NCBI RefSeq assembly: GCF_007923295.1
Contig: NZ_VOIR01000015.1
Coordinates: 76,161 to 140,160, forward strand
Length of the DNA stretch: 64,000 bases
Source of the DNA: Agrococcus sediminis
GTDB taxonomy: Bacteria > Actinomycetota > Actinomycetes > Actinomycetales > Microbacteriaceae
Reading direction: 5' to 3'
The position numbers and the translations under genes are program-made. The number at the start of each line of letters is the position of its first letter. The first letter of the stretch is position 1. Shown in pieces: positions 1 through 64,000 of this stretch. Under the pieces are notes generated by a model, which had not been told where the DNA came from, made no database searches, and worked only from the letters and a program-made list of their open reading frames with translations.

Positions 1-1
1 C

Positions 2-262
2 GACGCGTTCGTGATCGTCGACGAGGCGCAGTCGCTCGAGCGCAACGTGCTGCTGACGGTGCTGAGCCGCATCGGCCAGAACTCGCGCGTCGTGCTCACG
101 CACGACGTCGCGCAGCGCGACAACCTGCGGGTCGGCCGCCACGACGGCGTCGCGAGCGTCATCGAGACGCTCAAGGGCAACGAGCTCTTCGGGCACATCA
201 CGCTCACCCGCAGCGAGCGCTCGCGCATCGCCGCGCTCGTGACGAGCCTGCTGGAGGGCTGA
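2..262 (+). CDS. PhoH-family ATPase, C-terminal fragment
   Basis: This is the 3' end of a gene whose start lies left of the window; the frame is open from base 2 and stops at 262. The fragment begins inside a Walker-B-like segment ([11 protein letters not shown]) and continues with [14 protein letters not shown] and then [19 protein letters not shown]. This is the usual end of PhoH-like P-loop ATPases, including the actinobacterial forms that carry an N-terminal PIN domain. The family is linked to RNA metabolism and ribosome quality control, with the PIN domain as the probable nuclease. The N-terminal half is not visible, so the PIN-PhoH architecture is inferred. No partner follows in the same operon; a nested palindrome lies directly downstream. 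Confidence 0.8.
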
Positions 263-272
263 GCGCCGCCCA

Positions 273-336
273 CGCCGACCCGTTCCACCCTGCTGGACCC
301 GGTGCACCGGGTCGGTGGCGGTGGAACGGGTCGGCG
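273..336. repeat. Nested palindrome, possible terminator of the phoH-like gene
   Basis: A 17-bp perfect inverted repeat (273-289 against 320-336, core CCCGTTCCACC) encloses a perfect 18-bp palindrome at 296-313 (GACCCGGTGCACCGGGTC). It starts 11 bases after a stop codon and has no T-tract. A terminator or mRNA-stabilising hairpin is the simplest reading. The two-level structure is more elaborate than a plain terminator. Confidence 0.6.
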
Positions 337-379
337 GCGCGGGTGCACGGATGCGCGGGCGCGCGTGGGCGGGCACGGC

Positions 380-391
380 TAGCGTGGCCGC
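380..391 (+). promoter_or_regulatory. Leaderless -10 box (TAGCGT)
   Basis: TAGCGT at 380-385 is followed by 6 bases and then ATG at 392. This spacing places transcription start at or next to the start codon. I see no convincing -35 hexamer. Confidence 0.5.
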
Positions 392-1450
392 ATGGCCGCT
401 CCGAGGTCGCTGACCGCAGCTCAGGCGCGCCGCATGCGCATCGCCGCGCAGGAGGTGCGCGGCTCGCAGCGCGCGCCGGCCGACGCCGTGCGCCGCATGG
501 TCGCGATGCAGGGGCAGGACCTGCCGCAGGTGCTGCGCGCGATCGCGATCCGCTCGGCACCCGGCACGGGGCTCGCCGAGGTGCGCGCCGCCTTCGACGC
601 GGGCGAGCTCGTGCGATCGTGGGCGATGCGCGGCACCCTCTTCGTCGCGACCCCCGACGACCTCGCGGTGCTGCACGCCGCGACCGTCGATCGCCTGCGG
701 CCGCAGGAGTGGCGCATGTGCGCGTCGCGCGGCATCGACGCGCCGACCGCCGACGCGGCCGTGGCCGTGCTGCGCGAGGTGCTCGCGCCGGGACCCGTCG
801 CGCGACGCGCGCTGCTGGCGGCGTGGGAGGCGGCGGGCATCGCGACGGGCGGCGGGCGCGGCTACCACCTGCTGGCGCTCTCGGCCTACGACGGGCTCGT
901 GCGCTTCGGGCCGTTCGAGGGCGCCGAGCAGCTGCTCGTCGGCGGGCCGCCGCCCGAGGTGCGCGAGCCCGCCGCCGCGCTCGACGAGGCGCTCGCCCGC
1001 TGGGCGGCGGCGCGCGGCCCCGCGCGGGCCGACGACGCGGCGTGGTGGACGGGACTGCCCAAGCGGCCCGTCCGCGCGGCGCTCGAGCGCGCATCCGACC
1101 CCGATCGCCGCGTGCTCGACCGGGTGCTGGTCGAGGGTGTCGAGATGCTCGTGGCGGCCGGGGCCGCCGAGGCGCCGCGCTCAGGGGTCGTGCTCGTGCC
1201 CGGGTTCGACGAGTGGCTGCTGGGCTACGGCGACCGCTCGCTCGCAGTGAGCGGGGCGGCGATGCAGGCGATCGTGCCGGGCGGCAACGGCGTCTTCCGG
1301 CCGGTGGTGCTCGTCGACGGCGTCGCGGTCGGCACGTGGCGACTGCCCGCCGGCGGCCGCGGCGAGCCGGTGCTCGAGCTCGTCGCGCCCGTGCCGCCGC
1401 GCACGCTCGCGGCGATCGAGGCGGCGCTGCGGCGCTGGCCGCACCGCTGA
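392..1450 (+). CDS. Winged-helix DNA-binding protein, AlkZ/YcaQ-like DNA glycosylase family
   Basis: A 352-residue cytosolic protein of the HTH_42 (DUF1006, COG3214) family. These proteins are built from tandem winged helices, and characterised members (AlkZ, E. coli YcaQ) are DNA glycosylases that excise bulky alkylated bases or unhook interstrand crosslinks. Residues 38-44 read VAMQGQD, matching the position and QxQ form of the AlkZ catalytic motif (Q40, Q42). Residues 68-80 (ELVRSWAMRGTLF) match the conserved strand/helix after it. The ATG at 392 is set by a TAGCGT box 6 bases upstream, and nothing in-frame upstream looks coding. The gene stands alone, with the convergent anti-sigma gene ending 7 bases later. 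Glycosylase activity is inferred from the family; many members are untested. Confidence 0.75.
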   Translation: MAAPRSLTAAQARRMRIAAQEVRGSQRAPADAVRRMVAMQGQDLPQVLRAIAIRSAPGTGLAEVRAAFDAGELVRSWAMRGTLFVATPDDLAVLHAATVDRLRPQEWRMCASRGIDAPTADAAVAVLREVLAPGPVARRALLAAWEAAGIATGGGRGYHLLALSAYDGLVRFGPFEGAEQLLVGGPPPEVREPAAALDEALARWAAARGPARADDAAWWTGLPKRPVRAALERASDPDRRVLDRVLVEGVEMLVAAGAAEAPRSGVVLVPGFDEWLLGYGDRSLAVSGAAMQAIVPGGNGVFRPVVLVDGVAVGTWRLPAGGRGEPVLELVAPVPPRTLAAIEAALRRWPHR

Positions 1451-1456
1451 GCGGGC

Positions 1457-2254
1457 TCAGCCGCCGAGCGCGCCCCGCCAGACGCTGTTGCCGCTGTGCG
1501 TCGGGTCGCCGTCGTACGGCTCGACCGACACGTCGACGATCGGGTAGGCGGCCAGGTCGAGGTCGGCCGGCAGCGCGAGCTGCGTCGTCTCGCGGTCCAT
1601 GACGCCGAGGCTCACCATCTGCTGCGCGTCGGCGTCGAGCAGCCAGACGTCGAGGTAGCCGTCGACCTCGGGCAGCGCGTCGACGTCGACGACGAGCAGG
1701 CGCTGGCCGTCCTGCTCGACGACCTCGGCGCGCGCGGGCGTCACGCTCGGGCCGAGCTCGCCGAGCGGGTCGAGCGTCGCCTCCGAGACGCCGATCGAGC
1801 GCGGCTCGCCGGTGAGCTGGGTCACGACGACGACGGCCGCGCTCGCCGCGACCGCGGCCGAGGCGGCGCAGGCCGCGATGAGCGCGCCGGCGCTGAAGCG
1901 GCGGCGGCGTCGGCGGGCGACGTCGATCGAGGTGACCTCCGCGCCCTCCTCGAGGCCTCGGGCGGCGCCGGACGACGGCGTGAAGGGCAGTGCCGGGGGC
2001 ACCGCGGATGCGCCGGCCGTCGCGGGAGCCTCGGCGTCGGCGGGCAGGTCGGTCGCGATCTCGGCCGCGATGCGATCCCAGACGCCCGCCGGCGGCGGCA
2101 GCGCCGGCAGGTCGGCGAGCCGGAAGCGGTCGGCCGTGGAGCGCAGCGAGTCGACCTCGGACCGGCACGCGGGGCAGTCGTCGAGGTGCGGGGCGCCGTC
2201 GGCGGCCTCGCCGAGGGCGAGCGCGGCGAGCGTCTCGTCAGGCAGATGCTGCAT
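1457..2254 (-). CDS. Anti-sigma factor, RskA-like with zinc-binding N-terminus
   Basis: A 265-residue single-pass membrane anti-sigma factor. The N-terminus has the ZAS-type pattern H23-x3-C27-x2-C30 (HLDDCPAC), which would hold the sigma factor in the cytosol. A basic stretch (RRRRRR near 115-119) precedes a membrane segment at about 122-147. The outer part contains the RskA C-terminal pattern (VDVDALPEVDGYLDVWLLDA...LPADLDL). It overlaps the end of the sigma gene by 17 bases, so the two are translationally coupled. Known RskA proteins release SigK after regulated intramembrane proteolysis in response to the envelope or redox state. The signal sensed here cannot be read from the sequence. 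Confidence 0.88.
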   Translation of the reverse strand: MQHLPDETLAALALGEAADGAPHLDDCPACRSEVDSLRSTADRFRLADLPALPPPAGVWDRIAAEIATDLPADAEAPATAGASAVPPALPFTPSSGAARGLEEGAEVTSIDVARRRRRRFSAGALIAACAASAAVAASAAVVVVTQLTGEPRSIGVSEATLDPLGELGPSVTPARAEVVEQDGQRLLVVDVDALPEVDGYLDVWLLDADAQQMVSLGVMDRETTQLALPADLDLAAYPIVDVSVEPYDGDPTHSGNSVWRGALGG

Positions 2255-2807
2255 GCGTCTCCTCCCATCGGTCCCTCAGTCGTCGCAGTGCCCGCGACAG
2301 GTGGCTCTTCACGGTGCCGACCGGCATCGCGAGCGAATCGGCGATCCAGGCGGTCGAGCGGTCCTCCAGCACGGCGAGCCGCACGATGGTGCGCTGGGGC
2401 TCGCCGATGTGCTCGAGCTCCTCCTGCACCGTCAGCGAATCCTGCACCGCGTCGAGCACCGGGTCCCCCTCACCTCGATCGAGCGCTCCTGCGAGCGTCT
2501 CCGGATCCACGGCCAGCTCGCTCGCCGAGCGCGCCTTCCAGTGGTCGGCGATCCGCCGCCGGGCGATCGTGACGATCCACGCCCCGAGCGGACCCGAGGC
2601 GGGGTCGTACGACTGCCGCGACCGCCACACCGACACGAACGTCTGCTGCACGACGTCCTCGGCGTCGTGCGCCGGCATCGCCCGGCACGCGAGCGCGTAG
2701 ACCAGGCCGCCCCAGCGCTCGTACGCCTGCCGCAGCACCTCCGGCGAGGCGTCCTCGGCGAAGGCGCGTGACAGCACCTCGACCTCCGACGCCTCCTCGC
2801 TCGACAC
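2238..2807 (-). CDS. ECF RNA polymerase sigma factor (SigK-like)
   Basis: A 189-residue sigma-70 family factor with only regions 2 and 4. Region 2 shows DAEDVVQQTFVSVWR and region 4 ends with the recognition helix MPVGTVKSHLSRALRRLR. The adjoining RskA-like anti-sigma gene places it in the SigK-like ECF group. The GTG start at 2807 is supported by a TACGTT -10 box exactly 6 bases upstream, making the transcript leaderless and separate from the sortase gene 48 bases upstream. Targets are unknown, but the neighbouring sortase and DUF4397 genes are obvious candidates because SigK-type factors often control adjacent secreted proteins. Confidence 0.88.
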   Translation of the reverse strand: MSSEEASEVEVLSRAFAEDASPEVLRQAYERWGGLVYALACRAMPAHDAEDVVQQTFVSVWRSRQSYDPASGPLGAWIVTIARRRIADHWKARSASELAVDPETLAGALDRGEGDPVLDAVQDSLTVQEELEHIGEPQRTIVRLAVLEDRSTAWIADSLAMPVGTVKSHLSRALRRLRDRWEETHAASA

Positions 2808-2819
2808 GGCCAGAACGTA
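2808..2819 (-). promoter_or_regulatory. Leaderless -10 box (TACGTT) of the sigma gene
   Basis: On the minus strand TACGTT (2819-2814) is followed by 6 bases and the GTG start at 2807. No clear -35 element was found, so autoregulation by the ECF factor cannot be read directly. Confidence 0.5.
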
Positions 2820-2854
2820 TCACCCTCTCCGCGCGGTCATGGGCCGCCACCCGG

Positions 2855-3598
2855 TCACGAGGCATCGGGCACGGCCGTGACGACGATGTTGTCCTCGTAG
2901 GCGCCCGCGGCCGCGTCCCACTCGCCGCCGCACGTGATGAGGCGCAGCACGTGGTCGCCGTCGCGGGCGAAGATCGCGTCGAGCGGCAGCTCGTCCTTCG
3001 AGAGCTGCTCGACGCTCGTGATGCGGTATCGCAGCTGCTCGCCCGAGGCCGTCGTGATCTCGACCGACTCGCCCGGGACCGCATCCAGGATCTCCGACAT
3101 GGGCGCCGGGCCCCGGTCGCTGTCGACGTGCGCGGCGAGCACCGAGGAGCCCTCGGTCGCGCCGGGCTCCGGCCCGAAGCGGTACCAGCCCACCTCGCGC
3201 ACGAGCTCGGGCACATCCATCTGGCCGTCCTCGCGCACCCCGACCGGGATGACGTCGAGCGCGAGGCCCACGGAGGGCACGCGCACCTCGGTCGGCGCGT
3301 CGACTGCCGCCGCCGCGCCAGGGGAGGCGTCGCGCGTGCCGACGCCGGTCGGCACGGCCGCCGCCTGCGCCTCGCTCGTCGCGTCGGGCGACGCGGCGGG
3401 GGTCGGCGCAGCCGTGGCCGGGGCGCCCACGGTCGACGCCGACGGCTCGACCGGCCGCGGGATCAGCTGCCAGATGCCGAAGGCCGCCGCGCCCACTGCG
3501 GCGACCGCCGCGACGAGCGCCACGGCGCGACGCCGCCGTGCGCGCCGAGCGGGCTCCCGCCGCGTGGTGCGCGGCGAGAGCCCGTCGGTGGTGCGCAT
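2855..3598 (-). CDS. Class F sortase
   Basis: A 247-residue transpeptidase acting outside the membrane. The N-terminus is basic (TRREPARRARRRR), followed by one membrane segment (about 26-45), a Pro/Ala/Thr-rich linker, then a sortase domain from about residue 105. The active-site His is H157 (LAAHVDSD) and the nucleophile is C223 (LRLITCGG), both in class F positions. In the following motif, where class F enzymes usually read YRDNVVV, this protein reads YEDNIVV; if the alignment holds, the catalytic Arg is replaced by Glu at 235. The start codon lies 2 bases after the stop of the DUF4397 gene, so the two form an operon. The likely substrate is that neighbour. Sortase fold is well supported; activity is less certain. 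Confidence 0.88.
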   Translation of the reverse strand: MRTTDGLSPRTTRREPARRARRRRAVALVAAVAAVGAAAFGIWQLIPRPVEPSASTVGAPATAAPTPAASPDATSEAQAAAVPTGVGTRDASPGAAAAVDAPTEVRVPSVGLALDVIPVGVREDGQMDVPELVREVGWYRFGPEPGATEGSSVLAAHVDSDRGPAPMSEILDAVPGESVEITTASGEQLRYRITSVEQLSKDELPLDAIFARDGDHVLRLITCGGEWDAAAGAYEDNIVVTAVPDAS

Positions 3599-3600
3599 GA

Positions 3601-4410
3601 TCAGCCGCGCTCCTTGGCGAGGCGCTGCTGGCGCACCGCGACGGTGGCCAGGCCGAGCGCCGCCGCGAAGGCGAGCAGGGCCGTCAGGGCCGACTGCTGC
3701 GCGTTGCCACCGAGGCCCGAGGGCACGCCGCTCGGGGCGCTGTGCGCCTCGACCGTCTGCACCGCGAGTGCCAGGTTGCCGTCCTCGGCGCTGCCCCACG
3801 CGGTCACGATGGTGTTCACGCCCTCGGCGAGGTCGAGGTCGGCCGGGCCGATGGCGACGTCGGAGGTGCCGGTGAGCACCACGTCGGCCGAGACGGTGCC
3901 GGCTGCGGTCTCGAGCGAGGCCCCATCCGGGTTCGACAGGCCCTCGACGACGACGCTCTCGTTCGCGCGGACGTCGACGGTGGGCGCGGCGGCCAGGTGG
4001 CGCACGGTGAGGCGGGCCTCGCCCGCGGCGACGGGCTCGGTGTCGTTCGCGAACGCGCCGAGGGTCGGGTCGCCGCTCTCGGTCAGGTGCGCGACGAGCG
4101 TCAGGTTGGCGCCGCCGGGCACCTCGACGCCCATGGCCTCGATGGCAGGCTCGCCCGAGTCGGGGGTCTCGCCGTCGGCGAAGACCTGGATGTCGTAGCT
4201 GCCTGCGGCGAGCATCATCGGGTCGGTGAGGGTGCCGGGCTCGAAGTCGCTGATGGCCTCCTCGCCATTGATGTAGACGTCGACCGTGAGCCCCGGGACG
4301 CCGTGCAGCACCGAGACGGTGGACTCGTGGTCCGCCGCGAACGCGGGCGCACCGCCGAGGGTCGCCAGAGCGAGAGCGGCGCCGGCGCCGATCGCGAGCT
4401 TGCGCTTCAT
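3601..4410 (-). CDS. DUF4397 secreted surface protein with C-terminal membrane anchor
   Basis: A 269-residue exported protein of unknown function. It begins with a Sec signal peptide (MKRKLAIGAGAALALATLGG, cleaved near APAFA-AD), then two DUF4397 repeats (first VSVLHGVPGLTVDVYING, second LTVRHLAAAPTVDVRAN), a short linker, a hydrophobic helix at about 240-259 and a basic tail (RQQRLAKERG). The tail is shaped like a cell-wall sorting signal, but no LPXTG is present; the residues before the helix are VPSGLGG (229-235). The ATG at 4410 is preceded by AAGGAG with good spacing. The sortase follows after 2 bases. The leader holds a 7-bp hairpin (4431-4447). DUF4397 domains are beta-sandwich-like extracellular modules without a known reaction. 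Confidence 0.8.
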   Translation of the reverse strand: MKRKLAIGAGAALALATLGGAPAFAADHESTVSVLHGVPGLTVDVYINGEEAISDFEPGTLTDPMMLAAGSYDIQVFADGETPDSGEPAIEAMGVEVPGGANLTLVAHLTESGDPTLGAFANDTEPVAAGEARLTVRHLAAAPTVDVRANESVVVEGLSNPDGASLETAAGTVSADVVLTGTSDVAIGPADLDLAEGVNTIVTAWGSAEDGNLALAVQTVEAHSAPSGVPSGLGGNAQQSALTALLAFAAALGLATVAVRQQRLAKERG

Positions 4411-4567
4411 GGTGATCTCCTTGCTGTCTGCGGCGCACCGTGCGCCGTCCGCCCCCATATCGGAGCGGCACCCCGGATCGGTTGCAGCGACGCCGACTTC
4501 GTGCATCCCGGGCGTGTCGCGGGCCCGCATGCTTGCCTCCGACCCGGGCGTGCACGATGCTCTGAGC

Positions 4568-5146
4568 ATGCTCGCCCGCATCCCCACCGGATGGCTCGCC
4601 ACCGGCCTCGCCGCCCTGCTCGCGCTCGCCGTCGTCGGCATCCCGGTGCTCCGCGCGCAGGCGCTCGACGCCGCGGAGGGCGGGGCGCGCTGGGCCGACG
4701 CGGTGGGGGATGCGCTCGGCAGCCCGGGCATCGCGATCATCGCCGCGCTGTGCGCCGCGATCGCGCTGCTGACCGTCGTCGTCGCGCAGCAGCAGCTGCG
4801 CCGCGATGCACTCGAGGAGGGCGGGGCGGAGGTCGTCGCCGCCTGGCGCCCGGTCGAGCGCGTCGCGTCGCTCGCGGTCGTCGGCGTGATGGGCGACATC
4901 GTCGCCGCGGTCGTCGGCATCGGCATGCAGCCGCTGTGGCTCACGTGGCCGGTCGAGGGGGAGTCGCCGCTCGTGGTGCTCCCGACGGTGCTCGTGCTGC
5001 TCGCCGGGCCCGTGCTCGGTGCGGTCTCGCTCGTGATGGCCCGCCGCGCCCGGCGCTCGCTGCACGACGCCGCGGAGGCGCGCGAGCTCGAGCGCCGCAC
5101 CCGCCATGCGGTCACCGGCATGCGCCACCACGAGCCCACGCGCTGA
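4568..5146 (+). CDS. Hypothetical four-helix membrane protein
   Basis: I do not recognise this 192-residue protein. It has four predicted hydrophobic helices (about 7-28, 53-76, 95-120 and 135-157), followed by a basic/acidic cytosolic tail (RRARRSLHDAAEARELERR). No catalytic motif is visible. The ATG at 4568 sits directly before the first helix (LARIPTGWLATGL); an in-frame ATG at 4530 would add 13 non-hydrophobic residues and cannot be excluded. It is divergent from the DUF4397-sortase operon, the two sharing a 157-base upstream region. A link with envelope biology is guilt by association only. Confidence 0.55.
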   Translation: MLARIPTGWLATGLAALLALAVVGIPVLRAQALDAAEGGARWADAVGDALGSPGIAIIAALCAAIALLTVVVAQQQLRRDALEEGGAEVVAAWRPVERVASLAVVGVMGDIVAAVVGIGMQPLWLTWPVEGESPLVVLPTVLVLLAGPVLGAVSLVMARRARRSLHDAAEARELERRTRHAVTGMRHHEPTR

Positions 5147-5197
5147 GCGGACCCGACCCGCTGTGGAGAGCGGGCGCGGCGGGCCGGGCGCCGTGGC

Positions 5198-5209
5198 TAC
5201 CGTGGCCGC
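5198..5209 (+). promoter_or_regulatory. Leaderless -10 box (TACCGT)
   Basis: TACCGT at 5198-5203 is followed by 6 bases and GTG at 5210, which fixes the start of the prepilin peptidase gene. Confidence 0.5.
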
Positions 5210-5776
5210 GTGATGAGCACCATGACCGCCGCAGCCGCGCCGCCGCAGCTGCGGGCGCCGCTGCGGCTGCGGCCGGTCGACGCGCTCGGGCTGCCGCTCG
5301 CAGCGGCGACCGCGTGGGCGCTCGCCGTCGGGGGAGCGGATGCGGCGGCCGTCGTCGCACTCGCGGCCGCAGCGCTCGTGGCACCGGCGCTCACCCGCAC
5401 CGACCTCGCGGAGCGGCGGCTCCCGAACGCGCTCACGCTGCCGCTGCTCGCGGTCGCGGTTGTCGCGTGCGCCGCCCGGCTCGCCGTCGGCGACCTCGCG
5501 CCGCTCGTGGGCCTCCCGTGCTGCGCGCTCCTGCTCGGCATGGCGGTCGCGGGAGGCATGGGGATGGGCGATGTGAAGCTCGGCGGCGGGCTCGCGCTCG
5601 CGACCGCGACGCTCGGCTGGGCCGCGCCGCTCGCCGGCCTCGGCGCATCCGTCGTCGTCGGAGGCATCGCCGGCGCGCTCGCGCTCGCGACAGGCCGGCG
5701 CTCGGTCGCGTTCGGGCCGTGGCTGCTCGTCGGGCATGCGCTCGTCGTCGTCGCGGTGCTGCTCGACGCCCTGTGA
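5210..5776 (+). CDS. Prepilin peptidase, A24 family (TadV/CpaA-like)
   Basis: A 188-residue polytopic aspartic peptidase that would cut type IV prepilin-like signal peptides at the inner face of the membrane. Both catalytic aspartates are visible: D65 in TRTDLAERRLPN and D121 in the GMGD signature (GMGMGDVKLGGG). It lacks the N-terminal methyltransferase domain of full PilD, as do the shorter TadV/CpaA forms used for Flp/Tad pili. No pilin or Tad genes lie in this window, so its substrates are elsewhere. The GTG start is supported by the TACCGT box 6 bases upstream; an ATG at 5213 is an alternative. Confidence 0.88.
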   Translation: MMSTMTAAAAPPQLRAPLRLRPVDALGLPLAAATAWALAVGGADAAAVVALAAAALVAPALTRTDLAERRLPNALTLPLLAVAVVACAARLAVGDLAPLVGLPCCALLLGMAVAGGMGMGDVKLGGGLALATATLGWAAPLAGLGASVVVGGIAGALALATGRRSVAFGPWLLVGHALVVVAVLLDAL

Positions 5777-5907
5777 CGCCGAGGCAGGAGCCGAGGCCCC
5801 TGGGAGCCGAGGCCTCTGTGACGCCGCATGACGCGGTGATTCGCCGACCGCGGCGGCCGGTTCCTAGTGTGGGAGGCATCCCCCAGCACTTCTGAAGGAG
5901 CCCCACC

Positions 5908-6801
5908 ATGCCTGCTCGTCGCATCCGCCCCATCGCCCTCGTCGGCACCCTCGGCCTCGCCGCGGCCCTCGTCGGCTGCAGCGCCTCCGGCGGCGAGGGC
6001 GCCGCGCTCGGCACCGCCGAGAACCCCGTCGACCTCGGCGTCGTCGGCGCGGCCGAGCCGTACTGGGCCGCCTTCGAGGAGGCCGTGGAGGCCGAGGGCA
6101 TCGAGCTCGAGATCCACGACTTCACCGACTACAACCAGCCGAACCCCGCCACGAGCGAGGGCGAGCTCGACGTCAACCAGTTCCAGCACATCATCTACCT
6201 CGCCAACTACAACGTGCAGGCCGGTGACGACCTGCAGCCGATCGGCTCCACCGCGATCTACCCGATCGGGCTCTACTCCGACAAGCACGAGTCGGTCGAG
6301 GAGATCCCCGACGGCGCCGAGGTGATCGTGCCCAACGACGACACCAACCAGGCGCGCGGCCTGCTCGTGCTGCAGTCGGCCGGGCTCGTCGCCCTGCAGG
6401 ACGGCGGGAGCCCCTACTCGACCGTCGAGGACGTCATCGAGGAGGAGTCGCGAGTCACGGTGCGCGCGGTCGACGCCGCGCTGACCGCGACGTCGCTGCC
6501 CGACGTCGCCGCCGCGATCATCAACAACGACTTCATCACCGACGCCGGCATCGACCCGGCCGACGCGATCGCGCAGGACGACCCGGCCGACCCCGCCGCG
6601 CAGCCCTACATCAACGTCTTCGCGACGACGGCCGAGCTCGCCGACGACGAGGTGCTGCAGCGCCTGGTCGAGATCTACCAGACGAACGAGGAGGTCCAGG
6701 CCGGCGCGCTCGAGGCCTCCGGCGGCACCGCCGTGCTCGTGCAGACGCCCGCCGAGGAGCTGCAGTCGGCACTCGAGGCCGTCGAGGGCGAGCTGCAGTA
6801 G
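5908..6801 (+). CDS. metQ: Methionine ABC transporter substrate-binding lipoprotein
   Basis: A 297-residue lipoprotein of the NlpA/MetQ family that captures methionine outside the membrane and delivers it to MetI. The signal peptide ends in a lipobox LVGC with lipidated C24. Family features include VVGAAEPYW, the ligand segment DVNQFQHIIYL and the VPNDDTNQARGL loop, conserved in MetQ proteins. GAAGGAG lies a few bases before the ATG. A TAGTGT box at 5865-5870 is a plausible -10. metN and metI follow, giving a complete MetQNI importer. The leader is about 30 nt, too short for a SAM riboswitch. Substrate could include methionine derivatives. Confidence 0.93.
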   Translation: MPARRIRPIALVGTLGLAAALVGCSASGGEGAALGTAENPVDLGVVGAAEPYWAAFEEAVEAEGIELEIHDFTDYNQPNPATSEGELDVNQFQHIIYLANYNVQAGDDLQPIGSTAIYPIGLYSDKHESVEEIPDGAEVIVPNDDTNQARGLLVLQSAGLVALQDGGSPYSTVEDVIEEESRVTVRAVDAALTATSLPDVAAAIINNDFITDAGIDPADAIAQDDPADPAAQPYINVFATTAELADDEVLQRLVEIYQTNEEVQAGALEASGGTAVLVQTPAEELQSALEAVEGELQ

Positions 6802-6815
6802 CGCTCTGGAGCTGA

Positions 6816-6877
6816 CGGCGGCGGCCATTGCTGGCCGCCGCCGCGACGCCAGCGCCGACGCCCGTCCCGGGCGTCGG
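6816..6877 (+). other. Two tandem hairpins between metQ and metN
   Basis: A 12-bp perfect stem with loop TTGC (6816-6827 against 6832-6843) is followed by a 10-bp perfect stem with a 3-base loop (6855-6864 against 6868-6877). There is no T-tract. In importer operons such intergenic hairpins often stabilise the upstream mRNA so that binding protein exceeds ATPase and permease; this role is inferred here. Confidence 0.6.
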
Positions 6878-6907
6878 ACCACGTGCCAGCGAACGAGAGG
6901 AAGCGAA

Positions 6908-7939
6908 GTGGCAGACCACATCGTGATCGACCGGGTCTCGAAGCGCTTCCCGCCCGCCAAGCGCGGCGGGGCCGAGATCGTCGCCGTCGACGACGTCTCG
7001 CTGCGCATCGAGCGCGGCGAGGTCTTCGGCATCATCGGCTACTCCGGTGCAGGCAAGTCGACGCTCGTGCGGCTCATCAACCAGCTCGAGCCGGTGAGCG
7101 CGGGCCGCATCACCGTCGACGACGTGCCCATCAGCGAGCTGCGGGGCAAGCGGCTCCGCGAGCAGCAGACCGGCATCGGCATGATCTTCCAGCGGTTCAA
7201 CCTGCTCACCTCGCGCACGGTCGCCGGCAACGTCGCGTACCCGCTCGAGGTCGTCGGCGTGCCGCGCGCCGAGCGAAGGCGCCGCGTCGAGGAGCTGCTC
7301 GAGTTCGTCGGGCTCGGCGGTCGCGCCGACGCCTACCCCGAGCAGCTCTCGGGCGGTCAGCAGCAGCGCGTCGGCATCGCTCGGGCGCTCGCCGCGAACC
7401 CGCAGGTGCTGCTCGCCGACGAGGCGACGAGCGCGCTCGACCCCGAGACCACCGCCGAGGTGCTTGACCTGCTCGGGCGCATCAACCGCGAGCTCGGCGT
7501 CACCATCGTCGTCATCACGCACGAGATGGAGGTCATCACCCGCATCGCCGATCGCGTGGCGGTGATGGATGCGGGACGCGTCGTCGAGAGCGGCACCACG
7601 TACGACGTGTTCACGGCGCCGCAGACCGATACGGCCCGGCGCTTCGTGCAGACGGTCGTGCGCGCGCTGCCGGAGGGCGATGAGCTCGCGCAGCTGCGCG
7701 CGCAGCACGAGGGCCGCTTCTTCACGATCTCGTTCACCGACGCCGGCGCCTCGGAGGCCCGAGTGTTCGGGGCGCTCGCGCGTGCCGGCGTCGACTTCCA
7801 CCTCGTGCACGGCGGGGTCGACGACATCCAGGGCCGCGTGTACGGCCTGCTGACGATCGCCGTGCGCGGCGACGACGACGCGATCGAGCGGGCGCTCTCG
7901 AAGATCGGACCCGGCGTGACGGTGGAGGAGCAGCGATGA
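6908..7939 (+). CDS. metN: Methionine ABC transporter ATP-binding protein
   Basis: A 343-residue ATPase that powers methionine import. It has Walker A (GYSGAGKST), Q-loop (IFQRFNLL), the ABC signature (LSGGQQQR), Walker B (LLADEATSALD) and switch His (VVITHEM). The C-terminal 90 residues form the ACT-like NIL domain typical of MetN (ISFTDAGASEARVFGALAR...VRGDDDAIERALSKIG), where methionine binding inhibits transport. GAGAGGAAG precedes the GTG start at 6908. It overlaps metI by 4 bases (ATGA). Length and domain order are normal for the family. Confidence 0.95.
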   Translation: MADHIVIDRVSKRFPPAKRGGAEIVAVDDVSLRIERGEVFGIIGYSGAGKSTLVRLINQLEPVSAGRITVDDVPISELRGKRLREQQTGIGMIFQRFNLLTSRTVAGNVAYPLEVVGVPRAERRRRVEELLEFVGLGGRADAYPEQLSGGQQQRVGIARALAANPQVLLADEATSALDPETTAEVLDLLGRINRELGVTIVVITHEMEVITRIADRVAVMDAGRVVESGTTYDVFTAPQTDTARRFVQTVVRALPEGDELAQLRAQHEGRFFTISFTDAGASEARVFGALARAGVDFHLVHGGVDDIQGRVYGLLTIAVRGDDDAIERALSKIGPGVTVEEQR

Positions 7940-8595
7940 CCGACCTCACGTCGATCCTGCCCACGCTCGTCGAGCAGACGGGCATCATGCTCGGCATCGT
8001 CGCGCTCTCGCTCGCCTTCGGCGGCATCGGCGGGCTTGTGATCGGCACCGGGCTCTACGTCACGCGACAGGGCGGCATCCTGCAGCAGGGCGCGGTGTGG
8101 TGGGTGCTGAACGTGCTCGTCAACACGGTGCGGCCCATCCCCTTCATCATCCTGCTCGCCGCCGTGCAGCCGCTCGGCCGCATCGTGGTCGGCACCGGCA
8201 TCGGCACCGAGTACGCGATCTTCGCGATCTCGCTCGCCGCGACCTTCGGCATCGCGCGCATCGTCGAGCAGAACCTCGTGTCGATCCCGACCGGCGTGAT
8301 CGAGGCCGCGCGGGCGACGGGCGCGAGCCCGTGGCGCATCATCCGCACGGTGATCCTGCCCGAGGCACTCGGGCCGCTCGTGCTCGGCTTCACCTTCGCG
8401 GTGATCGCGATCGTCGACATGTCGGCGGTCGCCGGCCTCGTCGGCGGGGAGGGGCTCGGCAACTGGGCGGTCACCTACGGCTACCGGCAGTTCGACGAGG
8501 TCGTCACGTGGTCGGCGCTCATCGTCGTCGTCATCGTCGTGCAGCTCATCCAGGCGCTCGGCAACTGGCTCGCGCGCCGCATCATGCGCCGCTGA
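7936..8595 (+). CDS. metI: Methionine ABC transporter permease
   Basis: A 219-residue membrane protein with about five helices, forming the homodimeric channel of MetNIQ. The EAA loop that docks onto MetN is visible around residues 117-140 (IEAARATGASPWRIIRTVILPEALGPL). The ATG overlaps the metN stop. It is the last gene of the importer operon; an 18-bp inverted repeat separates it from the convergent tetratricopeptide gene. Confidence 0.94.
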   Translation: MTDLTSILPTLVEQTGIMLGIVALSLAFGGIGGLVIGTGLYVTRQGGILQQGAVWWVLNVLVNTVRPIPFIILLAAVQPLGRIVVGTGIGTEYAIFAISLAATFGIARIVEQNLVSIPTGVIEAARATGASPWRIIRTVILPEALGPLVLGFTFAVIAIVDMSAVAGLVGGEGLGNWAVTYGYRQFDEVVTWSALIVVVIVVQLIQALGNWLARRIMRR

Positions 8596-8624
8596 GGCGA
8601 CGGACGCCCGGCCGCTCGCGCGCG

Positions 8625-8720
8625 CCGCACAACGCAAGCCCGATCGCGACGTTCCGGGCAGCATCCGGCCAGGATGGCCCACGAGCGGCGAGAGCAGGAC
8701 CGCGGGCTTGCGTTGTGCGG
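8625..8720. repeat. Widely spaced 18-bp inverted repeat between convergent genes
   Basis: CCGCACAACGCAAGCCCG at 8625-8642 is repeated exactly in inverse orientation at 8703-8720, with a 60-base spacer. It fills the 158-base gap between metI and the convergent tetratricopeptide gene. A bidirectional terminator would usually have a short loop, so a palindromic mobile remnant is an alternative. Confidence 0.6.
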
Positions 8721-8753
8721 AGGGGCCGTCAGGGCAGGCGGCGGGTCCGCGCG

Positions 8754-9266
8754 TCAGCGCGGATCGGGAGCGGGCGGCTCCGTCAGCGCGGCGGCGTACG
8801 CACGGATCGAGCGGTTGTACCGCGGCAGCGTCGGCTCGAGCGCCTCGATCACGACGCGCAGCGCCTCATCGTGCCGACCGGCGCTGTGCAGCGCGAGCGC
8901 GAGGAAGACGCGCGGTGACGACCCGGTCGACGGATGCTCGGGTGCGGCCTCGAGCACCGCGATCGCGTCCTCGAGGCGGCCGGTGTTGCGGAGCGTCGAG
9001 CCGTACTGCACGGCGAGCTGCGCGTGCTGCTCGGCGTCGAGCCCGAGCGCGAGCGCACGCTCGTACTCGTGCTCCGCCTCGTGCTCCCGCCCGTGCGCGT
9101 CGAGCATGCCGGCGAGCTCGAACGCCGCCCGCCCGTCGGCGCCGGGGTAGGCGGCGGCGAGGGCGCGCATCCCGCCGATCGCCTCGTCGGCCGGCGTCTC
9201 GTCGACGCGGTCCCACAGCTCGGCGACCGCCGCGCTCCACGCCGCCGTCTCCCACTCGATGCTCAC
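8754..9266 (-). CDS. Tetratricopeptide-repeat protein
   Basis: A 170-residue soluble, alpha-helical protein with TPR-like repeats (for example HEYERALALGLDAEQHAQLAVQYGSTLRNTGRLEDAIAVLEAAP and VFLALALHSAGRHDEALRVVIEAL, cut here into helix pairs at about 75-105 and 120-145). The family is common in actinobacteria and resembles tetratricopeptide TPR_5 proteins of unknown function. The GTG start overlaps the stop of the prolyl oligopeptidase gene (GTGA), so the two are co-translated. No catalytic motif is visible; a scaffold role is the only thing the fold suggests. Confidence 0.75.
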   Translation of the reverse strand: MSIEWETAAWSAAVAELWDRVDETPADEAIGGMRALAAAYPGADGRAAFELAGMLDAHGREHEAEHEYERALALGLDAEQHAQLAVQYGSTLRNTGRLEDAIAVLEAAPEHPSTGSSPRVFLALALHSAGRHDEALRVVIEALEPTLPRYNRSIRAYAAALTEPPAPDPR

Positions 9267-11305
9267 ACCGAGAGCCCGGTGTGGTGCGCCGCGAACGCGA
9301 GCTGGTCGGCGAACTCGAGCGCGGCCGCATCCTTCGGCTTGCCCATCCCGTGCCCGGCGCGCGTGTCGACCGAGAGCAGCACGGGCGCATCCGCCCCCGC
9401 CGCCGCCTGCGCCCGCTGCAGCTCGGCCGCGAACTTGAACGAGTGGGCCGGCACGACGCGGTCGTCGTGGTCGCCGGTGGTGATGAGGGTCGGCGGATGC
9501 GCCGTCTCGCGCACGTTGTGGAGCGGCGAGTAGGCGCGCAGGTACGCGTGCGCCGCTGCCTCGTCGGGGTCGCCGTAGTCGCTCGCCCAGGCCCAGCCGA
9601 TCGTGAAGCGGTGGTAGCGCAGCATGTCGAGCACGCCGACGCCCGGCAGCACCGCGGCCCACAGGTCGGGGCGCTGCGTGAGCGCCGCGCCGGCGAGCAG
9701 GCCGCCGTTCGAGCGGCCGTGGAGCGCCAGCTGCTCGCGGGTGGTGACGCCGGTCTCGAGGAGGTGCTCGGCGATCGCGTAGAGGTCGTCGAAGACCTGC
9801 TGCTTGCGCTCCTTCGTGCCGCCCTTGTGCCACGCCGAGCCGAACTCGCCGCCGCCGCGCAGGTTCGGCACGACGAGCACGCCGCCCGCGTCGACCCACG
9901 CGGCGAGCACCGCGCGGAAGCCGGGGTTCATCGGGATGTTGAAGCCGCCGTAGCCCCAGATGAGCGTCGGGCGCGGCGCGGCCCCGTCGTCGCCCGCCGG
10001 GCGCACGAGGAACGCCGGCACCGTCTCGCTGTCGCTCGACGCGGCGCGGATGCGCGTGGTCGTCGCCGCGGGGGCGGCGGGTCCGGGCGTCGGGAGCGTG
10101 CGGTGCGCGACGAGCCGGGCGCCGTCGACCTCGACGACGTGGCGGGTGCCGCGGTCGACGAAGCTCGAGGTCGCGACGAGCACCGTGCCGCTCGTCGCGC
10201 TCGCCTCCGACCCGGTGATCGAGATGCCCTCGCCGAGCGGCACGTCGTCGCCGAGCACGCCGTCGAAGGTCGCGAGCTGCATGCGGTGGCTCGCGTCGTG
10301 CGAGTACTCGAGCACGAGGCCCGCGGCGGTGAGGGAGGCGTCGAGCAGCACGTCCTCGGCGTGCTCGGGCACGATGGTGCGCTCCTGCTCCGTGGCCAGG
10401 TCGAACGCCGCGAGCCGGTAGCGCGGCGCATCCGCGTCGGTGACGGCGTAGAGCAGCCCCTCGTGCACGCCGATCGCGTTCCACTCGTGCTCGTGGCCGG
10501 CGACCAGCTGGCGCAGCTCGTCGTCGCCGTGCCGGCGGGCGGCGAGGTCGTTGCCGCTCGAGGAGCCGGTGTCGGTCGAGAGCACGAACCACGTGTCGTC
10601 GCGCGGCCAGTGGCGCGCGAACAGCCTCGGCTCGTCCGGCCGGGCGAAGAGCACGGCGTCGTCGGCGACGTCGGTGCCGACCTCGTGCCGCATGAGGCGG
10701 CCCGCGCCCATCTCGTCGGTGAGCGCGTCGCCGCTGGGGGCGTCGTACGCCCAGTACGAGAACGCGCGGCCGCCCGGCAGCCAGACGGGCGAGTTCCACT
10801 TCGTCCACGGGATCTCGTCGCCGAGGTCCTCGCCGGTCGCCACGTCGCGCACCCGGATCGTGCGCCAGTCGGAGCCGCCGTCGGCCACGCCGTAGGCGAG
10901 CAGCGCGCCGTCGGGGGAGACGGATGCGACGGTGACGGCGACCGTGCCGTCGTCCGAGAGCGCGTTGGGGTCGAGCAGCACGCGCGCGCCCTCGAGCTCG
11001 TCGACCGAGTCGGCGGTGACGAGCACCGGCTGGTTCTGGCCGTCGCTGTGCCACGCGAAGACCCGGCCGCTGCGGATCCACGGGCAGCCGCGGGTCGGCG
11101 CCTCGAGCAGCGCCGTCAGGCGCTCGCGGAACGCGGCGCGCGCGGGCAGCGCGGCGAGGATCGGCTCGGCGAAGGCGTTCTGCGCCTCGATGAAGGCGCG
11201 CGTCTCGGCCGAGTAGCCGTCCTCCAGCCAGCGGTAGGGGTCGGCGATCGCCTCCCCGTGGACCTGCTCGACCGTGCCGTCTCTCTTCACCTCGGGGTAG
11301 CGCAT
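9263..11305 (-). CDS. Prolyl oligopeptidase family serine peptidase (S9A)
   Basis: A 680-residue cytosolic enzyme that cuts short peptides after proline or, in oligopeptidase-B-like forms, after basic residues. No signal peptide is present. The N-terminus (DPYRWLED) matches S9A enzymes and residues about 70-400 form the beta-propeller. The hydrolase domain carries the nucleophile S532 in GRSNGG, the acid in DHDDRVVP (about 614) and H652 in AGHGMG. GYGGFNIPMNPGF and NLRGGGEFG are classic prolyl oligopeptidase motifs. The downstream TPR gene overlaps by 4 bases. Physiological substrates are unknown. Confidence 0.92.
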   Translation of the reverse strand: MRYPEVKRDGTVEQVHGEAIADPYRWLEDGYSAETRAFIEAQNAFAEPILAALPARAAFRERLTALLEAPTRGCPWIRSGRVFAWHSDGQNQPVLVTADSVDELEGARVLLDPNALSDDGTVAVTVASVSPDGALLAYGVADGGSDWRTIRVRDVATGEDLGDEIPWTKWNSPVWLPGGRAFSYWAYDAPSGDALTDEMGAGRLMRHEVGTDVADDAVLFARPDEPRLFARHWPRDDTWFVLSTDTGSSSGNDLAARRHGDDELRQLVAGHEHEWNAIGVHEGLLYAVTDADAPRYRLAAFDLATEQERTIVPEHAEDVLLDASLTAAGLVLEYSHDASHRMQLATFDGVLGDDVPLGEGISITGSEASATSGTVLVATSSFVDRGTRHVVEVDGARLVAHRTLPTPGPAAPAATTTRIRAASSDSETVPAFLVRPAGDDGAAPRPTLIWGYGGFNIPMNPGFRAVLAAWVDAGGVLVVPNLRGGGEFGSAWHKGGTKERKQQVFDDLYAIAEHLLETGVTTREQLALHGRSNGGLLAGAALTQRPDLWAAVLPGVGVLDMLRYHRFTIGWAWASDYGDPDEAAAHAYLRAYSPLHNVRETAHPPTLITTGDHDDRVVPAHSFKFAAELQRAQAAAGADAPVLLSVDTRAGHGMGKPKDAAALEFADQLAFAAHHTGLSV

Positions 11306-11322
11306 CCGCCCACCCTAGACGG

Positions 11323-11379
11323 CGAGCCTCCCCGAACCGCGGGTCCTCTGGCTGGGACCGCGCGGTTCGGGGAGGCTCG
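11323..11379 (-). terminator. Nested hairpin downstream of fumC
   Basis: A 19-bp perfect inverted repeat (11323-11341 against 11361-11379, core GCCTCCCCGAACCGC) contains a 5-bp inner stem (GGTCC at 11342-11346, GGACC at 11355-11359). It lies 18 bases beyond the fumC stop and before the next gene on the same strand, so it is likely the fumC terminator, without a T-tract. Confidence 0.65.
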
Positions 11380-11396
11380 GGCGACCGGAGTGGTGG

Positions 11397-12803
11397 CTAC
11401 TTCGCGACGCCGGGGTGCGTCATCGAGAGCAGGTCGAGCGCCTTGTCGAGGTCGGCCTCGGTGAGCTCGCCGCGCTCGACGTAGCCGAGGTCGATCACCG
11501 CCTCGCGCACCGTGATGCCCTGCGCGACCGAGTGCTTCGCGATCTTCGCCGCCGCCTCGTAGCCGATCAGGCGGTTGAGGGGCGTCACGATCGACGGGCT
11601 CATGCCGGCGAGCGCGGCGGCCCGCTCGATGTCGGCCTCGAGGCCGGCGATCGTCTTGTCGGCGAGCACGCGCGACGCGTTGGAGAGCAGGCGGATCGAC
11701 TCGAGCAGCGCCGTGCCCATCACCGGGATCTGCACGTTGAGCTCGAACGAGCCCGAGGCGCCGGCCCACGCGACGGTCGCGTCGTTGCCGATGATGCGCG
11801 CGCACACCATGAGCACCGCCTCCGGCACGACCGGGTTGACCTTGCCGGGCATGATCGACGAGCCCGGCTGCAGGTCGGGGATGCGCAGCTCGCCGAGGCC
11901 CGTGTTGGGGCCCGAGCCCATCCAGCGCAGGTCGTTGTTGATCTTCGTGAGCGAGACCGCGATCGTCCGGAGGGCCCCGGATGCCTCGACGAGGCCGTCG
12001 CGGTTGGCCTGCGCCTCGAAGTGGTTGCGCGCCTCGGTGATCGGCAGCCCGCTCGAGGCGGCGATCTCGGCGATGACCTGCTCGGGGAAGCCGAGCGGGG
12101 TGTTGATGCCGGTGCCGACGGCCGTGCCGCCCTGCGGCACCTCGGCGACGCGGGGGAGCGCGGCCTCGATGCGCTCGATGCCGTAGCGCACCTGCGCGGC
12201 GTAGCCGCCGAACTCCTGGCCGAGCGTGACGGGGGTCGCGTCCATGAGGTGCGTGCGACCCGGCTTCACGGCGTCGGCCCAGAGCGCCGCCTTCTCCTCG
12301 AGGGCGCCGGCGAGGTGCTCGAGCGCCGGGATCGCCTGCTCGACGAGCGCGCCGGTGACCGCGATGTGCACCGAGGTGGGGAAGACGTCGTTCGACGACT
12401 GCGAGGCGTTCACGTGGTCGTTGGGGTGGACCGCCTCGCCCCGGTGCTTCGTCGCGAGCGTCGCGAGCACCTCGTTCATGTTCATGTTCGAGGAGGTGCC
12501 GGAGCCGGTCTGGTAGGTGTCGACGGGGAACTGGTCGTGGTGCGCGCCGCCGATGACCTCGTCGGCCGCGGCGACGATCGCGTCGGCGACGTCGGCCTCG
12601 AGGATGCCGAGCTCGCGGTTGGCGATGGCGGCGGCGCGCTTGATGCGTGCGAGGGCGACGATCTGCGCGGGCTCCAGGCCCGAGCCCGAGATGGGGAAGT
12701 TCTCGACCGCGCGCTGCGTCTGGGCGGCGTACAGGGCGTGCTTGGGCACGCGCACCTCGCCCATGGTGTCGTGCTCGATGCGGTACTCGGTCTCGGCGTT
12801 CAC
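11397..12803 (-). CDS. fumC: Class II fumarate hydratase
   Basis: A 468-residue, iron-independent fumarase that interconverts fumarate and malate in the TCA cycle. The superfamily signature [11 protein letters not shown] is present and contains the catalytic Ser loop. Other family segments are [32 protein letters not shown] and [17 protein letters not shown] with the catalytic His. Length is typical. The GTG start at 12803 has AGGAAGG about 10 bases upstream. It follows a DUF4245 gene on the same strand by 63 bases, as seen in other actinobacteria. Confidence 0.96.
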
Positions 12804-12866
12804 GTCGAAAGTGCCTTCCTGTTGCTGCGGTGTCGTGCTTCGGGTGTGGGGGAGCGGGCGGCGGGC

Positions 12867-13511
12867 TCAGCCCGCGTCGGCGAGCGCGGCGCTCACGGCC
12901 TCGGCGAAGGTCTGCAGCTCGTCGTCGTCGGCGGTGCCGGCGATGACGACGGTGGATGCGTCGGCCTCGGTCGTGAGGACGTAGGCGAGGTTGCCGGGAT
13001 CCTCGGCGTCGCGCTGGTCGTGCTCGCGCCAGGTGAGGCCGCCGATCTCGCGCTCGCCGGTCTGCGGCGCCTCCTCGATCGCGGAGGCGAGCCAGGTCGG
13101 GTTCGCGTCGAGGGCCTGCGTGAAGGAGAGGAACTGCTCGCCGGGCGTCACGTAGCCGGCGTACCACGTGGTGACGTCGTCGCCGCCGGTGCGGATCTCG
13201 GCGGCGTTCGACGCCCATCCCTCGGGCAGGTCGGGGGCGATGAGCGGCTCGTCGACGGTCGGCTGGGCCGCGGCGGCCGCGGCCGCGACGTCGATCGGCT
13301 CGCGCGGGGAGACGTTCGGCCGCAGCACCACGAGCACCATCACCAGCACGACCGCGAGGCACGCGACGACGGCGACGACGAGGTTGCTGAACGTCTGGTT
13401 CTCGCGGTGCCGGCGCGACGCGGCCGCCTTGCGGGCGGCGGTCTCCTCGGGCGTCTCAGGGCGGCCGAGCTCGGCGACGACGCGGGGCGTGCGGGGCTGC
13501 TTGCGGCTCAT
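12867..13511 (-). CDS. DUF4245 membrane-anchored protein
   Basis: A 214-residue protein with a basic/hydrophilic N-terminus ([12 protein letters not shown]...), one transmembrane helix at about 43-65 ([19 protein letters not shown]) and an extracytoplasmic DUF4245 domain ([16 protein letters not shown]...TWYAGYVTP...WREH). Function is unknown. Its ATG overlaps the xseB stop (ATGA), so it belongs to the xseA-xseB operon and precedes fumC. The arrangement is conserved in many actinobacteria, which suggests a housekeeping envelope role rather than a DNA repair role, but this is inference. Confidence 0.8.
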
Positions 13512-13768
13512 GCCCGCTCGGCGCCGTCGGCGGTCGGGGCGGGCGCCGTGGCGCGCGCGGCGTCGAGCCGGGCCTTCGCGCCCTGGAGCCACTCCTCGCA
13601 GCGGTCGGCGAGGGCGCTGCCCCGCTCCCACAGCGCGAGCGACTCCTCGAGGGTCGCGCCGCCCGACTCGAGCGCCTGCACGACGCGCACGAGCTCGTCG
13701 CGCGCCTGCTCGTAGCCGAGCTCGGCGACTGGCGCGTCGGCGGGCGACTGGGGGTCGGGGGAGGTCAC
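13508..13768 (-). CDS. xseB: Exodeoxyribonuclease VII small subunit
   Basis: An 86-residue helical subunit. The conserved XseB core is visible: [44 protein letters not shown]. It binds the C-terminal helices of XseA to form the multi-subunit nuclease that degrades single-stranded DNA from either end. The gene begins 32 bases after xseA and overlaps the DUF4245 gene by 4 bases. Confidence 0.94.
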
Positions 13769-13800
13769 GGGGCCAGTCTAGACGCGGGCGCTGACGGCCG

Positions 13801-15036
13801 TCAGGCGGTCGCGGCGTCGTCGGGACGCACGGCGACGACGGATGCGTCGAGGCTGCCGGACGCGACGGTGACCAGCAGGCGGTCGCCGGGTCGGGCCGCG
13901 TCCGCAGCGCGCAGCACCGACCCGCCTTCCGCCTGCACGACCGCGTAGCCGCGGTCGAGCGTCGACTGCGGGCTGAGCGCGCGCAGCGTCTGCCGCAGGT
14001 GGCCGAGCTGCTGGCCGCCCAGCTCGACGACGCGCCCGGCGAGCTCGTCGGCGCGCGCCGTGAGGCGCGCGAGGTCGTCGGCGCGGGTCTCGATCATCGT
14101 CTCGGGCCGCGCGAGCGCCGGCCGCGAGCGGAACGACTCGAGCCGCTCGGTCTCGCGGGCGACGTGCTGCGTCACCCTCGCGCGCAGCATCGCCCGCGCC
14201 TGCGCGATGCGGGAGAGCTCCTCCGCGACGTCCGGCACGACCCGCTTCGCCGCATCCGTCGGCGTGGATGCGCGCAGGTCGGCGACGTCGTCGAGCAGCG
14301 GGCGGTCGTTCTCGTGGCCGATCGCCGACACGACCGGCGTGGTCGCGGCGGCCACCGCGCGCACGAGCGACTCGTCGCTGAAGCCGAGCAGGTTCTGGAA
14401 GTCGCCGCCGCCGCGCGCGATCACGATCACGTCGACCTCGGGGTCGGCCTCGAGCCGCGCGAGCGCGGCGAGCACCGTCGGCACGGTCTGGTCGCCCTGC
14501 ACCGCGGCGTGCTCGACCCGGAACCGCACGCCCGGCCAGCGCAGCTGGGCGTTGCGCAGCACGTCCTTCTCGGCGTCGGAGTCGCGCCCGGTGATCAGAC
14601 CGACCACGCCGGGCAGGAAGGGGAGGGGGCGCTTGCGCGCCGCGTCGAAGAGGCCCTCGGCGGCGAGCGACCGGCGCAGCGCCTCGAGGCGCGCGAGCAG
14701 GTCGCCGATGCCGACGTGCCGCAGCTGCGCCGTCACCATCGACAGCGTGCCGCCGCGCGGCCAGTAGTCGGGCTTCACGAGCGCGACGACGCGGTCGCCC
14801 TGCGAGAACTCGCCCTCGATGCGCGAGAGCGTCGACGACCAGACGTTGAAGGCGACCGTGGAGTCGCCCGCGACATCCTTCAGCTTGCCGAAGACGTTGC
14901 CGCGCGAGTTCGACCACTGCGTGATCTCGCCCTCGACCCACAGGTGCCCGAGCCGGCCGATGTACGACTTCAGCTCGGCGCCAAGCCGCTCGACGCTCCA
15001 CGGCTCGTCGGGCGTGCCGGTGATCCGCTCGGCCAT
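13801..15036 (-). CDS. xseA: Exodeoxyribonuclease VII large subunit
   Basis: A 411-residue catalytic subunit of the single-strand-specific exonuclease ExoVII. The N-terminal OB fold (WVEGEITQWSNSRGNVFGKLKD) is followed by the nuclease domain with RGGGDFQNLLGF and SAIGHENDRPLLDDVADLRASTPTDAA, and by long coiled-coil helices (about 255-350). The ATG at 15036 is chosen because it begins the conserved region and has GGGAG upstream; the in-frame extension further upstream runs into ispH promoter DNA. Transcribed divergently from ispH with 64 bases between the starts. Confidence 0.95.
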   Translation of the reverse strand: MAERITGTPDEPWSVERLGAELKSYIGRLGHLWVEGEITQWSNSRGNVFGKLKDVAGDSTVAFNVWSSTLSRIEGEFSQGDRVVALVKPDYWPRGGTLSMVTAQLRHVGIGDLLARLEALRRSLAAEGLFDAARKRPLPFLPGVVGLITGRDSDAEKDVLRNAQLRWPGVRFRVEHAAVQGDQTVPTVLAALARLEADPEVDVIVIARGGGDFQNLLGFSDESLVRAVAAATTPVVSAIGHENDRPLLDDVADLRASTPTDAAKRVVPDVAEELSRIAQARAMLRARVTQHVARETERLESFRSRPALARPETMIETRADDLARLTARADELAGRVVELGGQQLGHLRQTLRALSPQSTLDRGYAVVQAEGGSVLRAADAARPGDRLLVTVASGSLDASVVAVRPDDAATA

Positions 15037-15088
15037 GCCGCTCCCGTCGTCGCGCCCCGCCGCCCAGGCGGCCCGTCGCAGACCAACG

Positions 15089-15100
15089 TAGACTGGACCG
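15089..15100 (+). promoter_or_regulatory. Leaderless -10 box (TAGACT) of ispH
   Basis: TAGACT at 15089-15094, then 6 bases, then GTG at 15101. This favours GTG 15101 as both transcription and translation start. Confidence 0.5.
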
Positions 15101-16129
15101 GTGACGATCACGAACGGACGAGTCCCGCTCGACGCCCCGCGTCCGGCGCTCCGCCGGGGTCGGCTCCAGGACCTCCCCGTCGAGGGAGGCAAGCGCATCC
15201 TGCTGGCCACGCCGCGCGGCTACTGCGCCGGCGTCGACCGCGCGGTGCTCGCGGTCGAGAAGGCGCTCGAGCAGCACGGCGCGCCGATCTACGTGCGCAA
15301 GCAGATCGTGCACAACAAGCACGTCGTCGCCGAGCTCGAGCGCGAGGGCGCGATCTTCGTCGACGAGGTGGATGCGGTGCCCGAGGGCGCGCGGGTCATC
15401 TTCAGCGCGCACGGGGTGAGCCCGGCCGTCGTGCAGGCCGCCGCCGACCGTGGCCTGTCGGCGATCGACGCGACGTGCCCGCTCGTGACGAAGGTGCACC
15501 GCGAGGCGATGCGCTTCGCGCGCGACGACTTCCAGATCCTGCTCGTCGGCCACGAGGGGCACGAGGAGGTCGAGGGCACCGCGGGCCACGCGCCCGACCG
15601 GGTCACGATCGTCAACAACCCCGACGAGGCCGACACCGTGCAGGTGCAGGATCCCGACCGGCTCGTCTGGCTCAGCCAGACCACGCTCTCGGTCGACGAG
15701 ACGATGGAGACGGTGCGCCGGCTGCGCGCGCGGTTCCCCAACCTGCAGGACCCGCCCAGCGACGACATCTGCTACGCCACCCAGAACCGCCAGGTCGCGA
15801 TCAAGAAGGTGGCGGCCGACGCCGACCTCGTGATCGTGGTCGGCAGCGCCAACTCCTCGAACTCGGTGCGCCTCGTCGAGGTCGCGCTCGAGTACGGGGC
15901 GAAGGCCGCCTACCGCGTCGACTTCTCGACCGAGATCCAGCAGGAGTGGCTCGAGGGCGTGCGCAGCGTCGGCGTGACGAGCGGCGCGAGCGTGCCCGAG
16001 GGCCTCGTGCGCGAGGTGCTCGCCGAGCTCGAGGACGCCGGCTACCGCGACGTCACCGAGGTGCGCACCGCCGAGGAGGACCTCATCTTCTCGCTCCCCA
16101 AGGAGCTGCGCCCCAGCCGCCAGCGCTGA
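15101..16129 (+). CDS. ispH: 4-hydroxy-3-methylbut-2-enyl diphosphate reductase
   Basis: A 342-residue iron-sulfur enzyme catalysing the last step of the MEP isoprenoid pathway, giving IPP and DMAPP. The three cluster-binding cysteines are visible: C42 (PRGYCAGV), C126 (DATCPLV) and C224 ([10 protein letters not shown]). Other active-site motifs are [17 protein letters not shown] and SANSSNS. The N-terminal 28 residues before [14 protein letters not shown] are an actinobacterial extension. The start is fixed by the leaderless TAGACT box. Presence of ispH implies isoprenoids are made by the MEP route in this organism. Confidence 0.97.
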
Positions 16130-16163
16130 CCGGATCTCCTGGCGGACTCCCAGCGCCCGTCGA

Positions 16164-16175
16164 TACGCTCGCACC
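16164..16175 (+). promoter_or_regulatory. Leaderless -10 box (TACGCT)
   Basis: TACGCT at 16164-16169, then 6 bases, then ATG at 16176. Confidence 0.5.
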
Positions 16176-16625
16176 ATGACTGATCAGCTTCGAGGCGAGG
16201 ACACCGCCAACCCCACGGATGCCGTCCGTCAGGCGAGCGAGATCGACCGCGACCAGGTCGACGACGCCCCCGAGGCGAGCGGCGCCATCTCGACGACGCC
16301 GGTCGACGGCGGCGGCGACTCCGACCCCGACCAGTGGGCCGACCAGATGGCCGACGGCGAGGACTTCGACGAGTCGATGGGGGAGCCCGCCGACGACGAC
16401 CGCGTGCTCGCGACCGACGAGCTCGACGAGATCGACGACGACGACGCCCCCGAGGGCTCCGAGGCGCGCGACGAGGAGTTCGAGGGCGACGACCCGGCCG
16501 ACATCCCCGACGAGCACGGCGGCACGCAGGCGGGCGTCGACACCGACGACAACGGCGTCGACGACACCGTGCTGCCCGAGGGCACCGACCGCATCGTCGA
16601 CACCGGCGACGACGACTGGGAGTGA
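16176..16625 (+). CDS. DUF5709-like highly acidic protein
   Basis: A 149-residue protein of unknown function dominated by Asp and Glu, with runs such as EIDDDDAPEGSEARDEEFEGDDPAD and almost no hydrophobic core; it is likely disordered. It resembles DUF5709-type actinobacterial proteins (segments DQWADQMADGEDFDESMGEPADDDRV and HGGTQAGVDTDDNGVDD). No signal peptide or membrane helix. Its own leaderless promoter separates it from ispH. A Ca2+-like DxDxNG pattern (DTDDNGVDD) is visible, but a single loop is not evidence of calcium binding. Confidence 0.7.
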   Translation: MTDQLRGEDTANPTDAVRQASEIDRDQVDDAPEASGAISTTPVDGGGDSDPDQWADQMADGEDFDESMGEPADDDRVLATDELDEIDDDDAPEGSEARDEEFEGDDPADIPDEHGGTQAGVDTDDNGVDDTVLPEGTDRIVDTGDDDWE

Positions 16626-16670
16626 CTCCGCGCTGATCGCATGAGCACCGCGCCCCGACGGGCGCGCGCA

Positions 16671-16704
16671 GAAGGGCCCCGCCGATCGACCGGCGGGGCC
16701 CTTC
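16671..16704. terminator. Bidirectional terminator hairpin
   Basis: A 14-bp perfect stem (16671-16684 against 16691-16704, core AAGGGCCCCGCCG) with a 6-base loop lies between the convergent DUF5709-like and aldolase genes. On the plus strand it runs into CTTCCCT, on the minus strand into CTTCTGC. Confidence 0.85.
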
Positions 16705-16723
16705 CCTGTCGCGGTGCGGGTCG

Positions 16724-17749
<1,026 letters not shown>

Positions 17750-17866
17750 TGCGGCTCCTGACTCGTCGGGTCGCGGACCGCCAGTCGCGGCCTCGCGGGA
17801 ACATCGTCAGTCTAGGTCGCCGGTCATGCGGCCGCCCCGGCGGATGCGCACGGATGAGCCGTCGGC

Positions 17867-17895
17867 GTGACAGGGAACCCAACTTCCTATAGGAT
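17867..17895 (+). promoter_or_regulatory. Promoter with palindromic operator upstream of the tetrulose kinase operon
   Basis: GTGACA (17867-17872, five of six matches to TTGACA) is separated by 17 bases from TAGGAT (17890-17895). The perfect palindrome TCCTATAGGA (17885-17894) covers this -10 box. The same ten bases occur at 21697-21706 before the next operon. Operator position suggests repression, most likely by the GntR protein encoded at 20899-21621. Confidence 0.7.
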
Positions 17896-17944
17896 TCCAA
17901 GGAGTGCCCGCCCCGCTCCGGGGATCCTATGCGAGGAGAGCGCA

Positions 17945-19672
17945 ATGACGCGACTGTTCAACGATCCGTCCCAGTTCGCCGACGAGATGATCGAGGGCTT
18001 CGCGGCCGCGGCATCCCGGTGGGTGCAGGCAGCCCCCGGCGGCGTCGTGCGCTCGACCAGGGCCGACGAGCCCACGGTGGCGCTCGTCGTCGGCGGCGGC
18101 AGCGGCCACTACCCGGCCTTCGGCGGCCTCGTCGGCCCCGGCCTCGCGCACGGCGCCGCGATGGGCAACCTCTTCGCCTCGCCGTCGGCGCAGCAGGTCT
18201 ACGCCATCGCGAAGCAGGCCGACCAGGGCCAGGGCGTGCTGCTCAGCTACGGCAACTACGCCGGCGACGTGCTGCACTTCGACCAGGCCCAGGAGCGCCT
18301 GCGCGCCGAGGGCATCGACGTGCGCACCGTCACCGTCACCGACGACATCTGGAGCGCCCCGAAGGAGCGCCTCGAGCAGCGCCGCGGCATCGCGGGCGAC
18401 CTCGCGGTCTTCAAGACCGCCGGCGCCGCCGCCGAGGCGGGCTACGACATCGACGGCGTCGAGCGCATCGCGCAGACCGCCAACGCCCGCACCCGCTCGT
18501 TCGGCGTCGCCTTCTCGGGCTGCACGCTGCCGGGCGCCTCCGAGCCGCTCTTCACCGTGCCCGAGGGCAAGATGGCGGTCGGCCTCGGGATCCACGGGGA
18601 GCCCGGCATCGACGAGGTCGACGTGCCCACCGCCGACGAGCTCGCGCAGCTGTTCGTCGACAAGCTGCTCGACGAGGTGCCCGACGGCGTCGAGGTCGAG
18701 GGCGCGCGCGTCGTGCCGTTGCTGAACGGCCTCGGCAGCGTCAAGTACGAGGAGATGTTCGTCGTCTACCGCCGCGTGCATGCGCTGCTCGAGGAGCGCG
18801 GGCTCACGATCGTCGAGCCCGAGGTGGGCGAGCTCTGCACGAGCTTCGACATGGCGGGCGTCTCGCTGACGCTGCTGTGGCTCGACGAGGAGCTCGAGCG
18901 CCTGTGGTGCGCGCCTGCCGACTCCGCGGGCTTCCGCAAGGGCTCGGTGGCCCCGCAGCAGCAGGCCGACGCCGTCGACGCCGCGGTCGACGAGCAGGAG
19001 GTGCCCGAGTCGACGGCCGAGTCGCGCGACGCGGCCCACGTCATCGCCGCCGCGCTCGCCGCGGTCGCCGACGCGATCGACGACGCCGCCGAGGAGCTCG
19101 GCCACATGGACTCCGTCGCGGGCGACGGCGACCACGGCATCGGCATGCAGCGCGGCTCGCGCGCGGGCAGCACCGCGGCGACGGCGGCCGTGCATGCCGG
19201 CGCCGGCGCGCAGACGACGCTCGAGCGGGCGGCGGATGCGTGGAGCGACCGGGCGGGCGGCACCTCCGGTGCGATCTGGGGCGAGATGCTCCGCACGCTC
19301 GGCAGGCACGTGGGCGACGACCGCCACGTGACGGCGCAGACCGTCGCCGACGGCGTGGTCGCCGCGAAGGACGCCGTGATGGCGTTCGGCAAGGCCAAGG
19401 TCGGCGACAAGACGATGGTCGACGCCATCGTGCCGTTCGCCGACGACCTCGCCCGCCGCATCGCCGACGGCCAGCGCCTGCGCGACGCGTGGGGGCACTC
19501 CGCCGGCGTCGCCGACGAGGCAGCGCAGGAGACCGCCGCGCTCGCCGCGACGCTCGGCCGCGCCAAGTCGCACGGCGACAAGTCCATCGGCACCCCCGAC
19601 CCGGGCGCCGTCTCGTTCGCGCTCATCTGCAGCACCATCTACGACGTCCTCACCACAGACAGGGAGCAGTGA
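17945..19672 (+). CDS. lerK: DhaK/DhaL-type kinase, probable L-erythrulose kinase
   Basis: A 575-residue ATP-dependent kinase with fused DhaK and DhaL domains. The DhaK half (1-340) has [10 protein letters not shown] and GIHGEPGID, whose His forms the hemiaminal bond with a ketose carbonyl. The DhaL half (about 385-575) has [15 protein letters not shown], the Mg-ATP motif. General members phosphorylate dihydroxyacetone; the group next to RpiB-like and TIM-like isomerases phosphorylates L- or D-erythrulose in tetritol catabolism. Both such isomerases follow here in one operon, which favours erythrulose over dihydroxyacetone. GGAG lies upstream of ATG 17945. Substrate assignment is from context. 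Confidence 0.8.
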
Positions 19673-19674
19673 CC

Positions 19675-20130
19675 ATGGGCATCCGCCTCATCGTCGGCAG
19701 CGACAAGGCCGGCTTCGACTACAAGGAGATCCTGAAGCGCGACATGGAGGCGAACGACCTCGTCGACTCCGTGGTCGACGTGGGCGTCGACGACGCCGAG
19801 GGCTCGACCTCGTACCCGAAGGTCGCCATCGAGGCCGCCGAGCGCGTCGCCCGCGGCGAGGCTGACCGCGCCCTGCTGCTGTGCGGCACGGGCCTGGGCG
19901 TCGCGATCGCCGCGAACAAGGTGTCGGGCATCCGCGCCGTCACCGCGCACGATTCGTTCTCGGTCGAGCGCTCGATCCTCTCGAACGACGCGCAGGTGCT
20001 CTGCATGGGCCAGCGCGTCGTGGGCATCGAGCTCGCGCGCCGGCTCGCCAAGGAGTGGCTGACCTACACCTTCGACCCCGCCAGCCACTCGCAGGCGAAC
20101 GTCGACGACATCTGCGCCTACGAGGGCTGA
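19675..20130 (+). CDS. derI: RpiB-family isomerase, probable D-erythrulose 4-phosphate isomerase
   Basis: A 151-residue member of the RpiB/LacAB sugar-phosphate isomerase family. The active-site Cys is in [16 protein letters not shown], and the phosphate-binding region [11 protein letters not shown] and the His-containing [10 protein letters not shown] loop are present. Ribose-5-phosphate isomerase B is the close relative, but in operons with a DhaK-type kinase and TIM-like isomerase this family converts D-erythrulose 4-phosphate to D-erythrose 4-phosphate (DerI, also called EryI). The ATG is 2 bases after the kinase stop. I assign the function from the operon, with RpiB as the alternative. 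Confidence 0.78.
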
Positions 20131-20134
20131 CCGG

Positions 20135-20902
20135 ATGGCGGGGATGCTGATCGGCTCGAGCCTGAAGATGTACTTCGGGCGCGCCCGCACGCTCGAGTGG
20201 ACGCGCGCGGTCGCCGCGATCTGCGCCGAGCATCCGGCCGTGCAGGGCGGGCTCGTGGAGCCCTTCGTCATCCCCACGTTCCCCTCGATCCCCGAGGTCG
20301 TGCCGATCGCCACCCACGCGGGCATGCTCGTCGGCGCGCAGGATCTCCACTGGGAGGACGCCGGCGCCTTCACGGGCGAGGTGTCGGCGCCGGAGCTCGC
20401 CGAGCACGGCGTCGCGCTCGCCGAGATCGGCCACGCCGAGCGCCGCGCGATGTTCGGCGAGACCGACGAGACCGTCGCCCGCAAGGTGGCGGCCGCCCTG
20501 CGGCACGGCATCGCGCCGGTGCTGTGCATCGGCGAGCCCGACCGGGGCGCACCGGACGCGGCCGCGGCCGCCTGCATCCGCCAGCTCGACGCATCCCTCG
20601 CCCTCGCTCGCGGCGCCGGCGCGACCGGCCGGCTCGTGGTCGCCTACGAGCCCGTCTGGGCGATCGGCGCACCGGAGCCCGCCGGCGACGACCACATCCG
20701 CGCGGTCGGGGCGGCGCTGCGCGCGCACCTCGCCGACGACCCGCTCGACGCGCAGGTCATCTACGGCGGCAGCGCCGGCCCCGGGCTGCTGCCGCGCATC
20801 GCCGACAGCGTCGACGGCATGTTCCTCGGGCGCTTCGCGCACGACCCCGCGGCGTTCGGCCGCATCCTCGACGAGGCGCTCGCACTCCAGGAGACACGAT
20901 GA
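20135..20902 (+). CDS. lerI: TIM-like isomerase, probable L-erythrulose 1-phosphate isomerase
   Basis: A 255-residue triosephosphate-isomerase homologue. Catalytic residues are kept: K11 (GSSLKMYF), H100 (EIGHAERR) and E172 (AYEPVWAIG), with the phosphate loop GGSAGPG. The usual NWKMN start of true TpiA is SSLKMYF here, as in LerI/EryH proteins that interconvert L-erythrulose 1-phosphate and D-erythrulose 4-phosphate. It starts 4 bases after the RpiB-like gene and overlaps the GntR gene by 4 bases. True triosephosphate isomerase is unlikely given the context. Confidence 0.8.
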   Translation: MAGMLIGSSLKMYFGRARTLEWTRAVAAICAEHPAVQGGLVEPFVIPTFPSIPEVVPIATHAGMLVGAQDLHWEDAGAFTGEVSAPELAEHGVALAEIGHAERRAMFGETDETVARKVAAALRHGIAPVLCIGEPDRGAPDAAAAACIRQLDASLALARGAGATGRLVVAYEPVWAIGAPEPAGDDHIRAVGAALRAHLADDPLDAQVIYGGSAGPGLLPRIADSVDGMFLGRFAHDPAAFGRILDEALALQETR

Positions 20903-21621
20903 CCACCCAGCTGCCGTTCCGCGGCGTGCGCGAGCTCGAGCGCCGCGGCCTCCGCGATCGGGTCTACGACCTCATCCTCGAGCTGCTGCTCGAGGGCGAC
21001 GTGGAGCCGGGCTCGCGGCTCTCGATCGACACGCTCGCGAAGCAGCTCGACGTCTCGCCCACGCCCGTGCGCGAGGCGATGGTGCAGCTCGAGCGCACCG
21101 GGCTCGTCACGCGCGAGGCGCTCAAGGGCTATCGGGTCGCGCCCCCGCTCGGGCCCGATCAGCTCGCCGAGCTGTTCGACGCGCGCCTCATGCTCGAGGT
21201 CGAGGCGACCCGGCTGGCCGCGCCGAAGGCCGCCCAGCTGCTCGAGCGGCTGCGCGTCGCGCACGAGCGGCACCAGGAGTGCGCCGACCGCATCGTCGAG
21301 GCGATGGATGCGGGGGCCGACGTGCCCGTGCGCACCACGGCCGAGTACTTCGACGCGGACTCCGCCTTCCACCGCGCGATCTTCGAGGCAGCGGGCAACC
21401 GCTACCTCATCTCGATGCACGACGACCTGGGCGCCATGACGCACCGCTTGCGGCAGGCCGTGCTGCGCGGCACGAGCGACGTGCGCGAGGCGCACGCCGA
21501 GCACGCGCGGGTGCTCGACGCCCTCGAGCGCGGCGACGCCGACGCCGCCACGGCGGCGATGCGCGCACACATCCAGGGCGTGCGCACGCGCTCGGTGCGC
21601 GACGAGGCCGCCGGGTCCTGA
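20899..21621 (+). CDS. GntR-family transcriptional regulator, FadR/FCD subfamily
   Basis: A 240-residue regulator. The N-terminal winged helix-turn-helix shows LRDRVYDLILELLLEGDVEPGSRLSIDTLAKQLDVSPTPVREAMVQLERTGLV, the standard GntR pattern. The C-terminal all-helical FCD effector domain (about 90-230) includes the metal-binding type residues D and H in YFDADSAFHRAIFEAAGN and later H in EAHAEHARVLDAL. It overlaps the isomerase stop (ATGA) and closes the kinase operon. Two copies of TCCTATAGGA, one before each operon, are its best candidate operators. The effector is probably a pathway intermediate. Confidence 0.88.
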   Translation: MTTQLPFRGVRELERRGLRDRVYDLILELLLEGDVEPGSRLSIDTLAKQLDVSPTPVREAMVQLERTGLVTREALKGYRVAPPLGPDQLAELFDARLMLEVEATRLAAPKAAQLLERLRVAHERHQECADRIVEAMDAGADVPVRTTAEYFDADSAFHRAIFEAAGNRYLISMHDDLGAMTHRLRQAVLRGTSDVREAHAEHARVLDALERGDADAATAAMRAHIQGVRTRSVRDEAAGS

Positions 21622-21696
21622 GCCGGCCGGCACTGGCGTGGGGGACACGCCCGGGCTCAGCGCGCGCTTGCGCCCGTCGCGTTATCTGACTAGTTT

Positions 21697-21706
21697 TCCT
21701 ATAGGA
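21697..21706. promoter_or_regulatory. Palindromic operator TCCTATAGGA, second copy
   Basis: An exact repeat of the 10-bp palindrome at 17885-17894, embedded here in an AT-rich stretch (TAGTTTTCCTATAGGATATTTTC) that is unusual for this genome and probably contains the promoter. It lies 51 bases before the start codon of the TIM-barrel gene. Confidence 0.65.
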
Positions 21707-21756
21707 TATTTTCAAGGGCGAAGATCGCGCCCGCGGATTGCAACGGAGCAGACGAG

Positions 21757-22695
21757 ATGGCAGAGCAGCCAGCATTCACCGCCGAGACCTGGCCGATCGC
21801 CACCTGCCTGCACGGCATCCCCGCCGTCTCGGCCGACGGCGTCGCCCTGCACGACGCGGACCCTGCGGTCTGGGACGACGCGTTCGCCCAGGTCGCCGAC
21901 GTGGGCTTCTCGCTCGCGGAGCTCGCCGACAGCCACATCCGCCCCGCCGACCTCGAGGCGAGCCGCAAGGACGAGCTGTTCTCGATCCTCGACTCGCACG
22001 GCATCCGCATCCCCTCGGTGCACCTGCAGCGCCAGAGCGTGATCATGCCCGGCCACGAGGAGCGCAACCTCGCCTACGCCCACCGCACGATCGACGCCGC
22101 GGCGGAGTGGGGCATGGAGGTCTTCTCGACCGGCCTGCACGAGCCGTTCAGCGAGGCGCAGCGCAAGGCGCTGTGGTTCTGGACCGCGCAGGGCCCGACG
22201 AACGACCCGGATGACCCGGAGCTCTGGACCGCGGCGGTGACGCGCCTGCGCGAGCTCGGCCGGCACGCTGCCGAGGTGGGGCTCAAGATGTCGCTCGAGA
22301 TGTACGAGGACACCTTCCTCGGCACCGCCGACTCGGCCGTGCGCCTCGTCGAGGAGATCGGGCTCGACAACGTCGGCCTCAACCCCGACATCGCCAACCT
22401 CATCCGCCTCCACCGGCCGATCGAGGACTGGCGCGATATGCACGCGAAGACGCTGCCGTACGCCAACTACTGGCACGTCAAGAACTACACGCGCGACGAG
22501 GCGGCCGACGGCTCGTGGGCGACCAGCGTGCCCTCCACCATGGAGGGCGGCCTCATCAACTACCGCCAGGTCGTGCGCGACGCGCTCGCGCTCGGCTTCG
22601 ACGGCATCTTCCTCATGGAGCACTACGGCGGCGACAGCCTCGGCAACTGCTCCACCAACCAGCGCTACCTGCGCTCGCTCCTCCCGAAGGGCTGA
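21757..22695 (+). CDS. Xylose-isomerase-like TIM-barrel enzyme (sugar isomerase/epimerase or decarboxylase)
   Basis: A 312-residue metal-dependent TIM barrel of the AP_endonuc_2 superfamily. Probable metal ligands are Glu in MSLEMYED, Asp in GLNPDIANL, His in NYWHVKNY and Glu in IFLMEHYGG. The superfamily includes ketose epimerases, isomerases, dehydratases and the 3-oxo-isoapionate decarboxylase that makes L-erythrulose. It is the first gene of the second operon under the shared operator. The exact reaction is not identifiable. Feeding a tetrulose or its precursor to the adjacent kinase pathway is the contextual inference. Confidence 0.7.
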   Translation: MAEQPAFTAETWPIATCLHGIPAVSADGVALHDADPAVWDDAFAQVADVGFSLAELADSHIRPADLEASRKDELFSILDSHGIRIPSVHLQRQSVIMPGHEERNLAYAHRTIDAAAEWGMEVFSTGLHEPFSEAQRKALWFWTAQGPTNDPDDPELWTAAVTRLRELGRHAAEVGLKMSLEMYEDTFLGTADSAVRLVEEIGLDNVGLNPDIANLIRLHRPIEDWRDMHAKTLPYANYWHVKNYTRDEAADGSWATSVPSTMEGGLINYRQVVRDALALGFDGIFLMEHYGGDSLGNCSTNQRYLRSLLPKG

Positions 22696-22699
22696 GACC

Positions 22700-23653
22700 A
22701 TGACCACGAAGACCATCGCCGTCGTCGGCTCCGGCTACATGGGCGGCGGCATCGCCCAGGTGCTCGCGCTCGCCGGCTACGACGTGCAGATCGCCGACAT
22801 CTCGGCCGAGATCGCGCAGCAGAACCGCGCCCGGCTGCTCGACGAGGCGGCGCAGTTCGCCGCCGACGGGCTGTTCCCCGCCGACGCGGTCGAGCGCATC
22901 GAGGCGCGCCTCACCGCCGCCGAGTCGATCGAGTCGGCCGTCGCCGACGCCGACTTCATCGAGGAGGCGGTGCCCGAGAAGATCGAGATCAAGCACGCGA
23001 CGCTCGCGCGCATCTCGGCCGCCGCCCGCCCCGACGCGATCATCGGCTCCAACACGTCGACGATCCTGATCGGCAGCCTCGCCGAGGCCGTCGAGCACCC
23101 CGAGCGCTTCCTCGGCGTGCACTTCTCGAACCCGGCGCCGTTCATCCCGGGCGTCGAGCTCATCGCGCACGAGGGCACGGATGCCGCCATCCTCCCCGTG
23201 GTCGAGGAGATCGTCGCGGCGACCGGCAAGGAGACGGCACGCGTCGGCGACGCGACCGGCTTCGTGCTCAACCGCCTCCAGTACGCCCTCTTCCACGAGG
23301 CCACCCAGCTCGTGGAGGAGGGCGTGGCGACGCCCGACGACATCGACACGATCGTGCGCACGACGTTCGGCTTCCGGCTGCCCGTCTTCGGGCCGTTCGC
23401 GATCGCCGACATGGCCGGCCTCGACGTCTACGCGTTCTGCTACGCATCGCTGCAGACGCGCTGGCCCGAGCGCTTCGCGACGCCGGACTCCCTCAAGGAG
23501 CTCGTCGACGCCGGCAAGTTCGGCACCAAGTCGGGCTCCGGCTACCTCGAGGTGCCGGCGGAGCGCACCGCAGAGCTCATCGCCTACCGCAACAAGGCGT
23601 ACGTGGCCATCAAGCAGCTCATGGACGAGCTCGGCCCGGCCCCCATCCACTGA
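22700..23653 (+). CDS. 3-hydroxyacyl-CoA dehydrogenase-like NAD-dependent oxidoreductase
   Basis: A 317-residue two-domain dehydrogenase. The N-terminal Rossmann fold has GSGYMGGGIAQ and the domain continues with SNTSTILIGSLA and FLGVHFSNPAPFIPGVELI, containing the catalytic His and Asn. The C-terminal helical domain has GFVLNRLQYALFHEA. The fold covers 3-hydroxyacyl-CoA dehydrogenases, L-gulonate 3-dehydrogenase and carnitine dehydrogenase. In a sugar locus a free 3-hydroxy acid such as an aldonate is more plausible than an acyl-CoA. The ATG lies 4 bases after the TIM-barrel gene. Confidence 0.78.
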   Translation: MTTKTIAVVGSGYMGGGIAQVLALAGYDVQIADISAEIAQQNRARLLDEAAQFAADGLFPADAVERIEARLTAAESIESAVADADFIEEAVPEKIEIKHATLARISAAARPDAIIGSNTSTILIGSLAEAVEHPERFLGVHFSNPAPFIPGVELIAHEGTDAAILPVVEEIVAATGKETARVGDATGFVLNRLQYALFHEATQLVEEGVATPDDIDTIVRTTFGFRLPVFGPFAIADMAGLDVYAFCYASLQTRWPERFATPDSLKELVDAGKFGTKSGSGYLEVPAERTAELIAYRNKAYVAIKQLMDELGPAPIH

Positions 23654-23673
23654 TCCACGAAAGGCATCGGCAC

Positions 23674-24444
23674 ATGGCCACCGCATTCCCCGAGTCCAAG
23701 ACCGTCGTCCTCACCGGCGCGGCCTCGCCGCGCGGCATCGGCCGCGCATCCGCCCACTACCTCGCGGAGCACGGCTGGAACGTCGGCATCATCGACCTCG
23801 ACGCCGACGCGGCCAAGGCGGTCGCCGCCGAGATCGCCGAGCAGCACGGCGTGCAGGCCGCCGGCGCCGGCGCGAACGTCGCCGACGAGGCACAGGTGCG
23901 CGCCGCGTACGACGAGCTCGAGGCCGCCCTGCCGCAGATCGTCGCGCTCGTGAACCTCGCGGGCGTGTCGAGCCCGGTGCCCTACCTCGAGGTCACGGCC
24001 GACGAGTGGAACCGCGTCATGGGCATCAACATGAACGGCGTGCACTACGCCACCCGTCGCGCCGTCGAGTCGATGGTGCAGCACGGCGTCGGCCGCGTCG
24101 TGAGCCTCTCGTCGGTCTCGGCGCAGCGCGGAGGCGGCACGTTCTCGAAGACGGTGTACTCGGCCGCCAAGGCGGGCGTCATCGGCTTCACGCGCTCCGT
24201 CGCCCGCGAGCTCGGCCCGCAGGGCGTGACGGTCAACGCCATCTCGCCCGGCCCCATCGACACCGACATCATGGGCGGCACGCTCACCGAGGAGCGGAAG
24301 GCCGCCATGGCGGCCGACGGCGTGCTCCCGCGCATCGGCACGCCCCGCGACATCGCGGCCGCCATCGCCTACCTGATCTCCGAGGACGCAGGATTCGTGA
24401 CGGGCCAGACCCTGAACGTCGACGGCGGCCTCTACATGCACTGA
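23674..24444 (+). CDS. Short-chain dehydrogenase/reductase
   Basis: A 256-residue classical SDR using NAD(P). Cofactor motif TGAASPRGIGRAS (about 15-27), structural NLAG, catalytic Ser in SLSSVSAQRGG and the YSAAK pair (Tyr and Lys), then PGPIDTDI. A near-consensus AAAG ribosome site precedes the ATG. Acidic residues after the second strand (IDLDAD) suggest NAD preference. In this operon a polyol, tetrose or 3-oxo acid is the probable substrate; the family fold cannot tell which. Confidence 0.85.
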   Translation: MATAFPESKTVVLTGAASPRGIGRASAHYLAEHGWNVGIIDLDADAAKAVAAEIAEQHGVQAAGAGANVADEAQVRAAYDELEAALPQIVALVNLAGVSSPVPYLEVTADEWNRVMGINMNGVHYATRRAVESMVQHGVGRVVSLSSVSAQRGGGTFSKTVYSAAKAGVIGFTRSVARELGPQGVTVNAISPGPIDTDIMGGTLTEERKAAMAADGVLPRIGTPRDIAAAIAYLISEDAGFVTGQTLNVDGGLYMH

Positions 24445-24449
24445 TCACC

Positions 24450-24548
24450 ATGGGCTCCTGGTCGAAGTCGCGCATCCTCTTCCTCGCCCTGGGCGTCGTC
24501 CTCGTCGGCGTCGGCCTGTGGCTGATCCTCCCGTCCGTCCTCAACTGA
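24450..24548 (+). CDS. 32-residue single-pass membrane microprotein
   Basis: A small reading frame starting 5 bases after the SDR stop and ending 35 bases before the transporter start. It has a short basic N-terminus (MGSWSKSR), one hydrophobic helix (ILFLALGVVLVGVGLWLIL) and a PSVLN end. Codon use matches the neighbours, with G/C at nearly all third positions. Position directly before a transporter recalls small helper subunits of other secondary carriers. No database family is recognised. Translation would rely on coupling, as no clear ribosome site is seen. Confidence 0.6.
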   Translation: MGSWSKSRILFLALGVVLVGVGLWLILPSVLN

Positions 24549-24583
24549 CCGAAACCGAAGCACCGCACTCGAAGGAGAGTCCC

Positions 24584-25969
24584 GTGTCCGATACGACACT
24601 GCAGCCGAAGTCGCAGGGCAACCCCGCCCTCGACTCGGCCATCAAGAAGGCCGCCAAGCACCTGATGCCGATGCTGGTGATCCTGTACTTCGTCGCCTTC
24701 CTCGACCGCACGAACGTCGGCTTCGCCGAGGACGCGCTCCAGATGGACCGCGGCATCTCGGCGGGCGCCTTCGCGCTCGGCGCCGGCATCTTCTTCATCG
24801 GCTACGCGATCTTCGAGATCCCGTCGAACCTGCTGCTGAAGAAGTTCGGCGCGCGCTTCTGGCTCGCGCGCATCGCGATCACGTGGGGCCTCGTCGCCTC
24901 GGCGTTCGCGTTCGTGACCGACGACACGTCGTTCATCGTGCTGCGCTTCCTGCTCGGCGTCACCGAGGCGGGCCTGTTCCCGGGCGTGATCCTCTTCCTC
25001 TCCGAGTGGTTCCCGAACAAGCACCGCGTGCAGATGTTCGCGATCTTCTACCTCGCGCAGCCGTTCTCGCAGATGCTCGGCGCCCCGCTGTCGGGCGGCC
25101 TGATCAGCTTCGGCGAGCAGGTGACCCCGTGGGCCGGCTGGCAGGTGATGTTCTTCGTCGAGGGCATGATGGCGGTCGCCGCCGGCATCGCGGCGATCTT
25201 CTTCCTCATCAACGGCCCGCAGGACGCGAAGTGGCTGAACCAGGAGGAGAAGGACGCCCTCATCGACGTGATGGCCAAGGAGGACTCCGTGCGCGAGTCC
25301 GACGGCCCGAGCGGCATCTGGCGCGCGATGGGCAACTGGAAGGTGTGGTACTTCACCATCATCTACTTCTGCCTGCAGATCGCGGTCTACGGCACCACCT
25401 TCTACCTGCCGCAGCAGGTCGCGAACCTGCTCGGCCAGGACGTCGGCTGGCAGGTCGGCCTCGTCGCCGCCATCCCGTGGCTCGTGGGCCTGTTCGCCTG
25501 CTACTTCTTCGGCAAGGCGGCGAACACGATCGCCCGTCGTCGCAACTGGGGCACGCTCTTCTACATCTCGACGGGCCTGTTCATCCTCGGCTCCGCCTGG
25601 GCGGGCGCGAACGGGCAGCCGATCCTCGGCATCCTGTTCATCACCCTCGCGGTCGCGAGCTTCCTCTCGGTGGGCCCGATCACCTGGTCGTACCCGACGG
25701 CGTTCCTCACGGGCACCGCTGCGGCCGCCGGCATCGGCCTCATCAACTCGCTCGGCAACCTGGGCGGCTTCGTCGCCCCGATCATGCGCACGGCGATCAA
25801 CGAGGCCGTCCCGACCGACTCGGGGGCGTGGGGTGTGGTGTCGCTCGGCGTGTTCGCGTTCCTCGCGGCGGCGATGCTCTTCGGCACGAAGCTCTTCAGC
25901 GCGAAGGCGGATGCGCTGCTGGAGGCCGAGAAGGACGAGGACGTGGAGTCGGTGGCCCCGGGCCACTGA
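24584..25969 (+). CDS. MFS transporter, anion:cation symporter (ACS) type
   Basis: A 461-residue, 12-helix secondary carrier. The first helix reads YFVAFLDRTNVGFAEDAL, the signature of the ACS family, whose members carry organic anions such as sugar acids, tartrate or phthalate with protons. FLLGVTEAGLFPGVILFLSEWFP is the next conserved block. GAAGGAG is placed 4 bases before GTG 24584, favouring it over longer in-frame starts. It ends the second operon, so it likely imports the substrate of the dehydrogenases. ACS membership favours an acidic sugar over a neutral polyol. Confidence 0.85.
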   Translation: MSDTTLQPKSQGNPALDSAIKKAAKHLMPMLVILYFVAFLDRTNVGFAEDALQMDRGISAGAFALGAGIFFIGYAIFEIPSNLLLKKFGARFWLARIAITWGLVASAFAFVTDDTSFIVLRFLLGVTEAGLFPGVILFLSEWFPNKHRVQMFAIFYLAQPFSQMLGAPLSGGLISFGEQVTPWAGWQVMFFVEGMMAVAAGIAAIFFLINGPQDAKWLNQEEKDALIDVMAKEDSVRESDGPSGIWRAMGNWKVWYFTIIYFCLQIAVYGTTFYLPQQVANLLGQDVGWQVGLVAAIPWLVGLFACYFFGKAANTIARRRNWGTLFYISTGLFILGSAWAGANGQPILGILFITLAVASFLSVGPITWSYPTAFLTGTAAAAGIGLINSLGNLGGFVAPIMRTAINEAVPTDSGAWGVVSLGVFAFLAAAMLFGTKLFSAKADALLEAEKDEDVESVAPGH

Positions 25970-26020
25970 CTCGCACCGACCGTCGCATCGCGACGACGCG
26001 CATCCGCCCGGATGCGCACC

Positions 26021-26059
26021 CAGACCGGGCCGGGACCCGCGACACCCCGGCCCGGTCTG
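26021..26059 (+). terminator. Terminator hairpin after the transporter
   Basis: A 14-bp perfect stem (26021-26034 against 26046-26059, core AGACCGGGCCGGG) with an 11-base loop. A smaller 8-bp hairpin (25998-26005 against 26010-26017, GCGCATCC/GGATGCGC) lies directly before it. Together they close the 21.7-26.0 kb operon. Confidence 0.75.
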
Positions 26060-26162
26060 TCGCGTGCGGCCCCCGTGCGGCCCGCGAAGGAACCGCCGGA
26101 CTTTCGCCGCGCGCGGGGCGGGCCCACCGCATCCGCTCACTACGCTCGAAGCAGGCTCACCG

Positions 26163-27191
26163 ATGGAGGACACCGTGGCGCAGCAGCCCGACGCTCAGAA
26201 GGCCCCGGTCTTCGACAACCCAGACCGCAACCTGGCGATGGAGCTGGTGCGCGCGACCGAGGCCGCCGCGATCCGCGCCGTGCCGTTCATCGGCCGCGGC
26301 GACAAGAACGCCGCCGACGGCGCGGCGGTCGACGCGATGCGCACGTTCCTCTCGACGGTCGCCTTCGACGGCGTCATCGTCATCGGCGAGGGCGAGAAGG
26401 ACGAGGCGCCGATGCTCTTCAACGGCGAGCACGTCGGCAACGGCCGCGGCCCCTCGGCCGACATCGCCGTCGACCCGATCGACGGCACCTCGCTCACCGC
26501 CGCCGGCCGGCAGAACGCGCTCAGCGTGATCGCCGTCGCCGACCGCGGCACGATGTACGACCCGATCGACGCGTTCTACATGGACAAGCTCGTCGCCGGC
26601 CCCGAGGCGATCGGCGTCATCTCGCTCGACCAGTCGATCGGCGACAACATCCGCGAGCTCGCGCGCGCCAAGGGCAAGGACGTCGGCGAGATCGTCGTCG
26701 CGGTGCTCGACCGCCCGCGCCACGCCGAGCTCATCGAGGAGATCCGCTCGGCTGGCGCCGGCACGCGGCTGATGCGCGACGGCGATGTCGCCGGCGGCAT
26801 CAACGCGGCCCGCTGGGAGAGCCGCATCGACATCTGCGCCGGCGCGGGCGGCACGCCCGAGGGCGTGATCACCGCGTGCGCGATCAAGGCGCTCGGAGGC
26901 TTCATGGAGGGGCGCCTGTCGCCGCAGTCGGACGAGGAGCACCGCAAGGTCGTCGCCGCGGGCCACGACCTCGACCGCGTGCTCGGGCTCGACGACCTGG
27001 TCGCGAGCGACAACACCTACTTCGTCGCGACCGGCGTCACCGACGGCCAGCTGCTCGACGGCGTGCGCCGCAAGGGTCCGCTCATCCGCACCGAGTCGCT
27101 CGTGCTGCGCTCGAAGACCGGCACCGCGCGCCGCGTGATCGCCGAGCACCGCGCCGAGAAGTGGCTGGAGCCGGGCTCGAGCCGAGGCTGA
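26163..27191 (+). CDS. glpX: Class II fructose-1,6-bisphosphatase
   Basis: A 342-residue phosphatase removing the 1-phosphate of fructose 1,6-bisphosphate in gluconeogenesis. GlpX motifs are present: NPDRNLAMELVRATEAAA, GRGDKNAADGAAVDAMR, GEGEKDEAPML and AVDPIDGTSL (metal site). In many actinobacteria this is the only such enzyme. A TACGCT -10 box lies at 26141-26146, giving a leader of about 10 nt to ATG 26163. GTG at 26175 is an alternative start, because GGAGG overlaps the ATG codon and sits 5 bases before that GTG. Confidence 0.94.
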   Translation: MEDTVAQQPDAQKAPVFDNPDRNLAMELVRATEAAAIRAVPFIGRGDKNAADGAAVDAMRTFLSTVAFDGVIVIGEGEKDEAPMLFNGEHVGNGRGPSADIAVDPIDGTSLTAAGRQNALSVIAVADRGTMYDPIDAFYMDKLVAGPEAIGVISLDQSIGDNIRELARAKGKDVGEIVVAVLDRPRHAELIEEIRSAGAGTRLMRDGDVAGGINAARWESRIDICAGAGGTPEGVITACAIKALGGFMEGRLSPQSDEEHRKVVAAGHDLDRVLGLDDLVASDNTYFVATGVTDGQLLDGVRRKGPLIRTESLVLRSKTGTARRVIAEHRAEKWLEPGSSRG

Positions 27192-27244
27192 CCGATCCGG
27201 CGGCATGCTGGGCGGATGCGGGGGCCCCGCCCAGGCGCGTGCGG

Positions 27245-27256
27245 CACGATGGTCGC
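27245..27256 (+). promoter_or_regulatory. Leaderless -10-like box (CACGAT)
   Basis: CACGAT at 27245-27250, then 6 bases, then GTG at 27257. The first base deviates from TAnnnT. Confidence 0.4.
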
Positions 27257-28444
27257 GTGAGCGGTTCCGAGCGCCTGGTGGGCGTCGACCTGGCGCGGCT
27301 GCTGGCCGTGGTGGGGATGATGGCCGCGCACACGCTGCTCGCGGCCGAGCCGCCGGTGCCCGACGGCGTGGTCGCGCTCGTCGACGGGCCGCCGTCGACG
27401 CTCTTCGCGGTGCTCGGCGGCGTGAGCGTGGTGCTCGCCGCCCGCGCCCGGCTCGCCGCCGGCGACCGCTGGGGCGCGCTGCGCTCGACGCTCGCGCGGG
27501 GCGCGCTCGTCGCGCTGCTCGGCGCGGTCATCGGGCCGTTCGCGGCCGCCGTCTACGTGGTGCTCGTGCCCTTCGGCGTCGCGATCGTGCTGGCGGCGGT
27601 GCTCGTGCTGCTGCCGTCGTGGCTGCTCGCCGGCGTCACGACCGTGCTGTGGCTCGCCGGCGGCTCGCTGCTCGTCGCGGCGCGCGAGCGGCTGCCGAGC
27701 GCCGCGAGCATCGGCGACGGCGCAGCGCTGGGGGAGCGCCTCGCCGCGACCGCCGCCGACGTGCTGCTGACCGGCGTCTATCCGGTGCTCACCTGGGTGG
27801 CCTACCTGCTGGTCGGCATGCTCGCGGCGCGGACGCTGCTCGCCGCCCGCGCGCGCGGCGCCGAGCGGCGCGCGCTCGCGGTGCTCGCAGCGGTCGGCGC
27901 CGCCCTCGTCGTGGCCGGCGTCGCCGCGAGCGAGCTCGGCATGCGGCTGCTCGCCGGCCCCCTCGACGACGCCGCGCGCGACGAGCTGCTGCGCAACGGC
28001 TACGGCGCCGCGCAGGGCTCGGCGACCGCCTGGCAGCTGGTGGCCGCCCCGCACACGGGCACGCCCGCCGACATGGCGCGCACGGTCGGCATCGCGCTGC
28101 TCGTCATCGCGCTGCTCGGGCTCCTGGCCGCGGCGCTGCCGCACCCGGCGGTGCGCGCCCTCGAGCCGCTGCGGGCGGCAGGCGCCGCACCGCTCACGAT
28201 CTACGTGGTGCACGTGCTGCTGCTCACCGCGATGCTCGTGCTCCTGCAGGATGCGGCGCCGGCGCTCGGCGCCGGATGGGCCGCGTGGGCAGTGCAGGTC
28301 GTCGTCGCCCTCGCGATCGGGGCCGTGCTCGCCGCGGGCGACGGACGCGGTCCGCTCGAGCGCATCGTCGGGCGCGCGGCCGACCGCGCGGCGGGGGATC
28401 GGCCGCAGCCGGAGGAGCAGGCCGCGGGCCGCGCGCACGGCTGA
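27257..28444 (+). CDS. Polytopic membrane protein, DUF418/acyltransferase-like
   Basis: A 395-residue protein with about ten hydrophobic helices. The N-terminus (RLVGVDLARLLAVVGMMAAH) has the R/G-x-D-x-x-R...H pattern of DUF418 and DUF1624 (HGSNAT-like) membrane acyltransferases. The C-terminal part has PLTIYVVHVLLLTAML, also typical. Such proteins are thought to move acyl groups across the membrane, with the N-terminal His as a likely active residue; function here is unproven. The next gene is a paralogue. The charged tail (ADRAAGDRPQPEEQAAGRAHG) is cytosolic. Confidence 0.65.
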   Translation: MSGSERLVGVDLARLLAVVGMMAAHTLLAAEPPVPDGVVALVDGPPSTLFAVLGGVSVVLAARARLAAGDRWGALRSTLARGALVALLGAVIGPFAAAVYVVLVPFGVAIVLAAVLVLLPSWLLAGVTTVLWLAGGSLLVAARERLPSAASIGDGAALGERLAATAADVLLTGVYPVLTWVAYLLVGMLAARTLLAARARGAERRALAVLAAVGAALVVAGVAASELGMRLLAGPLDDAARDELLRNGYGAAQGSATAWQLVAAPHTGTPADMARTVGIALLVIALLGLLAAALPHPAVRALEPLRAAGAAPLTIYVVHVLLLTAMLVLLQDAAPALGAGWAAWAVQVVVALAIGAVLAAGDGRGPLERIVGRAADRAAGDRPQPEEQAAGRAHG

Positions 28445-28488
28445 GCGGATCCTCAGCGATCCGGGCCCGCGCGGCGCGGGCCGTCGTG

Positions 28489-28500
28489 CAGGATGATGCC
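28489..28500 (+). promoter_or_regulatory. Leaderless -10-like box (CAGGAT)
   Basis: CAGGAT at 28489-28494, then 6 bases, then GTG at 28501. This supports GTG 28501 over an in-frame GTG at 28486. Confidence 0.4.
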
Positions 28501-30264
28501 GTGGGCGGCGGCGCGCGATCGGTGGGCATCGACCTCGCGTGGCTCGTCGCCATCGCGGGCCTCCTCGCGGCGCCCACGCTGCTGCGGACCGGAGAGCACC
28601 TCGGCACGCCGCTCGGCCTCCTGCTCGACGGCCCGCCGGTCGCCCTGCTCGCCGTGCTCGTCGGCTGCGGCGCGGTGCTCGCGGTGCGGCCGCGCCTCGC
28701 CGCCCGCCACCGCACGGCGGCCGCGCGCGAGACGCTCGCGCGAGGGCTGTGGCTCGGCCTCGTCGGCAGCGCCGCCCTCGCCCTGGGTGCGTGGCTCGAG
28801 CTCGTGCGCTCGGCCTACCTCGCCTTCGGCGGCTGGGGGACCCCGATCGACGCGTGGCTGTACGGCGCCGACCTGTGGGTGCTGCCGGTCGCGACCGCGC
28901 TGCAGGCGCCGCTCGCGCAGCTCGGCGTCGCGCTGGCGCTCGCGGCGGTCGCGCTGCTGCTGCCAGTGTGGGCGCTCGCGGCGCTCGCCGCGGCATGGAC
29001 GTCCGGCGGAGGGCTCCTGCTCGCGGCCGTCGCCGACGCGCTGCGCCCCGCGCCGCCCGGGTCGCCGTGGGGGCCGACGGCCGAGTCGGTGCGCGGGCTG
29101 CTCGTCGGCGACCCGTGGGCGGCGCTCGTGCTGCTGCCGTGGGTGCTCGTCGGCATGCTCGCCGGGCGGCTGCTGCTCTCGGCGCGCGAGCGCGGCCGGG
29201 AGCGGGCGCTGCACGGCGCGCTGCTGGTCGTCGGCCTCCTGCTGGCCGGCGCCGCCATCACGACGAGCGAGCTCGCGCTCGCGCACCTCGTGCCCGCGGT
29301 GCTGCCGCTCGGCGACGCGACCGCGGCGCGCGAGCTGCTCGGGATGCCGGGGGCGCTGCGCGCGATGGGCGGCGAGCCCGTGCTGCAGCTCGTCGCGATG
29401 CCCGGCTCCGGCAGCGCCGCCGAGGCGGTGCGCGCCGGCGGCCTCGCGCTCGCCGTCGTCGGCGCCGCGGGGCTCGGCGGCGCCTCGGCCGGCCCGCGGG
29501 CGCGGCGCGCGCTCGCCCCCGCGCTCGCGGCCGGCGCCGCGCCGGTCACGGTGCTGCTCGCGACCGCCCTCGTGCACGCGCTGCTGCTCGCGGTCGCGCC
29601 GCAGGCGCCGGCGCTCGTCGAGGGATGGTCCGGCTGGGCGGTGCTCGTCGCCGCGGCGCTCGGGGTGGGCGCGCTCCTGGCCGCGCTCCGCGCCGACGCG
29701 CCGCTCGAGCGCTGGATGGACGCCGCGGCGCTGCGCTCCGGCGGCCCGCTCCGCGCCGCCGAGCCGCTCGCGGTCGCGCTGCCGGACGAGCGCTCGATCT
29801 CCTACGCGGTGCGCTTCCGGGCGCCGGCGGAGGCCGTCTGGCAAGCGCTGACCGACCCGCGACTCGTGCCCTTGTGGCTGCCGGATCCGGGCATGCCGAT
29901 GACCAGCTGCGCCATCGACGCGCGCACGGGCGGCGGCTACCGCTTCGAGCACCGCGGCGGCGTGCGCCGGCCCGTGGTGGTGGGCGAGTACCTGCACGTC
30001 GAGCGGCCGGTGCGCATCGTCGAGCGGCAGTGGCAGGAGGGCGGGCGCCGGCCCCCGGTGACGGCGTCGACCGTGCTCGAGCAGCACGGGGGCGTGACGG
30101 TGCTGCGCGGCCACGAGGTCTTCGACTCGCAGCGACTGCGCGACTCGGTGCTGCCGCAGCTGGGCATCCCGGCCGCCGCCTACGAGCGGCTCGCGGCGCT
30201 CGTGGAGCGCGGAGGAGGGGATGCGCCGGGTCACGATCCGGTCACGGTCGCGGCACCGGTTTGA
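28501..30264 (+). CDS. Fusion of an acyltransferase-like membrane domain and an SRPBCC (AHSA1-type) domain
   Basis: A 587-residue protein. Residues 1 to about 410 are polytopic and paralogous to the preceding gene: SVGIDLAWLVAIAGLLAA and LLLDGPPVALLAVLVGCGAVLAVRPRLAAR align with its start. However the conserved His after the first helix is replaced (AAPTLL against AAHTLL), so the membrane domain may be inactive. From residue 431 a soluble SRPBCC domain follows (ISYAVRFRAPAEAVWQALTDPRLVPLWLPDP...GGGYRFEH...VTASTVLEQHGG), an AHSA1-like hydrophobic-ligand fold. The stop codon overlaps the -35 box of the next operon. This domain pairing is unfamiliar to me. Confidence 0.7.
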   Translation: MGGGARSVGIDLAWLVAIAGLLAAPTLLRTGEHLGTPLGLLLDGPPVALLAVLVGCGAVLAVRPRLAARHRTAAARETLARGLWLGLVGSAALALGAWLELVRSAYLAFGGWGTPIDAWLYGADLWVLPVATALQAPLAQLGVALALAAVALLLPVWALAALAAAWTSGGGLLLAAVADALRPAPPGSPWGPTAESVRGLLVGDPWAALVLLPWVLVGMLAGRLLLSARERGRERALHGALLVVGLLLAGAAITTSELALAHLVPAVLPLGDATAARELLGMPGALRAMGGEPVLQLVAMPGSGSAAEAVRAGGLALAVVGAAGLGGASAGPRARRALAPALAAGAAPVTVLLATALVHALLLAVAPQAPALVEGWSGWAVLVAAALGVGALLAALRADAPLERWMDAAALRSGGPLRAAEPLAVALPDERSISYAVRFRAPAEAVWQALTDPRLVPLWLPDPGMPMTSCAIDARTGGGYRFEHRGGVRRPVVVGEYLHVERPVRIVERQWQEGGRRPPVTASTVLEQHGGVTVLRGHEVFDSQRLRDSVLPQLGIPAAAYERLAALVERGGGDAPGHDPVTVAAPV

Positions 30265-30320
30265 CACGGGCGCCGCGGACTCGCATGCTGGAACCTGAAA
30301 CCTGAACCACCTGTCAGGTT
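30261..30320 (+). promoter_or_regulatory. Promoter and repeated ACCTG operator before the ABC/ketone-body operon
   Basis: A perfect TTGACA at 30261-30266 and CATGCT at 30284-30289 are 17 bases apart. Directly downstream lie two tandem AACCTGA copies (30292-30298, 30299-30305), then ACCTGTCAGGT (30309-30319), an 11-bp palindrome ending in the inverse copy TCAGGTT (30314-30320). A repressor bound here would block initiation; the TetR protein encoded at 36644-37354 is the best candidate. Confidence 0.7.
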
Positions 30321-30411
30321 TGGTCAGTTCCCGACACCGTGAAGCCGCACGAGGACGTGCTCGCCCGCCGAGCTGCGCCCCCAGGGGCTCCCACTGCTCG
30401 AAAGGCATCTC

Positions 30412-31626
30412 ATGCGCAGGACAACGAAGTTCGCAGGCGTGGGCATCGCCATCGCGGCGCTCGCGCTCACGGCGTGCGCGCCGACGACGGCCACCCCCGA
30501 GGCATCCACCGACGGCTCGGAGGGCGCCGCCGAGTCGGTCGCCGTCAACGTCGGCATGATCACCTCGATCACCGGCCCGCTCGCCGCGTACGGCGAGACC
30601 TACCAGCAGGGCTTCGAGGCAGGCCTCGACTACGCCACCGACGGCACCGGCGAGATCGACGGCGTCGAGCTCACGATCGAGTGGGTCGACGACCAGGGCA
30701 ACCCCGACACCGCCGTCACGCAGGCGAAGGACCTCATCGGCCAGGGCTTCCAGATCATCGGAGGCTCCGCAGCCTCCGGCGTCTCGCTCGCCGTCGCCGA
30801 GCAGGCCGCGCAGAACGACGTGCTCTTCCTCTCGGGCCCCGCCGCCGCCGACGCGATCACGGGCGTCAACGAGCAGACCTTCCGCTCCGGCCGCCAGACG
30901 CTGCAGGACGTCGCCACCGCCGCGACCTTCCTCGACAGCGTCGAGGGCTCGAACATCGTCGTGTTCGCGCAGGACAACGCGTTCGGCCAGGGCAACGTCG
31001 CCTCGGTCGAGGCCGTGCTCGGCGCCGAGGGCGCGACGGTGACCCCGATCCTCGTCGCTGAGGACGCCACCGAGTTCACGCCGTTCGCGCAGCAGATCTC
31101 GGCCGCGTCGCCCGACCTCGTGTTCGTCGCGTGGGCCGGCGCCACGACCGGCGCGATGTGGGAGGCGCTCGCGCAGCAGCAGGTGCTCGCCGACACCACC
31201 GTCGTCACCGGCCTCGCCGACCGCGCGTCGTACCAGGCCTACGGCCCCGGCTCCGCCGACATCCAGTTCCTGAACCACTACTTCCCGGGCGCCACCGACA
31301 CCGAGGCCGCCCGAGCGATGGATGCGTACCTCGAGGAGGCCGGGCACGAGGCCGACCTGTTCACGGTCGACGGCTTCGTCGGCGCGCAGATGCTCGTGCA
31401 CGCCATCACCGAGGGCCAGGGCGACGTCGAGGCCATGATCGGGGCGCTCGAGGGCTGGACCTTCGAGTCGGTCAAGGGCGAGCTCACGATCCGCGCCGAG
31501 GACCACGCGCTGATCCAGCCGATGTTCCAGGTGCGCCTCGTCGACGAGGGCGGCACGTGGACGCCCGAGCTCATCGAGGTCGTCGACGCCGAGGCGGTCG
31601 CCCCGCCCGTCGCCGGCCAGCAGTAG
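30412..31626 (+). CDS. Branched-chain-type ABC transporter substrate-binding lipoprotein
   Basis: A 404-residue Peripla_BP_6 (LivK-like) lipoprotein with lipobox LTAC and lipidated C22. The ligand domain begins VNVGMITSITGPLAAYGETYQQGFEAGLDY and includes IIGGSAASGVSLAVAEQAAQ and VFAQDNAFGQGN. The family binds branched-chain amino acids but also amides, urea, aromatic and aliphatic acids. Neighbouring genes for acyl activation, 3-hydroxybutyrate oxidation and CoA transfer suggest a carboxylic acid or hydroxyalkanoate ester. First gene of a 12-gene operon. Confidence 0.9.
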   Translation: MRRTTKFAGVGIAIAALALTACAPTTATPEASTDGSEGAAESVAVNVGMITSITGPLAAYGETYQQGFEAGLDYATDGTGEIDGVELTIEWVDDQGNPDTAVTQAKDLIGQGFQIIGGSAASGVSLAVAEQAAQNDVLFLSGPAAADAITGVNEQTFRSGRQTLQDVATAATFLDSVEGSNIVVFAQDNAFGQGNVASVEAVLGAEGATVTPILVAEDATEFTPFAQQISAASPDLVFVAWAGATTGAMWEALAQQQVLADTTVVTGLADRASYQAYGPGSADIQFLNHYFPGATDTEAARAMDAYLEEAGHEADLFTVDGFVGAQMLVHAITEGQGDVEAMIGALEGWTFESVKGELTIRAEDHALIQPMFQVRLVDEGGTWTPELIEVVDAEAVAPPVAGQQ

Positions 31627-31635
31627 GCGCGGCCG

Positions 31636-32391
31636 ATGGAAGACCGATCCGCGCTCGTCCTGGACGCCGTCGGCCTGCAGATCGGGGGCGCGCGCATCCT
31701 GCACGACGTCTCGTTCGAGGTCGCGACCGGTGAGATGGTCGGGGTCATCGGCCCCAACGGCGCGGGCAAGACCACGCTGTTCAACGTCATCTCGGGTGTG
31801 CTCATCCCCACGAGCGGCCGCGTGCTGCTCGCAGGGAAGGACGTCACCAGCCGGAAGGTGCACCAGCGGGCGCGGGTCGGTCTCGGCCGCACGTTCCAGA
31901 CCTCCAGCGTCTTCCCGGGCCTGAGCGCCCGCGAGAACGTGCGCCTCGCGGCGCAGTCGAAGCTCGGCGGCGCCACGAGCCCGTGGCGCATGCCGCGGGC
32001 CGGCGACGAGGCCACCGCGGTCGCGATGCGCTGCCTCGACGAGGTCGAGCTCGCGCACCACGCGGGCACCGACGCCGGCGTGCTCTCGCACGGCGACAAG
32101 CGCAAGCTCGAGATCGCGATGCTCCTCGCGACCGAGCCCGAGGTGGTGCTCCTCGACGAGCCCATGGCGGGCGTCGGCTCCGGCGACGTCGCGGGGCTCG
32201 TCGAGGTCATCCGCCGGCTGCACCGCTCCGGCCGCACCGTGCTCATGGTCGAGCACCACATGGAGGTGCTGCTCGGCCTCGTCGACCGCGTCGCGGTCAT
32301 GCACCACGGCGAGCTGCTCGCCATCGACACGCCCAAGGCCGTCATGGCCGACACCGCCGTCCAGCAGGCCTACCTCGGGGAGACCGTGTGA
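31636..32391 (+). CDS. Branched-chain-type ABC transporter ATPase (LivG-like)
   Basis: A 251-residue ATPase with Walker A GPNGAGKTT, Q-loop TFQTSSVF, signature-region LSHGDKRKLEIA, Walker B VVLLDEPMAGV and switch MVEHHME. The signature LSHGD replaces the common LSGGQ, as in a subset of LivG/UrtD proteins. It pairs with the LivF-like ATPase. The GTG start of the next gene overlaps its stop. Confidence 0.92.
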   Translation: MEDRSALVLDAVGLQIGGARILHDVSFEVATGEMVGVIGPNGAGKTTLFNVISGVLIPTSGRVLLAGKDVTSRKVHQRARVGLGRTFQTSSVFPGLSARENVRLAAQSKLGGATSPWRMPRAGDEATAVAMRCLDEVELAHHAGTDAGVLSHGDKRKLEIAMLLATEPEVVLLDEPMAGVGSGDVAGLVEVIRRLHRSGRTVLMVEHHMEVLLGLVDRVAVMHHGELLAIDTPKAVMADTAVQQAYLGETV

Positions 32392-33095
32392 CCGCCATCC
32401 TGTCCGTCCGCGGCCTCGAGGCCCGGATCGCCGGCCAGCAGGTCGTCGAGGACGTCTCGTTCGACGTCGCGGCCCACGGCGTCACCGCGCTCCTCGGCCG
32501 CAACGGCGTCGGCAAGTCGTCGACGATCAAGGCGCTGCTCGGCCTGTACGAGCGCACGGGCGAGGTGACCTTCGACGGCGAGCGCATCGACCGGCTCCTC
32601 ACGCACCGCATCGTGCAGCGCGGCATCGCCTACGTGCCCGAGGACCGCGAGGTCTTCGGCGGCCTCACCGTGGAGGAGAACCTGCGGCTCGCCGAGCGCG
32701 GCGGCGCCCCGAACCGGGCGATCGTCGGCGAGCTCTTCCCCGAGCTCCTCCAGCGCGCGAAGCAGCAGGCGGGCACGCTCTCGGGCGGTCAGCAGCAGAT
32801 GGTCTCGCTCTCGCGCGCGCTCATGAACGACAACCGGCTGCTGCTCGTCGACGAGCCCACCAAGGGCCTCGCGCCGCTCATCGTCGGCACCGTGACGAAG
32901 GCGCTCGAGGCCGCGGCCGAGCGCACGCCCATGCTGCTCGTCGAGCAGAACCTGCAGGTCGTGCGCGCGCTCGCCCACACCGTGGTCGTGCTCTCGGGCG
33001 GCCGCGTCGTGCACACGGGCCCCGCATCCGAGTTCCTCGACTCCGACCTCGTGCACCGGCACCTCGGCGTCTCGACCGACCAGGAGGCAGCGTGA
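32388..33095 (+). CDS. Branched-chain-type ABC transporter ATPase (LivF-like)
   Basis: A 235-residue ATPase with Walker A GRNGVGKSS, LSGGQQQM signature, Walker B LLLVDEPTKGLAP and switch LVEQN. YVPEDREVFGGLTVEENLRLA is the LivF-type Q-loop region. GTG 32388 overlaps the preceding stop (GTGTGA), and its own stop overlaps the permease start. The two ATPases and two permeases make a complete importer of the branched-chain type. Confidence 0.92.
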   Translation: MTAILSVRGLEARIAGQQVVEDVSFDVAAHGVTALLGRNGVGKSSTIKALLGLYERTGEVTFDGERIDRLLTHRIVQRGIAYVPEDREVFGGLTVEENLRLAERGGAPNRAIVGELFPELLQRAKQQAGTLSGGQQQMVSLSRALMNDNRLLLVDEPTKGLAPLIVGTVTKALEAAAERTPMLLVEQNLQVVRALAHTVVVLSGGRVVHTGPASEFLDSDLVHRHLGVSTDQEAA

Positions 33096-33970
33096 GCACC
33101 GTCCTGCTCCTGCTCATCACCGGCGTCGGCCTCGGCGCCCTCTACTTCCTCGTCGCGAGCGGCCTCTCGCTCATCTACGGCCTGATGGGCGTGCTGAACT
33201 TCGCCCACGGCTCGTTCCTCACCCTCGCGGGCTTCCTCGGCTGGGAGGTCGGCCGCCGCGTCGGCGACGGCAGCTGGGGCGGGCTGCTCGTCGGCATGCT
33301 CGTGGGCCTCGTGGTCGGCGCGCTCGTGGCGGCGATCACCGAGCTCGTCTTCATCCGGCCGCTCTACAACCGCCACATCGAGCAGGTGCTCGTCACCGTC
33401 GGCCTCGGCCTCGCCTCGGTCGCGCTCTTCGAGGGCATCTGGGGCACCGACCCGATCCAGATCCGGCTGCCGGAGTGGCTCGGCGGCACGACCGACGTGC
33501 TCGGCGCGAACATCCCGAACGACCGCTGGCTGCTCATCGGCACCGCGGCCGTCGTGCTCGTGCTCATCGTGCTGTTCCTGCAGCGCACGAGCTACGGCCT
33601 CGTCATCCGCGCCGGCGTCGAGAACCGCACCATGGTCACCGCGCTCGGCATCGACGTGCGCCGCGCCTTCACGATCGTCTTCGCCATCGGCGGCGCGGCC
33701 GCGGGCCTCGGCGGCGTGCTCGCCTCCGTCTACTACGGCCAGGTGGGCGCCCACCAGGGCACGTCGCTCCTCATCTACGCGTTCATCGTCACCGTCATCG
33801 GCGGCCTCGGCTCCCTCACGGGCGCGGCCATCGCCTCCGTGCTCGTGGCCGTCATCCAGCAGTTCGCGAACTTCTACCTCGGCGGCACGGGCGACATCGC
33901 CATCGTGCTCGCGCTCGCCGCGGTGCTGCTCGTCCGACCGACCGGCCTCATGGGCAAGGTCACGCACTAG
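33092..33970 (+). CDS. Branched-chain-type ABC transporter permease (LivH-like)
   Basis: A 292-residue, roughly eight-helix permease. Family motifs are LASGL-like ASGLSLIYGLMGVLNFAHG at the N-terminus and GLGSLTGAAIASVLVAVIQQF near the end. GTG 33092 overlaps the ATPase stop (GTGA). The second permease follows after 6 bases. Confidence 0.92.
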   Translation: MSTVLLLLITGVGLGALYFLVASGLSLIYGLMGVLNFAHGSFLTLAGFLGWEVGRRVGDGSWGGLLVGMLVGLVVGALVAAITELVFIRPLYNRHIEQVLVTVGLGLASVALFEGIWGTDPIQIRLPEWLGGTTDVLGANIPNDRWLLIGTAAVVLVLIVLFLQRTSYGLVIRAGVENRTMVTALGIDVRRAFTIVFAIGGAAAGLGGVLASVYYGQVGAHQGTSLLIYAFIVTVIGGLGSLTGAAIASVLVAVIQQFANFYLGGTGDIAIVLALAAVLLVRPTGLMGKVTH

Positions 33971-33976
33971 GAGCGG

Positions 33977-35089
33977 ATGATGCGCACATTCCTGCAGTCC
34001 ACGTGGGGCCGGCTCGCGGTCGGCGCGGCCGTGGTCATCGCGGCGGCGATCCTGCCGCTGCTCGCCATCGACATCCCGGGCGTCCTCCCCGGGCCCACCT
34101 ACACGCCCGGCACGCTCACCGTGCTCGCCTACGCGATGCTCATCGCGGCGCTCGCGCTCAGCTACCACCTGATCTTCGGGGTGGCGGGGATGCTGTCGTT
34201 CGGCCACGCGATGTTCTTCGCCGCGGGCGCGTACGGGCTCGGCATCATCCTGCGGCTGCTCGCGCCGACTGGCATGCCGAGCGAGGCGGTCTTCCTGCTC
34301 GCGATCGTGCTGACGCTCGTGATCGCGCTCGTGCTCGGCAACCTCGTCGGCGCGCTCGCGCTGCGGGTGAGCGGCATCTCGTTCGCGATGGTGACGCTCG
34401 CGGTCGCGCAGGCGATGAACGTCATGATCCGCCGCAACGTCGGCGGGCTCACGGGCGGCGAGGAGGGCGTGACGCTCGAGGTCGACGTCGTGCCCGACTT
34501 CCTCGTCGGCGTCGTCAACACGCGCAACCTCTACTGGATGGCGCTCGCGATCCTCGTGCTCGTCTACCTCGCGTGCGTGTGGGTCGAGCGCTCCCGCCTC
34601 GGCCACGTGGTCGCCGCGGCGCGCGAGAACGAGCTGCGCGTGACGGTGCTGGGGCTGCGCCCCTACCTCGTGCGGCTGTTCGTCTTCGCCGCGGCCGCGG
34701 TGCTCGCGGCGGTCGCCGGCATGGGCTTCATGATGCTGCAGTCGAGCGCGACGCCGCGCATCTCGACGAGCGACTTCACGCTCACGCTGCTCGTCATCGT
34801 CGTGCTCGGCGGCGTCGGCTACCGCTGGGGCGCGATCGTCGGCGGCATCATCTACACGCTGCTCGACCAGCGGCTCGCGGCGCTCGCCTCGGCCGAGTGG
34901 ATCCAGCGCCTGCCCGACGTGCTGCGCATCCCGCTGTCGGAGCCGCTGTTCATCCTCGGCATGCTCTTCGTGCTCGTCGTCATGTTCGCGCCCGGCGGCA
35001 TCGTGGGCCTCACGCACCGCGTGACGCGACCGCGCGGCGGCGCGAAGGACGCCGAGCAGCCTGCAGCGCTGCAGGACGTGGAAGCCTAG
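33977..35089 (+). CDS. Branched-chain-type ABC transporter permease (LivM-like)
   Basis: A 370-residue permease with about ten helices. LivM-type motifs include YHLIFGVAGMLSFGHAMFFAAGAY, RSRLGHVVAAARENE (coupling region, here ERSRLGHVV) and VVLGGVGYRWGAIVGG. The C-terminal basic tail (HRVTRPRGGAKDAEQPA) is cytosolic. AGGAGCGG precedes the ATG; a second ATG follows immediately at 33980. It ends 4 bases before the synthetase gene. Confidence 0.92.
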   Translation: MMRTFLQSTWGRLAVGAAVVIAAAILPLLAIDIPGVLPGPTYTPGTLTVLAYAMLIAALALSYHLIFGVAGMLSFGHAMFFAAGAYGLGIILRLLAPTGMPSEAVFLLAIVLTLVIALVLGNLVGALALRVSGISFAMVTLAVAQAMNVMIRRNVGGLTGGEEGVTLEVDVVPDFLVGVVNTRNLYWMALAILVLVYLACVWVERSRLGHVVAAARENELRVTVLGLRPYLVRLFVFAAAAVLAAVAGMGFMMLQSSATPRISTSDFTLTLLVIVVLGGVGYRWGAIVGGIIYTLLDQRLAALASAEWIQRLPDVLRIPLSEPLFILGMLFVLVVMFAPGGIVGLTHRVTRPRGGAKDAEQPAALQDVEA

Positions 35090-35093
35090 GCGC

Positions 35094-36647
35094 ATGGGAG
35101 GCGCAGCGACGGTGCACGGCGACGCGGCGCCGGGCGCGCTCACGCTCGGCCGCTGGACGACCGACCGTGCCGCGACCGACCCGTCGCGGCCGGCGATCGT
35201 CGACCGCGGCGTGACCGTCTCGTACGGCGAGCTCGAGGCCCGCGCGACGGCGCTCGCGCACGCGCTCGTCGAGGCGGGGCACGGCCGCGGCGCCCGCATC
35301 GCCACGGTCACGGGCTCCACCGCCGACCAGGTGGTGCTGCTGTTCGCGTGCGCCAAGGCGGGCGCGATGCTCGTGCCGCTGTCGTGGCGGCTCACCGCGC
35401 GCGAGCTCGCCGAGCAGCTGCGCATCGCCGACCCCTCGCTGCTGCTCGTCGAGGACGACCACCGGCCCGTCGCCGAGGCCGCGCTCGACCGCCTCGGCGA
35501 CCACGGCATCCGCACGACCGCGCTCGGCGCCGCCGGCGCCGAGTCGCTCGTGCCGGATGCGCCGGCGCCCGCCGAGCGGGCGGCCGGCGGTGCGGTGCAG
35601 GACGACGACGGCCTGCTCATGCTCTTCACCTCGGGCACGACGAGCGCGCCGAAGGCGGTCGTGCTCAGCCACGCCAACTGCGCGTGGGCCAACCTGTCGC
35701 TCTCGCGCGCGACGCCGATGACCCCCGACGACGTCGTGCTGCAGGTGCTGCCGCAGCACCACGTGGCCGGCTGGAACATCCAGCCGCTGCTCGCCTGGTG
35801 GGTGGGCGCGCAGGTCGTGCTCGAGCGCACCTTCGACGCGGGGCGCGCGCTCGCGCTCATCGAGCGGCACCGCGTCACCGCGACGATGGGCGTGCCGACG
35901 ACGTTCCGCTCGCTCATCCAGCACCCCGACTTCGCGGTGCGCGACCTGTCGAGCCTGCGCACCGCCGTCGTCGGCGGCGGCATGCTCGACCCGCGCGCCG
36001 TCGAGCAGCTCGCGCGCCGCGGCGTGCCGGTGCAGCAGGGCTACGGGCTCACCGAGGCCGCGCCCAACGTCACGATCGCGCGCGACGCCTCCGACGCCGG
36101 CACCGTCGGCCGCCCCTACCCGCACGTGGACCTCGCGCTGCTCGTCGACGGGCGCGTGGTGCACGGCGCCGGCACCGGCGAGCTGCTCGTGCGGGGCCCC
36201 GCGGTCTTCCAGGGCTACTTCCGCGACCCCGAGGCGACCGCCGCGGCGACCCTCGGGCCGTGGCTGCGCACGGGCGACCTCGTCGAGCGCGACCCGGCCG
36301 GCCGCATCCGCATCGTCGACCGCGTGAAGGACATCGTGCGCTCGGGCGGCGAGTCGATCGCGCCCATCGAGGTCGAGCTCGCGCTGCTCGAGCACCCGGC
36401 CGTCGCCGACGCCGCCGTCGCCGGCGTGCCGAGCGAGCGGTGGGGCGAGGAGCTCGTCGCGTGGCTCGTGCTCGCCGAGCCCGCCGACGAGCGGTCGCTG
36501 CGCGACCACCTCGACGGCCGCCTCGCGGGCTTCAAGCACCCGAAGCGCTTCCTCGAGGTCGACCAGATCCCTCGCACCACGAGCGGCAAGCCGCTGCGCC
36601 GGGCCCTCATCGCAGCCGCCCAGGCCGAGCGGGCGGAGGCGCGATGA
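35094..36647 (+). CDS. AMP-dependent acyl-CoA synthetase
   Basis: A 517-residue ANL-superfamily ligase forming acyl-CoA from a carboxylic acid, ATP and CoA. The phosphate loop is LFTSGTTSAPKAVV; further motifs are QQGYGLTEAAPNV, WLRTGDLVERD, RVKDIVRSGGESIAPIEVE and the C-terminal catalytic Lys in PRTTSGKPLRR. The closest groups are medium/long-chain or aromatic acid ligases; chain length cannot be read. The TetR gene overlaps its stop (ATGA). In this operon it probably activates the acid imported by the ABC system or released by the hydrolases. Confidence 0.9.
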   Translation: MGGAATVHGDAAPGALTLGRWTTDRAATDPSRPAIVDRGVTVSYGELEARATALAHALVEAGHGRGARIATVTGSTADQVVLLFACAKAGAMLVPLSWRLTARELAEQLRIADPSLLLVEDDHRPVAEAALDRLGDHGIRTTALGAAGAESLVPDAPAPAERAAGGAVQDDDGLLMLFTSGTTSAPKAVVLSHANCAWANLSLSRATPMTPDDVVLQVLPQHHVAGWNIQPLLAWWVGAQVVLERTFDAGRALALIERHRVTATMGVPTTFRSLIQHPDFAVRDLSSLRTAVVGGGMLDPRAVEQLARRGVPVQQGYGLTEAAPNVTIARDASDAGTVGRPYPHVDLALLVDGRVVHGAGTGELLVRGPAVFQGYFRDPEATAAATLGPWLRTGDLVERDPAGRIRIVDRVKDIVRSGGESIAPIEVELALLEHPAVADAAVAGVPSERWGEELVAWLVLAEPADERSLRDHLDGRLAGFKHPKRFLEVDQIPRTTSGKPLRRALIAAAQAERAEAR

Positions 36648-37354
36648 ACGAGCCGAGGACGAAGCGCGGCGAGCAGACCAAGGCCAAGCTGCTCGCGGCA
36701 GCCGAGGGCGTCTTCGCCGAGCAGGGCTACCAGGCCGCGTCGATCTCGCGCATCACCGAGCGCGCGAAGGTGGCCCAGGGCACCTTCTACCTGTACTTCG
36801 AGTCGAAGCTCGACCTGTTCGAGCAGCTCGTCGACGACCTCAACCGCCGCGTGCGGAAGGCCATGAGCGACGGCGCCGCGCGCGGCGCCAACCGCGCCGA
36901 GGCCGAGCGCGAGGGCTTCCGCGAGTTCTTCGCCTTCACCGCCGAGCACCCGGCGCTCTACCGCGTGGTGCGCGAGGCCGAGTACGTCTCGCCCGGCGCG
37001 ATGCGCAGCCACTACGAGCGCATCGTCGAGGGCTACCGCGAGGGCCTCGAGCGGGCCCGCGCGAACGGCGAGATCGGCGACGTCGACCCGGAGGTCGCCG
37101 CCTGGGCGCTCATGGGCGTCGGCGAGATGATCGGGATGCGGTACGTGCTCTGGCCGACGGCGGAGTCGGGGCCCTACGGCTCCGGCGCGACGCCCGTGCC
37201 CGACCACGTGTTCGACGAGATGGTGGCGTTCGTGCAGCGCGCGCTCGGCACCGCCCCGGCAGCGCCCGCGGCCCCCGCCGCACCCGCGGGCCGCACGCCC
37301 GCCACCGCAAGCCACCCCGCCGCGACCGCGGCGCACACCGAGGAGGACGCATGA
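36644..37354 (+). CDS. TetR-family transcriptional regulator
   Basis: A 236-residue repressor. The N-terminal helix-turn-helix reads KAKLLAAAEGVFAEQGYQAASISRITERAKVAQGTFYLYFESKLDLFEQLV, the canonical TetR pattern. The ligand domain spans about 65-205; the tail is Ala/Pro-rich (APAAPAAPAAPAGRTPA) and probably flexible. It lies inside the operon, overlapping the synthetase stop and the dehydrogenase start. ACCTG repeats at the operon promoter are its likely target; an acyl-CoA or ketone-body ligand would fit. Confidence 0.88.
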   Translation: MNEPRTKRGEQTKAKLLAAAEGVFAEQGYQAASISRITERAKVAQGTFYLYFESKLDLFEQLVDDLNRRVRKAMSDGAARGANRAEAEREGFREFFAFTAEHPALYRVVREAEYVSPGAMRSHYERIVEGYREGLERARANGEIGDVDPEVAAWALMGVGEMIGMRYVLWPTAESGPYGSGATPVPDHVFDEMVAFVQRALGTAPAAPAAPAAPAGRTPATASHPAATAAHTEEDA

Positions 37355-38097
37355 GCACACTCGAGGGCCGCAGGGCCGTGATCACCGGCGGCGCCGCCGG
37401 CATCGGCGCCGCGATGGCGCGCTCGTTCGCCGCGGAGGGCGCGCACGTCGTCGTCGCCGACCGCGACGGCGCCGCGGCCGACGCGCTCGCGCGAGAGATC
37501 GGCGGCGAGGCATGGGAGGTCGACCTGCTCGACGTCGCCTCGCTCGAGTCGCTCGAGCTGCGGGCCGACATCCTCGTGAACAACGCCGGCATCCAGCGCG
37601 TCGCGCCGATCGAGGAGTTCGAGCCCGAGATGTGGCGGCGCCTCCACACGCTCATGCTCGAGGCGCCGTTCCTGCTCATCCGCGCGGCGCTCCCGGGCAT
37701 GTACGAGCGCGGCTTCGGCCGCATCATCAACCTCTCGAGCGTGCACGGCATCCGCGCATCCGCCTTCAAGTCGGCCTACGTCGCCGCCAAGCACGGGCTC
37801 GAGGGCCTGTCGAAGGTGACCGCGCTCGAGGGCGGCCCGCACGGCGTGACCTCGAACTGCATCAACCCCGGCTACGTGCGCACGGGTCTCGTCGAGTCGC
37901 AGGTCGCCGACCAGGCGAAGCGCCACGGCATCCCCGAGAGCGAGGTGCTCGAGAAGGTCATGCTCACCGAGGCCGCGATCAAGCGGCTCGTCGAGCCCGA
38001 GGAGGTCGCGTCGCTCGCGACCTGGCTCGCCGGCCCGCACGCGGGCATGGTCACCGGCACCTCCTACGTCATGGACGGCGGGTGGAGCGCCCGATGA
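37351..38097 (+). CDS. bdhA: 3-hydroxybutyrate dehydrogenase
   Basis: A 248-residue SDR that oxidises D-3-hydroxybutyrate to acetoacetate with NAD. Cofactor motif ITGGAAGIGAAMA, structural NNAG, catalytic Ser in NLSSVHGI, Tyr and Lys in YVAAKHGLEGL. The block SNCINPGYVRTGLVESQVADQAKRHGI and IKRLVEPEEVASLATWLA is characteristic of bacterial 3-hydroxybutyrate dehydrogenases and separates it from generic SDRs. ATGA overlaps join it to the TetR gene and the next hydrolase. A CoA-transferase for the product is encoded downstream. Confidence 0.88.
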   Translation: MSTLEGRRAVITGGAAGIGAAMARSFAAEGAHVVVADRDGAAADALAREIGGEAWEVDLLDVASLESLELRADILVNNAGIQRVAPIEEFEPEMWRRLHTLMLEAPFLLIRAALPGMYERGFGRIINLSSVHGIRASAFKSAYVAAKHGLEGLSKVTALEGGPHGVTSNCINPGYVRTGLVESQVADQAKRHGIPESEVLEKVMLTEAAIKRLVEPEEVASLATWLAGPHAGMVTGTSYVMDGGWSAR

Positions 38098-39026
38098 CGA
38101 CCGCCGCCACCGAGGCGCCGCTGCGGCTGCCCGTCGCGGGCGGCGAGCTTGTCGCAACCCTGTGGCGGGCGGATGCGGCGGGCACGCCCGTCGTCGCCGT
38201 CCACGGGATCACGGCGAACCACCGCTCGTTCTCGCCCCTCGCGGTGCGCGTCGACGGCCCGCTGCTCGCGGTCGACCTGCGCGGCCGCGGCGGCTCGCGC
38301 GCGCTGCCGGGTCCCTTCGGCCTCGAGCAGCACGCCGAGGACGTCGCCGCTGCGATGACCGCCGCCGGCATCGAGCGCGCGATCGTCGTCGGCCACTCGA
38401 TGGGCGCGTACGTCGCGGTGCGCCTCGCCGCCGCGCACCCCGAGCGCGTCGCCTCGCTCGTGCTCGTCGACGGCGGCCTGCCGCTGCGTCCCGCTCCTGC
38501 AGGCGAGGAGCGCAGCCCCGAGGAGGTGCTCGGCCCGGCCATCGACCGGCTGCGCATGACGTTCCCCTCCCGCGACGCCTACCGCGACTTCTGGCGCGAG
38601 CACCCCGCCTTCGGGCCCTACTGGAGCGCGGCGATCGAGGAGTACGTGGACTACGACCTCGTGCCCGTCGACGCCCACGCCGAGGTCGACGCAGGGCTCC
38701 GGCCCTCCGCGAACCCCGACGCGGTGGTCGCGAACCTCGTCGAGCTCGACGGCCGCGGCGGCTACGCCGAGGCCCTCGAGTCGCTCGAGGTGCCGGCGGT
38801 GCTGCTGCGCAGCCCGCGCGGCCTCTTCGACGAGGCTCCCGGCCTCTACGATGACGAGTGGCTCGCGACGTGGAGGTCGCGGCTGCCCGAGCTCGAGGTC
38901 CGGGACATCCCGGGCACGAACCACTACACGATCCTGCTGGGCGCGGGCGTGGATGCGGTGGCCGACGCGGTCGCCGAGGCCGCGCGCGCCGCCGGCGCAC
39001 CCGCGCAGCAGGGAGAGGGACGCTGA
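38094..39026 (+). CDS. Alpha/beta hydrolase
   Basis: A 310-residue hydrolase with oxyanion motif HGITANHRSF, nucleophile elbow GHSMGAY, and the late His in GTNHYTILLG. No signal peptide, so it acts in the cytosol on an imported ester or lactone. It sits between the 3-hydroxybutyrate dehydrogenase and CoA-transferase genes, overlapping the first by 4 bases and the second by one. A role in cleaving 3-hydroxybutyrate oligomers or acyl esters is inferred; the fold itself is too general. Confidence 0.82.
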   Translation: MTTAATEAPLRLPVAGGELVATLWRADAAGTPVVAVHGITANHRSFSPLAVRVDGPLLAVDLRGRGGSRALPGPFGLEQHAEDVAAAMTAAGIERAIVVGHSMGAYVAVRLAAAHPERVASLVLVDGGLPLRPAPAGEERSPEEVLGPAIDRLRMTFPSRDAYRDFWREHPAFGPYWSAAIEEYVDYDLVPVDAHAEVDAGLRPSANPDAVVANLVELDGRGGYAEALESLEVPAVLLRSPRGLFDEAPGLYDDEWLATWRSRLPELEVRDIPGTNHYTILLGAGVDAVADAVAEAARAAGAPAQQGEGR

Positions 39027-39799
39027 TGGCGATCGACAAGACCTACGCGTCCGCGGCCGAGGCGGTCGCGGACATCCCCGACGGAGCGACCCTCGCGGTC
39101 GGCGGCTTCGGCCTCTCCGGCAACCCGATGGAGCTCATCCGCGCCCTCGAGGCGCGCGGCGTGACGGGCCTCAAGGTGGTCTCGAACAACTGCGGCGTCG
39201 ACGACTGGGGCCTCGGCCTCCTGCTCCGCAACGGTCAGATCGACAAGATGACCTCCTCCTACGTCGGCGAGAACAAGGAGTTCGAGCGCCGCTACCTCAC
39301 CGGTGAGCTCGAGCTCGAGCTCACGCCCCAGGGCACGCTCGCCGAGAAGCTGCGCGCCGGCGGCTCCGGCATCGCCGCGTTCTACACCCGCACGGGCGTC
39401 GGCACGCAGGTCGCCGAGGGCGGCCTGCCGCAGCTCTACAACGCCGACGGCACGGTCGCGAAGGCCTCCGAGCCCAAGCCCACGGCGACGTTCGACGTCG
39501 ACGGCGAGCCGCAGGAGTTCGTGCTCGAGGAGGCCATCACCACCGACTTCGCGCTCGTCCACGCGCTGCGCGGCGACCGGCACGGCAACCTCGTCTTCAA
39601 CAAGGCCGCCCGGCAGTTCTCGCCGCCCGCGGCGATGGCGGGCCGCATCTGCATCGCGCAGGTCGAGGAGCTCGTCGAGCCGGGCGAGATCGACCCGGAT
39701 GCGGTGCACCTGCCGGGCGTGTTCGTGCACCGGATCGTCGAGGTCGGCACGGAGATCGAGAAGCGCATCGAGCGCCGCACGGTTCGAGAGGAGTCCTGA
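39026..39799 (+). CDS. scoA: 3-oxoacid CoA-transferase subunit A
   Basis: A 257-residue alpha subunit of the succinyl-CoA:3-oxoacid CoA-transferase type. Family motifs are [33 protein letters not shown] and the segment [25 protein letters not shown]. It works with the following beta subunit to transfer CoA from succinyl-CoA to acetoacetate. TGATG overlap with the hydrolase. ATG 39026 has GGGAGAGGG upstream. Confidence 0.93.
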
Positions 39800-39800
39800 C

Positions 39801-40430
39801 ATGGCACTGACCCGCAACCAGATGGCCGCGCGCGCGGCCGAGGAGCTCGAGGACGGCATGTACGTCAACCTCGGCATCGGGCTGCCCACGCTCGTGCCGA
39901 ACTACGTGCCCGACGACGTGACCGTCGTGCTGCAGAGCGAGAACGGCATCCTCGGCGTCGGCCCGTACCCGACCGAGGACGCGGTCGACCCCGACCTCAT
40001 CAACGCCGGCAAGGAGACCGTCACGACGCTCCCGGGCACGTCGTTCTTCGACTCGGCGACGTCGTTCGCGATGATCCGCGGCGGCAAGATCGACGCCGCG
40101 ATCCTCGGCGCGATGCAGGTCTCGGCCTCGGGCGACATCGCCAACTGGATGATCCCCGGCAAGATGGTGAAGGGCCCCGGCGGCGCGATGGACCTCGTGC
40201 ACGGCGCCGCGAAGGTGATCGTGCTCATGGAGCACGTCGCGAAGGACGGCTCGGCGAAGATCGTCGACGAGTGCTCGCTGCCGCTCACGGGCAAGGGCGT
40301 CGTCGACCGCATCATCACCGACCTCGCCGTGCTCGACGTCACGCCGGAGGGGCTGCGGCTCGTCGAGCTGGCTCCGGGCGTGACGCTCGACGAGGTGCGC
40401 GAGAAGACCGAGCCCGAGGTGCTGGCGTGA
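39801..40430 (+). CDS. scoB: 3-oxoacid CoA-transferase subunit B
   Basis: A 209-residue beta subunit containing the catalytic glutamate in [11 protein letters not shown], preceded by [49 protein letters not shown] is the classic SCOT beta block. It completes the acetoacetate-to-acetoacetyl-CoA step begun by the 3-hydroxybutyrate dehydrogenase. A thiolase would be needed next and is not in this window. GAGAGGAG lies before the ATG. Confidence 0.94.
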
Positions 40431-41467
40431 CGACCCTGCTGGAGGGCATCGAGCAGCAGGTCGTCCGCACCGACCGCCTGCGCGCATCCGTCCTCCGCCA
40501 CGGCGGCGCCGGCCGGCCCGTCGTGCTCGTGCACGGCAACGTCTCGTCGTCGTCGTTCTTCCAGCCGCTCATGCTCGCGCTGCCGCGCCCGACGGTCGCG
40601 ATCGACCTGCGCGGCTACGGCGACAGCGAGGCGCTCCCGGTCGACGCGACGCGCGGCCTGCGCGACTTCGCCGACGACGTCGCGTCGGTGCTCGACGCGA
40701 TGGGCGTCGCCGACGCGCACGTGCTCGGGTGGTCGATGGGCGGCGGCGTCGTGATGCAGCTCATGCTCGACAGGCCCGACCTCATCCGCTCGGTGACGCT
40801 CATGGCGCCGGTGCCGCCGCAGGGCTTCGGCACCCGGCTCGACGGCACGCTGTGCACGCCCGACGGGGCGGGCACGGGCGGGCTCGCGGCGAACCCCGAC
40901 TTCATCGCGCGCCTCGCGGCGGGCGACACGACCGACGACGAGCCGACGAGCCCCCGGAGCGTCTTCCGCAGCTCGTACGTCGCCCCCGGGTTCTCCGACG
41001 AGCACGAGGACCTCTGGGTCGAGTCGATGCTCTCGACGCGCACCGGCGAGGGCAACCAGCCCGGCGACGGCACGGCGTCGGATGCGTGGCCGGGCTTCGC
41101 GGCCGGCGCTCGTGGCGTGCTGAACACGATGTCGGGCGTGCACCTCGACCTCACCGGCATCGTCGACCTCGAGCGGAAGCCGGCGATCCTGTGGATCCGC
41201 GGCGCGCACGACGCGATCGTGAGCGACGAGTCGTTCTTCGACCTGAACACGCTCGGCAAGCACGGCATCGTGCCGGGCTGGCCGGGGGAGGAGGCGGCGC
41301 CGCCGCAGCCGATGGTGTCGCAGACGCGCGCGGTGCTCGACGCGTACGCCGCGAAGGGCGGCTGGTACCAGGAGGTCGTCTTCGAGCACGCCGGCCACTC
41401 GCCGCACCTCGAGGACCCGGAGCGGTTCCGGCAGCTGCTGCTCGCGCACGTGACCGCCAACGACTGA
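40427..41467 (+). CDS. Alpha/beta hydrolase, second of the operon
   Basis: A 346-residue hydrolase with [10 protein letters not shown] as oxyanion region, nucleophile in LGWSMGGGV and late His in [11 protein letters not shown]. It is longer than its neighbour, with a lid insertion at about 130-235. No signal peptide. GTG 40427 overlaps the scoB stop (GTGA), and the operon ends here before a tandem repeat array. Its cap and context fit an intracellular ester or oligomer hydrolase for hydroxyalkanoates, which is inference. Confidence 0.82.
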
Positions 41468-41480
41468 CGGCCTCGCCTCC

Positions 41481-41697
41481 CACGAGTCGAGACCACCCCT
41501 TCTCGCTGGTCGAGCCGTCGGCCGCAGGCCGACGAGTCGAGACCACCCCTTCTCGCTGGTCGAGCCGGCGGCCGCAGGCCGACGAGTCGAGACCACCCCT
41601 TCCCGTTGGTCGAGCCGTCGGCCGCAGGCCGACGAGTCGAGACCACCCCTTCCCGTTGGTCGAGCCGTCGGCCGCAGGCCGACGAGTCGAGACCACC
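41481..41697. repeat. Tandem array of 50-bp units carrying a 42-bp inverted element
   Basis: Four head-to-tail copies (period 50 bp from 41481, 41531, 41581, 41631) plus a partial fifth. Each holds a 42-bp element (first complete one 41506-41547) that starts C(T/T)GGTCGAGC and ends GAGTCGAGACCACC, with an inner GTCGGCC/GGCCGAC stem. Copies differ at a few bases (CTGGT or TTGGT, CCGTCG or CCGGCG). The array lies between convergent genes. Its ends match those of the array at 57.4 kb. Confidence 0.85.
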
Positions 41698-41710
41698 AGC
41701 CCAGGCACGA

Positions 41711-41746
41711 CGGAGGGGCCGCCCCCACCCGGGAGCGGCCCCTCCG
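41711..41746. terminator. Terminator hairpin between convergent operons
   Basis: A 12-bp perfect stem (41711-41722 against 41735-41746, CGGAGGGGCCGC) with a 12-base loop, placed just before the stop of the betaine-binding protein gene. Suits termination in either direction. Confidence 0.75.
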
Positions 41747-41754
41747 CCGTCGCG

Positions 41755-42672
41755 TCACTCGCCCGCGGTGAGCGAGTCCACGTACTCCTGGTTCTCGGCG
41801 ATCCACGCGTCGACGATCTCGGGGAAGTCGTCGGAGTCGGCGTCGCTGTTGAACATCTCGTTCTCGAGCGAGAAGAGCAGCTCCGAGTCCATCGGAAACG
41901 CCTGCAGCCACTTGGTGAGCTGCGGGAAGTCCTCCTCGAAGCCCGCGCGGGCGATCGAGTGGATGCCCTCCGCGGCGCCGAGCGTGCCCTCCGGGTCCTC
42001 GAGGTCGCGGATGGGGAACTCGTCGTAGGCCCAGTGCGGGCGCCACAGCGTGACGACGATGTTCTCGCCGGCGTCGATCGCGCCGCTCAGCTCGGCCAGC
42101 ATGGCCGGCGTCGACGAGGTCGTGAACTCCATGCCCTCGAGCCCGTAGGTGGGGATGACGGAGTCCTGGGTCGCGGCGGTGAGGCCGGCGCCCGGCTCGA
42201 TGCCGACGATGCGGTTGCCGAAGGCGTCGGCGTTCTCGGCGAGCTCCTCGATCGAGGTGATCGGGGCGTCCTCGTTGACGGCGAGGGTCAGCACCGCGTC
42301 GTCGTTCCACGAGCCGAGGTCGACGAGGTCGTCGCCGAACTCCTCCATGTACGACGCGTGGGTCATCGGCAGCCAGCCGTCGAGCGTGACGTCGTAGTCG
42401 CCGCCGGCGATGCCGGCGAACACGGGCCCGGCGTCGGCGTACTCGAGCTCGACGTCGTAGCCCTCCTCCTCGAGGATCGCGGCCCACAGGTAGGAGACGG
42501 CCTCGCCCTCGGGCCAGCCGTTGAAGACGCCGATCGTGAGGTCGGTCTGGTCGGCGGTGGCGGTCGCGTCGCCCTCGGGCGCCTCCGCCTCGGCCCCTCC
42601 CGCCGAGCACCCGGCCAGGGCCAGGGCTCCGACGGCGGCGACGGCCGCGCCGCGGATGAATCGCTTGTGCAT
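41755..42672 (-). CDS. proX: Glycine betaine/proline-type ABC substrate-binding lipoprotein
   Basis: A 305-residue OpuAC-family lipoprotein with lipobox LAGC and lipidated C22. The ligand domain (ADQTDLTIGVFNGWPEGEAVSYLW...VTLDGWLPMTHASYMEEFGDDL...VVTLWRPHWAYDEF) includes the tryptophans that form the aromatic cage for quaternary ammonium compounds. Glycine betaine, choline or proline betaine are likely ligands. Order is ATPase, permease, binding protein, all on the minus strand. GAGAGGAC precedes ATG 42672. Confidence 0.92.
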   Translation of the reverse strand: MHKRFIRGAAVAAVGALALAGCSAGGAEAEAPEGDATATADQTDLTIGVFNGWPEGEAVSYLWAAILEEEGYDVELEYADAGPVFAGIAGGDYDVTLDGWLPMTHASYMEEFGDDLVDLGSWNDDAVLTLAVNEDAPITSIEELAENADAFGNRIVGIEPGAGLTAATQDSVIPTYGLEGMEFTTSSTPAMLAELSGAIDAGENIVVTLWRPHWAYDEFPIRDLEDPEGTLGAAEGIHSIARAGFEEDFPQLTKWLQAFPMDSELLFSLENEMFNSDADSDDFPEIVDAWIAENQEYVDSLTAGE

Positions 42673-42737
42673 GCTGTGTCCTCTCTCGTTCCGTGTCATT
42701 CGTCCGTCGGCGGCCGCGGGCTGCGGTCGCCGAAGTC

Positions 42738-43691
42738 TCATCGCCCGGTCAGGGCGGCCGGGTCGGTCTCGGCGGCCGCCGGGGCGACCGTGCCGGTTGC
42801 AGGCGTCGGCGCCCCCGCGGCGGCGACGCGGCGCGAGCGCAGCCTCGCGAGCGGGCTGTGCCGCTGCAGGCTGCCGAGCGCGTTCGTGAGCCGGTCGAGG
42901 ATGATCGCGAGGATCACCACCGACAGGCCGGCCTCGAAGCCGAGCCCCACGTCGATGCGCTGCAGCGCCTGCACGATGTCCTGGCCGAGCCCGCCGGCGC
43001 CGACCATCGCGGCGATCACCACCATCGACAGCGACAGCATGATGATCTGGTTGACGCCGGTCATGATCGTCGGCAGCGCGAGCGGCAGCTGGATCTGCCG
43101 CAGGATGCGCCCGGGCGACGCCCCGAACGCGGCGCCGGCCTCGACGATCTCGCGGTCGACGCCGCGGATGCCGAGCTCGGTGAGCCGCACGCCGGGTGCC
43201 ATCGCGAACGCGATGGTCGCGATGATGCCGGGCACCACGCCGATGCCGAACAGGATGATCGCGGGGATCAGGTAGACGAAGGCGGGCATCGTCTGCAGGA
43301 AGTCGAGGATCGGGCGCACGATCGCCGACACGGTGTCGGAGCGCGCGGCCCAGATGCCGAGCGGGATCGCGATGAGCAGCGCGAAGAGCGCCGCGACCAC
43401 CGTGAGCGCGAGGGTGCCCATCGCGTTGTCCCACTGGTCGACGAGCACGACGACCAGCAGCCCCACCACGGTGCCGACGCCCATCCGCCACCCGCGCACG
43501 GCGAAGGCGACGACGCCCAGGATCGCGATCATGACGAGCGCGGGCGGCTCGGTGAAGGCGACCTCGGCGGCCTCGAACATGCCGAGCACGATCGTGCGGA
43601 TGAGGTCGAAGAGCACCGAGAGGTTGGCGGTGATCCATTCGACGCCGGTCTCGACCCCTGCGCCGAGCGGCAGGCGGACGTCATCGAGCAT
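42738..43691 (-). CDS. proW: Glycine betaine/proline-type ABC permease
   Basis: A 317-residue ProW/OpuAB permease. It has an N-terminal hydrophobic region, then the core with MGTLALTVVAALFALLIAIPLGIWAAR and the EAA loop VEAGAAFGASPGRILRQIQLPLALPTIM. The C-terminus is an Ala/Pro-rich tail (VAAAGAPTPATGTVAPAAAE). The ATG lies within the end of the ATPase gene (11-base overlap). It imports osmoprotectants together with the flanking subunits. Confidence 0.93.
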   Translation of the reverse strand: MLDDVRLPLGAGVETGVEWITANLSVLFDLIRTIVLGMFEAAEVAFTEPPALVMIAILGVVAFAVRGWRMGVGTVVGLLVVVLVDQWDNAMGTLALTVVAALFALLIAIPLGIWAARSDTVSAIVRPILDFLQTMPAFVYLIPAIILFGIGVVPGIIATIAFAMAPGVRLTELGIRGVDREIVEAGAAFGASPGRILRQIQLPLALPTIMTGVNQIIMLSLSMVVIAAMVGAGGLGQDIVQALQRIDVGLGFEAGLSVVILAIILDRLTNALGSLQRHSPLARLRSRRVAAAGAPTPATGTVAPAAAETDPAALTGR

Positions 43692-45000
43692 CGGACACCT
43701 CCTGCGTGTCGTCGAGGGTCTGGGCGACGAGCCGCGGGTCGACCGCCGGGGGCAGGTCGACGATCGCGAGCTCGGAGGTGTCGGTGGGCACGTTGCCGAG
43801 CGCCGCGAGCAGCATCACCCGCGGGATCACGCCGAGCAGCCGGCCGCCGTCGCCGACGACGGCGATCGGCAGGCCGCTCGTGATGGCGAGCTCTGGCAGG
43901 TCGGCGAGGCTCGTGTCGGGGCCGACGCGGTGCACGTCGGCGTCGACGAGCGCGGCGAGGTCGCGGTCGCCGCGCTGCACCGCCCGCAGCACCTCCCGGT
44001 CGCGCACCGCGCCGAGCACGGTGCGGCCGGGGCCGGTGACCAGCAGCGTCGACGACTGCACGTCGCGCAGCGCCTTGAGCGCGCCGCGCGGGCCGACCGT
44101 GAGGGGCACGGATGCGGCGGGCGGCTCCATCACGCTCGCGGCGGTGAGCACGCGGGTGCGGTCGACGTCCTGCACGAACTGCGCCACGTAGTCGTTGGCC
44201 GGGTCGGTGAGGATCTCCTCGGGGCTGCCGATCTGCACGATGCGGCCGTCGCGCATCACGGCGATCCGGTCGCCGAGGAACATCGCCTCGTTGAGGTCGT
44301 GCGTGATGAAGACGATCGTCTTGCCGAGCTCGGCCTGCAGCTCGACGAGCTGCTCCTGCATCTCGCGGCGGATGAGCGGGTCGAGGGCGCTGAACGCCTC
44401 GTCCATGAGCAGCACGGGGGTGTCGGCGCACAGCGCGCGGGCGATGCCGACGCGCTGCTGCATGCCGCCGGAGAGCTCGCTCGGCAGGCGCTCCTCCCAG
44501 CCGGCGAGGCCGACCCGGTCGACGACGCGGCGGGCGAGCTCGAGGCGGCGGTCGCGATCGACGCCCTGGATCTCGAGGCCGTAGGCGACGTTCTCGAGCA
44601 CCGTCCGGTGCGGCAGCAGCGCGAAGTGCTGGAACACCATCGACACCTGCGACCGCCGCACCGCGCGCAGCCGCCGCGGCTCGATGCCGGTGACGGGCTG
44701 GCCGTCGACCTCGACCGAGCCGCGGGTGGCGTCGAGCAGGCCGTTCAGCATGCGGATGAGCGTGGACTTGCCGGAGCCCGAGAGCCCCATCACCACGAAG
44801 ATCTCGCCGCGGCGCACCTCGAACGAGGCGTCGATGACGGCAGCGGTGCCGAGCTTCGCGACCTCGTCGCGGCTCGCGCCCTCCGCCAGCCGGTCGGCGG
44901 CCTCGCCCGCGCGCCGTCCGAACACCTTGGTCAGATGCTCGACGCGCACGGCGATGTCGTCGGCGACGGTCTCGTCGCCGGTCACGCGCGGTTCGCTCAT
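43681..45000 (-). CDS. proV: Glycine betaine/proline-type ABC ATPase with CBS domains
   Basis: A 439-residue ATPase. Walker A GLSGSGKST, Q-loop VFQHFALLPH, signature LSGGMQQR, Walker B LLMDEAFSALDP and switch FITHDL are all present, and the ProV-specific HLTKVFGRR start is seen. Residues about 290-420 form a CBS-domain pair (ALKALRDVQSSTLLVTG...GLPIAVVGDGGRLLGVIPR), used by OpuA-type importers to sense ionic strength. AGGAG is 6-7 bases before ATG. The upstream 317-base gap probably holds the operon promoter. Confidence 0.94.
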   Translation of the reverse strand: MSEPRVTGDETVADDIAVRVEHLTKVFGRRAGEAADRLAEGASRDEVAKLGTAAVIDASFEVRRGEIFVVMGLSGSGKSTLIRMLNGLLDATRGSVEVDGQPVTGIEPRRLRAVRRSQVSMVFQHFALLPHRTVLENVAYGLEIQGVDRDRRLELARRVVDRVGLAGWEERLPSELSGGMQQRVGIARALCADTPVLLMDEAFSALDPLIRREMQEQLVELQAELGKTIVFITHDLNEAMFLGDRIAVMRDGRIVQIGSPEEILTDPANDYVAQFVQDVDRTRVLTAASVMEPPAASVPLTVGPRGALKALRDVQSSTLLVTGPGRTVLGAVRDREVLRAVQRGDRDLAALVDADVHRVGPDTSLADLPELAITSGLPIAVVGDGGRLLGVIPRVMLLAALGNVPTDTSELAIVDLPPAVDPRLVAQTLDDTQEVSDAR

Positions 45001-45317
45001 GTCGCTCCTGTCGCGCCCCGGAGGGCGTTCAGTCGAGGACGGGTGCAGCCGCGCGAGCGGTCGTTCGTCTGCCGTGGATCGCTGACGAGAGGTCGGCGAA
45101 GCGGCACCATACGCTCGCCGGCAGGCGTGCTGCCGGCGGTCGCGTCCGTGGGGGTCCGGGACGGCCTGGGGAGCCGTCCGCGCTCTCCACGGTAACCATG
45201 GCCAGAAGGTGGCGTTCGAGCACGCGAGCGCGGATTCCGCATGATTCCGCGAAGTCAGGGGGACAGGATCGGCCCGATCGTGATGCTTTCGTTATGGCCG
45301 AGGTGCCCAGGCGGCGC
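45001..45317. other. Intergenic region upstream of proV
   Basis: No convincing gene is seen in these 317 bases. On the minus strand they contain a tandem 8-bp repeat GCGGAATC (45250-45243 and 45240-45233, 10 bp apart), a GATCGGCCCGATC palindrome near 45268-45280 and a TACCGT -10-like box near 45193-45198 without a good -35. The promoter of the betaine importer is expected here; the repeat could be a regulator site on one face of the helix. Confidence 0.4.
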
Positions 45318-45956
45318 TCACTGCCACCAGGGGCGCTCGCGCTGGGCCGCCCGGCGAGACGCCGCGAGCTCCTCCATCTGCTCGTGCCGCTCGCCGATCT
45401 CGTGCACCGCCGAGGTGCAGCGCTGCACGAGCGACTCGAGGTCGTCGAGCTCGTGCCGCTTCGCCGCGCCGATCACGATCGCGGCGCACGCCTCGGCGTC
45501 GCCGGCGGCGTCGTGATGGCGGAAGTCGTCGAAGCCCGCCGCGAGCGCCGCGACCGGCAGCCGGTACGACTCGAGCGCGTACGTCTTGCGGGCGATGCGC
45601 AGCGAGTCGGTCCAGCGCATCTCGGGCACGGGCAGCCGGGCGGCCTTGGCCGCGGCGCGCATCACGCCCTTGTCGAAGCCGGCGTTGTGCGCGACGTAGA
45701 CGTCGTCGCCGCCGAAGCCGAGGATGCGCTCCTGCACCTCGACCCAGTCGGGCGCACCGAGCACCTGGTGGGCCTGGATGCCGTGGATGCGCACGTTCCA
45801 CTCCCAGAACTCGTCGTACGGGGCCGTGGGGCGGATGAGCGTGGCGAAGCGGTCGACGATGCGGCCGTCGCGCACCTTCACGAGGCCCACCGCGCAGGCG
45901 GAGGCGGCGTTGCCGTTGGCGGTCTCGAAATCGATCGCGGTGAAGTCGAGCGCCAT
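45318..45956 (-). CDS. DEDDh-type 3'-5' exonuclease (DnaQ-like)
   Basis: A 212-residue nuclease domain protein. Exo I is D9 and E11 in AIDFETANGN, Exo II is in AHNAGFDKGVM, and Exo III H and D are in HHDAAGDAEACA, together a DEDDh site. The N-terminal 165 residues are the nuclease; the rest (HELDDLESLVQRCTSAVHEIGERHEQMEELAASRRAAQ) is a helical extension. It resembles stand-alone PolC/epsilon-type exonucleases of actinobacteria, not the replicative epsilon subunit with a known clamp motif. A GAGACT box 6 bases before ATG suggests a leaderless start. Confidence 0.85.
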   Translation of the reverse strand: MALDFTAIDFETANGNAASACAVGLVKVRDGRIVDRFATLIRPTAPYDEFWEWNVRIHGIQAHQVLGAPDWVEVQERILGFGGDDVYVAHNAGFDKGVMRAAAKAARLPVPEMRWTDSLRIARKTYALESYRLPVAALAAGFDDFRHHDAAGDAEACAAIVIGAAKRHELDDLESLVQRCTSAVHEIGERHEQMEELAASRRAAQRERPWWQ

Positions 45957-46012
45957 GCCCCCAGTCTCCCAGAGGCCGCCGACACCGCCGGCTGCGCCGC
46001 GCATCCGTCTGC

Positions 46013-46025
46013 CACGATGGGAGCC
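46013..46025 (+). promoter_or_regulatory. Leaderless -10-like box (CACGAT)
   Basis: CACGAT at 46013-46018, then 7 bases, then ATG at 46026. GGGAG in the gap could also serve as a weak ribosome site. Confidence 0.35.
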
Positions 46026-46379
46026 ATGGCCAATCCCACCCTCGACGCGCTGCGGGCGATCGACGCGACCGACCACGCGGGCGCCTGGGCGGTCGTGCGC
46101 GACGCCGAGCTCGTGGTGCCGGCGGTCGTCGAGAACCCCCGTGACCCGGGCTCCGGGCGCTTCCTCGTGCTGCCGCACGGCGACCTGCGGCTCGTCGTCG
46201 CGTTCACCGCGACGAGCCGCATCGGCGGCTTCGCGACCCGCACGCGCCGGCACCTGAGGATGACCGGCGCCGAGCTCGCGGCCGCGATCCCCGCGGGCCA
46301 CGCGATCGTGCTCGACCCGGGCCACGACGACGGCCGCGTCTTCCTGCCCGACGTGCTCGCGGCCGACGCGCAGGGCTAG
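46026..46379 (+). CDS. SseB-like small protein
   Basis: A 117-residue soluble protein resembling the SseB N-terminal domain found in many Gram-positives without type III secretion. Visible features are WAVVRDAELVVPAV, LVLPHGDLRLVVAFTATSRIGGF and AAIPAGHAIVLDPG. Function is unknown. Its stop codon overlaps the stop of the convergent DUF3515 gene by 4 bases, leaving no room for a terminator. Confidence 0.65.
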   Translation: MANPTLDALRAIDATDHAGAWAVVRDAELVVPAVVENPRDPGSGRFLVLPHGDLRLVVAFTATSRIGGFATRTRRHLRMTGAELAAAIPAGHAIVLDPGHDDGRVFLPDVLAADAQG

Positions 46380-46834
46380 GTGCAGGCGCCCGTCTGCTCG
46401 AGCCGGTCGACGGCGCTCGAGAGCGACTCCAGGGCGGTGACGGCGCTCACGACGCCCGTGTCGATGACGACCTCGGCGGCGGGGGAGCGGCCGTAGCTGA
46501 CGAAGGTCCAGACGTCCTCCTCCTGCGCCACCTCGAGCCAGTCCACGGCGCCCACCTGGATGCAGCGGCTCGCCGACGGCGCGGGCTCCGGCATGCCGCA
46601 GCGCAGCGTCACCGCGCTCGGGTCGCCGTAGGCGGCGGTGCCCTGCGCGGTGGTCTCGCGGCGGTCGAGCGGCTGCGGCAGGCTCGCGTCGCCGAGCTCC
46701 TCCGGGAGCGAGACGATCACGCTCGCGCACCCCGGATCGGCCGCGTCCTCGGCCGGCGGCAGCGACACCGAGCGGGCGCAGCCGGTCAGCGCGACGAGGG
46801 CCGCGGCAGCGGCGGCGAGGGGGAGCAGGCGCAC
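46376..46834 (-). CDS. DUF3515 lipoprotein
   Basis: A 152-residue lipoprotein with lipobox LTGC (C19). After it come CASVIVSLPEELGDA, a TAAYGDPSAVTLRCG segment and a conserved Cys near the C-terminus (TGACT), typical of DUF3515. The family is nearly always next to thiL or ddl in actinobacteria and is of unknown function. GTG start at 46834. It is divergent from thiL and convergent with the SseB-like gene. Confidence 0.85.
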   Translation of the reverse strand: MRLLPLAAAAAALVALTGCARSVSLPPAEDAADPGCASVIVSLPEELGDASLPQPLDRRETTAQGTAAYGDPSAVTLRCGMPEPAPSASRCIQVGAVDWLEVAQEEDVWTFVSYGRSPAAEVVIDTGVVSAVTALESLSSAVDRLEQTGACT

Positions 46835-46900
46835 CCGTCGAGCCTACCGAGCGCGCCTCGGCGCGGCCCATGCGCGGGGCGTCCCTCCGTGCGCGGCGGC

Positions 46901-46912
46901 TACCGTTGCGGC
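46901..46912 (+). promoter_or_regulatory. Leaderless -10 box (TACCGT) of thiL
   Basis: TACCGT at 46901-46906, then 6 bases, then ATG at 46913. It rules against the longer in-frame start at 46889. Confidence 0.55.
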
Positions 46913-47923
46913 ATGGACGACCCCACGCTGCACGAGGCGGGCGAGCTCGAGGCGCTGCGGCGCATCCTCCCGCTGCTGCCGGCAGGCGACACGACCGAGC
47001 TCGGCCCGGGCGACGACGCGGCGGTCGTGCGCGCCCCCGACGGCCGCGTCGTCGTCACGACCGACACGATGCTCGAGGGCGCCGACTTCCGGCTCGGCTG
47101 GTCGACGTGGCACGACCTCGGCTGGAAGGCCGTCGCGACCAACCTCATCGACGTCGCCGCGATGGGCGCGCGGCCCACGTCGCTCGTCGTGGCGCTCGCG
47201 GTGCCGCCGTCGACGCACGTGTCGTCGCTCGAGGACTTCGCCCGCGGCCTCGCCGACGCGGTCGCGTCGATGGCGCCCGGCTGCGGCGTCGTCGGCGGCG
47301 ACCTCGGCACGGCCCCCCACGCGACCATCGCGGTGACGGCGTTCGGCGACCTCGGAGGTCGCGCGCCGGTGCTGCGCAGCGGCGCGAGGGCGGGGGATGC
47401 GGTGTGGTGCGTCGGCGGCCTGGGCCTCGCGGCCACGGGGCTGCGGCACCTCTTCGCGCAGGCCCTCGACGCGGCGGCGGAGCCGGTGCGCGCGGCGGCC
47501 GAGCGGCTCCGCGCGGGAGCCGACGGCGCGTCGATCGAGGCGCAGCTCGCGCCCGTCAGCCCGATCGCGGCGGGGACGCTGCTCGCCGACCTCGGCGCCA
47601 CCGCGATGCTCGACGTCTCCGACGGCCTCGCGCTCGACGCCGCCCGCGTGGCCCGCGCATCCGGCGTGCGCATCGCGCTTGACGGGGCGGCCGTCGCCGG
47701 GGCGGCGCCCGGCGCGAGCCTCGAGGCGGCGCTGCACGGCGGCGAGGACCACGCGCTGCTCGTCGCGCTGCCCGCCGGCGTGCGGCCGCCGGCCGAGCTC
47801 GGGGGCCACGCGGTGCGCCGCATCGGCGCCGTCGAGGCGCTCGCGGCCGACGAGCGGCCGGGCGTCACGCTCGACGGCGCTCCGCTCGCGCCGCGCGGCT
47901 GGGACCCCTACCGCGCCGGCTGA
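46913..47923 (+). CDS. thiL: Thiamine-monophosphate kinase
   Basis: A 336-residue kinase converting thiamine phosphate to the active cofactor thiamine diphosphate. ThiL/PurM-fold motifs: ELGPGDDAAVVRAPDGRVVVTTDTM (metal and ATP), VATNLIDVAAMGARP, GGDLGTAPHATIAVTAFG, LDVSDGLALDAARVA and LHGGEDHALLVALP. ATG 46913 follows a leaderless TACCGT box. The neighbourhood DUF3515-thiL-rsmD-recG-coaD is conserved in actinobacteria. Confidence 0.95.
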   Translation: MDDPTLHEAGELEALRRILPLLPAGDTTELGPGDDAAVVRAPDGRVVVTTDTMLEGADFRLGWSTWHDLGWKAVATNLIDVAAMGARPTSLVVALAVPPSTHVSSLEDFARGLADAVASMAPGCGVVGGDLGTAPHATIAVTAFGDLGGRAPVLRSGARAGDAVWCVGGLGLAATGLRHLFAQALDAAAEPVRAAAERLRAGADGASIEAQLAPVSPIAAGTLLADLGATAMLDVSDGLALDAARVARASGVRIALDGAAVAGAAPGASLEAALHGGEDHALLVALPAGVRPPAELGGHAVRRIGAVEALAADERPGVTLDGAPLAPRGWDPYRAG

Positions 47924-47952
47924 CCCGCGGGCGGCACCCGCCCTGTCCCGCT

Positions 47953-48005
47953 TCCGGTACCGAATCGCGGGTCGAGCCCACCGGCATCCGCGATCCGGTA
48001 CCGGA
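47953..48005. terminator. Imperfect inverted repeat between convergent thiL and rsmD
   Basis: An 18-position stem with one mismatch (47953-47970 against 47988-48005, TCCGGTACCG and ATCGCGG blocks), itself containing the GGTACC palindrome in each arm. Probably a bidirectional terminator. Confidence 0.6.
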
Positions 48006-48044
48006 GACCCGCTCGGCGCGCCCGCGACCGCAGCGGCAGCCGCC

Positions 48045-48617
48045 TCAGCGGTCGCCCGGCTCGCCCGTCGTCGTGAGGAAGTGCAGCGTCGTGTCGCCGT
48101 AGTCGCGGGTGCGCTCGACCTCGAGGTCGCCGGGCAGGTCGAGCGGCCCGGCCCGCCGCGCCTGCTCGACCACCACGACGGCCGGGTGCTGCAGCAGCGG
48201 CGCGAGGTCTGCGAGCGTCGCCGCGAGCTCGCCGCCGGGCAGGTCGTAGGGCGGGTCGATGAAGACGAGGTCGAACCGGCGGCCGGAGTGGTGGAGGTAC
48301 TGCGCGACCGCCACCTGCTCGACGATCGCGTGGGCGGCGCCCGAGCGGGCGACCGACTCGGCGTTGCGCTGCGCGACCTTCGCGGCGGCGCGGTCGCGCT
48401 CCACGAGCACGACCGACTCGGCTCCGCGGCTCGCCGCCTCGAGCCCGAGCGCGCCCGAGCCGGCGTAGAGGTCGAGCACCCGCGCGCCGTCGCAGAGGCT
48501 GCGCGCGTCGAGCGCGCCGAACAGCGCCTCGCGCACGCGCTCCGACGTGGGCCGCGTGCCCCGCAGCGGCACGTGCAGCCGCACCCCGCCCGCGAGGCCC
48601 CCGATGATGCGCGTCAT
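48045..48617 (-). CDS. rsmD: 16S rRNA (guanine966-N2)-methyltransferase
   Basis: A 190-residue Rossmann methyltransferase. Motif I is VLDLYAGSGALGLEAASRGA, the catalytic motif IV is FIDPPYDLP, and the N-terminus MTRIIGGLAGGVRL...TRPTSERVREALF is specific for RsmD. It methylates guanine 966 of 16S rRNA using SAM. ATG 48617 is chosen because the conserved N-terminus begins there; a GAGGAT box 7 bases upstream suggests a leaderless start. It is divergent from recG. Confidence 0.94.
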   Translation of the reverse strand: MTRIIGGLAGGVRLHVPLRGTRPTSERVREALFGALDARSLCDGARVLDLYAGSGALGLEAASRGAESVVLVERDRAAAKVAQRNAESVARSGAAHAIVEQVAVAQYLHHSGRRFDLVFIDPPYDLPGGELAATLADLAPLLQHPAVVVVEQARRAGPLDLPGDLEVERTRDYGDTTLHFLTTTGEPGDR

Positions 48618-48726
48618 GCGGCCCATCCTCGCGCATCCGACCCCCGCTCGCGCTGGGGGCGCCGCCCGTCGGCGGCGGCTCTCCACGAGGGCGGGCGGAT
48701 GCGCCGCGCGCGTCGGCCGCTCGGCC

Positions 48727-48738
48727 TACGCTGGGCAG
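48727..48738 (+). promoter_or_regulatory. Leaderless -10 box (TACGCT) of recG
   Basis: TACGCT at 48727-48732, then 6 bases, then GTG at 48739. Confidence 0.5.
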
Positions 48739-50979
48739 GTGGCGAAGCGGGAGGCGAGCGGGGCGAAGCCCGATCGCGCGGGCGGCGCGCGCGGCGGCGC
48801 GGGCTCCGGCGCCGCGACCCCCGAGGGCTTCGGCCGTCCGCTCGAGCGCGTCGTCGGCAAGGCCGCCGCCACGAAGCTCGAGCGGGCCTTCGGCATGACG
48901 ACGCTCGGCGACCTCGTGTGGCACCTGCCGCGCCGCTACGCGAAGCGCGGGGAGCTCACCGACCTCGCGAGCCTGGTGCCCGGCGAGCACGTCACCGTGG
49001 TCGCGCGCGTGCGCGGCGTCGAGACCCGCGACCTGCAGCGCGACGCCAAGGGGCGCCCGCGCACCCTCACGACGATCACGATCACCGACGGCGAGTCGTC
49101 GCTCGAGACGGCGTTCTTCAACCAGCCGTGGCGCACGGGCGAGCTGCACCAGGGCGTCACGGCGCTCTTCTCGGGCACCGTCGGCGAGTACAAGGGCAAG
49201 CGGCAGCTCGCGCACCCGACGTACGAGGCGTTCGACGAGGCCGAGGGCGTCGACGCCGAGCAGTGGGCGGCGAAGCCGGTGCCCATCTACCCGGCGACGG
49301 CGAGCCTGACGACGATGAAGATCGAGGCGCTCGTCGCGCAGGCCCTCGACGCCCTCGGCGACGTGCCCGACCCGGTGCCCGAGGAGGTGCGGCGCGAGCA
49401 CCGGCTCATGCCGCTCGTCGAGGCGCTGCGGCTCGCGCACCAGCCGAAGGCCGAGCAGGACGCCTTCCGCGCGCGCCACACGCTCGCGTGGCACGAGGCG
49501 TTCCTGCTGCAGACCTACCTGCTGGCCACGCGCGACTGGTTCGACACCCTGCCGACGGCGCCGCGGCACGCAGGAGCGCTGCTCGAGCGCTTCGACGCGG
49601 CGCTGCCGTGGCCGCTCACCGACGACCAGCAGTCGGCGGGCGCGGCGATCGCCGCCGACCTCGCGAGCGGCACGGCCATGCACCGGCTCGTCCAGGGCGA
49701 GGTGGGCTCGGGCAAGACGGTCGTCGCGACGCGGGCGATGCTCGCGGTCGCCGAGTCGGGCGGGCAGTCGGCGCTGCTCGCGCCCACCGAGGTGCTCGCC
49801 GTGCAGCACCTGCGCTCCATCACCCGCTCGCTCGGGCCCGAGCTCGCCGCCGAGCTGCAGCCGACGCTGCTCACCGGCCAGATGCCGGCCGCCGACCGCA
49901 AGCGTGCGCTGCTCGCGATCGCCGCGGGCTCGGCGCGCATCGTCGTCGGCACGCACGCGCTGCTCAGCGAGCGCACGACCTTCGCCGAGCTCGCCCTCGT
50001 CGTCATCGACGAGCAGCACCGCTTCGGCGTCGCCCAGCGCGAGGCGCTGCGCGCGAAGGGCCTCCACCCGCACACGCTCGTGCTCACCGCGACGCCCATC
50101 CCGCGCACCATCGCGATGACGGCCTTCGGCGACCTCGACGTCTCCACGATCCGCACCCTCCCGGCCGGCCGCAGCCCCATCCAGACCTTCGTCGTCGACC
50201 AGGTGCGCCAGCCCGCGGCCTTCCACCGCACGTGGGGGCGCATGAGCGAGGAGCTCGCCGCCGGCCGCCAGGCGTTCGTCGTCTGCCCGGCGATCGAGCC
50301 CGGCAGGCTCGAGGGCGTCGACGAGCCGGCGGCGGATGCGCCGGCCGTCGGCCCGGCGCCGCCCCCGGTCGCCGACGTGGTCACGACCCTCGCCAACCTG
50401 CGCCGCAGCCCCGCGCTCGCCGGCCGCGTCGTCGCCCCGCTCACGGGAGCGATGACGACCGACGACAAGGACCGCACGATGCGCGCGTTCCGCGACCGCG
50501 AGATCGACGTGGTCGTCGCGACGACCGTCATCGAGGTCGGGGTCGACGTGCCCAACGCGACGATGATGGTGGTGCTCTCGGCCGACCGCTTCGGCGTCTC
50601 GCAGCTGCACCAGCTGCGCGGCCGCGTCGGCCGCGGCGAGCACGCGGGCCTGTGCGTGCTCGTCACGGGCGTCGACGAGCTGTCGGATGCGCGGGTGCGG
50701 CTCGACGCGGTCGCGAGCACCCTCGACGGCTTCGCGCTCGCCGAGGTCGACCTCGAGCAGCGAGGCGAGGGCGACGTGCTCGGCGTCGCGCAGTCGGGCG
50801 GCCGCAGCGGCCTCAAGGTGCTGCGGGTGGCCCGCGACGGCGCCATCATCGAGGCCGCGCGCACCGCCGCGCGCGACGTGCTCGACGCCGACCCGACCCT
50901 CGTCGCGCATCCGGCACTGCGCCTCGCCGTGCACGCGCGGCTCGACCCAGACGCGCGCGCCGCGCTCGTCACGGCGTAG
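48739..50979 (+). CDS. recG: ATP-dependent DNA helicase RecG
   Basis: A 746-residue SF2 helicase that remodels stalled replication forks and branched DNA. An N-terminal wedge with OB fold (VARVRGVETRDLQRDAKGRPRTLTTITITDG) binds the junction. Helicase motifs: I (QGEVGSGKTVVA), II (DEQHRFGV), III (LTATPIPRT), V/VI (ATTVIEVGVDVPNATMMV...QLRGRVGRGEHAG). Two insertions are Ala/Pro-rich, including EPAADAPAVGPAPPP. GTG 48739 is fixed by the TACGCT box. Full length and apparently intact. Confidence 0.97.
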   Translation: MAKREASGAKPDRAGGARGGAGSGAATPEGFGRPLERVVGKAAATKLERAFGMTTLGDLVWHLPRRYAKRGELTDLASLVPGEHVTVVARVRGVETRDLQRDAKGRPRTLTTITITDGESSLETAFFNQPWRTGELHQGVTALFSGTVGEYKGKRQLAHPTYEAFDEAEGVDAEQWAAKPVPIYPATASLTTMKIEALVAQALDALGDVPDPVPEEVRREHRLMPLVEALRLAHQPKAEQDAFRARHTLAWHEAFLLQTYLLATRDWFDTLPTAPRHAGALLERFDAALPWPLTDDQQSAGAAIAADLASGTAMHRLVQGEVGSGKTVVATRAMLAVAESGGQSALLAPTEVLAVQHLRSITRSLGPELAAELQPTLLTGQMPAADRKRALLAIAAGSARIVVGTHALLSERTTFAELALVVIDEQHRFGVAQREALRAKGLHPHTLVLTATPIPRTIAMTAFGDLDVSTIRTLPAGRSPIQTFVVDQVRQPAAFHRTWGRMSEELAAGRQAFVVCPAIEPGRLEGVDEPAADAPAVGPAPPPVADVVTTLANLRRSPALAGRVVAPLTGAMTTDDKDRTMRAFRDREIDVVVATTVIEVGVDVPNATMMVVLSADRFGVSQLHQLRGRVGRGEHAGLCVLVTGVDELSDARVRLDAVASTLDGFALAEVDLEQRGEGDVLGVAQSGGRSGLKVLRVARDGAIIEAARTAARDVLDADPTLVAHPALRLAVHARLDPDARAALVTA

Positions 50980-51036
50980 GGGGACAGCCCTTCCCTCAGA
51001 CCGACGCCGATGAGCAAGGCTCATAGGGTCGGCGGT

Positions 51037-51049
51037 TAGGCTGGGCGGC
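51037..51049 (+). promoter_or_regulatory. Leaderless -10 box (TAGGCT) of coaD
   Basis: TAGGCT at 51037-51042, then GGGCGGC (7 bases), then ATG at 51050. The same 13-base string stands before cofC. Confidence 0.5.
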
Positions 51050-51532
51050 ATGCCTCGCATCGCCGTCGTGCCCGGTTCGTTCGACCCTGTGACCCTGGGT
51101 CACCTCGACGTCATCCAGCGCGCCGCCCGGATCTTCGACGAGGTGCACGTCGTCGTCACCCACAACCCCGACAAGGCGGCCTTCCTGCCGGTCGTCGAGC
51201 GCGAGCAGCTCATCGAGCGGGCGATCGCCGAGGCCCGCATCGAGGGCGAGATCCGCATCGCCAACTGGTCGATGGGCCTGCTCGTCGACTACTGCCAGCA
51301 GGTGGGCGCCGAGGTGCTCGTGAAGGGCATCCGCTCGTCGACCGACCTCTCGTACGAGACGCCGATGTCGATCGTGAACCGCAACCTCGCGGGCGTCGAG
51401 ACGATCTTCATGCTCCCGAACCCCGAGAACGCGCACGTCTCGTCGAGCCTCGTGCGGCAGGTGTCGGAGCTCGGCGGCGACATCAGCCCGTACGTGCCGC
51501 GGGCCGTCGCCACCTTCCTGCAGCAGCGATGA
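51050..51532 (+). CDS. coaD: Phosphopantetheine adenylyltransferase
   Basis: A 160-residue nucleotidyltransferase in coenzyme A synthesis, transferring AMP to 4'-phosphopantetheine. Motifs: [15 protein letters not shown] with the TxGH nucleotide site, [13 protein letters not shown] and the late [18 protein letters not shown]. Family length is normal. It overlaps cofE by 4 bases (ATGA), an unexpected coupling between CoA and F420 biosynthesis. Confidence 0.97.
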
Positions 51533-52368
51533 CCGATCCCGGCCGCAGCGCGGACCACGACCCGGGCCAGGGCGACAGCCGCGGCCCCGACCTCGAGCTC
51601 CGCGCCGTGCGCGGCATGGGCGAGATCCGGCCGGGCAACGACCTGCCGGCGATCGTCGCCGACGCGCTCGCGCCGCTCGCGCCCCAGGACGGCGACATCG
51701 TCGTCGTCACGAGCAAGGTCGTCTCGAAGGCCGAGGGGCGCATCCGCCCGGCCGCCGAGCGCGAGCAGGCCATCACCGAGGAGTCGGTGCGCCTCGTCGC
51801 GTCGCGCGCGCACCCGGGCGGCATCACCCGCATCGTCGAGCACCGCACGGGCCTCGTGCTCGCGGCGGCGGGCGTCGACGCCTCGAACACCGACGACGGC
51901 ACGATCCTGCTGCTGCCGGTCGACTCGGATGCGTCGGCGCGGGCGATCGCCGAGCGGCTGCGGTCGCGCTTCGGCGCGGCCATCGGCGTCGTCGTGAGCG
52001 ACACGCTCGGGCGCGCCTGGCGCGTCGGGCAGACCGACGTCGCGATCGGCGCGGCCGGCGTGCGCGTGCTCGAGCCGGTCGGCACCGACGCCAACGGCCG
52101 GCCGCTGCTCGTCACCGCGCCCGCGATCGCCGACGAGATCGCCGGCGCCGCGGAGCTCGTCGCGGGCAAGGCCGACGGCGTGCCGGTGGTGCTCGTGCGC
52201 GGCCTCGGCCGGCACGTCACCGACCTCGACGAGCCCGGCGCGCGGCGCCTCGTGCGCCCGCCCGGCGACGACATGTTCCGCCTCGGCAGCGACGAGGCCT
52301 ACCGGGCCGGCCGCGAGGCGGGCAGGATCGACGCACTGGCAGAGGCGGGGGCGCAGCATGCAGGCTGA
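51529..52368 (+). CDS. cofE: Coenzyme F420-0:L-glutamate ligase
   Basis: A 279-residue enzyme adding glutamates to F420-0 with GTP. Family motifs: [58 protein letters not shown]. It corresponds to the N-terminal domain of mycobacterial FbiB only; the C-terminal FMN-reductase domain that reduces dehydro-F420-0 is absent. Overlaps with coaD (4 bases) and the MoxR gene (11 bases) show tight coupling. cofC and cofD lie 4-6 kb downstream. Confidence 0.93.
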
Positions 52369-53341
52369 CGAGCAGGTCGAGGAGGCGGTGATCGAGCGCG
52401 CTCCCGGGCCGGCGTCCACGCCCGGTTCCCGCATCGAGGACGCCGTCGCATCCGTCATCTCGGGCAAGGCCGAGGAGATCCGCACCGTGCTCACGGTGCT
52501 GCTCGCCGAGGGCCACGTGCTGCTCGAGGATGTGCCGGGCGTCGGCAAGACGCAGCTCGCGCGCGCCTTCGCCGCGGCCGTCGGCGGCACGGTGCGGCGC
52601 ATCCAGTGCACGCCCGACCTGCTGCCGAGCGACATCACGGGCATGTCGGTGCTCGACCAGGGCACGGGCGAGCTGCGGTTCCAGCCCGGCCCGGTCTTCG
52701 CGAACATCGTCATCGCCGACGAGATCAACCGCGCGAGCCCCAAGACGCAGGCGGCGCTGCTCGAGTGCATGGCCGAGGGGCAGGTGACGGTCGACGGCGT
52801 CACGCACCGGCTGCCGACGCCGTTCCTCGTCGTCGCGACGCAGAACCCGATCGACATGGAGGGCACGTACGCGCTGCCCGAGGCGCAGCGCGACCGCTTC
52901 ATGGTGCGGCTCGAGGTGGGCTACCCCGACGAGGCCGCCGAGCTCGCGATGGTGCAGGCGCGCGAGACGGCGCAGCCGCTCGACGCCGTGCGGCCGGTGA
53001 CGACGCTCGACGAGTTCCGCGCCGACATCGCCGCGGCGCACGCGGTGCGCGCGCACGAGCTCGTCGAGCGCTACGCCGTGCGGCTCGCCCGCGCCACGCG
53101 CGAGCACGCCGACGTGCGGCTGGGTGCGAGCCCGCGCGCCACGCTGCAGCTCGTGCGGGCGGCGAAGGCCCGCGCGCACCTGCTGGGCCGCGACTGGCTC
53201 TCGCCCGACGACGTGAAGGCGCTCGCCGCGCACGTGCTGCCGCACCACCTGGTGCTGCACGACCCGCACGCGCGGCACGAGGACGCGCGGGCGGTCGTCG
53301 CCCAGGCGCTCGCCGGCACGGTCGCGCCCGTCATGCGCTGA
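52358..53341 (+). CDS. MoxR-family AAA+ ATPase
   Basis: A 327-residue AAA_3 ATPase. Walker [15 protein letters not shown], Walker [22 protein letters not shown], sensor 1 [24 protein letters not shown], and a lid domain from about 230. MoxR proteins act as chaperones that activate neighbouring proteins, often with DUF58 and transglutaminase-like partners, as here. The start lies inside the cofE end. Confidence 0.92.
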
Positions 53342-54447
53342 TGGCCGAGCGCGCTGCCGCGAGGGACCGCACGCGGTCCAGGCCGACGGCGCGCGGCGTG
53401 GCGCTCACGCTCGTCGGGGCGGGCCTCGTGCTCGCCGCCTACTGGGAGCGGCAGGTCGTGCTGCTCGTGCCCGCCGCGCTGTGCCTCGCCGTCGTGCTGC
53501 TGGGCGCCTGGTGGTCGATCGGCGCGGTCGGCAGCCTGCGCCTCCTCGCGCCCGGCGTGCTGCCGGAGGGGCAGGATGCGGTGCTGCGCATCGCGGGCGA
53601 CGTGCGGCACGCGGGCGCCGAGTGGGCGACGTGGGCGCCCGGCCCCGAGCGGTACCTGCACCTCGAGGGCGAGCTCGACGCGCAGGGGCGCGACGCGGTG
53701 CCGCTCGGCGCGCACCCGCGCGGCCGCTGGCGGCTCGCGCCGGTCGAGGTGAGCGCGCTCGACCCGTTCCGCGTCGTGCGCACGACGCGCACGATCGACC
53801 CGCGCGCGAGCCTCGTCGTGGGACCCGAGGTGCTCGAGGTGCCGTCGGCGTCGCTGCGCTCCAACCGCGAGCAGGGCCGCATCGCCCAGTCGCGCACCGC
53901 CGACGACGTGGACGCGATGGTGCGCCAGTGGCGGCCGGGCGACCCGCAGCGGCGGGTGCACTGGCGGCAGAGCGCGAAGCGCGGCGAGCTCATGGTGCGG
54001 CAGGAGGCGAATCCCGCGACCGACGACGACGTCGTCCTCGTCGACACCGCTGGCGCCGCGGGCCTCGGCCGCGACGCGGAGGACCGGCTCGCGCGCGCGG
54101 CGTGCTCGATCGCGCGGGCGCTCGCCGGCCGCGACCGGGTCGTGCAGGTGCGCGAGACGGGCGAGCCGAGCATCCTCGCGGCCGACTGGCGCGATCTGCA
54201 GTCGGCGCTCGCGGCCTTCGCGTCGCTGCGCGCGCGGGCGCCAGAGGCGCCGCCCGCCCGTGACGGCGCATCCGCCCACGTCGTCGCCCTCGAGGAGTCG
54301 GCGCCGGAGCAGTGGACGTTGACGCCGGGCTCGACCCTGTGGCTCGTGGCCGCGCGCGACGCGCCGCCGCGCCGCATCGCGCCCGGGTCGCGGGTGCGCA
54401 GCGTGCGCTGGATCGACCGTGTCGGCCCGGTGCGGGAGCTGCCGTGA
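53341..54447 (+). CDS. DUF58 protein, partner of the MoxR ATPase
   Basis: A 368-residue protein with two N-terminal helices (about 19-36, 40-60), then an outer or membrane-proximal beta domain and the DUF58 signature VRQWRPGDPQRRVHWRQSAKRGELMVRQE near 198-225, which precedes a von-Willebrand-A-like region (VVLVDTAGA). TGATG overlap with moxR. Found in MoxR-DUF58-transglutaminase operons of unknown, probably envelope-related function. Confidence 0.88.
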   Translation: MAERAAARDRTRSRPTARGVALTLVGAGLVLAAYWERQVVLLVPAALCLAVVLLGAWWSIGAVGSLRLLAPGVLPEGQDAVLRIAGDVRHAGAEWATWAPGPERYLHLEGELDAQGRDAVPLGAHPRGRWRLAPVEVSALDPFRVVRTTRTIDPRASLVVGPEVLEVPSASLRSNREQGRIAQSRTADDVDAMVRQWRPGDPQRRVHWRQSAKRGELMVRQEANPATDDDVVLVDTAGAAGLGRDAEDRLARAACSIARALAGRDRVVQVRETGEPSILAADWRDLQSALAAFASLRARAPEAPPARDGASAHVVALEESAPEQWTLTPGSTLWLVAARDAPPRRIAPGSRVRSVRWIDRVGPVRELP

Positions 54448-56714
54448 GCACCGTCGCGCGCGAACGCCCCGCCGCCCGGCCCACCGGTGCGCCCGCGGGC
54501 GTCCCGCCCCGCGCCGAGCTGCCGGCCGAGCACGGCCGGCGACGGCTGCGCGCCGGGCCGGTCGAGACCGTCGCGCTCGCGGTGCTGCCCGTCGCGTGGC
54601 TGTGGTCGACGCAGGAGGTGCTGGGGCAGGACTGGCTGTGGCCCGTCGTCGGCGCCGTCGTCTCGATGGCGCTCGTCGCCGGGCTCGTGCGAGCCGTCTG
54701 GCCGGCCTTCGCGGGCACCGCCGCCGCGGCGCTCGTGGGCGCCGGCTGGGTGACCGCCGTCTCGGCGCCCGACGAGGCCCTGCTCGGCGTGATCCCGACG
54801 CCCGAGGCGCTGCGCGCGACGATGGCGGTGCTCGGCGAGGGGGTGCAGTCGATCGCGTGGGCGCTCTCGACGCCGATCGACGCCGAGGGCGCGGTGCTCG
54901 CGGCCGTGGTCGCAGCGGCCGTGGTGCTCACGGTCTTCGTCGACCTGCTCGGGCACGGGCTGCGCGCGCCGGCGATCGCCGTGCTCTGCTGCGCGGTGGC
55001 GCTCGTGCTGCCGATCGCGTTCCGCATCGACGTGCCCTGGTTCCACGCGCTCCCGGGCGTGGCGGCCGCGGCGCTCGCGCTCGCGGCGCCGACGATCGAC
55101 GACCGGGTCGCGCTCGGCCGCGGATGGGTCGCTCCCGTCGCGCTCGTCGCGGTCGCGGCCGTGCTCGCGGCGGCCGTGCCGCTCGTGGCGCCGAGCCCGC
55201 GCGAGAGCACGCTCGACCTGCCGACGGTCGAGGACCTGCTGCGGCCGACGACGCCGGTGCTGCGCACCGACATCGAACTCGGCGACGAGCTGCGCAGGCC
55301 CGAGGCGCGGCCCGTCTTCACCTACTCGACGACCGACGGCGGCCCGATCGTGACGCGGCTCATGACGCTGCCGCTCGCCGGCCCCGACGGCTTCCTCGCG
55401 CTGCCGCCCGAGGCGGCGCAGCCGAGCCCGCTCGTCGAGGGCGCCGACCTCGGCCTCGCGATGCAGATGACGGTGCGGATGAGCGACGTGCGCGCCGAGG
55501 GGCTGCCGACGCCCGAGCGCGCCTCGGGCGTCGAGCCGCCGGAGGGCGCCCGCTGGGACGACGCGAACGACGCGCTGCGCATCGAGGGCTCGCTCGAGAC
55601 CGCCGGCCTCGAGTACGTCGCCGCGGGCTCGCGCTCGACGCCGCTCGCCGAGCTGGCGGGGGCCGCCTCGACGGGCCACGACGAGCTGCTCGCGCTGCCC
55701 GACGCCGCCGCCGCGATCGGCCGGCAGGGCGCGGCGCTCGTGCAGCCCGGGATGACCGCCGCCGAGCGCGTGCGGGCCGTGCACGCCTTCATGACCGAGG
55801 GCGTCTGGGACTACTCCGAGCAGCTCGACCTGCCGGGCTTCGGCGGCGCGGGCGGCGACGGCTGGGCGGCGCTCGAGGGCTTCCTCGAGACGCGCAGCGG
55901 CTACTGCGTGCACTACGCGAGCGCCACGGCGGCGCTGCTGCGGGGCGCGGGCGTGCCGACCCGGGTCGTCGTCGGGTTCCTGCCCGGCAGCGAGATCAGC
56001 GGCGGCTTCGCCGTGTCGACGAACGACATGCACGCGTGGGCGGAGTCGTGGGTCGACGGGCACGGCTGGGTGCGCGTCGAGACGACGCCCGGCGCGGGCG
56101 CGGGCGACGCCTCGCCGAGCCCCGAGGACGACGAGCAGACGCAGGCGCCGACGCGCACCCCGGAGCCGACGCCGACCGACGCGGCGCCGACGAGCACGCC
56201 CACCCCCTCGGCGGCGCCGAGCCCGGGCGCGCCGGAGCCGGGCGCCTCGGATGCCCCCGGGGAGGGCGCCGGGCCTGGCGGCATCGACCCGGCGGTGCTG
56301 CGCGCCTGGCTGCTCGGCATCGGCGCGCTGCTGCTGCTCGCGCTGCCGTGGGCGGTGCGGCAGGCGCAGCGGGCCGTGCGGCTGCGACGCGGGGCTCCTG
56401 GCGCCTGGCAGGAGCTGCGGGCGGCGCTCGCGGATGCGGGCGTGCGGCTGCCGGCGTCGGCCACGCCGGGCGACGTGCAGGCGGCGATCGCGGCTCGTGT
56501 GCCGCCGGATGCGGCCGCCGCGGCCGATCGCGTGCGGCTCGCCGCGGAGCGCGCCGCGTTCGCGGGCGGCCCGCGCGAGCCGGGGGCGTGCGACGCGGAT
56601 GTGCGGATCGCTGCGCGCGGGCTCGTCGCGTCGCTGCCGCCCTGGCGGAGAGCGCTGTCGACCGCGCTGCCGCCGAGCCTCGTGCGGGTCGTGCCGCCGC
56701 TCGACGTCGCCTGA
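54444..56714 (+). CDS. Membrane-bound transglutaminase-like protein
   Basis: A 756-residue TgpA-type protein. Helices at about 38-210 form an N-terminal membrane domain; a large outer domain follows with the papain-like transglutaminase core: nucleophile C488 (SGYCVHYASATAALLRGAGVPTR), H530 (NDMHAWAESW) and E546 (VRVETTPG) where most relatives have Asp. A Ser/Thr/Pro-rich linker (PTRTPEPTPTDAAPTSTPTP) leads to a last helix at about 621-638 and a cytosolic tail. GTG overlaps the DUF58 stop. It may cross-link or cleave surface proteins; substrates unknown. Confidence 0.88.
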   Translation: MSTVARERPAARPTGAPAGVPPRAELPAEHGRRRLRAGPVETVALAVLPVAWLWSTQEVLGQDWLWPVVGAVVSMALVAGLVRAVWPAFAGTAAAALVGAGWVTAVSAPDEALLGVIPTPEALRATMAVLGEGVQSIAWALSTPIDAEGAVLAAVVAAAVVLTVFVDLLGHGLRAPAIAVLCCAVALVLPIAFRIDVPWFHALPGVAAAALALAAPTIDDRVALGRGWVAPVALVAVAAVLAAAVPLVAPSPRESTLDLPTVEDLLRPTTPVLRTDIELGDELRRPEARPVFTYSTTDGGPIVTRLMTLPLAGPDGFLALPPEAAQPSPLVEGADLGLAMQMTVRMSDVRAEGLPTPERASGVEPPEGARWDDANDALRIEGSLETAGLEYVAAGSRSTPLAELAGAASTGHDELLALPDAAAAIGRQGAALVQPGMTAAERVRAVHAFMTEGVWDYSEQLDLPGFGGAGGDGWAALEGFLETRSGYCVHYASATAALLRGAGVPTRVVVGFLPGSEISGGFAVSTNDMHAWAESWVDGHGWVRVETTPGAGAGDASPSPEDDEQTQAPTRTPEPTPTDAAPTSTPTPSAAPSPGAPEPGASDAPGEGAGPGGIDPAVLRAWLLGIGALLLLALPWAVRQAQRAVRLRRGAPGAWQELRAALADAGVRLPASATPGDVQAAIAARVPPDAAAAADRVRLAAERAAFAGGPREPGACDADVRIAARGLVASLPPWRRALSTALPPSLVRVVPPLDVA

Positions 56715-56770
56715 CCGTCCCGCGGGGCGGCCGCGTCCGTCCGCGGTCCGGGGCGGCGTCCGGGCCGACG

Positions 56771-56783
56771 TAGGCTGGGCGGC
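56771..56783 (+). promoter_or_regulatory. Leaderless -10 box (TAGGCT) of cofC
   Basis: TAGGCT at 56771-56776, GGGCGGC, then ATG at 56784. It is identical over these 13 bases to the coaD promoter. Confidence 0.5.
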
Positions 56784-57392
56784 ATGCAGCGCTGGTCGAT
56801 CGTGATCCCCGTCAAGGGCTCGGTCGGCAAGTCGCGCCTCGACGCGGGCGACGCCCGCGCGGCGCTCGCGATCGCCTTCGCGCGCGACGCCATCGCCGCC
56901 GCGCGCGCCTGCGACGCCGTCGACCTCGTGGTCGTGGTCAGCTGCGACCCGCAGGTGACCGTCGGGCTCGATCGCATCCAGGTCGTCGACGACCCGTGCA
57001 CGGGCCTGCACGCCGCGATCGCCGCTGGCCTCGCGACGCTCGACCCGGCCGCGCCTGCCGCGGTGCTGCTCGGCGACCTGCCCGCGCTCACTGCCGACGA
57101 GCTCGACGCCGCGCTCGCGCTCGCCGCGGGGGAGCACCGCTCGTTCGTGCCCGACGCGATCGCCACGGGCACCACGATGCTCGCGGCGACGCGGGCGGAT
57201 GCGCTCCGGCCGCGCTTCGGGCCGGGCTCGGCCGAGCTGCACCGCGACGCGGGGCACGTCGAGCTGCCGGTCGCGCCGGGGTCGGGGCTGCGTCTCGACG
57301 TCGACGAGCTCGCCGACCTGCACGCGGCCATCGACGTCGGCGTCGGCGCGCACACGCGCGCGGTGCTGCAGCAGGCATCGCTCTCGGCGTAG
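56784..57392 (+). CDS. cofC: 2-phospho-L-lactate (or PEP) guanylyltransferase
   Basis: A 202-residue nucleotidyltransferase (CofC, FbiD). Motifs: IVIPVKGSVGKSRL at the N-terminus and VLLGDLPALTADEL for metal and GTP, then ATGTTML and FGPGSAELHRDAG. It makes lactyl- or, in mycobacteria, enolpyruvyl-diphospho-guanosine as donor for CofD. The leaderless TAGGCT box supports ATG 56784. The convergent cofD lies beyond a repeat array. Confidence 0.93.
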   Translation: MQRWSIVIPVKGSVGKSRLDAGDARAALAIAFARDAIAAARACDAVDLVVVVSCDPQVTVGLDRIQVVDDPCTGLHAAIAAGLATLDPAAPAAVLLGDLPALTADELDAALALAAGEHRSFVPDAIATGTTMLAATRADALRPRFGPGSAELHRDAGHVELPVAPGSGLRLDVDELADLHAAIDVGVGAHTRAVLQQASLSA

Positions 57393-57417
57393 CCGCGCCG
57401 CGCCGCCGCCTCGCCCG

Positions 57418-58051
57418 CTGGTCGAGCCGCGTGGCCGCCGGAGGCGGCTGCGCGAGTCGAGACCACCCTGCTGCTGGCGTGCGGCGTGGTCTCGACTCGG
57501 GCCGTGCCCTGCGGGCGCGGCCCGGCTCGACCAGCGAGGGGTTCAGCCGCCGCCCCGCCCCGCCCGCTGGTCGAGCCGCGCCGCCGCCGGAGGCGGCTGC
57601 GCGAGTCGAGACCACCCTGCTGCTGGCGTGCGCCGTGGTCTCGACTCGGGCCGTGCCTGCGGCGCGGCCCGGCTCGACCAGCAAGGGGTTCAGCCGCCGC
57701 CCCGCCCCGCCCCGCTGGTCGAGCCGCGCGGCCGCCGGAGGCGGCTGCGCGAGTCGAGACCACCCTGCCGCCGGCGTGCGCCGTGGTCTCGACTCGGGCC
57801 GTGCCTGCGGCGCGGCCCGGCTCGACCAGCGAGGGGTTCAGCGGCCGCCCCGCCCAGCCCGCTGGTCGAGCCGCGCGGCCGCCGGAGGCGGCTGCGCGAG
57901 TCGAGACCACACTGCTGCTGGCGTGCGCCGTGGTCTCGACTCGGGCCGTGCCCTGCGGGCGCGGCCCGGCTCGACCGGCGTGGGGGCGCACGCTGGCGTG
58001 CGCCGTGGTCTCGACTCGGGCCGTGCCTGCGGCGCGGCCCGGCTCGACCAG
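57418..58051. repeat. Array of head-to-head inverted elements, about 148-bp period
   Basis: These bases lie between convergent cofC and cofD and hold no gene. Four tandem units begin at 57418, 57567, 57715 and 57862. Each has an A element (CTGGTCGAGC to GAGTCGAGACCAC, for example 57418-57466, with a GCCGCCGGAGGCGGC hairpin core) and an inverted B element (GTGGTCTCGACTC to GCTCGACCAG, for example 57486-57534). A lone B element ends the array (58005-58051). The ends match the 41.5-kb array. Copies are almost identical, implying recent duplication or gene conversion. Confidence 0.88.
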
Positions 58052-58063
58052 CGAAGGGGGCGC

Positions 58064-59035
58064 TCAGCCCGCGAGGCGCGCCGCGAGCGCGAGCGCGTCG
58101 GCCGCGACCTGCTGCGCGGGCGCGCCGGGGGTCAGCAGCAGCGGCCTCGCCTCGGCGACGATGCCGAGCTCCGCGAGCCGCGGGACGGCCGCCGCATCCT
58201 GCTCGGCCACGAGCCAGCCGTCGAGCAGCCCGTCATCGGACCGCGCCCCGTAGTGCGCGGCGACCGCCGCCGCATCCGTCTCGACGCCGATGGTCGCGAG
58301 GCACGCCGCCGCCATGCCGCGGAGCGCCTGCCCGCCGATGATGGGCGAGACGCCCACGACCGGCGCCCGCGCCGTCTCGATCGCGTCGCGCACGCCCGGG
58401 ATGCCGACGATCGTGCCGATCGAGACGACCGGGTTCGACGGCGCGACGAGCAGCACGTCGGCCCCGGCGATCGCCGCCCGCGCGGCGTGCGAGATGCGCG
58501 ACCGCTCGAGGCCGTGCTGCACGAAGCGACGCGCCGGCAGCTGCGCCCTCGTGCGCACCCACCACTCCTCGAAGTGCAGCACGCCCTCGTCGGTCACGAC
58601 GTGCGTGGGCACCTCGTCGTTCGTGACCGGCAGCAGCGTCGCGCCGATCGGCCAGCGGGCCGCGAGCCGCGCGGTCGCCTCGGTGAGGTCGGCGCCGTCG
58701 CGCAGCAGCGCCGTGCGCGCGAGGTGGGTGCCGAGGTCGAGGTCGCCGAGCGTGAACCACGGCCAGCCCACCCCATAGGCGGCGAGCTCGCCGGCGACGC
58801 GCTCGCTCTCGCCCGCGCGGCCCCAGCCGCGCTCGGCATCGTTGACGCCCGCGAGCGCGTACAGGAGCGAGTCGAGGTCGGGGCAGACCTTCACGCCCGA
58901 GAGCCACATGTCGTCGCCGACGTTCGCGACGACCGTGATCTCGGCCGCATCGCCGTGCGCGGCGCGCGCGGCGTCGCGCAGCCCGAGCGCGAAGCGCGCC
59001 CCGCCGACGCCGCCGGCCAGCACCGTGATCCTCAC
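58064..59035 (-). CDS. cofD: 2-phospho-L-lactate transferase
   Basis: A 323-residue enzyme (CofD, FbiA) joining the activated phospholactyl or enolpyruvyl unit to FO, giving F420-0 or its dehydro form. Motifs: ITVLAGGVGGARFALGL, VVANVGDDMWLSGVKVCPDLDSLLYALAG, and PSNPVVSIGTIVGIPG. GTG 59035 overlaps the ATPase stop (GTGA), placing cofD in the operon of the F420-0-type importer. Confidence 0.94.
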   Translation of the reverse strand: MRITVLAGGVGGARFALGLRDAARAAHGDAAEITVVANVGDDMWLSGVKVCPDLDSLLYALAGVNDAERGWGRAGESERVAGELAAYGVGWPWFTLGDLDLGTHLARTALLRDGADLTEATARLAARWPIGATLLPVTNDEVPTHVVTDEGVLHFEEWWVRTRAQLPARRFVQHGLERSRISHAARAAIAGADVLLVAPSNPVVSIGTIVGIPGVRDAIETARAPVVGVSPIIGGQALRGMAAACLATIGVETDAAAVAAHYGARSDDGLLDGWLVAEQDAAAVPRLAELGIVAEARPLLLTPGAPAQQVAADALALAARLAG

Positions 59036-59856
59036 GGCTCCATCCTGCGGTAGCGGATCGCCACCCCGCCAGGGGCGGCGTCGATCTCGGCCTCCACGCC
59101 GTAGACGGCACGGATGCGCTCGGGCGTCAGCACCGCATCCGGCACCCCCTCCGCCACCACCCGGCCGCGGTCGACGAGCACCACCCGGTCGGCGTGCGTC
59201 GCCGCGAGCGCGAGGTCGTGGACGGTCATCACGACCGGGCGGTCGGCGGCGAGCCGCCGCACGAGCTGCAGCAGCTCGAGCTGCCAGGCGACGTCGAGGT
59301 GGTTCGTCGGCTCGTCGAGCAGCAGCAGCCGCGGCTGCTGCGCGAGCGCGCGGGCCACGTGCACGCGCTGCAGCTCGCCGCCCGAGAGCTCGCCGAGCGG
59401 CCGGTCGGCGAGCCCGGCGGCGCCGGCGTCGGCGAGGGCCGCCTCGACGAGCCGCTCGTCGCCGAGCGAGAAGCCGAGCATGCGGTGATGCGGCGTGCGG
59501 CCGAGCCGCACCGCCTCGCGCGCCGTCAGCTGCGGCACCGCATCCGCCGTCTGCTCGACGAGCGCCACGCGGCGGGCGCGCTCGCGCGGCGGGAGCGCGC
59601 CGGGTCCTGCGAGCGCGGCGCCGTCGAGCAGCACGGCGCCCCCGCGCCGCGCACGCTCGGGGAGCACCCCCGCGATCGCGCGGAGCATCGTCGACTTGCC
59701 CGCCCCGTTCGGGCCGACGAGCGCGGTAATGGCGCCCGTCGGAGCGTGCCACGAGGCCGCGTCGACGAGCGCGCGGCCGCGCACGGCGACCGTCAGCCCG
59801 CGCACCGCGAGGCCCGTCGTCGCCCCCGTCGCGCCGCTCGCCGCCGCGGCGCTCAC
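59032..59856 (-). CDS. ABC ATPase of the F420-0-type importer
   Basis: A 274-residue FecE/BtuD-type ATPase. Walker A GPNGAGKSTM, signature LSGGELQR, Walker B LLLLDEPTNHLDV and switch TVHDLALAA. The family is that of siderophore, heme and cobalamin importers, but a subset encoded beside cofD is proposed to import F420-0 or a precursor. GTGA overlaps on both sides link it to the permease and cofD. Confidence 0.88.
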   Translation of the reverse strand: MSAAAASGATGATTGLAVRGLTVAVRGRALVDAASWHAPTGAITALVGPNGAGKSTMLRAIAGVLPERARRGGAVLLDGAALAGPGALPPRERARRVALVEQTADAVPQLTAREAVRLGRTPHHRMLGFSLGDERLVEAALADAGAAGLADRPLGELSGGELQRVHVARALAQQPRLLLLDEPTNHLDVAWQLELLQLVRRLAADRPVVMTVHDLALAATHADRVVLVDRGRVVAEGVPDAVLTPERIRAVYGVEAEIDAAPGGVAIRYRRMEP

Positions 59857-60914
59857 GTGCGCACCCGCCCGGTGAGCATGAGCGCGGCGAAGACGGGCGC
59901 GCCGAGCAGCGCCGTGACGATGCCCACCGGCAGCTCGCGCGGGTCGAACGCGGCGCGCGCGACGGTGTCGGCGACGAGCAGCACGATCGCGCCGGCGAGC
60001 CCCGACGCGGGCAGCAGCAGCGCGTGCGAGGCGCCCACGACGAGCCGCACCGCGTGCGGCACGACGAGCCCGACGAAGCCGATCGCGCCCGAGACCGACA
60101 CGAGCACGCCGGTCACGAGCGCGCACGCGACGAGCAGCGCCCAGCGGGTGCGCCGCGCGTCGACGCCGAGCGCGCCCGCCGCGCTGTCGCCGAGCGCGAG
60201 CGCGTCGAGCAGCCGCCCGCTCACGAGCAGCGGCAGCGCGAGCGCCGCCCCCACGAGCGCGATCGCGGCGGTCTGCCACGTCGAGGCGGCGAGCGAGCCG
60301 AGCAGCCACGCGAGGATCTCGCGGAAGGCGTCGCCGTCGGCGCGCCAGAAGATCGCGAGGCTCACGAGGGCGCCGGCGGCGGATGCGACGACGACGCCCG
60401 CGAGCACGGTGCGGGTGGGCGTCGCCCCGCCCGCGGCCCCGGCGAGCCCGAGCGTCGCGAGCAGCGCGAGCAGCGCCCCGGCGAACGCCGCGACCGGCAG
60501 CACGGCCGCGAGCCCTGCGACGAGCACGAGCACGGCGCCGACCGAGGCTCCCGAGGAGACGCCCAGCAGGTAGGGGTCCGCGAGCGGGTTGCGCACGAGC
60601 GCCTGCATGACGGCGCCGACGATCGCGAGCCCGGCGCCGACGGCGCACGCGGCCACGATCCGGGGCAGGCGCAGGTCGACGACGATCGCGTCGCCGACCG
60701 CGTCGAGCGGGCTCGAGCCGATGCCGAGGCGCGCGCCCACCGCGGCGAGCGCGTCGGCCGGGGCGACGCCGGCGGCGCCGATCGACGCGGCACCGAGCGC
60801 GAGCGCGAGCAGCAGCGCGGCGAGCAGCGCCAGCGCCACGAGGCGCCGCCCGCGCCGCGGCGCGGTTCCGGCCGCCTGCCCGGCTACGGCCCGGCGCGGT
60901 GCCGTGCGGGTCAT
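59853..60914 (-). CDS. ABC permease of the F420-0-type importer (FecCD family)
   Basis: A 353-residue permease with about ten helices. FecCD motifs: LRLPRIVAACAVGAGLAIVGAVMQALVRNPLADPYLLGVSSGASVGA, and later GFVGLVVPHAVRLVVG and ELPVGIVTALLGAPVFAALML (quoted in parts). ATG overlaps the binding-protein stop. Its genomic position beside cofD, as in other actinobacteria, is the reason for the F420-0 assignment; iron-siderophore transport is the alternative. Confidence 0.88.
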   Translation of the reverse strand: MTRTAPRRAVAGQAAGTAPRRGRRLVALALLAALLLALALGAASIGAAGVAPADALAAVGARLGIGSSPLDAVGDAIVVDLRLPRIVAACAVGAGLAIVGAVMQALVRNPLADPYLLGVSSGASVGAVLVLVAGLAAVLPVAAFAGALLALLATLGLAGAAGGATPTRTVLAGVVVASAAGALVSLAIFWRADGDAFREILAWLLGSLAASTWQTAAIALVGAALALPLLVSGRLLDALALGDSAAGALGVDARRTRWALLVACALVTGVLVSVSGAIGFVGLVVPHAVRLVVGASHALLLPASGLAGAIVLLVADTVARAAFDPRELPVGIVTALLGAPVFAALMLTGRVRT

Positions 60915-61918
60915 CCGAGCCCCATCTCCCGGGCCGCGTCGACCACCGCGTCGACCGCCGCGACGGAGCCGACGCCGGCCTCGGCCATCGGGAACGGCAC
61001 GACGACGAAGTGCTCCTCGCGCACCGCCTCGAGCTGCGCCGTCGCCGGGTTGGCGCGCAGGCGCTCGACCTTCGACGCGGCCGTGTGCCACGCGGCGTCG
61101 ACGAGCACGATGACGTCGGGGTCGCTCGCGGCGAGCGCCTCCCACGACATGGTCGTCCACGCCTCGTCGACGTCGGCGGCGACGTTCGTCAGGCCCGCCG
61201 ACTCGAGCACGAGCTGCGGGGCGCCCGTGCCGCCGCCGACGTACGGGGCGTCCTCGCCGGAGGAGTACCAGAGCGCGCTCGCGCCGCCGTCGAGCGGCTC
61301 GATCGCCTCGAGCGCGGCGCGCTGCTCGGCCGCGAGCGCCTCGCCCGCCTCCGGCACGCCGAGCACCGCGCCCGCGTCGGCGAGCTCGCCGAGCAGCGCA
61401 TCCCAGTCGAGCGGCGCGACGTCGACCGAGCGGCAGGCGGCGGGGGAGACCCACGTGGTCACGCCCAGCTCGGCGAGCGTGGCGCGGTCGCCGGCCGCCT
61501 CGGGGGCGAAGGCCGACTCCCAGCCCGCCACCACCGCATCCGGCTCGAGCGCGAGCAGCGCCTCGCGCGACGGCATCCCCTCGATCGTGGGGGCGTCGGC
61601 GCCCTCGAGCGGCCCGTCGAGGAACGCCGTCGACACGAGCGCGTCGCCGAGCCCGAGCGCGACGACGAGCTCGGCCGCCGTCGACTTGACCGCCACGATG
61701 CGCTCGGCCGGCTGCGCCATCGGCGCGACGGCGACGCCGCAGTCGTCGATCGTCGCGGCCGCGGCGGCGCTCGCGCTCCCGCTCGCGCTCGCCGACGGGG
61801 TCGCGGCCGGCTGCGCGGCGCAGCCCGCGAGCAGCGACAGCCCGACGAGGGCGGCGGCGGCGGAGGCGGCGCGGGCGGCCGTCGGGCGGCGCGTCGAGCG
61901 GCGGGGCAGAGCGGGCAT
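60911..61918 (-). CDS. Substrate-binding lipoprotein of the F420-0-type importer
   Basis: A 335-residue class III (BtuF/FhuD-like) binding protein with lipobox LAGC and lipidated C33. The two lobes joined by a helix are seen in AERIVAVKSTAAELVVALGLGDALV and DPDVIVLVDAAWHTAASKVERL. Two extra cysteines (C61 region DDCGV, and AACRS) could form a disulfide. First gene of the operon SBP-permease-ATPase-cofD. A TACACT -10 box lies at 61997-61992. Confidence 0.88.
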   Translation of the reverse strand: MPALPRRSTRRPTAARAASAAAALVGLSLLAGCAAQPAATPSASASGSASAAAAATIDDCGVAVAPMAQPAERIVAVKSTAAELVVALGLGDALVSTAFLDGPLEGADAPTIEGMPSREALLALEPDAVVAGWESAFAPEAAGDRATLAELGVTTWVSPAACRSVDVAPLDWDALLGELADAGAVLGVPEAGEALAAEQRAALEAIEPLDGGASALWYSSGEDAPYVGGGTGAPQLVLESAGLTNVAADVDEAWTTMSWEALAASDPDVIVLVDAAWHTAASKVERLRANPATAQLEAVREEHFVVVPFPMAEAGVGSVAAVDAVVDAAREMGLG

Positions 61919-62051
61919 CGGGTCTCCTGGGCATGCTGGCGCGAACGGTGTGCAGGGTCCGCGCGCGGAGATGATGCCCGGCGCAGCCTCGAGTGTACGC
62001 CCGGGATACGGTGGCGAGGCGGCCACGGCGGCCGGCGCACCGAGGAGGATC
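61919..62051. promoter_or_regulatory. Divergent promoter region
   Basis: The 133 bases between the F420-0-type importer and the aminotransferase hold TACACT on the minus strand (61997-61992) and TACGGT on the plus strand (62007-62012), back to back. Neither has a good -35. The roughly 70-nt minus-strand leader is too short for a cobalamin riboswitch. Confidence 0.45.
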
Positions 62052-63371
62052 ATGTCCGAGCACCAGCTCCACCCGGCCGACGGCGACCGCGCGCGCGAGC
62101 TCGACCGCCTCATCCTCCACTCCTGGTCGAAGCACGGCTCGACGAACCCCTTCACCGTCGCGCGCGGCGAGGGCGTGCGGCTCTGGGACCACGACGGGCG
62201 CGAGTACCTCGACTTCTCGAGCCAGCTCGTCAACACCAACATCGGCCACGCGCATCCGCGGGTCGTCGAGGCCATCCAGCGCCAGGCGGCCGAGCTCGCC
62301 ACCGTCGCCCCCGCCACCACGAACCTGCGCCGCAGCGAGGCCGCCGAGCGCATCCTCTCGACGATCGATGGCCTCGCGGCGGTCTTCTTCACGAACGGCG
62401 GGGCGGATGCGGTCGAGAACGCCATCCGGATGGCGCGCGTGCACACCGGCCGCACGAAGGTGCTCTCGCACTACCGGTCGTACCACGGCAACACCGGCGC
62501 CGCGATCAACGCGACCGGCGACCACCGCCGCCTCGGCAACGAGTTCGCGCTCGGCCACGTGCACTGCTTCGGGCCGTTCCTCTACCGCTCGGAGTTCTGG
62601 GCGACGAGCGAGGAGCAGGAGGGCGAGCGGGCGCTGCAGCATGCGCGCCGCGTGATCGAGTCGGAGGGCCCGGAGACGTTCGCCGCCATCCTCGTCGAGC
62701 CCGTGCCCGGCACCGCCGGCATCCTCGTGCCGCCGCCCGGCTACCTGCAGGGGCTGCGCGAGCTCGCCGACCGCCACGGCATCGTGCTCATCCTCGACGA
62801 GGTGATGGCGGGCTTCGGCCGCACGGGGCACTGGTTCGCGCACCAGCACGACGGCGTGCGGCCCGACCTCGTCACCTTCGCGAAGGGCGTGAACTCGGGC
62901 TACGTGCCGGTCGGCGGCGTCATCATCGCCGAGCACATCCTCGGCACCTTCCGCGAGCGGCCCATCCCCGGCGGCCTCACCTACGCGGGCCACCCGCTCG
63001 CCGCCGCCTCGATCGTCGCCACCATCGACGCGATGACCGACGAGCGCATCGTCGAGCGCGCCGCCCACCTCGGCGCCGACATCCTCGGCCCGGGCCTGCG
63101 CGCGCTCGCCGAGCGGCACCCCATCATCGGCGAGGTGCGCGGCCGCGGCTGCTTCTGGGCGCTCGACCTCGTGGCCGACCGCGGCACGCGCGAGCCCGTC
63201 GACGCATCCGTCGTCGCGCGGCTGAAGGCCCTGCTGCTCGAGCGCGGCTACGTGCCGTTCACCGCCGACAACCGCATCCACGTGACGCCGCCGCTCGTGA
63301 TGGGCGACGACGACGCGCGCGTGGGCCTCGCGATCCTCGACGAGGCGCTCGCGGCGCTCGGGTCGCCCTGA
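62052..63371 (+). CDS. Class III aminotransferase (PLP-dependent)
   Basis: A 439-residue enzyme of the ornithine/GABA/omega-amino-acid aminotransferase class. It begins WSKHGSTNPFTVARGEGVRLWDHDGREYLDFSSQLVNTNIGHAHPRVVEAI, then VFFTNGGADAVENAIRMAR, ILDEVMAGFGRTG and the PLP Lys in FAKGVNSGYVPVGG. Family features fit taurine:pyruvate, beta-alanine or putrescine aminotransferases; the donor cannot be read. GAGGAGGA precedes ATG. It stands alone, and its stop is followed by a nested palindrome. Confidence 0.9.
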   Translation: MSEHQLHPADGDRARELDRLILHSWSKHGSTNPFTVARGEGVRLWDHDGREYLDFSSQLVNTNIGHAHPRVVEAIQRQAAELATVAPATTNLRRSEAAERILSTIDGLAAVFFTNGGADAVENAIRMARVHTGRTKVLSHYRSYHGNTGAAINATGDHRRLGNEFALGHVHCFGPFLYRSEFWATSEEQEGERALQHARRVIESEGPETFAAILVEPVPGTAGILVPPPGYLQGLRELADRHGIVLILDEVMAGFGRTGHWFAHQHDGVRPDLVTFAKGVNSGYVPVGGVIIAEHILGTFRERPIPGGLTYAGHPLAAASIVATIDAMTDERIVERAAHLGADILGPGLRALAERHPIIGEVRGRGCFWALDLVADRGTREPVDASVVARLKALLLERGYVPFTADNRIHVTPPLVMGDDDARVGLAILDEALAALGSP

Positions 63372-63379
63372 CCCTCGTC

Positions 63380-63444
63380 CGTCGACCGGCTCCGTGCGCC
63401 GTCGACCGGATGGTCCGGTCGGGCGCGCACCTGGCCGGTCGACG
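63380..63444 (+). repeat. Nested palindrome after the aminotransferase gene
   Basis: Outer 10-bp arms (63380-63389 against 63435-63444, CGTCGACCGG) enclose an inner stem made of GCGCC/GGCGC and CGACCGGA/TCCGGTCG (63396-63410 against 63414-63426, with a 2-base bulge). A terminator role is likely, though the shape resembles the nested elements at 273-336 and 11323-11379. Confidence 0.55.
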
Positions 63445-63470
63445 CACGCGGCTCCGCAGCGAACGGCTGG

Positions 63471-63483
63471 CAGACTGGCCCGC
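63471..63483 (+). promoter_or_regulatory. Leaderless -10-like box (CAGACT)
   Basis: CAGACT at 63471-63476, then 7 bases, then ATG at 63484. Confidence 0.4.
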
Positions 63484-64000
63484 ATGAGCATCCACCTGCT
63501 GGGCGGCGGCTGGGCCGACGACGAGTCGCGCTGGACCGGCCGCTTCGTCGCCGAGGCCCGCGAACGCGCCGAGGGCGCCCCCGTCATCGTCTGCGTGCTG
63601 TGGGCGAAGACCGAGTCGGAGGGCGCCGGCTGGCACGACGACTACGTCGACGACCTGACGAAGCTCGGCGCCGGCGAGGTGCGCATCGTGCAGCTCAGCC
63701 CGGAGCGGCAGCTGCAGCCGACCGACCTCGGCAACGCGGAGGGCATCTTCGTCGGCGGCGGGCTCACGCCCGGCTACCACGCCGCGATCATGCCGGCGGC
63801 CGACACGATCCGCGGCCTCGTCGCATCCGGCGTGCCCTACGCGGGCTTCTCGGCCGGCGCGATGATCGCGGGCGACGTGGCGCTGCTCGGCGGCTGGCGC
63901 ATCGGCGGCGTGCCGGTGTGCGCCGAGACGAGCGGCGAGGGCCTCGACGAGGTGACGCTCGACGCGGGCCTCGGCCTCGTCGACCTCGTCGTCGACGTGC
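63484..64000 (+). CDS. S51-type peptidase/glutamine-amidotransferase-like protein, 5' part
   Basis: The frame is open from ATG 63484 to the window edge (172 residues seen, no stop). It has the class I amidotransferase-like fold of peptidase E and cyanophycinase: IFVGGGLTPGYHAAIMPA followed by the nucleophile Ser in GFSAGAMIAG. Peptidase E cleaves Asp-X dipeptides. The sequence before the active site (MSIHLLGGGWADDESRWTGRF cut at the start) matches actinobacterial type 1 glutamine-amidotransferase-like proteins of unknown substrate. The C-terminal half with the expected His is outside the window. Confidence 0.8.
   Translation, partial: MSIHLLGGGWADDESRWTGRFVAEARERAEGAPVIVCVLWAKTESEGAGWHDDYVDDLTKLGAGEVRIVQLSPERQLQPTDLGNAEGIFVGGGLTPGYHAAIMPAADTIRGLVASGVPYAGFSAGAMIAGDVALLGGWRIGGVPVCAETSGEGLDEVTLDAGLGLVDLVVDV

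Follow-up and report, generated by a model that had tools for sequence, protein, structure and literature searches.

The tetritol catabolism of M. smegmatis uses LerK, LerI and DerI, and the L-gulonate 3-dehydrogenase (lambda-crystallin) route leads to 3-keto-L-gulonate and on to L-xylulose. The combination of PdxA with DUF1537 is known for four-carbon acids. The DUF1537/PdxA2 and LtnD-OtnI-OtnK-OtnC pathways for D-threonate, D-erythronate and L-threonate were reportedly described by Zhang et al. in 2016, and D-apionate catabolism is said, after Carter et al. in 2018, to proceed via ApnL, ApdG and OiaC and then via an L-erythrulose kinase and isomerases. PMC5992420 describes EryH/EryI of Brucella and EYK1/EYI1 of Yarrowia in tetritol catabolism, the Yarrowia erythritol cluster combining the erythrulose kinase EYK1 with TIM and RpiB homologues, and PMC12540250 describes an L-threonate route.

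Here, a window of 64,000 nucleotides from the soil actinobacterium Agrococcus sediminis was analysed, in which positions 17945-25969 hold two operons with one common control site. All genes listed in an earlier note on this DNA were intact, in the same order and within this interval, all on the + strand. The kinase and both isomerases lie in one operon: a DhaKL-type ATP-dependent ketose kinase, proposed to be an erythrulose kinase (17945..19672; Dak1+Dak2, PF02733+PF02734; NF011049), an RpiB-family isomerase, proposed to be a DerI-like D-erythrulose-4-phosphate isomerase (19675..20130; LacAB_rpiB, PF02502), and a TIM-family isomerase, proposed to be a LerI/EryH-like L-erythrulose-1-phosphate isomerase (20135..20902; TIM, PF00121). 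These are followed by a GntR/FCD regulator (20899..21621; GntR+FCD, PF00392+PF07729); AP2, a PF01261 (AP_endonuc_2) TIM-barrel protein and proposed 3-oxo acid enzyme (21757..22695); HADH, a 3HCDH-type NAD dehydrogenase and proposed sugar-acid 3-dehydrogenase (22700..23653; 3HCDH_N+3HCDH, PF02737+PF00725); an SDR dehydrogenase for an accessory step (23674..24444; adh_short_C2, PF13561); and an MFS carrier, the proposed sugar-acid importer (24584..25969; MFS_1, PF07690). Each Pfam domain scored above its cut-off. Outside the interval, fba (16724-17749) is divergent upstream of dhaKL and glpX (about 26163-27191) lies downstream. No zinc MDR dehydrogenase, the classical type for erythritol, was detected among the cluster proteins scanned with Pfam, in line with the earlier note.

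The two operons probably form one regulon, with which the cell would import a sugar acid as growth substrate and convert it to a tetrulose and then to D-erythrose 4-phosphate. We infer the substrate to be an aldonate, most likely of five carbons. It would be imported by the MFS carrier, and HADH would oxidise the hydroxyl group presumed to be beta to the carboxylate; AP2 would convert the resulting 3-oxo acid, most likely by metal-dependent decarboxylation, to a tetrulose, most likely L-erythrulose, which DhaKL would phosphorylate. The TIM-like enzyme would then turn L-erythrulose 1-phosphate into D-erythrulose 4-phosphate, and the RpiB-like enzyme would turn the latter into D-erythrose 4-phosphate, which enters the pentose phosphate pathway. 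At the level of sequence, the proposal draws on gene content, operator conservation, the LerI-like TIM, the interchangeable first dehydrogenase and the anion-type carriers. Our search found no published description of the first half of this route.

The common operator claimed for both operons was recovered, in that exact copies of TTCCTATAGGAT precede dhaKL (17884..17895, + strand) and AP2 (21696..21707, + strand), each with its first base 61 bases from the ATG. The chance expectation in the window is 0.09 sites even with 2 mismatches; genome-wide (2.74 Mb), these two were the only exact copies, and one extra site with 1 mismatch was located on contig C1. In a comparison set of 127 AP2 loci totalling 2.56 Mb, TCCTATAGGA occurred at 150 exact sites, of which 147 were situated at most 400 bases upstream of AP2 (n = 91), dhaKL (n = 51), MFS2, a carrier of related loci (n = 2), gntR (n = 2) or PdxA (n = 1); the remaining 3 precede another MFS gene. 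As a control, 29 permuted palindromes gave a maximum of 7 sites and a median of 0 in the same loci. TCCTATAGGA was present in HADH-type and PdxA-type clusters alike and precedes dhaKL and AP2 even when the two genes are apart. The operator is conserved ahead of dhaKL in related loci and is found outside this pathway too, within the bacterial family. In 105 of the 127 loci a GntR relative lay no more than 9.5 kb from AP2, and the GntR/FCD protein is proposed to control both operons at TCCTATAGGA, its binding and the sign of control being presumed.

The kinase and two isomerases had been assigned to the L-erythrulose/D-erythrose-4-phosphate type, and this assignment held, both by the nearest solved relatives of the TIM-like protein and by identity to proteins of an ApnL-like cluster version found in two Microbacteriaceae genomes (loci L187 and L188). 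The three lower proteins are 56-76% identical to their ApnL-like cluster counterparts versus 29-42% to their own paralogues. DhaKL (745.1 bits to NF011049, cut-off 492) shares 59-63% identity with DhaKL of the two ApnL-like clusters and 41% (DhaK part) and 34% (DhaL part) with the other DhaK locus of the genome. Among PDB chains, the top match of the TIM-like protein was 3s6d, a "putative" TIM (1.7e-42); the best match carrying a function name other than TIM was 11ef, an L-erythrulose-1-phosphate isomerase (6.8e-39), and other TIMs matched at 3.8e-31 or weaker. The housekeeping TIM beside pgk, used as a control, matched canonical TIMs at 8.2e-89, with 11ef absent from the best 60 of its 184 matches. 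The TIM-like protein is nearer to the solved L-erythrulose-1-phosphate isomerase than to any established TIM, which favours a tetrulose. The RpiB-like protein scored 205.9 bits with RPI_actino, above the cut-off of 168.2, and 139.1 bits with the rhizobial DerI model, below its cut-off of 240. Its nearest PDB chains, 3qd5 (3.5e-55) and 3sdw (4.9e-55), are both labelled ribose-5-phosphate isomerase, and other RpiB chains matched at 9.7e-28 or weaker. Near AP2, rpiB was found in 78 and tim in 83 of the 127 loci; rhizobial loci L073-L075, L165 and L166 have neither there. These gaps count against the proposed route, as do the DerI score below cut-off and the operator's presence outside the pathway.

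HADH reached the cut-off of none of its 24 NCBIfam matches, the best being 222.7 of 508, 217 of 427 and 216 of 500 bits, and of its PDB relatives 3mog and 4om8 are closer than 3ado and 3f3s. Its 3HCDH_N and 3HCDH domains are those of a beta-oxidation 3-hydroxyacyl-CoA dehydrogenase, but the family cut-offs and the AP2-linked context disfavour such a role. In 299 genomes, 52 of the 54 HADH matches with at least 60% identity had an AP2 gene no more than 10 kb away, compared with 1 of 9 below 60%. Over the 127 AP2 loci, the dehydrogenase was of the HADH type in 94 and of the PdxA type in 20, with both in one (L079) and neither in 12. An unrelated PdxA-family dehydrogenase repeatedly substitutes for HADH: on the AP2 tree, 7 changes between HADH and PdxA are required, 3 of them forced by strong branches for the PdxA label. 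The HIBADH/threonate-dehydrogenase type also substitutes for HADH in related clusters, and no PdxA was found in the Agrococcus genome. Whichever version of the pathway holds, AP2 is a single TIM-barrel enzyme served by two dehydrogenases that are unrelated to each other. An SDR relative was near AP2 in 77 of the 127 loci, which places the SDR outside the invariant core.

The MFS carrier was nearest to TIGR00893, a D-galactonate transporter family (264.9 bits, below the cut-off of 395), and second nearest to HpaX (228.8 bits, below 615.4); MFS2 was likewise nearest to TIGR00893. In related clusters the MFS carrier is replaced by TctABC, in others by GntP (TIGR00791 gluconate:H+ symporter, 419.3 bits, cut-off 292.75), and some clusters include lactonase-like or DUF1537 acid-sugar-kinase genes. 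Since both the carrier and the dehydrogenase are swapped in this manner, with such genes added in some clusters, a sugar-acid front end is favoured, in agreement with the anion preference suggested earlier. Of the 127 loci, 18 had a DUF1537 relative at most 9.5 kb from AP2, all of them of the HADH type and 15 with a HIBADH relative, and none of the 20 PdxA+AP2 loci had one; among 10 PdxA places without AP2 that were examined, 7 had a DUF1537 relative and none had dhaKL. AP2 with DhaKL therefore seems to substitute for the acid kinase beside PdxA. The single DUF1537 gene of the Agrococcus genome is on another contig (C1:202505).

The AF2 model of AP2 (pLDDT 89.8) had one close solved relative among the matches listed, 5tnv (42% identity), an M. 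smegmatis xylose-isomerase-like TIM barrel with bound Mg whose title gives no function; a literature search found no paper naming it. AP2 most likely acts on a 3-oxo acid as a metal-dependent decarboxylase. PdxA enzymes are able to decarboxylate unaided, and as the PdxA-DhaKL loci observed nevertheless contain AP2 (most loci having been picked via AP2), this assignment is weakened. It is quite possible, although short of probable, that AP2 is instead an isomerase or epimerase, such as an OtnI-like 2-oxo/3-oxo acid isomerase that follows a 2-dehydrogenase, or a 3-epimerase acting on D-/L-erythrulose once decarboxylation has occurred spontaneously. Besides the PdxA partners, HIBADH-type genes near AP2 in some loci speak for such a role, as do its best NCBIfam matches (D-psicose 3-epimerase and L-ribulose-5-phosphate 3-epimerase) and its Foldseek neighbours beyond 5tnv, mostly epimerases and isomerases among the matches listed. 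However, all six family matches were weak, far below cut-off (11.9-24.2 bits against 200-353), and the fold neighbours other than 5tnv were 12-17% identical and included dehydratases and a hydratase (50 matches listed). The hydroxypyruvate isomerase model TIGR03234 gave 13.9 bits (cut-off 353.45), and no OtnI model was seen among the AP2 matches up to E 10, its presence in the model set being unconfirmed.

It is unlikely that the substrate is a four-carbon acid, threonate or erythronate, with C3 oxidation and decarboxylation giving dihydroxyacetone, from which DhaKL would form DHAP and TIM glyceraldehyde 3-phosphate. These reactions give DhaKL and TIM their names, and rhizobial clusters consist only of GntR, PdxA, TctCBA, AP2 and DhaKL. 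The solved relatives of PdxA include D-threonate-4-phosphate dehydrogenase (the nearest) and terephthalate cis-dihydrodiol dehydrogenase, and the HIBADHs scanned scored best, below cut-off, with the L-threonate dehydrogenase model. Of 10 AP2-less PdxA proteins, 3 were close to the AP2-linked kind, those of L182 (73%), L192 (68%) and L190 (61%). L182 and L192 combine MFS2 and lactonase-like genes, as in AP2 clusters, with PdxA and a DUF1537 kinase, and C4 acids may therefore be the substrates of some of these clusters; L190 has TctCBA without DUF1537. Against a C4 substrate stand the LerI-like affinity of the TIM-like protein and the match of the kinase and isomerases to the apionate-like cluster. 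Moreover, RpiB has no role in dihydroxyacetone catabolism, and housekeeping TIM, RpiB and DhaK copies are present elsewhere in the genome.

A variant of the sugar-acid reading, catabolism of five- or six-carbon acids from plant ascorbate, is distinctly doubtful. PMC6225978 gives 2-oxo-L-threo-pentonate among the oxidation products of diketogulonate, an ascorbate breakdown product, and 2-carboxy-L-threo-pentonate as a proposed by-product. By our reckoning, C3 oxidation and two decarboxylations of the latter would yield exactly L-erythrulose. If true, this would account for AP2 still being needed beside a PdxA-type oxidative decarboxylase, for the tricarboxylate-type carriers and for the presence of the cluster in the often plant-associated Curtobacterium, Clavibacter, Rathayibacter and Sinorhizobium.

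Catabolism of tetritols or free tetroses (erythritol, threitol, erythrulose), with HADH irrelevant or acting on acyl-CoA, is very unlikely. The lower module is of the LerK/LerI/DerI type, and Curtobacterium isolates from D-erythrose and L-erythrulose enrichments are described in PMC12780249, other Curtobacterium carrying the AP2 cluster. However, the carriers identified are of anion types, members of the HADH subfamily almost always sit close to AP2 and give way to PdxA in some clusters, and no other fatty-acid-type gene was detected among the cluster proteins by Pfam. In the same paper, the isolate studied, Ery-28b, was unable to use L-erythrulose, although another, Eru-6, was isolated on it; the failure of Ery-28b would weigh against the proposed route through L-erythrulose if that strain carries the cluster.

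In locus L108, an ApnL-like gene (210.3 bits, cut-off 750) and, by eye, a PGDH_C/KARI-like fragment are near AP2. The PGDH_C/KARI-like protein of L188, which by its context we take to be ApdG, gave no meaningful alignment with HADH. With the ApnL-like cluster's PF01261 protein, which stood in for a characterised OiaC, AP2 shared 28% identity over 141 aa (pairwise E 0.003). The D-apionate/3-oxo-isoapionate (OiaC) pathway, although its lower module is identical in kind, is highly improbable here, because a related genome (G106) carries the AP2 cluster (L049) and the ApnL-like cluster (L187) together, the latter with a remotely similar, non-orthologous TIM barrel and an unrelated dehydrogenase; nor did ApnL (NF049900) match the Agrococcus genome at E 1e-30, or Pfam reveal an ApdG-like (PGDH_C/KARI-like) oxidoisomerase among the cluster proteins. 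Of the interpretation in the earlier note, the type of the lower module was supported and the anion front end is favoured; five carbons, oxidation at C3 and decarboxylation by the TIM barrel are presumptive, and an identification of the TIM barrel as OiaC found no support.

If the sugar-acid regulon is real, it would represent a new entry to tetrulose-phosphate metabolism and a pathway whose first step is taken by enzymes of unrelated folds in different clusters while one operator is kept. It would also assign a function to the AP2 TIM-barrel family of Actinomycetota and rhizobia, with 5tnv as a solved member, and the operator offers a reporter for substrate screening.

Compared with the known systems, the route would share with apionate catabolism the conversion of a sugar acid via a 3-oxo acid to L-erythrulose by an enzyme of the PF01261 type, followed by DhaKL, TIM and RpiB, but the Agrococcus cluster lacks ApnL and an ApdG-like protein, its dehydrogenase is of the 3HCDH type (PdxA in related clusters) and its TIM barrel belongs to a different, 312-aa clade. 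Tetritol catabolism has the kinase with TIM-like and RpiB-like isomerases leading to D-erythrose 4-phosphate in common with it, whereas the Agrococcus front end has an anion carrier and a beta-hydroxyacid-type dehydrogenase, and no polyol dehydrogenase or transporter was identified there. The DUF1537/PdxA2 and Otn pathways also use sugar acids, PdxA or HIBADH dehydrogenases and CO2 loss, and the same PdxA family is paired with DUF1537 in this bacterial family as well, but in Agrococcus the ketose and not the acid would be phosphorylated and the cluster contains neither PdxA nor a DUF1537 kinase. Finally, in the L-gulonate route an enzyme of the 3HCDH fold carries out the C3 oxidation of an aldonate, with loss of CO2, as proposed here. 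HADH has 3ado and 3f3s among its relatives, but it is closer to 3mog and 4om8, and the acid of the L-gulonate route is C6 and its context eukaryotic.

All genes listed in the earlier note were found intact on the forward strand: dhaKL (17945-19672), rpiB (19675-20130), tim (20135-20902) and a gntR/FCD regulator gene (20899-21621), followed by AP2 (21757-22695), encoding the PF01261 TIM barrel, HADH (22700-23653; PF02737 and PF00725), encoding the 3HCDH-type dehydrogenase, an SDR gene (23674-24444) and an MFS carrier gene (24584-25969). The same operator precedes the two operons, with exact copies of TTCCTATAGGAT at 17884 and 21696 which are the only ones in the 2.74-Mb genome; both the gene cluster and the shared operator are confirmed. 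Between the SDR and MFS genes, a 32-codon open frame (24450-24548, forward strand) starting with MGSWSKSRILFLALG contains one hydrophobic segment and might encode a small membrane protein of the operon.

Related loci were collected by similarity to AP2. An AP2 match at E 1e-40 was present in 75 of 299 genomes from the bacterial family, and 40 places were fetched wide. Plasmids contributed 7 of 93 matching records, and a scan of species genomes gave the best 80 AP2 loci, all of at least 69% identity, among which the nearest named relatives were Agrococcus (90-93%). The tabulated set comprises 127 AP2 loci, including near-copies and some genomes twice, with 120 distinct AP2 DNA sequences; since the loci were picked by AP2 similarity (80 being the best matches of one scan), proportions in the set are not natural frequencies. 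Gene calls in the loci came from a custom codon-usage script, and their labels from BLAST comparison with the window genes and a few representatives. An absent gene is therefore one unmatched by these queries within 9.5 kb, loci ending at a contig edge being scored absent, while the operator, and other items where stated, were scored anywhere in the locus. The cluster is flanked in the window by a class II fructose-bisphosphate aldolase gene (16724-17749, reverse strand) and GlpX (about 26163-27191, forward strand). Among the tabulated loci, fba was seen in L044, L047, L078-L081, L141 and L144, and glpX in L047, L078, L081, L118, L141 and L144, most of these being Agrococcus loci.

The operator is conserved across AP2 loci. 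The palindrome TCCTATAGGA occurs 150 times in the 127 loci, and 147 copies precede a pathway gene by no more than 400 bases: AP2 (n = 91), dhaKL (n = 51), the second MFS carrier type MFS2 (n = 2), gntR (n = 2) and PdxA, an unrelated dehydrogenase replacing HADH in kin clusters (n = 1). The remaining three precede an additional MFS gene. Twenty-nine other palindromes of the same letters, used as a control, occurred at most 7 times in these loci (median 0). Sites were present in 82/94 HADH-type, 12/20 PdxA-type, 1/1 mixed and 2/12 other loci, and where the two operons are convergent (e.g. L033) the operator still stands ahead of dhaKL and AP2.

WTCCTATAGGAW was detected in 62 of the 299 genomes, and 20 stretches with operator sites away from known AP2 or dhaKL genes were fetched from these genomes. 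Pathway genes adjoin the site in L182, L183 and L184, an SDR relative (45-47%) in L167 and L168, and an MFS gene in L169; other sites are near enolase-superfamily, glycosidase or GntR genes (labelled by eye) or near unrelated genes. Because sites are also found near sugar-type clusters of other kinds and near unrelated genes, possession of the operator is not enough to assign a gene to the regulon, and the sites near enolase-superfamily, glycosidase or GntR genes perhaps belong to paralogous regulators. In eight loci (L170, L172, L176-L179, L185 and L186), where the palindrome is accompanied by enolase-superfamily-like, glycosidase-like, transporter or GntR genes (by eye), the arrangement suggests a second sugar-acid regulon, controlled by an FCD paralogue with similar specificity. 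Mining of the off-cluster sites for the substrate yielded the PdxA-MFS2-lactonase-DUF1537 locus L182, DUF1537 being an acid-sugar kinase family.

The proposed tetrulose-phosphate lower half is supported by the kinase and isomerases. The best PDB matches of the cluster TIM, a triosephosphate-isomerase-family protein, were the 'putative triosephosphate isomerase' 3s6d (1.7e-42) and the L-erythrulose-1-phosphate isomerase (LerI) 11ef (6.8e-39), all other TIMs matching at 3.8e-31 or weaker. The housekeeping TIM, which adjoins pgk and served as control, matched canonical TIMs at 8.2e-89, and 11ef was not among the best 60 of its 184 PDB matches. RpiB was nearest to 3qd5/3sdw (about 4e-55); its other matches, labelled ribose-5-phosphate isomerase, were 5ifz (9.7e-28), 2vvr (2.8e-25) and others down to 2vvo (5.6e-11). 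DhaK, TIM and RpiB have second copies elsewhere in the genome, but the cluster proteins are closer to those of two clusters with an ApnL-like gene (DhaKL 59-63%, TIM 56% in one of the two, RpiB 75-76%) than to the genome's own copies (DhaK 41%, its DhaL part 34%; TIM 42%; RpiB 29%). According to PMC5992420, the erythritol cluster of Yarrowia likewise groups TIM and RpiB homologues with an erythrulose kinase, and erythritol use suffers when the RpiB-type gene is deleted. Dihydroxyacetone as the product instead of a tetrulose is a rival reading, disfavoured by the presence of both a LerI-like TIM and RpiB in the cluster.

The lower half varies among relatives. Many Curtobacterium operons (e.g. 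L120, L124 and L126) are without rpiB and have tim directly behind dhaKL, and in the Rathayibacter loci L100, L101, L104 and L105 rpiB is kept and tim is missing. The rhizobial loci L073 (S. meliloti 1021 pSymB, at about 1.559-1.567 Mb), L074, L075, L165 and L166 display PdxA-TctCBA-AP2-DhaKL with neither RpiB nor TIM nearby; GntR adjoins the cluster in L073-L075, and a second PdxA adjoins the Tct genes in the annotation of L165.

In the upper half, the dehydrogenase is exchangeable. Of the 127 loci, 94 have HADH, 20 PdxA, 1 both and 12 neither; HADH and PdxA occur in one gene run in L079, an Agrococcus MAG, and in a congeneric genome (G049, L047) PdxA and TctCBA occupy the place of the HADH, SDR and MFS genes of the window. 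This congeneric cluster also has a stand-alone Dak2/DhaL-domain protein (PF02734; L047:15039-15647, forward strand) 3′ of TctA. A tree of AP2, made by a quick method from 128 rows (121 different) and with several long branches of unsure placement, needs 7 changes between the HADH and PdxA types; its starred branches force 3 changes for PdxA and 4 for HADH, each against all other labels. The partners of AP2 are thus two dehydrogenases of unrelated families, which share beta-hydroxyacid oxidation. Solved PdxA relatives include D-threonate-4-phosphate dehydrogenase and terephthalate cis-dihydrodiol dehydrogenase.

Genes of the HADH subfamily are closely linked to AP2. Among the 63 HADH matches in the 299 genomes, 52 of the 54 with at least 60% identity lie within 10 kb of AP2, compared with 1 of the 9 below 60%. 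One exception, L202, starts at a contig end and has dhaKL; the other, L183, is a cluster that bears the operator and a DUF1537 gene and is complete but for AP2, a 43% AP2 relative being located elsewhere in that genome. This linkage speaks against a CoA ester as the substrate of HADH, which is disfavoured.

The two MFS carriers are nearest to TIGR00893 (window MFS 264.9, MFS2 of L066 224), both under the cut-off of 395. Pfam identified TctABC carriers in kin clusters, and in the Streptomyces locus L077 a GntP carrier beside a HIBADH scored 419.3 with the gluconate:H+ symporter model (cut-off 292.75). For the four HIBADHs scanned, the top model was L-threonate dehydrogenase, whose cut-off none of them reached. 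For a PF04909 protein (L058), with relatives in 7 of the tabulated loci, the best NCBIfam model was L-fuconolactonase (72.5 of 400 bits).

The AlphaFold2 model of AP2 is a confident barrel (pLDDT 89.8). Its sole close structure is 5tnv (Mg, M. smegmatis, 2016), the title of which states no function, and no NCBIfam model came near its cut-off. E181, D211 and E288, which we take to be metal ligands, do not vary among 20 sequences, and the same holds for R92, R217, R220, K242 and R246; at H240, an earlier alignment has Q in four of its rows. The invariant basic residues would suit a carboxylate substrate.

The distribution of the acid kinase bears on the place of AP2. By tblastn, 18 of the 127 loci have a DUF1537 relative (PF07005 and PF17042 in all three tested) no farther than 9.5 kb from AP2, 15 of these with a HIBADH relative. 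Counted anywhere in the locus, such relatives occur in 20, all HADH+AP2 loci, where they presumably serve another acid. None was found in the 20 PdxA+AP2 loci. The 299 genomes hold 11 PdxA places without AP2, and of the 10 examined, 7 have DUF1537 (L182, L191-L196), one (L197) its motif only, in a short frame, and two (L190, L198) had none found; dhaKL was found in none of the 10. A caveat is that most of these PdxAs share just 46-54% identity with those linked to AP2. Only the PdxAs of L182 (73%), L192 (68%) and L190 (61%) come close; the first two loci have DUF1537, and the third has TctCBA in its place. The natural reading of this gene pattern would be two orders of reaction. With DUF1537 and PdxA the acid would be phosphorylated first and then oxidised and decarboxylated, whereas with PdxA or HADH, AP2 and DhaKL oxidation and decarboxylation would come first and the ketose be phosphorylated afterwards. 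The two orders would give AP2 the step from 3-oxo acid to ketose, and L183, where DUF1537 is present and AP2 missing, is consistent with them. We infer that AP2 may be a decarboxylase, of which the pattern is no proof.

No description of this gene set was found in the open-access literature, to which the search was confined. In PMC12780249, Curtobacterium relatives were isolated from enrichments on D-erythrose (Ery-28b) and L-erythrulose (Eru-6), and Ery-28b could not use L-erythrulose; according to that paper, how tetroses are taken up and broken down has yet to be worked out. The cluster is present in other Curtobacterium in the species-genome scan. Catabolism of L-threonate is described in PMC12540250, and ascorbate breakdown gives pentonate-type products according to PMC6225978; these products are the basis of a less likely reading in which the cluster would serve ascorbate-derived acids.

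The interpretation in the earlier note is partly supported: the lower half is supported and a sugar-acid front end favoured, the substrate and the AP2 reaction being predictions, and the OiaC identity of the TIM barrel is rejected on sequence and because both clusters coexist in one related genome (G106). The ApnL model (NF049900) gave three partial sub-threshold matches in 396 genomes of the phylum and no match in this genome. Two of the three lie in the clusters with an ApnL-like gene (L187 and L188), which comprise DhaKL, RpiB, a 260-264-aa PF01261 enzyme, a PGDH_C/KARI_N-type protein and an SDR, with TIM in L188 and further genes interspersed in L187. We take them as the probable apionate/OiaC route, reportedly that of Carter et al. 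L108 has an ApnL-like gene and what looks by eye like a piece of the PGDH_C/KARI-type protein, both adjoining a DUF1537-HIBADH-AP2-HADH-SDR-MFS run. Since AP2 and HADH of the window are not orthologous to the L187/L188 proteins, and G106 carries both an AP2 and an ApnL-like cluster, the window pathway would be a parallel entry: it shares its lower half with the apionate/OiaC route and differs from it in AP2 and HADH.
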